The notes under the pieces: generated by a model | What the model was told of the DNA's origin: nothing | The model's database searches: none | The model's input: only the letters and a program-made list of their open reading frames with translations | From: Hyperoplus lanceolatus | Lineage: Eukaryota > Chordata > Actinopteri > Uranoscopiformes > Ammodytidae | Direction of reading: 5' to 3' | Assembly: GCA_026929865.2 (NCBI GenBank) | Contig: CM049410.1 | Location: 22,403,501 to 22,467,500 of the forward strand | DNA: 64,000 bases | Program-made: the position numbers and the translations under genes | In this document: piece after piece, positions 1 through 64,000 of the stretch | How the letters are laid out: each line of letters starts with the position of its first letter | Numbering within the stretch: position 1 is the first letter of the stretch

Positions 1-19
1 ACACACACACACACACACA
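1..19. repeat. (CA)n microsatellite, cut by window edge
   Basis: Pure alternating A/C from the first base; the array probably continues outside the window. Confidence 0.9.
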
Positions 20-1213
20 GTTAAGCAGTGCTACAGCTCCAAAGAGAGCGCACAGTAGGGCGATAACACTTGGCGTAATACCCCTTTAAAAGGCAATAAC
101 AACCCCTATTATCACCTTCCTTTGTCTTTATCCATCTCCATCTTGTTAAAAATCTTCCCCTCACTGTTTGTTCTCACACTGTTGAAGTCATCGTAGTGAA
201 TTTCTTCTGAAGCTGCTGAAGGTTGGCGAGCGTTTCGCAGCTTGTGCTCCACTTCAAAGGCAGTGGTGTTATGGAGTAATTACCTTCCTGCCTGTCTTGT
301 GTCTGTATGCGTGTAGTAACACAAGCCATGAGCCATAATCGCCTCCTCCACCTCGTCCGCTAAATGTGCTGACTCCATTTTGAAGTTATAAAAAGGGCCT
401 CGCGTGTAGTTTTTAACTGCGTTTTATTTATGAAGCTGTACAATCAACAATGATTGCTCGTCTTCTGCATTTCCATCTCAATAAAATCACAGAGGACATA
501 TTTCTGAGCTGTAAAAAAAATAATGATCTGAATGTTAAGAAAACTTATTCTCTTTGTCTTTATGGTTAGATTTCTGACTCTTATTTGAACTGAGCTGTGC
601 TGAAAATCTTGAAGGGGTTTATGACAAATGGCAGCAACCGTGTATACTTGTATTTTGGTTGTTTCAATGAGGTACATGTTGTAAAATATTATATAAATAT
701 TATGTTCACATTGTAGGAACAAACATCTTCTTTATATATCACCTCAGCCATTCATACATCAACCATCATTAAGGAGCTCATACATCAGCTTCATTCATTC
801 TGAACTGAGAGATGAAAAAAGAAACACGTATAATTGTTTTAAACAGACACATTTGTTAGCTTCTTATTCACTGCACAGACTTCTCATAGTGTCTGTGTAC
901 TTGTCTTGGAAAATGAAGAAATGGATTAGTGTATTGCCCAAAATGATTAAATATATTTAAAACATTTAAAATATTATTTTAATGCTCATTTGAATTTGAC
1001 TGAGAGAGAGGGAGGAAGTAAGGGAGGGAGGGAAAGATGGAGGGAGGGAGAGGGTCCTAACAGAGAGTCCCATTTGACTCCACCCTGTAAATCCTTCCTC
1101 TTGGACCTGCGTGTGTGTGTGTTGTAAATCTCTCTGCCATGAATTTATGGCCCTCCATTCACACATTTACCTCCACTACTGTAGAGCGCACGGCCGCCTC
1201 ACAGCTGTCTGAC

Positions 1214-1218
<5 letters not shown>
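20..1218. other. Noncoding stretch, no gene recognised
   Basis: I see no convincing exon, RNA gene or element end here. A purine-rich G/A tract lies at about 1003-1055. Short frames on both strands show no recognisable domain. Confidence 0.5.

Positions 1219-1266
<48 letters not shown>
1219..1266. repeat. (GT)24 microsatellite
   Basis: Uninterrupted GT dinucleotide array. It is followed by noncoding DNA to about 2117 in which I recognise nothing beyond short GT runs at 1447-1474. Confidence 0.95.
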
Positions 1267-1269
<3 letters not shown>

Positions 1270-2117
1270 TTTCCGAAGGTGAAACTCAGCATGATGCTCT
1301 CTTTAGCAATTAAATCACTGGCTTCTCATGGCAAGAACATTTCAGTTCGAGAGAGAGCGAGATAGAGAGAGGGAGAGTTAGATGGTTATTTTCATTTAGA
1401 TTCTCTCTCTTTAACGCACAAAGGAGACAATAGCTCATAAATATATGTGAGTGTGTGTTTGTGTGTGTGTGTGTCAGTGTGTTGCAGGCGTGAAGTTGCA
1501 AGCTGCTGGGCTCAGAGTGTGTTTGTGTGCTAACAGCAGATGTTCTCAGACAGATTATTCCACAGAGAGCACAGAGACACATTCAAATGAAGAGAGAACA
1601 AAGACAAAAGACACTCACACACACGCAAAGTTCCCATTAGTAAACAGTGTCTCTCAAATTCAAATTTGCTTCATTATCCACCATTATAAGACCATAATTA
1701 AGTACAGTAATTGCCAGAAAGGTTGTATAAGGGTTGAAGGAAAAAGAAGTAAGACACAAAAAAGACAATTAAAGGTTACTACTGTACTCTAAAGAAATAA
1801 AAAGCAAATAGAGGCAAACACATCTTTGATAAGACAGAAGCATATGATGTAACGGCTCGGGTTGAAACACCTAAAGGAAGAGTCAACAGTGGGGAAACAC
1901 ACATCATACAGAGAAATACAGCTGGCACTGATAAAAAAAAATACTGCACATAAGCACAATCTTAACCAATTAAAGAGCGACCATGAAAAGAGGCCGCTAT
2001 ATCAAATAATATGAACCAATACCGATACATTTTACTGACATCAGCCTTACCTTTTCATTGTTTTTGGTCCCACAGACGCTTTAATGTGTCAAAATTAAAA
2101 TAATTATATTATTTGGG

Positions 2118-2355
2118 TTATATATATAGATATGGTGCACCTTCTCTCTACACTTTTTATCGGCACTGTGTCCTTGCACTACTTTTGTGTTTATTTGTGT
2201 CTCAGGTGTTGCTCTCTTCTCTTGTGTGCTTCTATTATACATTTTCCTCTTCCATATTGCATTGTTGAGAGGAGAGGCTTAGGAATTTCATTGGCAATGA
2301 CTGCTACTGTTATTGTTGTGCATATAAACAAATAAACCATCTTGAATCTTGAATG
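2118..2355 (+). mobile_element. LINE-like 3' tail fragment
   Basis: The stretch ends in a polyadenylation-like AATAAA (about 2331) followed by a short tandem of CTTGAAT heptamers. That arrangement is characteristic of 3' ends of fish non-LTR retrotransposons, whose tails are short tandem repeats rather than long poly(A). A text such as ATTTCATTGGCAATGACTG precedes it, also typical of these tails. No reverse-transcriptase frame is present, so this would be a 5'-truncated copy. The clade is not assigned. Confidence 0.55.
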
Positions 2356-3020
2356 GTGAGCACTGATCAGCCTGTGAAACCTGCTGTATAACAGACAAGA
2401 TGTGGACATTTCACATGCACTGATGTTCATATAAGAGTGGCTTACTTAGTTCAGAAATGAAGGATGAAAAAAAGATCTTAAAAAGTTATTCATTAGAACT
2501 TTATTAGAAACAATATTACCGTTTAAAAAAATGCAGCACAACAATTGGATCATCATCTTTCAGCATCTTGTGTGGTGACCTCAAATTCACCCTTCTCCAC
2601 TGAGGTGTGGATAGGGTGGCGTATTGGGATGGGGTATAACAGGCTCCCATGTCACTGAGGTTACTACGAGGTCACACTCTAGCCGTCGTCAAAGGCAACC
2701 ACAGTGAGAGGAGACAGGAAGTAAACAAGGGGGGGGGGTCTGATCAGTCTGATCACTGTCTATTCTTCTTACAACAAACTGTGACCAAACCTTAAAGCAA
2801 GAGAAAAAAGAACAAACACACATATGGGTAGGACTAGTTCTAAGAATTTTCTGTCAAAAACAATTGTCATTTTACGTACTATTAATCCTGTTCTTAGTCA
2901 TTCCACTATCTCAACCCTTGCTGGATTCTCCCACTCTCTAACCTCTTGACCTGGTCTCAGGGTCTGGCTCTCACTTCTGGGGTCAGGCAGAGGTCGTGCT
3001 TCAGGAGACGTGTAGGGCTG

Positions 3021-3072
<52 letters not shown>

Positions 3073-4990
3073 ACTTCTTCTTTGTAGGCATATTGAAAAC
3101 AATACAATATGTGTGAATATAACTACATGCCTTTAACGACATGAGACAAAACCTGTTGATGCCCTATATTTCTATAGATCAATCCCCCTGCTGATCACAG
3201 TGATGTCACTGCATGCCAAGTAACTCTGCTCTAGTCCCGAAATGTTGGTTCTCAGCTGGAACCGCCAACACTGATGTAAACGCAGGCTGGTTCACCAGAA
3301 AGCACCAAGGTTCTCAGAGTCCAGAACGGGAACAGAACCGTGTCGGTGTGAAAGCCCTAAAAAAGTCTGACCTGTTGACCTGTGAGGCCCTTAACCCTGG
3401 CTCTCTGATGTCAGTGAAACATCTTAAGAGAGTAAAGAGTCAGCCTGTATGTGAGATGGCTTCACCCTCCTACACTGTCCCGCTCCATCAGTCAAACCTT
3501 GTAGTTTCTCTGTGGTCAGACCTGGGTGAGGGACTCCACACACACACCAACACATACTCACATGGCCTTCACCTGAAGGATGAGCAGCTTTCTCCTGAAG
3601 GCTTCACATTATCTTGACGTTTTAATTTTATTATTATTTATTTTTATTATGACTTGAGATTTCAGTATTATTTTATATTATGTCCGGGAATGCTTTATAT
3701 TTTCTGATTCCTCTGGATGAGTCAAAAGCCTCAAATTTATTACAATCTTTGAAATAGTCTGCTCTATCACGTTCTCAGGCCTCAACCTTGTCACGGAAAA
3801 CAAGTGAAATTCCTGACTTTCACCTCCCCAGGAGGTTAAAGTCCTGGGGAGGCTGTGTACTGTGTACAGTAAACTAGGTGAAATAGCCTGGTCATTAAAC
3901 TGGGAGGCTTGAAGAGTCTTGGTGTCACATTCATACATGTTGTTTATGCAGGTGGTTTAGAGTGGACATTATTTCGCTGTCCAATGAAAACCAAGTCACT
4001 AAGCTTGACCATAAAACATATTTTACTCATGTCAAAGGCATATCGATGGTTTATTTACATGAAGTATTACAATCATCTCAACCCAATAATGATCACTTCT
4101 TCAGTTAATCAGACAAATGCACCTCATTTAGAGATACAGTGCATGGTTTTGTCAGTGGACAGTGAAGCTATAATATCCTGATACCGTGCTTAAGTGCTTC
4201 CCAAGAGTGAATGAACTACTCATACAGTGACATGCAATAGGCCTGTATGCAGCAGTTATGCCATGATATAATTCAAAGTTGGATGGAATTTTTAGTTTGG
4301 TATTGTGCAATGGGTGAAATGATAGTTGTGTGTAGTGTAGACACTAGAAAATGCAGTTCACCTAGCAGACAGCAGGTGTTGCCCTGATGCCAGTTCCACA
4401 GAGTAGAGAGCCTTTAAATACTGACAAGTATGCATTTTGTAAGCAAATGTATGTGTATTGTATTACCTGCAACTTGAGTGGGTTTGTTTGTTGTGTGTGT
4501 GTGTGTGTGTGTGCCCGCTGTGTTCATTATCGCATAGCACGCCTCAAACTTTTGATTTACCACTTTGGAGAAACACCAAACCATAAGACAGTAGAAGTAT
4601 AGATGGACAGAGGAAACGGTAACGAGTGTGTATGGTAGGGAGAGAGATGATTAGGAGGTTCCCCCCTAACGAGGGCCCATCGTGGGATGAGCGTGTGAGA
4701 GAGTACGTCTGAAATATAGATGAGCAGAGCAGACTGACTCCGTCTGAGCACTGAGACAGAGACACACACACACACAGACACTGGCTTTGAATGCATTTGG
4801 TTGGAGATGACCTTTGACCTTCACTTGCTGAGGAACTTAAGGAAAGTACATGCATGAGCACAAGTGTGTGGACACTTGCCTGCACAGTTCTGTTTGTATT
4901 AACACCAAAGGAGACTGGTTTCAATGGATCCACTTTACCGTTTCAACATAATATTCGGATATAAACAGATAACAAGGTCTGAAAAGATTC
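2356..4990. other. Noncoding stretch with a (GT)25 array
   Basis: A (TG)n array occupies 3022-3071 and a shorter one about 4493-4513. The plus-strand frame at 3213-3617 (134 codons) has no recognisable domain, no splice context and ends in a CA-rich run, so I do not call it a gene. Nothing else is recognised. Confidence 0.5.
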
Positions 4991-5009
4991 AAACGTCATC
5001 TAAAAACAA

Positions 5010-5075
5010 TAATATATTTATTTTATATAGCAGTTTTCAAGGTACTCAAATACACTTTACAACAAAATAAGTATA
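5010..5075 (-). mobile_element. LINE/SINE 3' tail fragment, minus orientation
   Basis: Read on the minus strand it runs GTAAAGTGTATTTGAGTACC, then TTGAAAACTGCTATATAAAA. This is the conserved 3' tail shared by fish L2-type LINEs and the SINEs that use their machinery. The intact SINE at 37266-37622 ends in a very similar text (GCACTTTGAATACCTTGAAA then AGCGCTATATAAAT). Only the tail is visible. Confidence 0.5.
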
Positions 5076-5489
5076 CAAGCAAATTAAAAACAAATGTAGC
5101 AATAACGCCAACACACAATAAACGGACGCAAAGACAAGTATATTAAAAGTAAAAGAAAGTGAAACATTAGAATCAGCATATGAAATCAGGTGTAATGTAA
5201 ATATGTCAAATACATATGTAATGTTAATATGCAATGTAAATATGTAAAAATGTAATAATTTCATTGGCTGAAGGCTATTCTGAAGGGTGTGTTTTGACGA
5301 TTTGAATGTGTCCAGGTGGGTACAGTCTATATACTCTGTTTTAACAATTGATTCAATACATTAATATTGGTATAAATCAAGTAAGTGAGGTCACAGTAAC
5401 TTCAGAAGTGAACAGTTAATTAATACATGAAGGAGGTGCAGAATGCCAGCGCTCATTGACTTTAATCAATAGAAAATACTCTACAAGCT

Positions 5490-6062
5490 TAGCCTGGCAT
5501 TCCCAGACCTGCCACTAGGCACTGGCAAATTAAATTTGCTGCGCGTGTTGGTCTGGACACGCTTCGTTGAAGCTTTATCAAGAAAGCCAGAAATCTGGCT
5601 GGTGGTTTCAATTGGTTCTATCTAATATGGGCGCACCAGAGCCCTTTATATGGTACTCTGGGGCGGACGTAACCGGATGACGACAGTGACGTACATACAA
5701 CGTCGAAGCCGTAAACATCAAAGATGGCTGCGGATATGTTGTGTGAGTTTGAGACTGCTTTGGCCTCGACCCTTAACGATTTGGAAGACGGCACTCAAAT
5801 CTTTCATTAGCAAGTAAGTGGAATGTTCTATTTTGCCGACCGACAACGGCAAACGTTTAATTTAACAGTTTAACAGCTGTTCGCTAAACGAAAGGGGCTT
5901 ACGTCGCCTTGTGCATTGCTCTGATTGGTTGTAGTGCTATCCAACTGCGTGCAGTGGCATTTGAAATGCACGAGTAGGAGCCGCCCCTTGAGTTGGAAAT
6001 TACTATTGATCGTGGCCAGACCCTCTATCGCTCAAGATATCAGGGTCTGGATTTCCAGGCTA
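5490..6062. mobile_element. 573-bp MITE with 9-bp target duplication
   Basis: The left end reads TAGCCTGGCATTCCCAGACC and the right end is its imperfect inverse, finishing GGTCTGGATTTCCAGGCTA. Both sides are flanked by CTACAAGCT (5481-5489 and 6063-6071), a perfect 9-bp direct duplication. Two further elements with related ends and 9-bp duplications lie at 24922-25435 and 33020-33331. Nine-base duplications fit Mutator-like or Merlin-like transposases; the superfamily is not proven here. Inside is a short exon-like frame (5724-5810). Confidence 0.85.
5724..5810 (+). pseudogene. Exon-1-like short ORF inside the MITE
   Basis: A start codon in good context (CAAAGATGGCTGCGG) opens a 28-codon frame encoding MAADMLCEFETALASTLNDL and eight more residues. 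It closes at TAG (5808-5810), and a consensus splice donor (AAGTAAGT, GT at 5814) follows one codon later. Start codon, short acidic peptide and donor together look like the first coding exon of a larger gene carried by the parent transposon, now closed by a stop. I do not recognise the protein with certainty; the start resembles N-termini of helicase-like proteins spread by fish transposons, but this is a weak memory-based impression. Confidence 0.35.
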
Positions 6063-9027
6063 CTACAAGCTAGGACAAGATGACTAAGTTATCAGGTTAT
6101 GATTTCCATTCAGGCTCCACAGCAGAAATCTGCAGAATATGTTTTGGTTTTTACACTTGTTTAACATAATATTCTTTGTAAGAGTGGTCAATCACCATAC
6201 TTATAGGATTCATTTAGGAGAATAAAGCAGTGGATGATATAGTCTGTACGGGGGGGGGGGGGGGCTGTGTCTCAGTCCAGGGACCCTTTGTATCATAATC
6301 CATTCAAGGTCACAAAGCTTGATTTATTTATTTGATAAAAAAAAATCATACATAATTTTAGTTTTATTTAAATACGTTTTTTATTACCATTTAAAAAAGG
6401 GTTATTCACTTAAATTCTTATGGATTGAATTCTAGTTTCTGAATTATTTATTTATTGATCTAAAAGTTTTAAAATTCTAATAAATTAATTTAAAAATACT
6501 GGAGTATTCACCATACAATACATTTTAAAAATTGATGACCTCTCAGGCAAAATATTTCTAATTCTGGTGCTTTGATTGCACCTTGTTTTGCTTTTTTTTT
6601 ATATGTATATAGTATGTATGTATACCATATTATATTGAGTATTGTTCATTATTCAATGTATATTATTTGTGTTTGAATGAATGAATTGCTTTCTATTTAG
6701 ATATAAGACATTGTAAAACAAAATAAGAAGCACTTTTTAAATGGAATTTTAAAAAGCTATATTTTTTTATTTGCGATAAGTTTATTATGAATAATAATAA
6801 TAATATTAATAATATTAATGGTATGTTTGATGATATTTCCAAAGCAAGTCAGCTGACTGAATGAGCTGACAAAACATCAAGAACATGTTTTACTGTTCTC
6901 TACCAGCAGGTGGCGCACAGCAGAAAGGCCTGGACGAATGTGTCAGTGGCGGGATAATACAGTTCTGCAGTGTGTGTATAAGATTGCATACTAAATACAG
7001 AAAAAAAGTGTATTTTTGCCCCTTAAATCACCACAATCCACATCCAATCTGCAGACTGGACGGTCGGGACATTGGACATATTATGGCGTCCCTCTGTTTA
7101 AATGTTGAGCTGATTACTACTTTTAAACCATTTAAAACAAGAGTTATCAAAATATCAGCATCTTGTTAATATCGTCCTATAGTATAGACTAGTTAACAGC
7201 CCAGCAGAATAAGCAATCTCCCATTATATATTAACTTTGTAATTATTCCTATAACATATAATTATGAAATAACTTTACCAATGAAAAATAATTCACAATA
7301 ATTACATAATTTTCAAAAAATGCTGTCTTATTGTAAAGTATTGTTTTATTTGCAGTGGTCTTAATTATTGCAAAATTATTATATTACATTATTATTAATT
7401 TCTATAAAGTTCTGATCACACAAGTTGTTTAAACAACACCACTGTCTGTAATTATCTCTGTCATTTGATTTGTTTTAAAGGTTTTAACCCAATGGAATAA
7501 TATTACACAATACAATAGGTATTTTCCGCAGTTCTGCTGGGGAAGCTTTAAATAACTGATTAGTAGTTAACGAAAAAAACAATACAATGTTTTACACAAA
7601 TTGAATTCAAAGAAAATACAATCAAATTAAATTGGATTTAATGTTGCGATTATTTGGAGTTATGGAGCCTTTTAGGAGGATTTATGTTAGGCTGTAGAGT
7701 CCATGGCTTCATTTAAGGTCTGTAATATGAATGTAAAAAAAGGTTTGCAGCAATGCAGGGATAATTGTATTTAACATTAAGATTTCTTATATATGTATTA
7801 CATTTGGAGTAAATATAAAATGCATTATAACTTCAAATTAAATTGTGTTACATTTTATAATTCCTTTTGATTGTAGAGACAACTCCAAATCGCGGGGAGA
7901 GAGGTGTGACCGGCACACCAATATTACAGACTGCGGTTTTACATTTAAATGGTTTCCACTGAAGTTCAGTCAATATTTAAAGCAGTGCAAAGGAAGTGTT
8001 CCTGAATAATTACAGATAAATAATACTCCCTGAACAGAATCCCTGTTGATTCCTTTGGCATTTAAATTCATACTGTATAATAATGAATAAAACAATTGAT
8101 AAATAAATCAAATCTCACATTTTGTAATTCCAGTTTAAGAGTCAGTGTTTAAAAAGATTTTAAAACAATAATAACAATAATACTATTTATAATAATAATT
8201 TAGAAAACTCATACATACAGATACACAACAATGACTACTGTTTAAAAGCAGCTTTTCTTTCATATGCGTGGGAGTTTTATGGTATAGTTGCACATCAGCC
8301 ACCACGGTGAATTTTATTATAATTATTATTATTAGAATATTTGTACATTGTATTTTAGAACTTGTGCATAATTTACCATTTAATTAATTGTTTGTTTTAT
8401 AAAAACATATTTTACATCAGTTGAAAATCTCCTGACTGAGTTTGTTATAATTCATGGGTGAAAGTGTTGAAATTCAGAAATCAGGTCTACAGAGAATTTA
8501 ACCAGGATGAATAGAAATGTTTGGGATTTCATTTCATGATCAACTCTTTTATTTATATTTTTAAATCAAACCAAAAATAAGATCAAACACAACAAGACAC
8601 AGATTTTATTGCATAACTATGTATTTAAATCTATTCTCATGAACGACAATTATACCCACACGCAGATATTCAGATATGGTGGGATGGATGAATACCCCTG
8701 AGCCGAGGGCCAAATTGTAAATTCAAAGGAAGAGAATTAAAAAAAATATTCCCACTGAAATACATAAAACATTTCATAATGAATTCATATGAAATATAGA
8801 GTACAGATACCCACATTATAATGGGTGAAGATAAATAGGACTAGGCCTGGCCCGGGAGGAGGAAAAGGGAGAGGAAGTCTGTCTGCTGGACTGGAGGAAA
8901 GAAAGAGGGAAGTGGAAGAAAGAAGAGAAGAAGGGAGCATACTGTAGGGAGGGAGAGGAGGAAGGAGGGGGTCAAAGGGCTCTCATTTTTTATCCATTAC
9001 TACTCAGGGTCACATTCTGGGTCACGG

Positions 9028-9028
<1 letters not shown>
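6063..9028. other. AT-rich, repeat-poor noncoding region
   Basis: About 2.9 kb with few transposon signatures, rich in TAAT/ATTA words, with a G15 run at 6250-6264 and a purine-rich tract at about 8850-8970. The frame at 6885-7169 (94 codons) has no recognised domain. It contains the CTCF-like motif at 6903-6916. It may be older unique sequence such as an intron or regulatory DNA, but nothing here proves that. Confidence 0.4.
6903..6916 (+). promoter_or_regulatory. CTCF-like binding motif
   Basis: CCAGCAGGTGGCGC matches every position of the vertebrate CTCF core CCANNAGRKGGCRS. It lies in repeat-poor DNA rather than in a recognised mobile element. Presence of the motif is direct observation; binding is inference. 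Confidence 0.55.

Positions 9029-9078
<50 letters not shown>
9029..9078. repeat. (TG)25 microsatellite
   Basis: Uninterrupted TG array at the start of a 1-kb zone with several further short CA/GT and CT runs (to about 10.0 kb). Confidence 0.95.
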
Positions 9079-9082
<4 letters not shown>

Positions 9083-9723
9083 AAACACAACTCAACCAGA
9101 TACCAGATCAAATCCATTATCTTTCTCTCCCTCTCTCTATTCTTTCGTCAACTTAAAAATAGCATGAATGTGAATAGGAGATTCAAAAACAAGAAAGACA
9201 GACAGAAAAGAGAGAGAAGGAGGAGGAGGAGGAGGAGAAGTAGAGAAGTGTGTGTGTGTGTCGGGGCATGAGATGACGGGATGAGCCGGGCCTTTGGATT
9301 TGACCGTGGGCTGACCTCCTCCCTGTAACCCTCTCACCTCTCCTTCACCTCCCTCCCTCCATCCTTCATCCTGGACAGAGGAGGCCCTGCGAGCGCGCGT
9401 ACACACACACACACACTGTGACGTGTCCTAGCAGTGACCTCTGCTTTGCTCAGCAGGAATGTTGAAGTAGAGGATGAGTGAACGACTGGGCTACACACAC
9501 ACAAACACAAAGGCGACATACCATACACAGGGAGACAAAGACGCGCACGCACACACACACACACACACACATTTGATGCAATCTGTGGCAAGACACATAC
9601 ATTAAAAGTGTAAGAGGAGTAGAAGAAGAGAAGCTCAGATATTCCTCTCATCCTCCTGTGTGTGTGTGAGGTTATAGATGAGGACTATGGGAAGCCCAAA
9701 GTGCTGTTTTCACTTGCAAAAGG

Positions 9724-9762
<39 letters not shown>

Positions 9763-10688
9763 CTCTCTCTCACACACACACAGAGTATGATATATTGTGA
9801 ATAATCCACAGTGAGACCCGTGTATATGCACACACACAATCAAAGGCATGAGACAGACCCCCACACACACACACACACATGCCGGGGTGTTTATGTGGTG
9901 CAGATGTTGGACAGGAAACGAGCTGTGTTCAGGGACACACACACACATCTGACACATGAAACCTGTGGTGGTGGGCTCAGTGCAAAGAGTTAAGCCTGCT
10001 ACAGTAGTATTCCCCCCCCACACCTATAAGTACACCTACACAACATGCTATACAGAGACACACCTCCACCTCAGGTCACTCTGCTGTGGTCTGCAGTAAC
10101 ACACAGGGCAAAGGTCAGGTAGCGCATGTCAGAGAGCCAAGTCGCTGAGACATGTCAAGGAATTCTAATCATTTGTATTCATGGTAATATCTAGTCACCC
10201 TTATGGATTTATTTTAAATGGTAGAAAATCCTAAAGGACAAAAAACAACTGAATCAAACGTGAAATGGGTTAATATATGTTTTGTAGAACAGGTAATGGG
10301 TGTAGACAGTTTTCCTCTTCATCCAGTGTCTGGTCTTTGATTGTAAGGTTCGAGAGAAACAGAATTAACAGTCTTCTGTCAAAGTATTATTTTTTTTTAA
10401 TCTATGTGAACCAGAAAGCAGAAAACCACGACCACTTTACGCAGCAGGCGGCCACGTATGCAGAGATCAAAGCACGCAGGATTTCAACTCTACTCACAGG
10501 CTGTGTCTATGTTCATTGCTTAGTTTATTTTATTTTATTAAGATCCCCATAAGATTCTGTCTGTCTTAAACATTAGCTACCATTCCTGGAGTCTTCATTA
10601 TTAAACATTATTAAAAATCCATCAAAGGTACATAAAAAAAACTAAACTTACACATAGCATTCATACAACATGATACATGTCGACAATA
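9079..10688. other. Microsatellite-rich noncoding stretch
   Basis: A compound (CA)n(CT)n(CA)n array occupies about 9727-9782, with smaller CA runs at 9394-9416, 9549-9571 and 9862-9880. The long minus-strand frames (9334-9651, 9685-10023) are translations of these repeats. Around 10520-10670 the text ATTAAGATCCCCATAAG resembles a dispersed fish repeat, but I could not define its ends. Confidence 0.5.
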
Positions 10689-11017
10689 GGGGAGAACGGG
10701 GTTGGTAGGCACTTTTTACTCTAGTGTGAATTGCCCCACGAAAACATCTTTTAATAGTCATTCCTACATTAAATTGAAGCTTAGGGTGTTGGCTTGAAAT
10801 GTGCATCCCTCTAATTGTCCAACCTATTGAAATAATTAAGTAATTTAAGACCTCTCACCTCAAATTCAGCTGTCTTACTCCAAAGAGGACAATGTAGATG
10901 ACCTCTGATCCCAATTCTGGACATTTCCATACCAACATTTCAAAGACTGTGCCTTCTGGTTCCGAGATATAACGAACGTGACAACCAACCCGTGTGACAA
11001 CTAACCCCAATCTCCCC
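10689..11017. mobile_element. 329-bp TA-flanked MITE
   Basis: The ends are inverted: left GGGGAGAACGGGGTTGGTAG, right CTAACCCCAATCTCCCC, each bordered by TA. There is no coding capacity. The size, TA duplication and short inverted ends fit a Tc1/mariner-type nonautonomous element. Confidence 0.65.
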
Positions 11018-12660
11018 TACATCCCACAAAAATCAACACAAGCTCAACACTTACACTAATAATAACTAGAAGCTCTCCATGAATCTGCCCCATGTTGCCC
11101 CATTTGGTACAAACCATCATGTTAACTGCACAGACATTGAAAATAGACAGACACTGGCAAGAGGACGCTCTTGCATCTTGAAAGTTTGCTTTTTTACAAT
11201 AGGTGTGAATAATGAAGGTTTCTGAGTTTTTTCTTTTGGATAACACGTTTTAAAATACTTACTAACTTTGTTTGAATAACACCTGTTAAACAAGAAGATC
11301 AACTAAAAAATGCTTTTACGATTAAGAAGAAAAAGAGAAAAATATCCTTGACATTAAACTAGGAATGTAATGAACATAAAAACAGTGAGAGAATGACTTC
11401 AGAATGTGCACTTGTCCCAGCTGTTATCTTTTCCTGACCATATCAATAAATGGATCTACAGCGGCAGCCAGCATGCTGAAGCAGCTGTTTCAGTGGAGAG
11501 ATTTACACATTATTATTAGTATTGGGGCAGCTTAAATTGAAAATCAAAGCACATGTAGGCCTATACTGTAGCTGTGTTCATGCTGATATTGTGCTGTCCA
11601 TTCATCATTTTTATCTCTTTTTTATCCTCTTTACTTCTTCCCCTCCTCCTATAATGCTTTTACTCTTGATGTGTCTTTCTAGATTTCCACTTTTTCATCT
11701 GCTCTTTTTTTCTACAGCTCTCCTCCTCCTCCGTTCTTCTCCTCTCTTCCAGACTCATGTTATATACTCCCTGCCCTCTTTCATCCCTCATCCTTCTCTT
11801 TCTCTCCAACTTCATTCTCTGGATGTGAGGACTGTATCGCTCTTTTCATCTTCTATTCTCACCACCTTGCTTGTTATTTTTCTCCCAGTCCCCTGTACCT
11901 CCTCCTCTTGTCCTCCCCACTCTTTTCACCTCTAACCTCCCCCCCACACACACACTCCATCCTTTCATCTTTTTAAAAATCCTCTTTGAAATTTTTCTTT
12001 TAACCTCACCTTTACCTTAAAGGTGTGTGTGTGTGTGTGTGTCTGTGCGTGTTTTCTCGGCACCAGGTCAGCACTCAACACAGAAGGTTAGGTTTATTGG
12101 CTAAAACAACAAGTTGGTCCAGTCAAAAAAATAATAATTGTGACGAGAGACGTAAACTCTCCATCACAGGTTGAAAACCATCCCACTCTCTCATTGAACC
12201 TCTTATCACTTAACATATCATCAATTAACATAATCTTTACTTGATGTGTGTATGCATAGGAATTTTTTACTTTGTGTGGTCAGTGTGGCGTTTTTATTTT
12301 CAGGTAAAATGAGCTGTTGATTGGTCTGTCGTTTTCATGCACAGTTACAGAGGAAGTAAGCGATATATGTATGTTAATATATGTGTTAAATTGCTCTATA
12401 TTCAAACAGTGATCACTTATATAGTGTGCGCACTTCATAACAAAGGTCTCTCAGTCACCCCACTTTAGATGTCCATGAGTCACTCGCTCTTTATTAAGTT
12501 GCTGGGAGTGCATAACATGGATACAGACAAATATCAATATTTTAAAGTTAATGGTCTGTTATGTATGGCCATGTGTTTTGTTTGTGTGTGGACCCTTCCC
12601 TAAGTTTGCCACTGATTAAGTGAGCTCAGGTGTGCTGAGTCACTCAATCACAGCTTGTAA
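11018..12660. other. Noncoding stretch, pyrimidine-rich centre
   Basis: About 11590-11950 is strongly C/T-rich on the plus strand, which produces a 137-codon frame (11522-11935) of low complexity with no recognisable domain. A short GT array lies at about 12022-12042. No gene is recognised. Confidence 0.5.
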
Positions 12661-12671
12661 GCAGGAGAGTC

Positions 12672-13270
12672 GCTGGATCTCAATTCAGGGGTTACAGCCT
12701 ACGTGGGCTGCATTTGAAGACCGATTGCGTCATAGCGGCGCGCAAAGGCTTGTTCCATTTGCGACGATTTGTAAGGCTCCTTCATATGCGGCCGAGAAAT
12801 GCAGCCTTCGTTTCACGGTTTGAAGGCTGCAACAGATGCATCCTTCGCGGCCCAACATATCCCAAGATTCATTGCGTTTTTTTCCAGAGATGGCATAAAA
12901 TAAAATAAAAAATAACAAAACAGCAACGTGTTGCTCCATCTTCTTAACTTTTATCTTCCTTTCTTTTTTTCTTGTACTTTTCTTTCTTTTCGTGTGGTAG
13001 GCAACTTCTTTTTCTTTTTTCCTCCGTTGACAAGGCTGTTTCCGTTGGCAGCAATCAGGGTTGCTAGTCAGCACAGGAGCGGCGAGTCGTCACGCAAGGC
13101 AACGGCTTGTTACGCAAACCGGAAATGCTCGTAAAAGGAGACCCTGCGAAGACCGTCTCGTTTAACAACGCTCGTTCGGCCTTCGAATCGGGCTTCACAG
13201 GCTATAGCCTTCATAGACCGCGTAGGCCGCGTCATTCCAAGGATGCGGTCTCTGTAATGGGATACAGTGA
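12672..13270. mobile_element. Degenerate inverted-repeat element (putative MITE)
   Basis: The left part contains AGCCTACGTGGGCTGCATTT and GCATCCTTCGCGGCC. The right part contains inverses (CTTCATAGACCGCGTAGGCC and CCAAGGATGCGGTC). The outer edges, TCTCAATTCAGGGG on the left and CATTACAGAGACCG inverted on the right, are only roughly alike, and I could not find a target duplication. CpG-rich compared with its surroundings. Boundaries are approximate. Confidence 0.4.
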
Positions 13271-13975
13271 CCGTGTGAGAATATTTGTGCCCATTTTGCA
13301 GATGCTATGCTCTATGCTGTGGTTGGATTGTGCGGTGTGCCGGCCTGGTTTTATCCGTTAAAGGAGGGTGGTGGTTGGGTTTGTGTTTTATGTTAAAGGT
13401 CACATATTATGCTAAATGCACTTTTTAAATGTGTTCTAACATATCCATGGGTCCACGGTGTGCCTAGAGACTGCCAAAATATCAAAAAAATAACAATCTC
13501 TCCTTTTCTCACTCTCCCCCTTTCTGAAACCCCCACCCCTCCCCCCAATATACTCGAGTCAGAATTCTCGCCGACCATTACGTCACAGTTGGCACAGCCA
13601 CATCCCCATATTTTCTTTATATGTCCATGCTTCCCCCCCACATTAGTAACCAGAAACGTCCACCATGTAGTAGTCTATGATAACCCCACACCCCCAATTC
13701 TTATTGGTCCACGGCCCCGAGATCCGATGGAAAATTTTCCGAGCGACACCCATGTTGCTTTCTTCGCTAAGCGACAAGATGCCCATAGTACAGCCTGAAT
13801 GTTACATACACCAACACAGAATGCTTTTGCTCATACTCCACTAATTTATCTTAACCACAGAAGTCTATTAATGCCTCATTTTTAATAACACAATGGATAG
13901 GAAGCTACTAGTGCTTTTTTTTAAACGGTGAAACTAAAATAATTGTTTTTATTGGTATTTTTGCCTGCCTGGTGT

Positions 13976-15129
13976 CAGTGGCGTGGCGTGGGGATTTTTT
14001 TTTGAGGAAGCCAAGTGAGACAACACCTTTAATCTACATGTTTATTGGAAGGTGGGGGACAGAAAAGAGTAGGCTACGTCGCAGCTTGTATTTAATGTAA
14101 CTACAAGAGCTATTATAGCGCCTGGTCACTTTACCAGGATTTACACACGCCTGTAATCTGTCCGACACCGCTCGTTCGCTCGCTCTCTCTCTCTCTCTCT
14201 CTCTTTCACTCACTCACTCACTCTCTCACTCACAATATAATTAGGGGACATTTTAGGCTATTTTAAGTTTCACGTTCACGTGAGACACGACTCACACAAT
14301 CAGTTGTATGTGCTTGACATACACACATACTTTCTATACATCCTTTTCGTTTAAGAACTAGGCCAAATGTTCATTAACAACGCTACTTAAGACAACCCAG
14401 AACAACTTCAGTGGATATCAATGCAACTTAATCAAGGCAATCAAGGCACATTCAGCAATAAAATAACACAAAGCATAACACACATAGCTACACGGACAGT
14501 TAAGGGAACAGTTAACCTGCGCCGGGAGAAGGTGTGTATTTTACTCACTATTTGTAGAGGAAGGCCATTAGCTGAAGATTGCCGCTACCAGCTAGCCACT
14601 CGCTGCGGACATAGTTCTCCTCACTGAAAGTGCGATAAACTCTCCACACGCATTGGCCTGCCGTCAGATTAGATTTTTAATGGCTCCTCATTTGGCAGTT
14701 TGGTAAAATTAGTTTTTACTAAATACTCAAAATCTCCACCCTCCATAACTGTTCTTGCTAATATGATAAGAATGCAAACATGCTAATCTCCCGCTATTGT
14801 TATTGTTGTTAAATTTCAGTGACGTTGATAATGATGCTTTGATTTGATTGGTGTGAAGCCAAGGGCCGAGTGGCTTCCCTTGGCACCCTCATGACACCCT
14901 CCTGACCAATCACAGGAGGGCCAAGTACCGAGTGTGTAACTGTATAGGGGCGCTGTTTTGCGCATTGTGAAATGCTCAATGAGAGGAGAAAAATGGGGAA
15001 GAAATGTCAGCAACACAGCACCAAAGAATTACCGAAACTGTTAACAAAAATGTTTTTATTGGCTGACAACTACAGCCTAAAAAACAGGGAAGCCTGGCTT
15101 CCCTTGGCCTCCGGGAGAAAACGCCACTG
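13976..15129. mobile_element. hAT-like nonautonomous element
   Basis: The ends are CAGTGGCGTGGCG on the left and the inverse of CAGTGGCGTTTTC on the right, the classic hAT terminus. Flanking octamers are CCTGGTGT (13968-13975) and TCTGGTGT (15130-15137), an 8-bp duplication with one mismatch. Subterminal AAGCCAAG/CTTCCCTTGGC words are repeated near both ends. No transposase is encoded. Confidence 0.8.
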
Positions 15130-15164
15130 TCTGGTGTATAGCTATTAGCTTTGGGACAAGCAAC

Positions 15165-15510
15165 CAGCTTTTGCTCATAACACGCTGTTTATATTCCCCA
15201 CAGCAGTCTGGAAATGCCTCGTTTTTAGCAAGACAAAGCATAGGAAGGTAATAGATCGAAGTCTAGCTTTGAAGCAAATTTTTTCACTGATTTTCGTGAT
15301 ATTTTTAGCCGTTAGCTTCCGAGCTAGCTTCGGGAAAAGCATTGATATTTTGCCCATAAGAAGCTCTTTATATTCTCCACAGCAGTCTGAAAATTCCTCC
15401 TTTTTAGCCAGACAAAGCATTGGAAGGTAATAGAGTTTAAGTCTAACTTTGAAGCTAATTTTTTCACTGATTTTCGTGATATTTTTAGCCGTTAGCTTCC
15501 GTGCTAACAT
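15165..15510. repeat. Two ~180-bp tandem repeats
   Basis: GCAGTCTGGAAATGCCTCG (about 15202) recurs as GCAGTCTGAAAATTCCTCC (about 15381), and CACTGATTTTCGTGATATTT recurs about 180 bp apart. This explains the internally repeated minus-strand frame at 15175-15510. Confidence 0.8.
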
Positions 15511-16285
15511 TCAGTACAGGCACTGTGGACAGGCTACTACTACAGGCTATGGACCCTTCGCTTCCAGAGAGGGGCGGGGGAAGCTCATAGATTGTATATT
15601 TACGAGGGGAGCTGCAGCTCTGTTTCAAAAATAGGCCACCGTGAGATTAGCTGAACATCAGGGTATAGAGGCATACTACAATAAATGATCTGAACGTTTT
15701 TTTCAGCAAACAACTAAAGAAAAAAGTATTAGGGACCTCTAAGACCATGTAATATTGACAGAAAAGTGTATAATATGTGAGCTTTAATTTATCTTTCATT
15801 CGTCATTGAATTATAGATCTGTTAATGTTAATATTTTTCGGTATTTTTCATGCGTTATTGACAGTGTGTAGAGACAGAGGTGGAAAAAAAAGGGCGACAC
15901 CCTTACCCACTGTGCCACGGTCGCCCCCACATATTTAAACAACTCCCATTCTTCTTTCATACCACATAACATCAATTGTTACTCACAGGTCCACATCGGG
16001 ACGCAACAGTCTTCTCTACCAAATATTGCCGGTGTGGTGCTAAAAAGTGATTTCACTCAAACGCTATAGCTCCCAGTTTGGCATGTTTTATTTTTTATAC
16101 AGCTTATTTGATCAGGATCATAATATGCAAATGATTTGGTAATGGCAAAGATGTCTTTTTAAAACTTTTAACATTTCTTGTAACCAAATAATCACAAAGC
16201 AATCACGTTTGCAGTTTAGCGTGATCAGCCATGATGTGATTAATGCCCAACCCTTCCATTTTATCTGGTCAGAAACAAAAGCATG

Positions 16286-17218
16286 TTAAAGCGGCTACGA
16301 GTAACATTTAAATATATTTTAAACAGCCTCATGTTTCCTCTCAAAATCATAAATTACCTTTAACAGCAAACGAGACCATCAGTGCAAAGAAAGACGTTTT
16401 TATATAGTTTTTATTACTGCATTTGATCTGGTCGTACACCCAGTCCGATTTTCGGTTCACGCGTGCATGCTCTATGGTCACATATCCGTATTGGTCACAG
16501 ATTTCAGTGTGGCGCAGGAACGTGAATTGAGAAGCCTATCCCTCCAGGTGAGGGAAGGGGAGCGGGAGCCTTGTTTGAGACAGTTATTTGTCGTCATAAT
16601 GACTGATAACGGGGCTGAACCATCAAAGAAAGAAAAGAAAATGCAATGAAGGAAAGCTAAAAGGGAGAGTGATAGTCGGGCGGGAGGGCGTTGCCAAGCA
16701 ACGTATATACAATTTCACGCAGCGAAACTAGACTGCAGTGTTTACTCCTAAATGAATGAGCGGTAGCCTACTAAAACAAAGTTTACTTTGCCTCACCAGC
16801 ATCATCAGATGACCATTATTCATCTGAAATAGTCATTATTTACAACAACACATTACCTCATCGTGATCCATACTAACTAACTGCCATCTCTCGTTCATTC
16901 GCTTTGTGTGAGGAAACGGGGACTCGTTCAGCTCCGTGAGAGGTGACAATGCATCAACTCATTGCAATCAGGTGTGTTTAGCACTTACTGGCATTAGTTG
17001 ATGCTGTCACCCATAGACTCATGTAGCCAAAAAGAGTCCGGTGCCCTCACACTTTCAACACACGGACACGCCACGCACCATATTGCTTCCTGATTATTTG
17101 ACTCTTGCACTCCCGGGACGAGCTACAAAACAGCTTCACGACAGCTGGCGTCGTAATAATACTACCGCTTTTGTTCAAAGGTGTCGCCAACGTGCCGACT
17201 TACTCGTAGTAGCTTTAA
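16286..17218. mobile_element. 933-bp TTAA-flanked element
   Basis: The left end is TTAAAGCGGCTACGAGTAA and the right end is the inverse of TTAAAGCTACTACGAGTAA (17 of 19 match), both at TTAA. No long coding frame is present. The family is distinct from the neighbouring TTAA elements because the internal termini differ. Confidence 0.75.
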
Positions 17219-17529
17219 ATGTTACATTATAAAATTCAAAAGAAATAATGATATCAGAGGTAGAATTGCAGAATTTTTTGTGTAATGTTATATTCTTTCA
17301 ATTTATCATTATGAAAGTGTTCTAGGAGTCACGTGTGTCAAGTGTGTGTGCATGCGAGTGTGTGAATATGTATTAATACACAAACCTCTTAAACCATTTT
17401 CAATGAATCATTACACCTGTTATGCAAATGTATGTGTATTTGCATGAATGTGTATTTCTCTTTGTGTTGCCATGGCTACCTCAGTGCCATACATTTCCGT
17501 ACTGAAGCAGTATGGAGCCAAGCAATACA

Positions 17530-17568
<39 letters not shown>

Positions 17569-18167
17569 CCTCCTGATGAACCAGCAACCGATTGCTTCGC
17601 CATCACCCATCTCTAGCACACACACACACGCGCGTACGTGCAATAAAACATACAGTGTGTATGAACCTGACGACACACACACATCAGTGTGACGGTGATG
17701 TGTGTTTAATGGGATTCAGTTCTTTTTAATCTGCTGCCTGCTGCACAGATGGAGGAAGAAGAGGATGTGCTCCACAACAAAAGAAAGACATGAAATAAGG
17801 AATTTTCTGTCTAAATGAAGGCAGCTCAGAACAGGAAAACAGAAAGCAGAGGAATATACTGTATCGCTTGGCAGAAACGGGGCGTAAAAGACACTCAGAT
17901 TTTTACAGTTGAGAAAAACAATCATTACTTTTATAGGGATTAGGCTTCAAGGAATTCCTATATTTAAAAGATAATTTAAACAATTATGTACAAAACGAAT
18001 ATTTGATAGCTAAAGCGACGCTTTAGCCTTTTGTGTCCCAACATTATTACTTTTAGTTAATATATTAATCGATCCTATCATTAATCATATCGATTCATTT
18101 TACTCTATGCAAGTAATCCCAAGAAACCCATGTTATTTAAAATGGTATGCTGCTTACCGTTAACAAA
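17219..18167. other. Noncoding stretch with (GT)18 array
   Basis: A (TG)n array runs from 17532 to 17567 with smaller CA runs at 17619-17632. The frames at 17432-17692 are repeat translations. Nothing else is recognised. Confidence 0.5.
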
Positions 18168-18254
18168 TTAACCCATAAGGACCCATGGTGACACCCCAAC
18201 ACACACTTTGAATGTCCTACACTCTTCCTTATACAGCTTTTTGACTTTTACTCA

Positions 18255-19569
18255 TTAAAGCTGCAGTTGATACTTTCAGCCGTTGGGATCCCAACGGCTG
18301 TTTTCCCAACGCTCTACCTGCTGTAGCTCCTCCCTCTGAACGACAGCTATGCGCGTTCATGTGAATTCAGTTACATTGACAGGAGACAAACACCATGTCC
18401 GATTCCGAGGTGATTAAACATTAGTAATGATAACTACATACGTACATCTTGAGCATACATTTTAATCACAGACATACCATGTATGTTAGCTTAAAATCAT
18501 TGTAAGTGTGCTGGTAGGCCTAACAAAAGTAGCTGTAACAGCCAGGCAAGATAGCAAACTAATTGTAACAGAGTGGAGAGGTGTGTGTTTATCTCCTACT
18601 ATCTATGCTGCGCTGACCGCAGCTGGGAGGGGCTGCTCGGGAAGTGTTGCCAACTTAGCGATTTTGTCGCTATATTTAGCTACTTTTCAGCCCCCCTGGT
18701 GACTTTTTTTTTCAAAACAGCGACAAGCGAAAAATCTAGCTTTTTTTCTGGTGTAATTGGTGACTTTTTCGCCGAAGCAAATATCACTTTTAACGCTTCT
18801 CAACGAGCAGCGGGAGCCTCCTGGCCCGTCCCCCGTCACAGAGGACTGACAGACGGCCCGGTCCTCGCGCAACAGCCCCTCCCCTCCCCTCCCAGGAGAT
18901 AGGCTACACCTCTCAGCTCGGGGCTGCTGCGCGAGGAGCGGGCTGCGTGTCAGTGCTCCCGCTGCTCGTTGAGAAGAGATGATACTTGCTTTGGCGAAAA
19001 AAGTCACCAATAACATCAGAAAAAAAAAGCTAGATTTGTCGCTTGTCGCTGTTTTGAAAAAAAGTCGCGAGGTCGCGGTCGGAGAGGTCTTGTGATAGGG
19101 CAAGAAGACATGACCGGTGTACTTTTTTTCAAGCTCTCTCCGTCTCCCTTTCAGCAGTTAACTTTTCAATATTCGTCTTTCCTCGTTTTTTTGCTGTCTT
19201 AGCGGTGTTAGTTGTTAGTATCCTGGGAATGGTAAATTGAGGGTTCGTTTGTGAAGACATTGCTACTCGCTGTCCGCCGTAGTAGCAGTAGGCTAGTGCC
19301 AGACTGCTAGGGTCGTGAACGCTCACGCAACTGACGCATCAACGTCGTTGCCAAGGTCCCACAGCCAATAAGAACGGAGAATCTGACCTCGCTCTGATTG
19401 GTCAAAATTAACATGAGCGGTGGCAATTTTGGGGGGCAGCACACAGAGGCAGGGGGGAGCAAAGTGATAAAAAAATATTTTCAGACCACTTCACCTACAT
19501 ATAGCTGAATGGCTATTATGACAGTTTTGCCAAATATTACAGTAAAAAAACTCTCAACTGCAGCTTTAA
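18255..19569. mobile_element. TTAA-flanked element nested in piggyBac
   Basis: The ends are TTAAAGCTGCAGTTGA and its inverse TCAACTGCAGCTTTAA, each at TTAA. Removing it joins piggyBac sequence on both sides. Within it, 18708-18812 and 18958-19062 form a second inverted repeat (CAAAACAGCGACAAGCG and its inverse), so a foldback MITE probably inserted here too. It has no coding capacity; the minus-strand frame 18687-19103 is a translation of the palindrome. Confidence 0.75.
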
Positions 19570-20103
19570 GTCCCTAAGTGACATATACTCAACGTCCTGG
19601 TGTGGTGGATATGTGACAGTCATGTGACTATGTCAGGAAGTGACTTCCCAAAAATTGCATTGTGACATGTGCACACAAGTGAAGGACCCAGCTCATTTTA
19701 AAAATATTTTCTTTGTTACTAAAGGTGAGTTTAAACCCATTCAACAATTATAATGCGTTAATAAGGTGTCCTTTATTACATTTAACATAGTCTGACCATA
19801 TTTCATGAACAAATTAATGTAGAACAAGTTAGGAAAATATCGCTGTGACGTATACGTCACATCGGGTTTTAGCCTTAAAATATTCTTGGAAATTCTGATG
19901 TGACATATTTGTCACAATAACAAGAATTGTAATAAGCCGCTCAATTAGCTACGCTGTTTCAATTAATATATGTTCTTTTGTGCAATTCAAAGTACATTTG
20001 AACATATATAATAAAAAAAATAATTATAAATTATTATGTTATTGATCAAATATATTACAAAACTATTTTTGCATATCTGTAAATAAAAACAATTCACTGT
20101 CCT

Positions 20104-20334
20104 ATGCTGGTCCCATTTGAATGTAATAGGCTATTGTTTCATTTCTTTCTTATGAATAAGCACTACACTGTTGAGAATGCACTTGAGATCATCATGGGAG
20201 ATGAAAGTGAATTTGAAGGCTGTGACGACGATAGCTCGGATGAAGACTCAGATTACACTCCCAACAAAAAAGAAATGGAGAGGGAGTGGTGTGGCGATTC
20301 AGACTCTAGTGAATCAAGTGATGCAGATAGATGA
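20104..20334 (+). pseudogene. piggyBac transposase N-terminal remnant
   Basis: A 76-codon frame. From the second Met it reads MNKHYTVENALEIIMGDESE, followed by a strongly acidic Ser/Asp/Glu stretch (DDDSSDEDSDYTP). This short helix followed by an acidic linker is the usual N-terminus of fish piggyBac transposases (PGBD-like), which cut and paste at TTAA. The frame ends at a stop after about 76 residues, whereas intact proteins are several hundred residues long. The DDD catalytic core and the C-terminal Cys-rich domain are missing. Its place inside a TTAA-bounded element with matching ends supports the call. Confidence 0.6.
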
Positions 20335-20409
20335 AGTGCCACAACCAAACACAACGGTTGAAGGAAAAAAACTATTTTCTTGGAGAAAAGCAGGCCTCCC
20401 CTGGCAGGC

Positions 20410-20868
20410 CTAGAGGGCGGGTCCCCTCAAGAAAGTATGTAGTGGGCTCAGGAACTGGACAGTGTTCGTGTGGTTGCTTGAGCGCCTTCAGGAGCTGGTA
20501 GCTAGCATGCTGGAGGCCGGGGACTGGAGCTAGCTGCTGGAGGCCGAGGTCGACTCGGAAGCTGGAGAGCATTGTGGTAATGGAAGGCAATCCAAACTTG
20601 CCCGGGGGCAGAGGCTTTAAGCTGGGGACCGGGGGCAGAGGCTTGTAACTGGGGAGACAAACTCAGGAGGGTATAAAAAGCTCTTTGCCCACTCTGGCAG
20701 GGACTCCCCAAGCCAAGGCTGTAGCTCCACAGCTTGGCGTGCCAGCGTCAAGGCTGCCTCTCGGTGGTCGAGTGTGGGGCCCTTCTCCCGGGCTTTCTTG
20801 AGGCAAGAAATGGTAAATGTTACCTCCTCAAGCTGGGTCTGCTGGGTCCATACTTGGTCTGAGTATTC
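20410..20868 (-). pseudogene. Gypsy-type gag N-terminal remnant
   Basis: Lying directly after the LTR on the minus strand, this region starts with CAGAATACTCAGACCA and then ATGGACCCAGCAGACCC, the layout of primer region and gag start seen in fish Ty3/gypsy elements. The translated text contains WTQQTQLEEVTFTISCLKKA and a Pro/Ala-rich part. No protease or polymerase follows, and stops and frame changes break it. The left boundary is approximate because the junction with piggyBac sequence is unclear. Confidence 0.45.
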
Positions 20869-21234
20869 TGTTACGGTGAGTGGCAGACAGGCAGGCAAGG
20901 AGGACTCAGATGCAGACAGTTTCACTAGAAGACTATTTATTCCTTCCAAAAACTCCAAGAGGCGCAAAAAAGGCTAGGCACATGGACCACAGGGACAGAC
21001 TCACCGACAGGTACAATAATCAGACAGGGAACAAAGACACACAGGGAGTTATATACACACACAAGACAGGGCAGACAACGAGGGACAGGTGCAACACATT
21101 AGGGGAGGGAGCAGCAATCAAACAAGAGGGAAACTTGACAGGACATGGGGAGGAACAAGACAGACATACCAAAATAAAACAGGAAACACAGGGAACACCA
21201 AAACAAGACAAGACAAAGACAGACCATGACAACA
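20869..21234 (-). repeat. 366-bp LTR, minus orientation
   Basis: On the minus strand it begins TGTTGTCATGGTC and ends CACCGTAACA, the TG...CA ends of an LTR. It has a TATA-like TATATAACTC about 180 bp in, and an AATAAA signal (complement at 20936-20941) about 70 bp before its end. It is followed by a gag-like start, so this is the 5' LTR of a Ty3/gypsy-type element whose remainder is lost. No second LTR or target duplication was found. Confidence 0.7.
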
Positions 21235-21830
21235 GTATCCAATGAGGCAATGTTATGTGATTCTATTCAGTTTGCGCATTTTGTGACGTAAAACAAATCT
21301 TCAAAATAATTTGTTGTTAAACAGAACTGTTAAAGTCACAATATTGATGTTGTGGAAATGCAAATACAAATGCAAATGTGTGTTACTAAGCAGAACAACT
21401 GTCATGTTGATTCATTTTAAAATAAGGAATACATTTACCATAAACGCCCAATGTGACATATTTGTCACATCACAGATCTTTGACATTAAGGGGTAGTATT
21501 TGAAAAAAACTTAAGAAATGTGTTCTTTGTGCTCCACTTGGTCTGTGTTATATCCCCCATATTTTTCCTTTAAGGGGAAATGGGTCTGGGTTCTTATGGG
21601 TTAAGATTGAGATGTTCAACCGTGAAATGTGTACTGTGAAAAATGAACTCAATAATCTCAGGGCCACATCCACTAAGAATGGATTGCGCCCGCAATCTGC
21701 AACGTTTTAGTACCATATCCACTAAGGAATTTGCACTAATTATGTACCAGCGCTAACACGGCCACAAAGTTTTCCAGCTGTGCGCAGTTTGCCCTCGTTT
21801 AGTGTTAACGTGAGTGAGCGGGCAGGCCCT

Positions 21831-22276
21831 GCAAACGAGGGATACATAGGCATTTGAAAGCTTTTCAGCAGAAAAACGTAACGACACGCAATGGTTTATA
21901 ACGGACATTGCCGGAGCAAAGACGTTACATGCTAACATTTTGTCCAACAGACAAAGATCTCACACACACACACGGCGCAGGTGACAGAGCGCTCACTCCG
22001 ATGCTTTTTCCAAAAACCAACTCACCAGTAAACTAAAGAGAAAGACGAATCGAGTAATATGACACTATATGAATATAGCACCAACAGCATTTCACAGTTT
22101 TAACACATGGACGTGGCCATGACAATTCAACAAATATTTGTTGCGTGCATTAAAAGCTTTGAAGGGCTGCTGCTACAGCTCATCTCGTGACACGGTGCAA
22201 TGTACTTTATAAACAATTGCATGTCGATATGTTAACGTCTGAAAAACGTTCAAATGCCTACGTATCCCTCGTTTGC
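21831..22276. mobile_element. Inverted-repeat MITE, ~446 bp
   Basis: GCAAACGAGGGATACATAGG at the left edge is mirrored by CCTACGTATCCCTCGTTTGC at the right edge, with complementarity continuing about 16 bases inward. No target duplication is recognised, so the true ends may lie further out. The sequence GGGCCACATCCACTAAG upstream (about 21660) may belong to the same or another element. Confidence 0.5.
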
Positions 22277-23041
22277 AGAAGCGTTCACTGACATTTTTCT
22301 CTGGCGACTTAAATTCTATAATCTGCTTCCTCACAAGTGGGCTGTTACACACAGATCACAGGTTAATATAGTGACAGTTTTTTTTTATATAAAGCAGCGC
22401 TTAAATTAAATTAAATAAACCTGAACACCATCTTAACTGTTTTTCCCTATATAAATACACAACCCACTTCCTATAGATTTCCCCCCATAATGACTCAATA
22501 TTAATATAATTTAATTTGTTGACAGGGAGACAGGGAGAGGCCCTGTTTCAACCCAGCACTAACATGTGGATGGAGTGATCCAAACACAAGTGGACAGCTC
22601 TCAGTCCGTGTGTTCACACCTGGCAGTATACATGCGTCTTCTGTGTCCTATTCCACTTCCCCGCTCCGTATGTAAATCAACACCTACATCATTCCCGTTA
22701 GCGTTGCTTCTTTACCGGGAAAAAGAAAGATGGTCCAACACCTCATACAAGGGACAGCTAACTCTGTCTCTGCCGGACTTGTTATTATTGTCTTTTGCCT
22801 TTCTGAAGGAATTCCTCGTACTTCCGACATCTCCGCCTTCGTTACCCCCGACAATTTTGATGTAGTGTTAGCGACACTGCCGTATATGATGTTGGTCATG
22901 ACGTATGTACATGAACGAGTCTGACATGCATGGCTATCCCGGAGATAAAGCATCAGTACTGATAAACAGTTGTCCGCTCGTCTCATTCATATGGTAACCT
23001 ACAACATCACAAGTATCAAGCCTTTTGGTCTCTGAAACGAA
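22277..23041. other. Noncoding stretch, nothing recognised
   Basis: Frames at 22566-22865 and 22684-22986 have no recognisable domain. No repeats or element ends were identified. Confidence 0.45.
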
Positions 23042-23165
23042 CCCGTAACCTTTCAGTGCTTAATGCACACCGTGCTGTCTGGTGTAAAAAATTGCGGAGT
23101 GTACCTGGATGATATTGTTACGTATACAAACACCTGGTCTGAGTACATCGACGAAGAGGATACGA
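23042..23165 (+). pseudogene. Gypsy reverse transcriptase fragment (YLDD part)
   Basis: The plus strand encodes FQCLMHTVLSGVKNCGVYLD followed by DIVTYTNTW. FxxLM...VYLDD is the catalytic segment of Ty3/gypsy reverse transcriptase, with the YLDD aspartates. It is only about 40 codons long and soon loses the frame. It abuts an oppositely oriented upstream part of the same domain. Confidence 0.55.
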
Positions 23166-23450
23166 ATCTGCCTAAGGGACACCATTAACGTTGCGGAAGC
23201 CTGTGCAAAAACACAGTGTTTTGTCTGCCTTGGGTACAAGGAGACAGGGAGAACACCACAGATCAGAGCTGGGGACGGCTAACCCATTTTCCAACAGGCA
23301 ATCAACTTCCTGGAAAAGTGCGAGTTTTGCGGGGTTTACACGGTAAGTGTGCTGCTTAACTGGGTAGTGATCAATATCAACGTTGTGGGAGAGGACAGTG
23401 GTGAGGGACTGGAGTCTGGACGTCTGAGAAAAGAGAGAGATTGGTTTCAA
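23166..23450 (-). pseudogene. Gypsy reverse transcriptase fragment (N-terminal part)
   Basis: On the minus strand the 92-codon frame includes HYPVKQHTYRVNPAKLALFQ, LLENGLAVPSSDLWCSPCLL and VPKADKTLCFCTGFRNVN. This is the N-terminal block of Ty3/gypsy reverse transcriptase (PVKQ-YR, SPWSSP-like, VPK-DG, R-C-DFR-LN). Relative to 23042-23165 it is inverted, so the two pieces do not form one gene as they stand. Confidence 0.65.
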
Positions 23451-23582
23451 TTAATTGAATGAGATCATCCTAGGCTGAATGATCCAAATGGCGCATGTGG
23501 GATTTTAGATTTTCAAGAATCTCTGAGTTGATAACCTGATTTGGTTTGCCACTAACCTCACAGACATGGCACAAGTGACAAA

Positions 23583-23765
23583 ATGTGTGTTACCTACTAC
23601 ATAGGTAGCACAAAAAAAAAAAACTAACACATAGGTTTTTTTTTTGGTGCTACCTAACATAGGTTTTTCTTTTGTGTTACCTACAACATAGGTGTTTTTT
23701 GTTGTTGTGCTACCTAACAAGTTTTGTTTTGTGCTACCTTCCCACTACATACGTTTTTTTCCCCC
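23583..23765. repeat. Short cluster of ACCTA/TAGGT hairpin repeats
   Basis: Alternating GTGTTACCTACTACATAGG, poly(A) or poly(T), and GTGCTACCTAACATAGG words, the same vocabulary as the large array at 39661-42018. Only a few degenerate units are present and no flanking inverted ends were found. Confidence 0.7.
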
Positions 23766-23954
23766 TACTACACATAAGATTCTCCATGCTGACTTATCCG
23801 AGGCTGCTGTTAAGAGAATTAATTGTCAACCCTTTTTATAACAACTTATGAAAACCCATTAATGGAAAGCTGTGATGTAAACAGTTTTTTATTTAAAGTG
23901 GATTCAATTATAAAGCATAATTTATTAACATTTGATTAATTTGGCTAACATTAA

Positions 23955-24215
23955 TTGACAACGAGAGCAGATGAACCTCTTCGTCTGCTCACACCTGGTC
24001 TTCATCTGCAATGAACTCCTCTTCATATACTCCTGCATTCCCTTTGCACTCCTGTGTACCCCGGATCATTCACTCCAGGCTGCCTGCCTCACTCTCTACT
24101 CTGCTTCCCCATTCACCAACAAGCCATTTCCCAGCCCCGTTCGTGGTCTGTTCAATAAACCTGTTTTCATGATTTTAACACCAGTCTATGTCTGCTTTTG
24201 GGACCCAGTTATCGT
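23955..24215 (+). repeat. LTR 3' part (gypsy-like), fragment
   Basis: It contains CTGTTCAATAAACCTGTTTT followed by CATGATTTTAACACCAGTCT and a GGGACCC-rich end. This polyadenylation signal with downstream U5 text is typical of fish gypsy LTRs. The 5' boundary and a partner LTR were not found. Confidence 0.45.
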
Positions 24216-24483
24216 TTACTAAACATAATGATTGCTTAGCCATTAACTAAAAATGAATAAATCAGTTTCTCAAAAGTTAATAAACCCTTTAACACCACTG
24301 AACACACTATACAGAAAAGTATTTTTTTTTATTGTCCAAAATTTAAAAAACAACAACACAGGAAAGAAATAACATGTTATGTTAACATAAAATAAAAACA
24401 AGGCTGCAAATTTCAAGGAACTATTTTAAAATATAAACATAACTGATAAAAAAATAGACATCATTTACATTGATCTCCTTATT

Positions 24484-24764
24484 TATAACAGTTCCCCCTT
24501 CATCAAATCTTCCACCTTCTCCTGAAGGTTTTTGTTGCAGATCTCTGCCTGGCACCTGTTTGAGGGTTTCACCCTCCTTCAAAGTTGCCCTGAGGTTTCC
24601 ATAGGACACTGCATCTGCAGCATGCAGCTCAGAAATGGCACAGCAGTCCATTATACTCTTTCGGTTACAGCCTACTTTTTCATAGGCTGCTGATTTAGTT
24701 TTTCCAGCTTTCACAGCCTCCAGGACCCTAGCATGGCGACCCATGGTCTCCTCTGGGGTACCGA
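24484..24764 (-). pseudogene. CCDC106-like terminal exon, copy 1 (frameshifted)
   Basis: On the minus strand a polypyrimidine tract and AG acceptor (TTTTTTTTCCTTCCAG) lead into a frame encoding GTPEETMGRHARVLEAVKAG, a helix-turn-helix-like KTKSAAYEKVGCNRKSIMD, then ISELHAADAV and LRATLKEGETLK. This resembles the C-terminal domain of the large fish CCDC106-like family (my recognition from general knowledge; function unknown). After TLK the homologous end (KNLQEKVEDLMKGELL and stop) continues in another frame, so the exon is broken by a small indel. A close relative lies 1.4 kb upstream on the same strand (25865-26158). Upstream exons are not seen. Confidence 0.55.
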
Positions 24765-24921
24765 CTGGAAGGAAAAAAAATATTAATGTAAATAAACTGC
24801 AGTATTGTTTACTTTTGTAATGATGGTGATACTGCACTAGTGTAATAAAGTGACATTTAGTGCAAATGCTATACAATATATTTAATATATATAGAATGAA
24901 CGCTGCACGTCAACCTTTCTG

Positions 24922-25435
24922 TAGTCTGGCTAGGCCAGACCAAACTACCGATCCAACTACAGCAAGTAGTATGGTCTGGAACCACGCCGTCTATCCGGGG
25001 GGGAAACTGGGCTGGCCTGTTTGTATTTCTTTACACCAATCACAATCATCTAGGGCGGGGCTGAGCCTGGGAAGCAGCACCAGTGTCCGTGCAAAATAGA
25101 ACCGGGGGGGAACTTATTCTGATGGAACGTCTTCACGTCCAGAGGCTGTCAGAGAAATGGCTAAATCCCACCCACAAACGCCACAAAAAAAACTATAAAA
25201 GACAAAAAGAATAAACAGTGTGTTGCTTTCTCAACAGCATGTCAAGACACCATACACTTTAACTCCAGAGGAGCTCACGGGATAATTTAACAGGAATTAA
25301 CTAGTCACGCAGTGTCTCTGGTAACATTATCATGGCGGCCCGTTGGTCTGTAAATCACCAAAGAAAAGGAACAGTGTATCTTAATCTAGCTGGTTATAAG
25401 GTCCGCTGCTCAATCCAACCCGTTCAGCCAGACTG
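24922..25435. mobile_element. 514-bp MITE with 9-bp target duplication
   Basis: The ends are TAGTCTGGCT on the left and AGCCAGACTG on the right, imperfect inverses. The flanks are ACCTTTCTG (24913-24921) and CCCTTTCTG (25436-25444), an 8-of-9 match. The family resembles 5490-6062 and 33020-33331. It lies between the two CCDC106-like exons. No coding frame is recognised. Confidence 0.65.
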
Positions 25436-25444
25436 CCCTTTCTG

Positions 25445-25860
25445 TGAAAAGAGAAAATAATTAAACCAGTCCAGGCCTGGACTGGACAGCTACGTGACAT
25501 TGTAGCAGTAGGACTCAGTGTAGCCCACTGATTAATTTAATGACGAGGAAAAACACCACACAACAGTGCTGCACCCACCTTTTTGGCACCCGTTCAGGTG
25601 GCTGGTACCCCAAAGGAGGAGTACTGAAAATGGAAGTGGTTTAGAGCGGTTAGCCTCGCTTATATCCGTACCCTACCCAAATTTTGGCAAATGGAAAGCC
25701 AACATAACCGGACCGAACCGACCCGCTCTACTCGGTGGAAACGAGGCATAATATACCGTTGGTGAGTCAATAATTAATGCTTCAAAGCATGAATTACCTT
25801 TATGCTTTAAAAGTATAATAACACCTTACTTCTTAATTCATTTATTTACCTTTCTTATAT
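25445..25860. other. Noncoding spacer, possible hAT end
   Basis: The text CTCGGTGGAAACGAGGCA near 25732-25749 resembles a hAT right end (GTTTCCACCG inverted), but no matching left end or 8-bp duplication was found. No gene is seen. Confidence 0.35.
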
Positions 25861-25864
25861 ATTT

Positions 25865-26158
25865 TTAATAGCTTCCCCTTTCTTTTTAATTTGTCCACCG
25901 CCTCTTCTAATTAGTTTTCCTGTACTAGCTCTCTGCACTTCTTCATAAAGTCCCGCAATGTTTGGCCCTTTTGCCACGTCGCCCTGACTTCATGGAACAC
26001 ATTGGTGTCCACCCCATTGAGCTCTGACACAGCTGCCCAGTCAGCGACAGTCTTCCGGTCCACCCCGACTTTCCTGTAGGCAGCTGTGTTGTTGCATACT
26101 TTTTTGACCTTTGCCAACACCCGGCGGTAACGCTCCATTGCCTCTTCTGGGGTGACGA
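25865..26158 (-). pseudogene. CCDC106-like terminal exon, copy 2 (stop-interrupted)
   Basis: The minus strand has an acceptor TTGTTGTTTCAG, then a frame with VTPEEAMERYRRVLAKVKKV, NTAAYRKVGVDRKTVADWA, AVSELNGVDT, VRATWQKGQTLRDFMKKCRE and a TAA at 25911-25913. The same frame continues past the stop with LEEAVDKLKRKGKLLKI, which matches the expected family C-terminus, so the stop is probably a disabling mutation. It is about 40-45 percent similar to copy 1 by eye. Both copies start at the same splice phase, which argues for duplicated terminal exons of one gene family. Symbol withheld because orthology cannot be judged. Confidence 0.55.
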
Positions 26159-26785
26159 CTGAAACAACAAAAATGACAAATATATATTAACATATATATA
26201 TTAACTTAAATTAACAGCAGTACTTGGTTGTAATGATGGTGAAGTGCAGTTATTCTTGTATTATGATTAGATAGCGGTAGTTAGGTCCTCACATACAATT
26301 CTAGTGTAATGAACTGCTGTGGGGTTAAAGTGCATTTACAGTAACTGTAGCAAATCAAATTCTCACAACCTGAGACAAATAGTCTGGAAGACATAGGCTA
26401 CTGTATTTCAAGTATTTTCTTCATTAAATAAGTAAACAGTTTAACAGCATGGAGTGCTTTTAAAGATTGAACCCTTCCAAAACACTCATCTATTCATGTA
26501 TCCGTCATGTATCATGAATTTGAAGTAGTGCTTATATATCCACCCTGAAAATTCCAACTTTTCATCGTGTTGCTCAATAGTCGCCATCTCTCCTGTTTTT
26601 TCGAATCTGTTTGGTGTGTGTGTGGTGTGCTTGGCCTGCCTTGTGTGTAAAAACACTGGCTCCGATTGGCAACCATGAAACATGACTCTGCCTTCGCCAA
26701 TCATAATCGCTGAAAGTAAACGGCTGCAAAAATGTCCTTAGACCTAACATCATCAGTTGGATGAGAGGAACAGATTTCATCAGGC
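26159..26785. other. Noncoding stretch, nothing recognised
   Basis: Short minus-strand frames at 26486-26780 overlap in three phases and have no recognisable domain. Confidence 0.45.
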
Positions 26786-27707
26786 TAATGCTGGGCTTAC
26801 ACTAGAGGACTTTGAAAAGACTGAAGACTGACACCCTCTCACATCTAAAGACAATTAACTCACACCTGAAGACAATTAGTCATTAGTTCTCTGAGTTGGT
26901 GAGACTGGGGGCCTCTATGAATAGTCCAATCTCCTAACCTATAAGCCTCCTTTCCTATGCCTTAACCCCAAACGTCATCGGGGTTAAGGAGAGATGAAAG
27001 GTGCTTCCTATCGAACATAGGAAAAGACAGCACTGTTTCAAATGAATTCGACTCCACTTTTCCTAACCAATGTCATTGCGGGACGGCGAGTAGTGCTGAC
27101 GTAAGTCACTAGCGTGAAACTACACTATTTTCCGAAAATGGACTACAACAAGCGCTCGTTTGATCCATGCGTTCTTTTCATATTGATTATTTAATCAGGT
27201 TGTCGCCAACAGAGTGAAAATCACTTAGATCGGACTTGGCCAAGGGGAAAATTTAAGGCCACTTGAATCCCAATTCACATGTGAAAAAAGAGGCTACACT
27301 TATGATGTTGCTGAAATGAACTGTCGCCAGTAGCCTAGTCTTCATTAGATATGAAGTTGGCATTTTATTTTTTTATTGTGTAAACGATGTGCTACGAAAA
27401 TAACTATAATGATGTTGGTCTTTTATGAGTTCTTTATTATCTTTATGGGGGGTATTTTGTTTTAGCCGAGTTAAATCTTCCTCTCTTCTTAACTCGGCTA
27501 AAACACAATACCCCCTCCCCCATAAAGATAATAAAGAACTCATAAAAGACCAACATCATAAAAGTTATTTTCGTAGCACATAATTTACACCATAAGAAAA
27601 TAAAATACCAACTTCACATTTAATGAAGTTACTGGGGCAGTTCATTTCAACATCAACATAAGTGTAGCCTCTTTTTATTCCACATGTGAATTGGGATATA
27701 TGGAAGT

Positions 27708-27967
27708 TGTTGAGCATAATACTGAATGGTGCAAAGCCATGTTAAATAGCCTACTCAGGGACGTCATTACGTCAGCGTGCGTGCCTGCGTGCACTGCTAA
27801 TGTCGTGAGCATGCGCAGAATAAACGGTCAGTTGAATCCCAGACCAAAGTGATGATGGCGGCTGTGTGTTTTCTCTCAGTGAATATTAGCCACTAGATGG
27901 TGTTAGCTAGCCACTTTGGATGACTGTAACTACGCGATAGACTGCTGAAAGAATTTCTAACGTAACA
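27708..27967 (+). repeat. 5' LTR of Ty1/copia element
   Basis: TGTTGAGC...CGTAACA, 260 bp. It carries two ACGTCA half-sites 8 bp apart (27761-27766, 27769-27774), like CRE/ATF sites, an AATAAA (27819-27824), a GATGGCGGC YY1-like word, and CCACTAGATGGTG, one base off a CTCF core. It should hold the promoter and polyadenylation signals. Confidence 0.95.
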
Positions 27968-27982
27968 GGTTACGGGCCCAGT
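27968..27982 (+). other. Primer binding site (initiator-Met tRNA, internal)
   Basis: GGTTACGGGCCCAG immediately follows the LTR. Its complement matches the anticodon arm of vertebrate initiator methionine tRNA (CTGGGCCCATAACC) except for one base opposite the anticodon. Copia-type elements of animals are known to prime with an internally cleaved initiator tRNA rather than the CCA end. The identification is by memory of the tRNA sequence. Confidence 0.7.
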
Positions 27983-28066
27983 CATGCAGGCCAAAGGTGG
28001 TTTAGACTTTTATTCGACAGCGACGAGAAAAACTACGAGCTATGGGAAACGAGGTTCCTCGCGCAC

Positions 28067-31000
28067 ATGGAGTTGCGCGGCCTCAGAGAAGTCATCACGG
28101 AGGACCCGCAGATAGACGGGGAAGACGAAGCAGCCCTCGCGGAAGACGAGACCAAGAACGGTGAGGCATATGCAGAGCTGGTGCAATGTCTAGACAACAA
28201 GAATTTGTCATTGGTAATGAGGGACGCGAAACGTGATGGAAGAAGAGCAATGGAGATTCTTCGCGAGCACTACGCGGGAAAGGACAAACCGCGCGTCGTG
28301 AGTTTGTACTGTGAACTTTCCTCGCTCCATAAGGCCAGCAATGAAACGGTAACTGATTACATTATTCGAGCAGAGACTATATTCACGTCATTGAGAAGAG
28401 CAGACGAGCACATTAGTGATGGGCTTCAGATAGCAATGGTAGTTAAGGGGCTACCTGATTCATACAAGCCATTCGTCGTGCACATCACCCAGACAAATGA
28501 CAGTATAACGTTCATCAAGTTTAAAACAAAACTCCGAAGTTATGAGAGCACTGAAAAATATGGGAAGAGTGACGAAAATGTAGAAGAGGACAATGTGATG
28601 AAGACTAGCGGGGCAACATGGGCACGTGGAAGAGGAAGAGGAAAGAAAATAAACCTGGCTGATGTCGAGTGTTATACATGTGGTAAAAAGGGCCACATGG
28701 CAAGGGCATGTCATGATGGATTACAAGCCAGAAGGGAAGAACGAAAATGGGACAAACCACAGCGAGGCAGAGGGCGCGGCCGAGGACGAGACCGTGAGTA
28801 TCTAAAGAAAGCTGATGGAGAAACGGAGGCAGAGCCTACATCGTTCTTTTTCTTTAAAATAAGTGACTGTCCGACAAAAAGAGGAAACAAGAAGGGTCTC
28901 ATGGTCGACTGCGGCGCCACAACACACATGATCAACGACCCCAACAAGTTCATGACAGTTGATGAGAGTTTCAGACCAGAAGGCCACACGATCGAGCTTG
29001 CCGATGGAACCAAGGTGAGCGGGATGGCGAAGATGAGGGGAGACGCCGAAGTCTACTTGCTGGACAGCGAGGGACGACAAGTGAAAACGAGGCTCAAGCA
29101 GGCACTCTACATCCCATCTTTTCCTCAGAACATTTTTTCAGTCAAAGCAGCGACAGCAAACGGAGCCGAGGTCCGTTTCAAGAACAATGATGACTGGCTG
29201 ATCCACAAAGATGGTACCAAGTTCAAAATGGATGTGTATGGTAGGCTGTATTACCTTCGCACAGTAGAACATGAAAACAGTGATGAAGTGAACGGGTGTT
29301 ATGACATTCAAACGTGGCACAAGATACTTGGTCATTGTAATTTTGATGATGTTTCAAAATTAGAAAAGGTGGTAGAAGGGATGGTCATTAAAGGGAAACA
29401 TGACAAGTCCAATACAAATTGTGAAACTTGCACACAGGGCAAATTTACACAAAACAGAAATAGACAAGCAGACGCTAAAGCTACAACTGTACTGGAATTA
29501 GTACATACAGACCTATGCGGTCCAATAGAACCAGCAGATAAAGATGGGTTCAGATATGCTATAGCATTTACTGATGATCACAGTGGGATGATTTTTCCAT
29601 ACTTTATCAAAGCAAAGAGTGACACGACAAAAGCTACTGAAAAGTTCATAGCAGATGTGGCTCCATATGGAAAAGTAAAGTGCATAAGATCTGATAACGG
29701 TACAGAGTTTACTGGGCAGGAGTTCCAGTCTTTACTAAGGAGTAACGGGATAAGGCATGAGACTAGTGCACCCTACTCACCTCATCAGAACGGAACTGCC
29801 GAGAGGGGTTGGAGAACCTTATTTGAGATGTCCCGATGCATGCTATTGGAGAGTAACCTCCCAAAGCAATTATGGACATATGCTGTACAGACAGCAGCTC
29901 AGATCCGTAACAGGTGTTACAGTAAGCGACTAGAGCAGACACCTTACTGTGTTTTCACAGGAAAAACACCTAACCTATCTCACATGAAAATATTTGGCTC
30001 TGAATGCTATGCATACAAGCAGGATAAGAAGAAGCTGGATTCTAGGTGCGCAAAGGGAATCTTTGTAGGCTATGATAAATATAGTCCAGCATATAACGTG
30101 TACAATCCTGAGACAGGAAAAGTCCTAAAACATAGGCTGGTAAAATTTATCACCAAAGGTAACGCAGATAGCCAGACTCAGACAGATTTTAACATAGGGG
30201 ACAACATTGAGTGTTATGGAGATACAACACCAAAGATAGCCAACCAGGGTCAGGAACAGCCTAAGGGGTGTAAAGAGTCAAGTGTTGAGACTACTGAGAC
30301 AAGTCCCACTCTGACAGAAAATACTCAGAAAGAACAGGAAGAAAGCAGGTATCCTACCAGACTAAGGAAGGCTCCAGGCCACTTAAAGCAGTGTAAAGCT
30401 GAGTGTAACAATGATGAGAGTGAAAATGTTGATTATTTCTACAGAGTGACTTATGGTGTACCAAAAACACTTAGAGAGGCTATGGACTCTAAGAAGTCAA
30501 AAATGTGGGCTGACGCGATGGAAGAGGAGATGAACTCTTTAACAGAAAATGAGACTTTTACTCTGACCCCACTGCCACGGGGCAAGCAAGCAGTGGGAGG
30601 TCGCTGGGTATATGCGGTAAAAGAGAGCTCAGATGGATCTGAAACGTGTAAAGCCAGATACGTCGCAAAGGGTTATGGTCAAGTGGAAGGGATTGACTAT
30701 AATGAGACTTTTTCAACGACAGCCAACATGACCTCGGTCCGAGCATTGATGCAGGTGGCTGTACAAGAAGATCTCCTCCTACATCAAATGGATGTGAAGA
30801 CTGCTTACCTCCATGCTCCGATGGACTGTGAGGTATACATGGAACAACCGGAAGGTTTTGAAATCAAGTCAAAAACAGGAGAACACTTGGTATGTAAACT
30901 CAACAAGTCACTGTATGGTTTAAAACAGTCCGGGCGCAACTGGAACATGTTACTGCATGATCACCTTACAGAAAATGGTTTTGTACAAAATGATGCTGAT

Positions 31001-31408
31001 CATTGTGTCTACAGCAGAGAATCTGAGAACGAGAAAGTGATACTGTTAGTATGGGTAGATGACTTACTCATAGCAGCAAGTAACAACACCTCACTCAGTG
31101 ATGTAAAAGAGATGTTGAAGAGAAGGTTTAAGATGAAGGATATGGGTCCACTTAAACACTTCCTGGGTATCGATTTTAAACAGAGCAAAGGAGAGATCAA
31201 AATGACTCAAAAGAGACACATAGAGAAGATGTTGACTAGGTTTGGAATGTCTGAATGCAAACCAAGATCAACCCCATGTGAGCAGAAGTTAAACTTTGAC
31301 ACTGAGGGTGAAGTCATTGACTCAACAGGCTACAGGGAGATAGTAGGTAGCTTGATATACATTATGACATTTACTAGACCCGATCTGAGCTGGGTGGTGA
31401 GCAAATGA
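28067..31408 (+). CDS. Ty1/copia gag-pol polyprotein, truncated by stop
   Basis: A 1113-codon frame. Gag occupies roughly residues 1-195, then a CCHC knuckle (CYTCGKKGHMARAC, 202-215) and an Arg/Gly-rich stretch. Protease has DCGAT at 281-285, an unusual Cys in place of Ser in DSG/DTG. Integrase has an HHCC zinc motif starting at W417-H418 and catalytic D482, D543 and E579, the last two separated by 35 residues. Reverse transcriptase starts near 842 (AVGGRWVYAVKE) and includes MDVKTAYLHAP and the catalytic VDD (D998, D999). The frame stops at TGA 31406-31408, just before RNase H. Similarity to gag (FDSDEKNYELWETRF) extends upstream of the first Met in the same frame, while the only nearby upstream ATG (27984) is in another frame, so a small indel probably removed the true start. 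Polyprotein processing and integration functions follow from the family. Confidence 0.93.
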   Translation: MELRGLREVITEDPQIDGEDEAALAEDETKNGEAYAELVQCLDNKNLSLVMRDAKRDGRRAMEILREHYAGKDKPRVVSLYCELSSLHKASNETVTDYIIRAETIFTSLRRADEHISDGLQIAMVVKGLPDSYKPFVVHITQTNDSITFIKFKTKLRSYESTEKYGKSDENVEEDNVMKTSGATWARGRGRGKKINLADVECYTCGKKGHMARACHDGLQARREERKWDKPQRGRGRGRGRDREYLKKADGETEAEPTSFFFFKISDCPTKRGNKKGLMVDCGATTHMINDPNKFMTVDESFRPEGHTIELADGTKVSGMAKMRGDAEVYLLDSEGRQVKTRLKQALYIPSFPQNIFSVKAATANGAEVRFKNNDDWLIHKDGTKFKMDVYGRLYYLRTVEHENSDEVNGCYDIQTWHKILGHCNFDDVSKLEKVVEGMVIKGKHDKSNTNCETCTQGKFTQNRNRQADAKATTVLELVHTDLCGPIEPADKDGFRYAIAFTDDHSGMIFPYFIKAKSDTTKATEKFIADVAPYGKVKCIRSDNGTEFTGQEFQSLLRSNGIRHETSAPYSPHQNGTAERGWRTLFEMSRCMLLESNLPKQLWTYAVQTAAQIRNRCYSKRLEQTPYCVFTGKTPNLSHMKIFGSECYAYKQDKKKLDSRCAKGIFVGYDKYSPAYNVYNPETGKVLKHRLVKFITKGNADSQTQTDFNIGDNIECYGDTTPKIANQGQEQPKGCKESSVETTETSPTLTENTQKEQEESRYPTRLRKAPGHLKQCKAECNNDESENVDYFYRVTYGVPKTLREAMDSKKSKMWADAMEEEMNSLTENETFTLTPLPRGKQAVGGRWVYAVKESSDGSETCKARYVAKGYGQVEGIDYNETFSTTANMTSVRALMQVAVQEDLLLHQMDVKTAYLHAPMDCEVYMEQPEGFEIKSKTGEHLVCKLNKSLYGLKQSGRNWNMLLHDHLTENGFVQNDADHCVYSRESENEKVILLVWVDDLLIAASNNTSLSDVKEMLKRRFKMKDMGPLKHFLGIDFKQSKGEIKMTQKRHIEKMLTRFGMSECKPRSTPCEQKLNFDTEGEVIDSTGYREIVGSLIYIMTFTRPDLSWVVSK

Positions 31409-31999
31409 TCACAATACCTAGCAGAACCAAAACAACAACATTGGGCTACAGCAAAACACCTACTCAGGTACTTAAAGGGTACTATAGACCAGGAACTACA
31501 CTACAAGAAAATTGAAGCAAACCTACACCTTGAGGGATGTAGTGATGCTGATTGGGCAGCCGATCAAAATGACAGGAGAAGCACAACTGGATACTGCTTC
31601 AGCTTAACTGAAAATGGTCCAGCTATATCTTGGAAAAGTAGGAAACAGCCTACAGTGGCACTGTCAACCTGCGAAGCTGAGTATATGGCACTAGCAGCCA
31701 CTACTCAGGAGAGTATGTACCTTGTACAACTACTTAAAGGAATAGACAGCAGCAACCAGCATGTACCAGTAAAGGTATACGAGGACAACCAGGGGGCGAT
31801 AGCTTTATCAAAGAACCCAGTATGTCGACAGAGAAGTAAACATGTAGATATAAAGTATCACTTTATAAGGTCTGCACACACAGAAGGGAAAATAGCTATA
31901 GAATACTGCCCTACTGCAGACATGGTAGCTGATATCCTTACCAAACCAGTGGTGAAGGCTAAGCTTGACAAGTTCAAGAGGTATTTGTTTGGAGAGTGA
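31409..31999 (+). pseudogene. Copia RNase H domain after the stop
   Basis: The same frame continues without further stops to TGA at 31997-31999. It carries the copia RNase H signatures SDADWAADQNDRRSTTGYCF, STCEAEYMALA, YEDNQGAIALSKN and KHVDIKYHFIR, with the acidic catalytic residues present. It would be translated only by readthrough of the TGA at 31406-31408. One stop separates it from the rest, so the copy is young but defective. Confidence 0.9.
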
Positions 32000-32118
32000 A
32001 GTGTACTGACAGATGTAATGTTTTATTTGGTTATTAACACTGTCAATAAGCAAAATGATTATTTTGTAGTTCTGTACATTTGTGTTTTACTATTAGAGAG
32101 AGCTATACACATGTCTTT

Positions 32119-32127
32119 GAGTGGGAG
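32119..32127 (+). other. Polypurine tract of copia element
   Basis: GAGTGGGAG lies directly before the 3' LTR, the position where plus-strand synthesis is primed in LTR retrotransposons. It is short and has one T. Confidence 0.65.
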
Positions 32128-32387
32128 TGTTGAGCATAATACTGAATGGTGCAAAGCCATGTTAAATAGCCTACTCAGGGACGTCATTACGTCAGCGTGC
32201 GTGCCTGCGTGCACTGCTAATGTCGTGAGCATGCGCAGAATAAACGGTCAGTTGAATCCCAGACCAAAGTGATGATGGTGGCTGTGTGTTTTCTCTCAGT
32301 GAATATTAGCCACTAGATGGTGTTAGCTAGCCACTTTGGATGACTGTAACTACGCGATAGACTGCTGAAAGAATGTCTAACGTAACA
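32128..32387 (+). repeat. 3' LTR of Ty1/copia element
   Basis: Identical to the 5' LTR except T for C in the GATGGYGGC word and G for T near the end (GAATGTCTAACG). Confidence 0.95.
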
Positions 32388-33019
32388 GAAGTGATTCTCA
32401 CTCTGTTGGCGACAACCTGATTAAAATCAATATGAAAAGAACGCATGGATCAAACGAGCGCTTGTTGTAGTCAATTTTCAGAGAATAGGCTATAGTGTAG
32501 TTTCACGCTAGTGGCTCACGTCAGCAATACTCGCCGTCGCGCAATGACGTCGGTTAGGAAAAGTGGAGTCGAATTTATTTGAAACAGTGCTGTCTTTTCC
32601 TAAGTTCGATAGGAAGCACCTATCATCTCTCCTTAACCCCAATGACGTTTAGGGGTTAAGGTATAGGAAAGGAGGCTTATAGGTTAGGAGATTGGACTAT
32701 TCGGATTGGCCCCAGGGCTCCTTTCCTAAGCATTTAGAGAATTCGAATCACCTATCCGCCGAGTTCTTCCGGTTTATCTCGATAGGAAATTTCCTATGCA
32801 AAAAAGAGAATCCGTAGAGGCCCTGGGTTTTAAGTAAATATAAACAACTATATGCCCTTATCACATAGGCTAAATGTCATGCATGAACACTTAAAAAAAC
32901 TCTGAACGCGATTGTGATATTCAATTTATTTAAAAAAAAAGTTAATTCAATATTCCGAGCGGGGGACATCCTGTAGTTATTTGACCAGCTTTATTTGCTG
33001 ATCTCGTCCCCCAATAACT

Positions 33020-33331
33020 TAGCCTGGCACCGCCCGCCTACTACTTCCGCTCAATTTTCATTTCCCTTCAGTAGTCAGTCTGGGTGTGCAGTATATTCTT
33101 AGGTTTTCTCTGGACAGATTTCTGCCGGTCCAATCAGCGAACAGAAGGAGTGGCTCAGAAGCCAGCGCATGACATGGTTGGTTGGCAGATCCAGAGTGGC
33201 ACTGGGCAGATCCAATAGTTTTAAACTTCAACAGACACCCGCCTTCAAGTGAGTTAACGTTTGTCAATTGAGCGATTCCAGACCTTCTGTACAAATGAAA
33301 TGAAGTACGATGGTCTGGTAGAACCAAGCTA
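33020..33331. mobile_element. 312-bp MITE with 9-bp target duplication
   Basis: It begins TAGCCTGGCACC and ends ACCAAGCTA. The flanks are CCAATAACT (33011-33019) and CCAATAAGT (33332-33340), 8 of 9 matching. The terminal TAGCYTGG matches the element at 5490-6062. It is inserted in the outer element described at 26786-33727. Confidence 0.7.
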
Positions 33332-33727
33332 CCAATAAGTCTAACTCCTAACCCTAAATGTGACGGTACACTGTTAAGGTTGCACGGTTGTCAGCCGTGG
33401 CTGCAATGTAAAAGGTTTCTGAAAAAAGTGCCTCAGTCGGACACAGGTCGTGACTAATGCCACTCCTCCTGCGTCGTGTTTGGTGCTTGAGAGAGTGTGA
33501 CAGTGTTCACGTCATTTCGCTTGAGCCAACCCCTCAAGACTAACGATAATATCAAACCAGTTTGATAATGTCGGAACGTCAAGACGGGAAGAAGACTGAC
33601 CTTACACCTGAGATTACGGGCACACACCACAACTCCAGCAAGACTCCTGTGATTTCAGTCCGACATTGGAAATTTGTCTGCGACTGTCAAATCACGTGAA
33701 AAGTTGTATAGTTTAAGCCCAGCATTA

Positions 33728-34897
33728 GATAAGTAATGGATAAGCTAACATTAGCTATGATCCTGTTATTGCTATGAGCTAGCTAACTAGCTAGCATTGC
33801 AAGTAGCTTACTCACATTAGTTAGTCTAGATATCTAGTTAAATAACAAGCCTTACTTTAATACAAACACTTTAATATTTTGATATTTTATAATATAGTTC
33901 AACATAAAACATGTCATTACCTTGACTGCAACGATCTCCTGGGAAGTGTTGTGATGTCCTGAGAAATAATTCAAGTCCCGCCTCCTGCTGTCTCTGACTG
34001 GGCGGCCAAGAGAACCAATGGCATGCAATGTTACCCTCAGAACCTATTTCAATAACTAAAAGTCACCTCTGCCACAAGTACACACACAACCACACAGTCA
34101 CATATCCTTTTGTGTTTGACCTTATTTTAGATTGACCATTTTTCTGTAAATAAAATTATTAATAAACCTTCAAAATAAATAGTACATTTGACTTAGATGA
34201 ATTGGGTATTGAATTAGTTAGTTATGTAGTTAATATTAATAATTTCTGTATTTCTTTTATTTTCTTGATAGATGGAAGAGAGTTTAAACCCTTTACTTCC
34301 CTCTTATTCCATTCATTGCAATACCATGGACATTCTAATGTAGTAACCCCTACAGTTGAAATTATATCTGTGGAAATATGTCCATCTTTGCGATGCTATT
34401 TTCTATTGAGATATTGATTTAGTAGTCGTAACCAAGATCCAGAACTGTATATATTTGAACCAATACATAGAGAAGGAATTAGATATTTTGGAAGTGGTTG
34501 GGCGATCCGCTTCCAAAAAGCCTGCTCACTGATAGACAATAGTATTGGCGAAGTCTAACTTGGACACACTACACTTAAAAAAAAACTTTAAATTCAAAAC
34601 TTTTTGAAATCCAACTAACAAATTTGACATTGGAAATGGGAAATCTGATGAAATGTTGACAGCTCCTTCCTCACAAATAACTGACAAATCATAACTGACA
34701 AAATATATGAGGGACTCCAATCCACTAACAGGTGGTTAAACCTGTCAATCAGGGTAGAGAGGCGGGATATTCTGTGACTTATAATTCCAATAAAGAATCC
34801 ATAAAATTAAATTGATCTTTGAATTAGCAGACAGAGCGAGGTAATGGTGATTAGTGTGTTCAGCCTGGCAGAGCTTATTAGAGCAACAGCTGTTGGG

Positions 34898-34898
<1 letters not shown>
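33728..34898. other. Noncoding stretch, nothing recognised
   Basis: It includes a run of overlapping GCTAGCTAACTAGCTAGC words near 33776-33797. No gene or element end was identified. Confidence 0.45.
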
Positions 34899-34950
<52 letters not shown>

Positions 34951-35100
34951 GCGGATTGATTGTTTTCTGTTCTTAGACTTCAATTTCATCCTGACATGTC
35001 AGAGGCTGTAAATCAGTCGCATGCACACACGCGTACAAACCCACACACACACAGATACACCATCTGCACAGGGTTTTATAATTTACTGCCTACTGTTGTG

Positions 35101-35134
<34 letters not shown>
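34899..35134. repeat. Two (TG)n microsatellites
   Basis: TG arrays at 34899-34946 and 35102-35134, separated by unique sequence with shorter CA runs. Confidence 0.95.
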
Positions 35135-35137
<3 letters not shown>

Positions 35138-35384
35138 TATTTTCCTATTCTACTTTACAGCATCTCGTGCGGTAATATTATAGCTATATAAAATCAAACA
35201 GGTTTCATTAAACTTTAACACCAAATATGTTTAATACTGGAACTATCTCATATTTCATGGAGACCAATATACAACCCCATACTGTGTTTTTATTTTCATA
35301 ACTGAGTTTGCTTCAGATTTTTTCTAATATGTGTGTTAGATTTGATGTAGCTCCCATTTTACTGCTTGGGTTTTTCCGGTCCAT

Positions 35385-35387
<3 letters not shown>

Positions 35388-35450
<63 letters not shown>
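35388..35450. repeat. (CA)n microsatellite, 63 bp
   Basis: Uninterrupted CA array. Confidence 0.95.
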
Positions 35451-35453
<3 letters not shown>

Positions 35454-35720
35454 TAGCATATAATATAATTACACATGCCATAAAAATAAAAGTATGTTTG
35501 GCTTCTAAATCATTGAATTATTGAAAATATCCTGTGAGAGAGCATAAATATCACATTTTCGTCCTCTCTGGTTTATTGTATTTATATATTTAATTTGCTC
35601 TTCGTCCTGCACCTGGTTATTTGAACGAATGTCTAGCATTAAAAGTATTAAAATGACAGAGAGCAGCACATAAAATATTACAACTGTTGATATTCATGGT
35701 CTGCTGCATTTGTTTTATGT

Positions 35721-35721
<1 letters not shown>

Positions 35722-35815
<94 letters not shown>
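35722..35815. repeat. (CA)n microsatellite, 94 bp
   Basis: Uninterrupted CA array, one of the longest in the window. It produces artefactual Thr-His and Val-Cys frames on both strands. Confidence 0.95.
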
Positions 35816-35818
<3 letters not shown>

Positions 35819-36876
35819 AGTGTGTTACAGTATTGATAGAGTTAGCTCAAGAGTTTGTTCCTGCCAATATTTTCACACCCCTATCCATCAGTGTGTTAAA
35901 TGTGTGCAGCTGTGTGTGTGTGTGAGAGAGAGTGTGAGTGAGGCAATTGTCCATTAAATCTAACTAGCTCCCCTGTCCTGTCATTCCAAAACAAGTGTAC
36001 ATCGGAGAGTAATAACTGTGGGTGTTTATGTATGTGTGTGTGTGTGAGAGAGAGTAAGGACTAATAGATTTTTATGGTGGTAATATAGTTGTGTAATTGT
36101 ACAGTTCCAACAGTTAGTACATGGTTATGATATGCTGGAAGTTCCAGGTGAAGTTCAGCACCTCACCTCACCACTAACTCTGATGCTGGGCAGATGGGTC
36201 CTGATCTTCTGGGCAGTTTAAATCAGCCACTGCAGTGCCCTCCAGTCAACTGCCCATACAAGTTGGTAATGTTTTACAGTTACAATGCTTTGTAGTGCTC
36301 CTCTGCGCAGTGTTTGTTTCACATCAAGTGAATCACTGTGCTCATAACCAGTGGTTGGATTGTGAGCCTGGTATGAACCACTGTAAAACTATTGTTGAAT
36401 GCAAGTTGTACGTGCCACCCTTATGAGCGGCTGTTGCATCAACCACTCAGTTTGTTTTGCGATGGCGGATTTAAATAAACAGCAGTTTCCCAGGGACATT
36501 GCAGCATGCTACACAACACATGTAAAGTTGGAGATCTAATGTGTGTTATTGTTGGACTCTTGACATGTTCAATGAGGAAGTCACCAGAGAGAGAGAAGAG
36601 AAAATGTGTGTTATGAGGAACCGTATTCTCTTTCTCTATCTCTGTCTGTGTGTGTGTGTGTGCCAGCCCTCGGCCTGCAGTTTATCTATCGTCACCGTGC
36701 TCAAAATAGACCGACCACACACACACACTGTTACAAGCTGGGGCATTTCTATCAGTATCTACAAAGTCAATGTTTTGAAAAGTGTGTGTGTATGACCTGT
36801 GACCATCACTACAGCAACCAACAGGGTCAGCCGGACAGAGTTCAACCACAGGACAGCAGACTGATCTCTCTCTATA
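35816..36876. other. Noncoding stretch, nothing recognised
   Basis: Short GT runs at about 36032-36046 and 36644-36662. The frames here have no recognisable domain. Confidence 0.45.
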
Positions 36877-37265
36877 CAGTTGTGTTCAAAATAATAGCAG
36901 AGTGTTTAAAAAAGTGAGGCAAGATCAAAATCCTTATCATAGCTTTTATTTCCAAACAGGCAAATGCATTGGGGACATTGCATATTCTATTCCAAATCCA
37001 AATATGAAAAAACTTTTGTCAAATGTTTCTTTATCTTTACATGAAGTGAAGAAAAAGGAATATTAGACAGTTCCAAAAAAATAGCAGTCTGCATTTTTCT
37101 TTACAACTCAAACATTTACTGTATCAACTGAAAAATGCATGAAGATTTAGCTTTCCTATGAATCACTGAACTAATGTTTAGTTGTATAACCTCTGTTTCT
37201 GAGAACTGCTTCCCATCTGTATTGCAGGGAGCCGACCAATTTATGGCAGCTGTGAACAGGTGTTT

Positions 37266-37622
37266 AGAGGCGACTGTGGCTCAGGTGGTTATGCTGGTTG
37301 GCCAACGATCCTAGGTTTGGCGGTTCAATCCCCGCCCGGCCACTTGTGTCATGGTCGTTGTGTCCCTGGGCAAGACACTTCACCCACCTTGCCTCGTGTG
37401 AATGTGTATGACTACTTTATGTTTGAGGTGGTGGTCGGAGGGGCCGATGGCGCGGAATGGCAGCCTCGCTTCTGTCAATCTGCCCCAGGGCAACTGTGGC
37501 TACTATTGTAGTTTACCACCACCGGTATGACTGTGTGTGAACAAATTGAACCTGGAACCCTGTAAAGCACTTTGAATACCTTGAAAAGCGCTATATAAAT
37601 CCAATCAATTATTAATTATTAT
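37266..37622 (+). mobile_element. tRNA-derived SINE (V-SINE/AFC-like)
   Basis: The 5' part looks like a tRNA: box A-like TGGCTCAGGTGG (about 37277) and box B-like GGTTCAATCCC (37322-37332). A body with TCCCTGGGCAAGACACTTCA follows, and the tail reads GCACTTTGAATACCTTGAAA, then AGCGCTATATAAAT, then ATTA repeats. This layout fits the V-SINE/AFC superfamily of fish. It sits inside the Tc1 element and splits GGTGTTT/CAGCCC sequence, so it is younger. Any target duplication is at most a few T residues. Confidence 0.75.
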
Positions 37623-37625
37623 TTC

Positions 37626-37917
37626 AGCCCAGGACGATTGGACTACATTCCACAATTCCTCTGCATTCCTCTGTCACCACATAGGTTTTCTATTGGATTA
37701 AGGTCCAGGGATTGGGCTGGCCACTCCATAACGTTAATCTTGTTGGTCTGGAACCAAGATCTTGTTCGCTTACTGGTGTGTTTGGGGTCGTTGACTTGTT
37801 GGAACACCCATTTCAAGGGCATTTCCTCTTCAGCATAAGGCAACATGACCTCTTCAAGTATTCTAATGTATCCAAACTGATCCAGTCTTCAAAGTGTACT
37901 GTGGCTTGAATTCAGTG
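37626..37917 (-). pseudogene. Tc1 transposase 3' part, inverted copy
   Basis: On the minus strand it encodes MPLKWVFQQVNDPKHTSKRT and INVMEWPAQSLDLNPIENLC, the same text as the plus-strand copy at 38124-38444, before meeting the SINE. An internal deletion of roughly 75 bp relative to the other copy joins TTGAAGAC to GGATCAG near 37888. Like its partner it has Val where the second catalytic Asp is expected (QQVND for QQDND). Confidence 0.75.
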
Positions 37918-37959
37918 TTTGGGGGTCGTCTGACAAACTATCTGCGGCCCCTATTCAAG

Positions 37960-38444
37960 CCACAGTACACTTTGAAGACAGTGAAGCATGGTGGCACAGA
38001 CATCATGTTATGGGGATGTTTCTCATACTATGGTGTCGGGTCTATTTATCGCATAACATGGATCATGGATCAGTTTGGATACATTAGAATACTTGAAGAG
38101 GTCATGGTGCTGCTGAAGAGGAAATGCCCTTGAAATGGGTGTTCCAACAAGTCAACGACCCCAAACACACCAGTAAGCGAACAAGATCTTGGTTCCAGAC
38201 CAACAAGATTAACGTTATGGAGTGGCCAGCCCAATCCCTGGACCTTAATCCAATAGAAAACCTATGTGGTGACATCAAAAATGCTGTTTTTGAGGCAAAA
38301 CCAAGAAATGCCGAGGAATTGTGGAATGTAGTCCAATTGTCCTGGGCTGAAACACCTGTTCACAGGTGCCATAAATTGGTCGGCTCCCTGCAACACAGAT
38401 GTGAAGCAGTTCTCAGAAACAGAGGTTATACAACTAAACATTAG
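37960..38444 (+). pseudogene. Tc1 transposase C-terminal half
   Basis: The first part encodes LRPLFKPQYTLKTVKHGGTD, IMLWGCFSYYGVGS and MDQFGYIRILEEVM. After a frame change near 38120 it continues KWVFQQVNDPKHTSK, MEWPAQSLDLNPIENLC and ends RNRGYTTKH. These are the conserved C-terminal blocks of Tc1 DD34E transposases. The Glu of NPIEN is present. The second catalytic Asp is replaced by Val (QQVND) and the first-Asp region is absent, so the protein cannot be active. Confidence 0.8.
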
Positions 38445-38691
38445 TTCAGTGATTCATAGGAAAGCTAAATCTTCATGCATTTTTCAGTTGATACAGTAAA
38501 TGTTTGAGTTGTAAAGAAAAATGCAGACTGCTATTTTTTGGAACAGTCTAATATTCCTTTTTCTTCACTTTCTGTTAAGATGAAGAAACATTTGACAAAT
38601 GTTTGGGGGGTGTCAAATTTTTTGAAAAAAAGATATTTTGTTTTGATCTTTACTCTTTTTTTTTTTTTTTTTTTTGAACACAACTGTGTAT

Positions 38692-38820
<129 letters not shown>

Positions 38821-39450
38821 TTCTGTCCATCTCCCAAACCTTTCTCTCTCTCACACACACTGTCCCAGTCAAGATGTCGAAGTTCTGTCAGTTGTCTCTC
38901 ACTCTCTCTCTTACCTGAACAAGTTTGTGTTGTTGGCTACAGACATTCCAGTACGCAGGATGAGGAAATAGCAAAGTGTGATGGCTGTGATAGAATTGAT
39001 GCTACATTGGAGCTTAGCATCTAAAAAACTATTATGTTGAACAATACTTATTTCTGCTCAAAGCCTCTTCTTACCCATAGTCTCCACCAAAGGCGCCTCG
39101 CGAGTACGTCAAAATGTACGCTGAAGCGACTGTCTCTACCGGTCGCATCTTTTATTCATTTCTATCATATACATAGTTTATAGTCTCCAGTCACATGACT
39201 GTAACACAATCCAACCATACCATGTAGGTAACCGTGTGTTTGTTCATGTACAGTACATTACAATTCTCTCAGGTCTCTAGTGTTTTCTCACTGGTGATGC
39301 CGTTTCCTCAGCGCAGTTTGTGTCCTGTTTTTAATGAATTTCTTATTTTGTCACAATATTATCGCTTTGGGTATGGATGGGTGGGGGGGAATTGTTTTTG
39401 CATGTGTGAATATCTCTGGGTGTGTCATGGGTGGGGGTGGGGAATTGTAT

Positions 39451-39515
39451 GAAGCACTTAGTGTTACATTTGCTTGTATGAAATTTGCTATATAAATAAA
39501 GTTTGATTGATTGAT
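39451..39515 (+). mobile_element. LINE/SINE 3' tail fragment
   Basis: GAAATTTGCTATATAAATAA followed by AGTTTGATTGATTGATG is the typical 3' end of a fish L2-type LINE or dependent SINE with short tandem tail repeats. The upstream extent is not recognised. Confidence 0.5.
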
Positions 39516-39660
39516 GATTTTCAGCGCATTTCAAAGAACAACAAAGCAGCAGCAACAAAATCAAATACAACACATTATAATTCAAAAGGTTTTAATAAGA
39601 TTCAAATGAAAGATAGAACCAGTTAGAATAGAACACAGTCTGGGGGTCAGAACACAGGAC

Positions 39661-42018
39661 GGTAACCTTTACAATAAGGTACACAAAATTGTAGTAGCTA
39701 CTACATACCTACTACATAGTTTTTTTTTTTTTTGCGCTACCTATGTGTTAGGTGCACAAAAAAAAAAACCCTATGTGTTACCTACTACATAGTTTTTTTT
39801 TTGCGCTACCTATGTGTTAGGTAGCACAAAAAAACCCCTATGTGTTACCTACTACATAGTTTTTTTTTTTTTGCGCTACCTATGTGTTAGGTAGCACAAA
39901 AAAAACCCCTATGTGTTAGGTAGCACATAGGTTTTTTTTGTGCTACCTATGTGTTAGGTAGCACAAAAAAAAAACCCTATGTGTTACCTACTACATAGTT
40001 TTTTTTTTTGCGCTACCTATGTGTTAGGTAGCACAAAAAAAAACCCCTATGTGTTAGGTAGCACATAGGGTTTTTTTTTGTGCTACCTATGTGTTAGTTA
40101 GCACAAAAAAAAAAACCCTATGTGTTACCTACTACATAGTTTTTTTTTTGGTGCTACCTATGTGTTAGGTGCACAAAAAAAAACCCTATGTGTTACCTAC
40201 TACATAGTTTTTTTTTTGTGCTACCTATGTGTTAGGTAGCACAAAAAAAAAAACCCTATGTGTTACCTACTACATAGTTTTTTTTTTGTGCTACCTATGT
40301 GTTAGGTAGCACAAAAAAACCCCTATGTGTTACCTACTACATAGTTTTTTTTTTGTGCTACCTATGTGTTAGGTAGCACAAAAAAAAACCCCATGTGTTA
40401 CCTACTACATAGTTTTTTTTTTGTGCTACCTAGTGTTAGGTAGCACAAAAAAAAACCCCATGTGTTACCTACTACATAGTTTTTTTTTGTGCTACCTATG
40501 TGTTAGGTAGCACAAAAAAAAAACCCCATGTGTTACCTACTACATTTTTTTTTTTTTGTGCTACCTATGTGTTAGGTAGCACAAAAAAAAACCCTATGTG
40601 TTACCTACTACATAGTTTTTTTTTTTGTGCTACCTATGTGTTAGTTAGCACAAATAAAAAAAACCCTATGTGTTACCTACTACATAGTTTTTTTTTTGCG
40701 CTACCTATGTGTTAGGTAGCACAAAAAAAAAAAAACCCCTATGTGTTAGGTAGCACATAGGGTTTTTTTGTGCTACCTATGTGTTAGTTAGCACAAAAAA
40801 AAAAACCCTATGTGTTACCTACTACATAGTTTTTTTTTTGTGCTACCTATGTGTTAGGTAGCACAAAAAAAACCCTATGTGTTACCTACTACATAGTTTT
40901 TTTTTTGTGCTACCTATGTGTTAGGTAGCACAAAAAAAAACCCTATGTGTTACCTACTACATAGTTTTTTTTTGTGCTACCTATGTGTTAGGTAGCACAA
41001 AAAAAACCCCTATGTGTTACCTACTACATAGTTTTTTTTTGTGCTACCTATGTGTTAGGTAGCACAAAAAAAAAAACCCCATGTGTTACCTACTACATAG
41101 TTTTTTTTTGTGCTACCTATGTGTTAGGTAGCACAAAAAAACCCTATGTGTTACCTACTACATAGTTTTTTTTTGTGCTACCTATGTGTTAGGTAGCACA
41201 AAAAAAACCCCATGTGTTACCTACTACATAGTTTTTTTTTTTGTGCTACCTATGTGTTAGGTAGCACAAAAAAAAAACCCTATGTGTTACCTACTACATA
41301 GTTTTTTTTTTGTGCTACCTATGTGTTAGTTAGCACAAATAAAAAAAACCCTATGTGTTACCTACTACATAGTTTTTTTTGTGCTACCTATGTGTTAGGT
41401 AGCACAAAAAAAAACCCTATGTGTTACCTACTACATAGTTTTTTTTTTGTGCTACCTATGTGTTAGGTAGCACAAAAAAAACCCTATGTGTTACCTACTA
41501 CATAGTTTTTTTTTGTGCTACCTATGTGTTAGGTAGCACAAAAAAACTATGTGTTACCTTACATAATTTTTTTTGCTACCTATGTGTTAGGTAGCCAAAA
41601 AAAAACCCCTATGTGTTACCTACTACATAGTTTTTTTTTGTGTACCTATGTGTTAGGTAGCACAAAGGTTTTTTTTGTGCTACCTAACACATAGGTAGCG
41701 AAAAAAAAACTATGTAGTAGGTAACACATAGGTTTTTTTTGTGCTACCTAACACATAGGTAGCACAAAAAAAAAACTATGTATAAGGGTTTTTTTGTGTA
41801 CCTAACACATAGGTAGCACAAAAAAAACTATGTAGTAGGTAACACATAGGGGTTTTTTTGTGCTACCCAACACATAGGTAGCACAAAAAAAAAACTATGT
41901 AGTAGGTAACACATAGGGTTTTTTTTTGTGCTACTAACACATAGAAAAAAAAAAAAAACTATGTAGTAGGTATGTAGTAGCTACTACAATTTTGTGTACC
42001 TTATTGTAAAGTGTTACC
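39661..42018. mobile_element. TIR transposon filled with a hairpin satellite
   Basis: The right end, read inward, begins GGTAACACTTTACAATAAGG then TACACAAAATTGTAGTAGC. The left end is the same except for one missing A. Both sides are flanked by CACAGGAC (39653-39660 and 42019-42026), a perfect 8-bp target duplication, which shows insertion as a unit. The interior has no coding capacity. It consists of about thirty copies of a ~68-bp unit and, from about 41665, about five copies in inverse orientation. Eight-base duplications occur in hAT and P-like superfamilies; the ends do not let me choose. A second element with the same ends is at 52972-54213. Confidence 0.85.
39720..41985. repeat. ~68-bp tandem hairpin repeat array
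   Basis: Each unit is a run of T, GTGCTACCTA, loop TGTGT, TAGGTAGCAC, a run of A, ACCC, then TATGTGTTACCTACTACATAG. GTGCTACCTA and TAGGTAGCAC pair, the T and A runs pair outside them, and ACATAG pairs with CTATGT beyond that, giving a hairpin of about 25 bp per unit. Some units are fused (TAGGTAGCACATAGGG at about 39918, 40053, 40748). T/A run lengths vary between units. Orientation reverses near 41665. Confidence 0.9.
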
Positions 42019-42026
42019 CACAGGAC

Positions 42027-46766
<4,740 letters not shown>

Positions 46767-46856
46767 TTCCCATTAGTTAACTATCTGATAAAAGACAAAA
46801 GTCACCAAGTGTGTGTGTGTGTGAACAGCAAATGAACCCTTGAACTATGTTTAACC

Positions 46857-46861
<5 letters not shown>

Positions 46862-46899
<38 letters not shown>
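46862..46899. repeat. (CT)n microsatellite
   Basis: Uninterrupted CT array, followed by a pyrimidine-rich zone to about 47030. Confidence 0.95.
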
Positions 46900-46901
<2 letters not shown>

Positions 46902-47029
46902 GTTCTGTCTATCCTTCATCTGGCCTTTATTGTTGTTTTCCTCCTTCCTCTCTCTTTCCTGTTTCTGACAACTTCATTTGTTTCTCTCTCTCTTCCTTTC
47001 TCCCCCTCTCTCTCTCTTTCTCTCGGAGG

Positions 47030-48773
<1,744 letters not shown>

Positions 48774-49299
48774 GTGAACATGCTGTGAACCCCTAAACTG
48801 AACTTGACCCGGCCACTGGGGTAATGAAGAGGGCAAACAGGGGTCTATGTGCCTGTGTGTGTGTGTGTGTGTGTGGCTTTTTGAACCCGAAGAGGACTTT
48901 GCATTCTAAATTAGAGATCGTGTTTCTTGAAGCTTGTTTTGGTATTATTCAGCACTCATTTCTTAAGTAGCAATTTTTTTGGGTGGAGCAATATGGAAAA
49001 ACCACATGTAAATAATGTGAGAGAAAATGGGCAGAATAAATACTGGAAATTGGCTGTTACATTTATTGTGAGGAAATAATAATAAGCTTGACATCAGTGG
49101 TCTGGAGGTTATTAGATGATATTATTGAGTTTCAGGGTTTTCAGAGGACATCGATGTGTGTTAATCGTAATGTTTTTTTAATGCAAAATCAAACTGATTG
49201 ATTTCATTTAAAATTGACTGTTCATAAGCATGGCATTTGTCTACTCCATTCTATTCTAGATTTCCTCTTTTTTGTACATTTCTATTATTTACTCTCTTT

Positions 49300-49327
49300 C
49301 TCACTCACTCACTCACTCACTCACTCA

Positions 49328-49361
<34 letters not shown>
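49300..49361. repeat. (TCAC)n(CA)n compound microsatellite
   Basis: Tetranucleotide TCAC units pass into CA units. Confidence 0.9.
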
Positions 49362-49365
<4 letters not shown>

Positions 49366-49468
49366 TACACACACTCCTGTTCCAAATAGGAAGTGATCAT
49401 CAGTCATTGGTTGAGTGGGAAGAGACGGTGAACTCCCTCCGAACCCCGACCTGCCCACGACCTTAGAA

Positions 49469-49527
49469 AGGAGAGGAGAGGAGAGGAGAGGAGAGGAGAG
49501 GAGAGGAGAGGAGAGGAGAGGAGAGGA
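49469..49527. repeat. (GGAGA)n pentanucleotide array
   Basis: About twelve GGAGA units without interruption; purine-only strand. Confidence 0.95.
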
Positions 49528-49595
49528 AGGATGAAAAAGACACAAGATGGAGGAGGTGAGTGTGTGTGTGTGTGTGTGTGAGTGATACAGAGCAG

Positions 49596-49609
49596 ACACC
49601 AGGGGGCAA
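49596..49609 (+). promoter_or_regulatory. CTCF-like motif, weaker
   Basis: ACACCAGGGGGCAA matches the CTCF core CCANNAGRKGGCRS except at the first and last positions. It is embedded in microsatellite-rich DNA. Confidence 0.3.
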
Positions 49610-49860
49610 TGTTGAGACAAGACTGAGGCCAGTGACAGACCCCACCCCCCTCTCTCTTAACAATGATGTAAATTGTAGATTTAAAAAAAAAGGAGCTGCG
49701 ATCCCATTGGTGGACTGGTTTGGCGTTTTCGTGTGGCGACAGGTTGGCGAGGAGGAGGGGCATGGCGTAGTGATGTCGCTGTGACGCACACACACGTGCA
49801 GGCAAAGCCGATGCCATGGTGACACCTAATCCTGTTAGCAGACACCGCCCTATTGGCCAA

Positions 49861-50014
49861 CACACACACACACACGCACACACTCACACATACACACACA
49901 CACATGCCACAGTCACGTAAACGCAGCCATACAGATACACTGTAGGGTAACATACCAAACACACGCACGCACACACACACAAACACACGCACACACACAC
50001 ACACACACAAACAT

Positions 50015-50058
<44 letters not shown>

Positions 50059-50158
50059 GCACACACACACACACACACACATGACATAGTCACGTAAACG
50101 CAGCCATAGAGATACACTCAAGGGTAACAAACCAAACACACACACACGCACGCACACA

Positions 50159-50249
<91 letters not shown>
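49861..50249. repeat. CA-rich compound array with duplicated module
   Basis: CA tracts with occasional CG and CAAA changes enclose two copies of a ~65-bp nonrepetitive module (CACGTAAACGCAGCCATA, GATACACT, GGGTAACA, CCAAACACAC) at about 49908-49970 and 50088-50150. A pure CA tract occupies about 50159-50248. Confidence 0.85.
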
Positions 50250-50251
<2 letters not shown>

Positions 50252-50539
50252 CACACATTAGAAATACACAGACGTTTCTTTGTGTGTGTGTGAGCAAAAA
50301 AGAGAATGGGGTTTTTTTCCTATCGTATGCTTCTGACGCTGAAGAAAAGTGATGGGTGGAGCCTATTCATGAGTGTACAGGTACTGCGTTTTTTGAAGTG
50401 TGACGACTAGTAGTAAACTGTGTGTACTGGTCTGTTCCAAGTTCACAGCCAATGGAAAAGACCATGAAATAGATAGAAATGAGAAAAAGCCAAACGCTAT
50501 AATGTCCCATATTCCTACTGATCCAGCTGACAAACAATG

Positions 50540-52050
<1,511 letters not shown>

Positions 52051-52751
52051 TCTGGTCCATATGTTCACAACGTATCCACAGCTAGGGATTGGTGAGAGTT
52101 GAAATGCATGAAATGCTTGTAACTGGTTCAAATTGAGTCAACTGTTCTACAACCAAACTACAGTGAGCTCATTCCTATAGAAGGTATTGAGTAGTGGGTC
52201 AAAGGTCAAAGCAAACATCCCTGTGATCCCAGATTCAACACAGATGAACAAAAAGAGGAAGTGGAAGTGGCGTGTCCCTGGCACATTCTATTCCATTGTG
52301 TGTGGGCTCATCAGGGCAGTGGAAGAAGGTCGGATAGAGAGAAAGATAGATGGATACTGTATTGATCCCTGACATCCAGTAGCAGCAAACGTAAAAACAA
52401 AAACAACCCCAAACACACCCCCCCCACCCCTGTCAAGTTAAAACTGTACAGAAACTAACTAAATGAAACTTTGCAACAAGATGAAAAAAAAACTTTATGT
52501 AAACAAATCAAATCTCAATTAAACCTTGCAGAAAATACCTATGTTTCTTCACTGGGGAGTGTTAAGAGAGGGTGGGGGCTGGGAGGGAGGGCTATAATGG
52601 AGAGGTCATGGAAGGGTCAGTGAGGGGTCGCAGCGGGGTTGCTGAGAGTTCACTGGGAGCTCTCAGCCAATGGGAGACCAGGAGACAAAACTGCAGTATG
52701 AGAAGACGCTGGTGCTTCACATTAAGATGCTGCAAAACACATGCGTGCACG

Positions 52752-52836
<85 letters not shown>

Positions 52837-52960
52837 CGTTCAATTGAAACTCATAGATATTTTCAGCAGTTTTTGAATAAATATTCAAATTTGGCAATAT
52901 CCATCTAATTTTGCGTGAATGAGCAAATCCTTAAAAAGCAAAAATTGGGATGTTGAATAA
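52051..52960. repeat. Duplicated ~910-bp segment, copy A
   Basis: The sequence from TCTGGTCCATATGTTCACAA to GATGTTGAATAA recurs almost unchanged at 53194-54133. It contains an inverted LINE-tail-like GATACTGTATTGATCCCTGA and a CA array (52755-52833). Copy A lies directly upstream of the transposon that carries copy A'. The 61-codon frame at 52187-52372 is present in both copies but has no recognised domain. Confidence 0.9.
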
Positions 52961-53007
52961 TAAAAATAATTGGTAACACTTTACAATAAGGTACACAAAA
53001 AAAGAGT

Positions 53008-53180
53008 AGTTACCCTTTTAAAAAGGTAAGTTTACCTTTTAAAAAAGGTTAGTTTACCTTTTAAAAAGGTAAGTTTACCTTTTAAAAAAGGTTAGTTTAC
53101 CTTTTAAAAAGTAAGTTTACCTTTCAAAAAAGGTTAGTTTACCTTTTAAAAAGTTAGTTTACCTTTTAAAAAGGTTAGTT
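53008..53180. repeat. ~21-bp palindromic tandem repeat
   Basis: Repeated AAAAAGGTWAGTTTACCTTTT units, each self-complementary (AAAGGTAA pairs with TTACCTTT). Confidence 0.9.
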
Positions 53181-53193
53181 TACTAGATCTAAC

Positions 53194-53914
53194 TCTGGTC
53201 CATATGTTCACAACATATCCACAGCTATAAATTGGTTAGAGTTGAAATGCATGAAATGCTTGTAACTGGTTCAAATTGAGTCAACTGTTCTACAACCAAA
53301 CTACAGTGAGCTCATTCCTATAGAAGGTATTGAGTAGTGGGTCAAAGGTCAAAGCAAACATCCCTGTGATCCCAGATTCAACACAGATGAACAAAAAGAG
53401 GAAGTGGAAGTGGCGTGTCCCTGGCACATTCTATTCCATTGTGTGTGGGCTCATCAGGGCAGTGGAAGAAGGTTGGATAGAGAGAAAGATAGATGGATAC
53501 TGTATTGATCCCTGACATCCAGTAGCAGCAAACGTAAAAACAAAAACAACCCCAAACACACTCCCCCCCACCCCTGTCAAGTTAAAACTGTACAGAAACT
53601 AACTAAATGAAACTTTGCAACAAGATGAAAAAAAAAACTTTATGTAAACAAATCAAATCTCAATTAAACCTTGCAGAAAATACCTATGTTTCTTCACTGG
53701 GGAGTGTTAAGAGAGGGTGGGGGCTGGGAGGGAGGGCTATAATGGAGAGGTCATGGAAGGGTCAGTGAGGGGTCGCAGCGGGGTTGCTGAGAGTTCACTG
53801 GGAGCTCTCAGCCAATGGGAGACCAGGAGACAAAACTGCAGTATGAGAAGACGCTGGTGCTTCACATTAAGATGCTGCAAAACACACGCGTGCACGCACG
53901 CACGCACACACACA

Positions 53915-54004
<90 letters not shown>

Positions 54005-54133
54005 TATAGCGTTCAATTGAAACTCATAGATATTTTCAGCAGTTTTTGAATAAATATTCAAATTTGGCAATATCCATCTAATTTTGCGTGAATGAGCAAA
54101 TCCTTAAAAAGCAAAAATCGAGATGTTGAATAA
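53194..54133. repeat. Duplicated segment, copy A' inside the transposon
   Basis: Same orientation as copy A and differing by few substitutions. The main difference is the CA array length (53904-54005 against 52755-52833). Left junction is CTAGATCTAAC/TCTGG; right junction is GTTGAATAA/CTTACC. Confidence 0.9.
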
Positions 54134-54213
54134 CTTACCTTTTTTGAAAGGTAAACTTACCTTTTTAAAAGGGTAACTACTCTTTTTTGTGTACCTTATT
54201 GTAAAGTGTTACC

Positions 54214-54646
54214 AAATATTTATTTGATTTTCACAACATAAGTGTCCAAGGTTTTTACAGAACAGAGTTTGGATACAGCCTTTTCTATGTATTTCTAAGT
54301 ACTATGTACAGGTCTGAAAAAAAAGCATTTTCAGTATGTTTTTAAGAAGAAAATGTATAGTAAATCAGAAAATTTACATATCGACTAATAACATTCAGAA
54401 TAGTGCTTGGAATGATAATGGAAATGTTAGTTAATGTGAGTGCTTAAATAGTTGCGATTTTTGGTTCAGAATATTAAAAAAACGAATGGTGAGGTAATGG
54501 CTGGTAAAGATGGTTGGGTAGGAAAAATATACAGACACAAACAGACAAGGTTTAGTCCAATAAACATATACATTTTGGGTATTTTATTTATACTAGTAAG
54601 AAAGAAAACAACTCTCAAAATTGAACAGAGTGTACACTACCAAGTG

Positions 54647-54722
<76 letters not shown>

Positions 54723-55234
54723 TCAAACTAATCCAATGGGAGATGAAGAGGGGAAGATGAGAAAGGAGTGACAGACCCACAGAAGGGAAGAAATGGAAGG
54801 AGGGATGATGGTGAAACGCTCCACCATAACAACAAAAAAAATAGAAAGAAGTGGTTTTGAGGGAAAGTCTGGAGAAAGTGCTGCCAAGTTGCTATGAATG
54901 GAGTCCTCTATGCTAGACTGAAGTATGCTGTGTTTTTATAGGCACAACACAGAGGGATTTATAAGAGAGCTGCGGCTGGCGCGGGACAATTTATTTTCAC
55001 ATGCCACAACCTGAGGGAATGATCTCATCCACATCCATATCCGTTTTATTTTCATGATTATTGGTTTTCAGGACCATAATGAGTAGCTTGTCTTCCATAA
55101 AATGAAACATCTCATTTATTTCTCATAATTTGTATCAGCATTATTTTAATTCTATTGTAAATGTATGACTTGTTTGGTTATATTTCAAGTGTACTATTTT
55201 ATGTGCAATGTTACTTGTATTATTTTATATGCAT
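54214..55234. other. Noncoding stretch with (GT)33 array
   Basis: A TG array lies at 54651-54716. Its left flank, GAGTGTACACTACCAAGTGA, also borders the GT array at 45433-45460. No gene is recognised. Confidence 0.5.
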
Positions 55235-55450
55235 ATTGGCCCTCATTTATCAAACTTGCGTGGAAACTGGTGCAGATTCTGGCGCAAATACCTCCCTACG
55301 CCAGGTATCTCGTGGGATTTATCAAACAGTCGTATCTCGCCAATCTCGGAGTACGCCAGGCCATTATTGATAAATGTGGCGGTTGAAAACAATCGTACCA
55401 CGCCCCTATATTTTCTCAGTTTAGAGGCCTCGCCCAGAGGTTTTACGACA

Positions 55451-55665
55451 TGAATAAGCGCATTACTGCACAAAAGAGGAATTCATCTGAAGTAGAAATT
55501 GACAGAATAACAGCGAAAATAGAACAATAAAGAGTTTCATTTCGGAGCATTACAAGCGGCATCGAAGAACGACAGAAGGCAGCAGTTAGGAAGAAAATAA
55601 CTGCTGCGGTCAACTGCGTTGGTGTTGACAACAAACGATCTCCAGCTGAGGATTTTGCATTTTAG
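55451..55665 (+). pseudogene. SANT/Myb-like protein remnant
   Basis: Plus-strand reading across a stop gives SSEVEIDRITAKIEQ, then RQKAAVRKKITAAVNCVGVD and NKRSPAE. The pattern of an ITAAVN helix followed by a short linker and R-(S/T)-P-x-E resembles the Myb/SANT-like DNA-binding proteins encoded by Harbinger transposons. A TAA interrupts it at about 55528, and the tail is cut off by the hAT insertion at 55692. The Trp residues of the domain are not all visible, so this is tentative. Confidence 0.4.
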
Positions 55666-56722
55666 GTTTACATATGGCTATTGCTCAAATGCAGTAGCGT
55701 AACGTGGGGTTTCAGTCAGGGCCTTCAGTAGTGAACTCCAACCCCCCCCCCCAAACACTGAGAAAAGCACACGTCAGGTGCCGATACAGCCAACAAAGCC
55801 ACATACAAAATATAGGCTAAAATCACAGTATAGCCTACACACTAATGCATAACATGAAGCGCTTGACTGTTGATCTTCAATAACCACAGAGCAGCGCACT
55901 GTACACACCACTGTTGTTTATCCCACACCAGATAGACTACTTCACCATCACCATCAGATATTTCATGTCACTCGACAACTGTTTGCAAACGCATAACACG
56001 ATACAAAACAAGCATCCAGTTATTGTAACAGGATGCTTGCGCAACTTCAACGGATTCAATTTAGTATAGCGACAATATTACCAGTTCGCCGCATTCGCTT
56101 CAATAACAAGAATGAAACATGCAAGAAGGGTCTTGTATGCAAAGTTTAACAACAGCAAATCCAACCAGCATATTAAGAAGAAGTGTAGTTGAGAGTTGGT
56201 ACCCATATTATGCTTAGAAAGCGGCATCAACAATGAAAAACCGCATCAACTACTGCCCAAGTCCCAGCAATATAGGCTACAATGACCATAACAAACAAAC
56301 AAAATGGTTTTAAAACCCCACAAAAAACATTATCTCTTCACAGATATAGCCAAAAGTAACACTCACCCATCACTTGTAGAGGAAACCCATCCTCGGATCC
56401 TATAAGCCATTAAGGCTGTTACAATCTGTGATGTGCCATGTTCCTTCACAGGTTTAAAAAGCAGACACGGCCAGCAACATACCGGTAACTTGTTCCGCTC
56501 GGTGCTATCTGTTAGCCAGTCATAGCGTCGTAGTTACAGTCAGTGAAGTGCCGCAAAAAAACGTTGTCAGCCCATCCAGCTTATGTGTATTATTCCTGTC
56601 GAAACTATATCTAAACTATGTTAAACGATCACCTTTGAATAGCCACGCTAGATCAGCAGCGGGAGCAGTAGGTTGTGTGAAAGCGATGGCCATAGTAGTT
56701 CACTCACGTCACAATGCTAATA

Positions 56723-57485
56723 GAGCTTTTAAGCGGAAGTGGCTTACTTCCGGGACATGGGACCTCTCGGCTCGAAAAATTACAACGGTAGTCAATGGAA
56801 AGAAATGTATTATTTTCTGGTCCCAGTCACGAAATGCCTTCGATTACACACATGTTTCGTATGGATTTAGATGGTATTTTTTTGTGCAAAGAATGGAACA
56901 ATTTAGCAAGTAGAAGCTGGATACGGGCAGGTTTTGTGCAGAGCGCTTTTGTGGACTACAGCTCTTCGCTGCTCTTGACACTTATGATATGCGTCACCAC
57001 CACTCGCACCCGCTTAGCTCAGAAACATGGCTGTATCTTTAAGGCACTTTACCGCCTTCTTTCAATGACTAGACAAAAGTCTTCAGCGTGGCGAAAACCA
57101 CTACACAAGTGGACATGTGGAGAGTTTCAATTTCTCGAGTGGGGAGATTGTTGGCGTTGTCCACGCCAGCCATTAGCATTAGCATTAGCACTGTCAGTCG
57201 AGAAGTGGAGGGAATGTGTTGAGGTGACGTCACAGAGGCGACAAGACTTGTAGTTGTTCTCGTAACATTTTTTCAAAAGCCGTTAGACGAATAATCATAC
57301 AACATACCGTCAAACTCTTCACATGAAAAATTATCATTTAGACCCATACAAAACATATATGTAATCCAAGGCATTTAATAACTGGGACCAGAAAATAGTA
57401 GATTACTTTCCATAGACTCCCATTCATTTTTTTTCAGCTGAGAGGTCCCATGCCCCGTAATTCCGCCACTTCCGCTTAACAGCTC
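56723..57485. mobile_element. TA-flanked MITE with long inverted ends, copy 1
   Basis: Left GAGCTTTTAAGCGGAAGTGG, right the inverse of GAGCTGTTAAGCGGAAGTGG, with about 200 bp of imperfect inverted similarity and TA on both sides. The 152-codon frame 56795-57253 is unlikely to be a gene: its first third also appears, inverted, in the neighbouring MITE as part of the terminal repeat. Confidence 0.75.
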
Positions 57486-57547
57486 TATCTCAGCCGCTAG
57501 TCCCCCGTGATGTCATCAGCGAAGTTTGAAACTTCGGCGGGGCTATA

Positions 57548-57832
57548 GAGCTGTTAAGCGGAAGTGTTATCAAAAGTGTCAAGAGCAGCAAAGAGCTGTA
57601 GTCCACAAAAGCGCTCTGCACAAAACCTGACCGTATCCAGCTTCTACTCGCTAAATTATTCCATTCTTTGCACGAAAAAATACCATCTAAATCCATACGA
57701 AACATATGTGTAATTGAAGGCATTTCGTGACTGGGACCAGAAAATAATACATTTCTTTCCATTGACTACCGTTGTAATTTTTCGAGCCGAGAGGTCCCAT
57801 GTCCCGGAAGTAAGCCACTTCCGCTTAACAGC
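57548..57832. mobile_element. TA-flanked MITE, copy 2, inverted
   Basis: GAGCTGTTAAGCGGAAGTG at the left and CACTTCCGCTTAACAGC at the right, with TA on both sides. Its right 270 bp is the inverse of 56723-56990 in copy 1. The left inverted end is only about 20 bp long, so it is an internal-deletion derivative. The two copies are 60 bp apart and head to head. Confidence 0.75.
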
Positions 57833-59197
57833 TATCGCTGGGCCCTGGGGGTGGGCTGTCACTACACATCAGAATCTGATTGGCTGATGAGACATGGCAG
57901 TCAAATGTATTATCCAATAGGAGACGGCAGCTTCAATGAAAGGCTAGCAATACTTCTAGTGCAGGTCCCGCTGCTCCACATAGCTGTGATGCGTTAAGAT
58001 GAGATATGCCTGGGAAATCCAGCTCAGCCTCACAAAAAATAACTATATTCCAAAAAAATTGTAATTATTATTGTAACGTACTGACATTTTTTTATTACAT
58101 TCATACACATTTAAACACAAATTAATATAATTTTAAACAACAAAAAAAAAAATCATTTGGATTTTGACAGGGCGGCCCTCCACTGCTCAAATGCTATAAA
58201 GCAGCATATACAATTTTATGTCGCCATTTCTTTGAATAGACGAAGAAAAAGTGGTCTGACTCAAACATCGCCACTAAAAAAAGCGTGTTGCTGTTCTGAA
58301 ATGCAACCAACTGGGCTGGGGTTGCGGGCATACTATAAGTGGTAGAGGAGAAAAAGACGCACCAACTGTCCGGTAATGGTCCCCATAAATGAAATACACG
58401 TCTGCAGAGATTTGAATGATTAAAATGTAATGGCCCTTTTAGATAGCACTACTCAAAAGGGGTTTAAAAACTAAAAATAACACATTTTGCATTTTACTGT
58501 ATGACAGCATGCGCTTGGTCAGCCCGGCCGTCAGCTGCACAAGCCGACCCGGCAACGATCAGCTGTGAGAGGCTAGCGCCCACTGTCCTGCTCCACCAGC
58601 AGATCGGAAAAACGTGCCGGTTAACGGTGGAAAAAAATCGCTCGCTTAAGCGATCAATGACACATTAAAAGAGGAACTAACATCTAAAAAGTGCTTCAAA
58701 TAAATAAAATGTTAAGCTGAATGTTGTGCCGTGTATTTTTTATCATAAAGAGCAGTGTAGGCCTACTACATATTTAATAGGCTGCTTAGGCTAACATTTT
58801 GAATGAATGCAGCCCTCGTGCCTCAGTGTCCCCCCAGCTGCTCCAAGTCGGAGACAACTGCCCTTACGCAGTCCCTCCTAAGTGGCCAGTGTGCGCACTA
58901 TTGAATCAGCTCTCCTACTACTTAAGCTGCACAATTTTAAGTGATTAATATATTTATTTCGGTCTGAGCAAACTGCATTTGTATTATCTTCTAATAATTG
59001 TCCAACAAAGTCATCGGCTACCCGACACAGCCTGCACTGCCATGCTGTTTACAAACTTGCATACACGAGCTGAGAGCTGGCGTGGGATTTGAGCGTATCC
59101 TACGCTCACGTCCATATTGATAAATGCCGAGATTTGCGTGGAAATGTACGTACACCCATTTTTCTGGTCTACGCACGGTTGATAAATGAGGGCCATT

Positions 59198-60010
<813 letters not shown>

Positions 60011-60869
60011 TTCCTTCATGGTTAAATTAGCAGCGCCCCACCCAATTCTAAAGATTTGAGTCATGCACACATAACCATCCGTCGTCTTTGGGTTAGTCAG
60101 CTTTAGCCAGAGGAGCTCCACTAATGTCTGGGAGTCTTCTCACATTCAGATTATGTGAACTATGCAGTTTCAGGGGGTGGGTGATTTTTTTTGCATTTTC
60201 AAAGCCTGCAGTTAGTTTAAAAAAACATTTTCTCACTACCGATAATTTCAAGTATTGAATAATCCTGTCATCATAAATCAAGATAAAATTAGATAGAGAC
60301 AACTGGAACCAAAAGTAAGACGAGAAAATGTTTATAGACAAAACTGCGGGCCTTGCTGCAAGTTGAAGACGGCAAGTTTCATGTAGCTTTCTAACTTCAA
60401 ACAGTGTTCCAGGATCCAATTTTTGGGTGAGAAAAAGTTTGTTAATTCAGTTAAGATATAACTTATATAAATAACTCCTCTAACACACCCAAAGTTACAT
60501 AACGCACCTTTAAAGACCACAGTCTGGCATACAAAATGGTGGCTAAACCAATGCAGTCCCAAAACCAGCCTGCAACAACCGTCAGCTGACACATCTATGG
60601 CTGCAACATCGCAATGTGTTCACACAATGAACTTCAACTTCTGAAGAAGATAACAGGCTGTGATGTGTTTGAATGGAAGTTCCCCTTGTTGAACTGAGGG
60701 GGGCAGTGCAGTGTGGAAAACGGTGACTTTTGTGTGTGTGTGTGTGTGTGTGTGTGGTGTTTGGCGTGTGGGGGGAGGCAAGGCATAACTCTTTTTGGAG
60801 GAATCGATCCATCTCATTTTTCTGTCCCAAGAGTGAGAGAGAACAGATCAAGATGGAATTTATGGGACT

Positions 60870-60872
<3 letters not shown>
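60011..60872. other. Noncoding stretch, nothing firm
   Basis: Near 60465-60515 the minus strand reads TTTAAAGGTGCGTTATGTAA, which resembles a fish MITE end, but no partner was found. A GT run occupies 60732-60755. Confidence 0.4.

Positions 60873-60947
<75 letters not shown>
60873..60947. repeat. (CA)n microsatellite, 75 bp
   Basis: Uninterrupted CA array. Confidence 0.95.
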
Positions 60948-60948
<1 letters not shown>

Positions 60949-61231
60949 CCACTAGGGGCAGTGTGGTCCCGTCAGTGACTATAGGGAACTCTGGCAGTTG
61001 TAAGGTGATACATAAGGGAAGAAATCGTATTCTGTTACACTAAAGAACTATAGTGTCAGCTTATTTCTGTCTCGTATTTTTCTTTCTGAAATACTGTATA
61101 GTGTTTGGCGTAAAGGCCTCAATGTCTGATCAGATGTAACAACTGTAAAAGAGTGAGGGGGAAGGGGGGTCGCATTGAGGTGTAGTCTTTTTAAGGTTTC
61201 ATCACCATGGTGTGTCTCACTGATTTATATA

Positions 61232-62837
61232 CAGGTCCTTCTCATATAATTAGCATATTGTGATAAAGTTCAATATTTTCTGTAATGTACTGATAAACAT
61301 TAGACTTTCATATATTTTAGATTCATTACACACAACTGAAGTAGTTCAAGCCTTTTATTGTTTTAATATTGATGATTTTGGCAAAAAAGTAAAGAAAAAC
61401 CAAAAATCCCCATCTCAAAAAATTAGCATATTTCATCCGACCAATAAAAGAAAAGTGTTTTTAATACAAAAAAGTCAACCTTCAAATAATTATGTTCAGT
61501 TATGCACTCAATACTTGGTCGGGAATCCTTTCGCAGAAATGACTGCTTCAATGCGGCGTGGCATGGAGGCAATCAGCCTGTGGCACTTCTGAGGTGTTAT
61601 GGAGGCCCAGGATGCTTCGATAGCGGCCTTAAGGTCATCCACAGTGTTGGGTCTGGTGTCTCTCAACTTCCTCTTCACAATATCCCACAGATTCTCTGTG
61701 GGGTTCAGGTCAGGAGAGTTGGCAGGCCAATTGAGCACAGTAATACCATGGTCAGTAAACCATTTACCAGTGGTTTTGGCACTGTGAGCAGGTGCCAGGT
61801 CTTGTTGAAAAATGAAATCTTCATATCCATAAAGCTTTTCAGCAGATGGAAGCATGAAGTGCTCCAAAATCTCCTGATAGCTGCATTGACCCTGCCTTTG
61901 ATAAAACACAGTGGACCAACACCAGCAGCTGACATGGCACCCCAGACCATCACTGACTGTGGGTACTTGACACTGGACTTCAGGCATTTTGGCATTTCCT
62001 TCTCCCCAGTCTTCCTCCAGACTCTGGCACCTTGATTTCCGAATGACATGCAAAATTTGCTTTCATCCGAAAAAAGTACTTTGGACCACTGAGCAACAGT
62101 CCAGTGCTGCTTCTCTGTAGCCCAGGTCAGGCGCTTCTGCCGCTGTTTCTGGTTCAAAAGTGGCTTGACCTGGGGAATGCGGCACCTGTAGCCCATTTCC
62201 TGCACACGCCTGTGCACGGTGGCTCTGGATGTTTCTACTCCAGACTCAGTCCACTGCTTCCACAGGTCCCCCAAGGTCTGGAATCGGCCCTTCTCCACAA
62301 TCCTCCTCAGGGTCCGGTCACCTCTTCTGGTTGTGCAGCGTTTTCTGCCACACTTTTTCCTTCCCACAGACTTCCCACTGAGGTGCCTTGATACAGCACT
62401 CTGGGAACAGCGTATTCGCTCAGAAATTTCTTTCTGTGTCTTACCCTCTTGCTTGAGGGTGTCAATGATGGCCTTCTGGACAGCAGTCAGGTCGGCAGTC
62501 TTACCCATGATTGCGGTTTTGAGTAATGAACCAGGCTGGGAGTTTTTAAAAGCCTCAGGAATCTTTTGCAGGTGTTTAGAGTTAATTAGTTGATTCAGAT
62601 GATTAGGTTAAGAGCTCGTTTAGAGTACCTTTTCATGATATGCTCATTTTTTGAGATAGGAATTTGGGGTTTTCATGAGCTGTATGCCAAAATCATCAGT
62701 ATTAAAACAACAAAAGACCTGAAATATTTCAGTTGTTGTGCAATGGATCTAAAATATATGAAAGTTCAATTATTATCATTATATTATGGAAAATAATCAA
62801 CTTTATCACAATATGCTAATTATATGAGAAGGACCTG
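61232..62837 (-). mobile_element. Nearly complete Tc1-like transposon, 1606 bp
   Basis: CAGGTCCTTCTCATATAATT at the left is mirrored exactly at the right, and TA flanks both sides (61230-61231, 62838-62839). The inverted ends are long (about 200 bp), and internal copies of the terminal motif are visible (ATTAGCATATT near 61425, inverse near 62635). It encodes a DD34E transposase on the minus strand broken by one frameshift. The length is what is expected of a full Tc1 element. Confidence 0.93.
61508..62508 (-). pseudogene. Tc1 DD34E transposase with one frameshift
   Basis: The minus-strand start at 62508 (MGKTADLTAVQKAIIDTLKQ) opens an N-terminal DNA-binding part with a helix-turn-helix (residues about 24-44, QKEISERIRCSQSAVSRHL) and a basic GRKKCGRKR linker. 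A second helical region follows, then the first catalytic Asp (D148 in LFSDES). After GRVNAA (about 61880) the frame is lost. The rest (YQEILEHFMLPSAEK, FQQDLAPAHSAKTT, SPDLNPTENLW, end GFPTKY at 61508) is intact in the next frame. The second Asp (QQDLAPAH) and Glu (NPTEN) are separated by 34 residues, giving DD34E. All three catalytic residues survive, so a single small deletion is the visible defect. Cut-and-paste at TA is the family function. Confidence 0.9.
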
Positions 62838-62952
62838 TATGTAGTATGATCAGAGGTGGCAGTCACAGTTATAGTCAGTGGTCATTGTATATCCATCCCA
62901 CTCATGTCCACAGGTGTTTTTACATATACAGTTACATAAATGTAGTTAAGAT
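62838..62952. other. Short unique spacer
   Basis: Nothing recognised between the Tc1 right end and the GATA array. Confidence 0.5.

Positions 62953-64000
<1,048 letters not shown>

Follow-up and report, generated by a model that had tools for sequence, protein, structure and literature searches.

The 2,358-bp element at positions 39661-42018 of the analysed window (the whole 64,000-nucleotide stretch presented here) is non-coding, is inserted with an exact 8-bp target duplication, and very probably belongs to the non-autonomous foldback DNA transposons, as type A of a family that comprises at least three types. We assigned it to the foldback class because it consists of inverted and unequal tandem-repeat arms with a single switch of orientation between them. 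The array of hairpin units that it contains is better regarded as a pair of foldback-transposon arms built of tandem repeats, which is a known design, than as a cargo. The evidence base is one genome assembly (806.7 Mb in 527 contigs), in which the window lies on contig 16; its size, together with the Tc1-type and copia-type frames of the window, points to a probable teleost. The features located in the window are collected in Table 1.

Table 1. Features of the window that bear on the transposon family, in window coordinates
Feature	Position	Strand	Basis or remark
Degenerate type A array remnant, ~200 bp, 28-bp periodicity	23580-23780	+	tip-less
Target-site duplication, left copy CACAGGAC	39653-39660	.	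equals 42019-42026 at length 8 only (6-12 tried)
Left terminal inverted repeat, tip with 2-bp deletion, and subterminal palindrome GTAGTAGCTACTAC	39661-39719	+	98% to right 60 bp
Left arm, 28.8 copies of 67-bp hairpin unit	39706-41666	+	TRF and orientation markers
Right arm, about 5 copies of 67-bp unit, reversed	41667-41972	-	TRF and orientation markers
Right terminal inverted repeat, 20-bp tip exact	41959-42018	-	tip search and self-comparison
Target-site duplication, right copy CACAGGAC	42019-42026	.	direct flank comparison
Second element, type B, exact 20-bp tips at both ends	52972-54213	+	palindrome array 52998-53183, rearranged inside

On the minus strand, the right end of the window element (41999-42018) is an exact copy of the 20-mer GGTAACACTTTACAATAAGG. 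The left end, at 39661, reads GGTAACCTTTACAATAAGG and is without the AC, so that the two 20-mers are not both exact; the inverted match between the element ends reaches 60 bp at 98%. Three matches to the tip with up to 3 mismatches were detected in the window, where 100 shuffles gave an expectation of 0. The flanking CACAGGAC copies are identical at 8 bp and do not match at 6, 7, or 9-12 bp. No stop-to-stop frame of at least 110 aa was found inside the element, neither Rfam nor tRNA scans gave a hit in the window, and no relatives were found among phages, plasmids, and viral contigs. The adjoining stretch at 42050-42140 carries GTAGCACTGGTGCTA-like inverted motifs with a weak 25-bp likeness to the unit (84%) and is probably a different repeat.

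In total, the window element holds ~33 hairpin units of ~67 bp, which start about 45 bp inside the ends and change orientation at ~41665. Orientation markers point one way 56 times and then the opposite way 7 times, with no exception. A single unit folds into a stem of 20 bp and a loop of 5 nt, with a folding energy of -28.8 kcal/mol as RNA (z -7.2) and -21.4 as DNA (z -8.2); in both cases none of 200 shuffles folded as well. The complete element matches its reverse complement at 77%, and this inverted self-match covers 1.00 of its length. The earlier note on this DNA had described an exact 8-bp duplication, an absence of coding sequence, a flip of the array near 41665, and end-to-end inverted symmetry, all of which were borne out, and the folding of one unit, which it had suggested, gave the stable stem described above. 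Two of its statements held in part: of the inverted ends of 20 bp, the right tip is exact but the left is 2 bp short, and the approximately thirty self-pairing units were recovered with a strong fold, but the pairing length of about 25 bp was slightly overestimated.

A genome-wide search for the 20-bp ends, also proposed in the earlier note, retrieved 2,385 exact copies of the tip GGTAACACTTTACAATAAGG (1,210 + 1,175) and 0 copies of a reversed-pattern control. The central hairpin of the unit matched 827 times (460 + 367; control, 0). Tips similar to GGTAACACTTTACAATAAGG presumably occur also in abundant cyprinid repeats. The first 100 of the 827 hairpin matches (exact 25-bp match) fall into 32 array loci on contigs 1-3, all of which were inspected; if the density is the same elsewhere, this extrapolates to ~265 such loci in the genome (32/100 x 827). 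With tips accepted within 3 edits, both tips were present at 28 of the 32 loci and one tip at the other 4 (L053, L054, L060, and L073), and no locus was without a tip. Under looser matching, damaged second ends became visible at L054 and L073. At L053, positions 2409-2540 contain two tips of the same orientation, 111 bp apart, that flank a single hairpin unit, with the second tip fused directly to the unit, possibly the trace of aberrant transposition or gap repair within the array.

Target duplications were assessed for 28 elements, namely 27 of the 28 two-ended loci and the window element. The flanking 8-mers were identical in 21 of 28, agreed at 7 of 8 positions in 5 and at 6 of 8 in 1, and were less alike in 1 (L023, 3 of 8). 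When left and right flanks of different elements were paired as a control, only 1 of 756 combinations was identical and 8 of 756 agreed at 7 of 8 positions. The four one-ended loci, L049, and L033 were excluded from this comparison. L049 has a large insert and a shifted end, and by eye its duplication agrees at 7 of 8 positions after a one-base shift; L033, found by its tips only, has a 4-kb insert and an 8/8 duplication. The target sites are AT-rich and without a sharp motif, and 32 identical duplications were counted among 50 exact-tip pairs. These data support the conclusion that the element is mobile and that the array forms its body and spreads with it. The earlier note had claimed a mobile element that spreads the array and carries it between its ends, a claim that would fail if the array occurred mostly outside such ends; it survived, as the array lay within or beside tips at 32 of 32 sampled loci.

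The architecture of the window element recurs across the copies. When orientation markers were scored along the 28 elements under a one-switch model, 20 of the 28 displayed one clean switch and 891 of 906 markers fitted one switch per element, compared with at most 649 of 906 in 200 shuffles of marker order. The eight exceptions are L038, L050 (in which the right arm was not seen), L052, L056, L057, L067, L070, and L072. In most copies the array units start some 45-60 bp inside the ends, and the arms are unequal, as illustrated by the 56 and 7 markers of the window element. Among the type A elements in the facing tip pairs of contig 1 described below, the inverted self-match is 1.00 in 6 of 7 and 0.15 in L033 with its 4-kb insert. 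Hence, the features that define foldback elements were all observed: inverted arms that account for most of the element, unequal arms with a variable number of tandem repeats, and a target-site duplication. A coding-like stretch (MTRQKSSAWRKPLHKWTCGEF...) without a Pfam match is common to the inner 4 kb of L033 and window positions 56792-57253.

The sole point in favor of an assembly artefact, in which collapsed or mis-joined repeats produced the inverted arms, is the difficulty of assembling tandem and inverted repeats. We consider such an origin extremely improbable, given that 28 of 32 loci, spread over three contigs, show the tip-array-tip arrangement with differing flanks and duplications, that 20 of 28 elements switch orientation cleanly, and that the window contains no N.

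The history of the arrays was assessed by comparison of close copies and of individual units. The elements L022, L062, and L071 lie on contigs 1, 2, and 3, respectively, with different target duplications, and are 99.7-99.9% identical with homopolymers collapsed (99.4-99.7% uncollapsed). They differ by 1-3 mismatches (collapsed), small indels, and gaps that span from one to a few whole units. When the unit order of one partner was shuffled, the 1-3 mismatches rose to 8-21 on average, although this control overlaps the real values: the best single shuffle of L062/L071 gave 1 mismatch, equal to the real count, and that of L064/L068 gave 4, below the real 6. The comparison of close copies indicates a change in the copy number of units, and whole expanded arrays appear to have been transposed and then to have gained or lost units.

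Divergence was calculated for 336 units from 25 elements, keeping units of 58-76 bp between intact anchors and dropping others. The units differ by 4.55% when compared within an arm, by 4.27% between the two arms of an element, and by 4.83% from one element to another. The pooled divergence within an element is about 4.4% compared to 4.8% between elements, a difference reached by 1 of 500 permutations. Because the divergence within elements is close to that between them, most unit diversity predates dispersal, and homogenisation in place is weak. The units of the window element differ by 3.7% from each other and by 4.7% from those of other elements; this above-average likeness would fit some local expansion of the element's long left arm.

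These observations bear on the alternative that satellite DNA is emerging here, with an array that amplifies itself and transposon ends that are incidental flanks. Such a process would be consistent with the wide range of lengths (425-2,740 bp over the 28 elements), the unit-sized gaps between close copies, the slightly greater divergence between than within elements, the greater likeness of units in the window element, and the tip-less remnant at 23580-23780, near which no tip was found within 4 edits in 22501-24800 (a single 5-edit hit lies at 24477). However, none of the 32 array loci recovered by the exact 25-bp match (first 100 of 827 matches, contigs 1-3) was tip-less, so that long head-to-tail arrays unbounded by ends were absent from this sample, and the inverted arrangement of the arms is kept; the single array seen without tips, the window remnant, is degenerate and only ~200 bp long. 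We therefore regard an emerging satellite as very unlikely and retain the foldback transposon as the preferred reading. Of the earlier suggestion that a satellite is being born inside a mobile element and spread by it, the spread of the array with the element stands, but the birth of a satellite found no support in the sample, given the lack of tip-less arrays, a longest element of 2,740 bp, and little element-specific homogenisation.

The tip delimits more than the hairpin-unit elements. The first 100 of the 2,385 tips, all on contig 1, yielded 32 facing pairs, and 8 of the tips left unpaired were inspected as short stretches. By subterminal sequence, 7 pairs were assigned to type A, 10 to type B, and 14 to type C, with 1 other; a tandem repeat makes up at least half of the element in 9 of the 32. 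In type B elements, the arrays are built of a 21-bp palindrome, for example AAAAAGGTAAATTTACCTTTT. Among the 14 type C copies, eight (L015, L018, L026, L027, L028, L032, L034, and L037) are 3,897-4,352 bp long, inverted over 0.91-0.94 of their length, and share one common sequence; the remaining six are inverted over 0.38-0.95. The ~4.25-kb type C copies were considered as autonomous elements and rejected, as no ORF of >100 aa was present in the two examined and the inverted repeat is nearly complete. One tip thus bounds three self-pairing designs: hairpin-unit arms, 21-bp palindrome arrays, and a 4.25-kb inverted repeat.

Tip-like motifs also occur inside some of these elements. All 4 type C copies that were examined carry three near-copies of the tip in each arm, in the orientation opposite to the end of that arm. 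Of these 24 internal copies, 22 carry 3 mismatches, all in the outer five bases, and the inner 15 bases are kept, a pattern that would fit binding sites immune to cutting. The type A unit contains 3 octamers that differ from GGTAACAC by at most 1 mismatch (P 0.0004 from shuffles, for a statistic chosen after looking), two of which are the two arms of one hairpin. No tip-like octamers were found in type B units, and no internal 20-bp tip copies in the A and B elements examined (W1, L022, W2, and L011).

The second window element belongs to type B, and its flanks, AAATAATT and AAATATTT, match at 7 of 8 positions. The stretch at 52700-52960, to the left of this element, is repeated inside it at 53845-54133 (89%), and 52600-52833 recurs at 53745-53978 (99%). 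Because the left-hand stretch is repeated inside, the ends of this element may reflect a tandem duplication with later loss rather than one simple insertion.

No transposase was found in the tip-bounded elements, as judged from the ORFs of 6 of the 32 pairs, among them the long A and B copies L010, L016, L030, and L033 (six of these ORFs compared with Pfam), and from the ORFs listed in the 1.5 kb inside 4 tips; the Pfam scan revealed a reverse transcriptase fragment in L016. The GG ends and 8-bp duplications fit the Merlin superfamily, for which a GG terminus with 8-9-bp duplications is described in the accessible part of the source (PMC8101967), and an 8-bp duplication is compatible with several superfamilies. 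The genome contains 11 matches to Merlin-type transposase (DDE_Tnp_IS1595), and at the 2 of these loci that were read no tip was found within 4 edits in ~1.5 kb on each side. Likewise, no tip was found within 4 edits in 7 kb at the 1 of 15 P-type transposase matches that was read, and the ends of the zebrafish P-superfamily element Pdre2, as given in the available portion of its description, differ from the GGTAACACTTTACAATAAGG tip (PMC10983969). The palindrome GGTGTTACCGGTAACACC near a Merlin-like locus resembles two back-to-back tips and was taken as chance, since the rest of the tip is missing. Other transposon sequences in the window include a copia-type frame with gag, integrase, and reverse transcriptase (27941-31999; 1,155 + 196 codons in one frame with one stop between) and Tc1-type transposase frame fragments at 61508-62607 and 38097-38444 (HTH_Tnp_Tc3_2 and DDE_3 matches).

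Based on these results, we propose that a transposase supplied in trans would recognise the 20-bp tip GGTAACACTTTACAATAAGG, excise the element, and reinsert it with an 8-bp duplication. The arms, observed as tandem arrays of self-pairing ~67-bp units facing each other across an inversion point, would have grown in ancestral copies, been dispersed whole by transposition, and later gained or lost whole units. The changes in length likely arose by slippage, unequal exchange, or gap repair, aided by hairpins that would stall copying. The arms may in addition persist by multiplying tip-like recognition motifs, as suggested for types A and C but absent in type B.

The last step can be extended to the idea that the arms are selected transposase-binding arrays in which more repeats give better mobilisation, which would add to the foldback explanation rather than replace it. 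The same proposal is in print for Galileo and Tetris, according to the accessible text of PMC4079207, and the tip-like motifs of type A units and the internal tip copies of type C point in this direction. This idea falls short of covering the whole family because tip-like octamers are missing from type B units and no internal 20-bp tips occur in the A and B elements examined; we hold it to be possible, at somewhat under even chances. Since one tip carries at least three unrelated self-pairing designs, self-pairing itself, rather than a particular sequence, could have been repeatedly selected, for example by helping copying in gap repair or mobilisation via a folded strand or an extruded hairpin, but we view this as unlikely.

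Literature on the tip sequence, fish foldbacks, and zebrafish internal tandem repeats left the family undescribed, in a search with subscription papers and repeat databases mostly outside it, which does not establish absence from print. Several known elements share single features with it. The Xenopus elements miDNA4 and Xstir are non-coding with internal repeats of variable number, and the zebrafish Angel is non-coding with intrastrand pairing; in contrast to the family described here, a centrally inverted, element-filling array is not part of their descriptions in the accessible part of the review (PMC12628747). Merlin elements resemble the present ones, as far as the available text of the source describes them, in terminal GG, 8- or 9-bp duplications, inverted ends of at least 24 bp, and, in some, internal tandem repeats (PMC8101967), but no Merlin transposase was seen with these tips at the 2 of 11 loci read.

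The likeness is closer to two foldback-like elements of flies. Galileo, a member of the P superfamily in Drosophila, has long inverted foldback-like arms and 7- or 8-bp duplications and, in some copies, tandem repeats in the arms; in the part of the study available, these are reported for one D. willistoni copy, with expansion also in D. mojavensis (PMC4168063). Galileo includes copies with transposase sequence, whereas no coding copy was found here, and arrays were present in every sampled type A copy. The nearest precedent found is Tetris of Drosophila virilis, a non-autonomous foldback element whose arm tandem repeats (TIR-220) seeded satellite-like arrays, according to the accessible part of the report, which also cites FB and sea-urchin elements (PMC4079207). 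The Tetris repeats are ~220 bp long, with a long flanking domain on one side and an inner domain on the other, whereas the units described here are ~67 bp long and self-pairing and, in most copies, start about 45-60 bp from the ends; moreover, Tetris repeats form satellite-like arrays of kilobase size, whereas the present sample contained no long tip-less array.

The family is thus a probable vertebrate counterpart of the fly foldback elements, with many copies. Its close copies on different contigs, which differ mainly by whole units, make the rate of arm growth and shrinkage measurable, and the sharing of one tip by three self-pairing designs offers a direct way to test whether arm repeats are kept as binding sites or for folding. 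Compared with the known systems, what appears to be new is the probable occurrence of a foldback family in a vertebrate, arm units that are themselves hairpins, and the use of one tip for three self-pairing designs.
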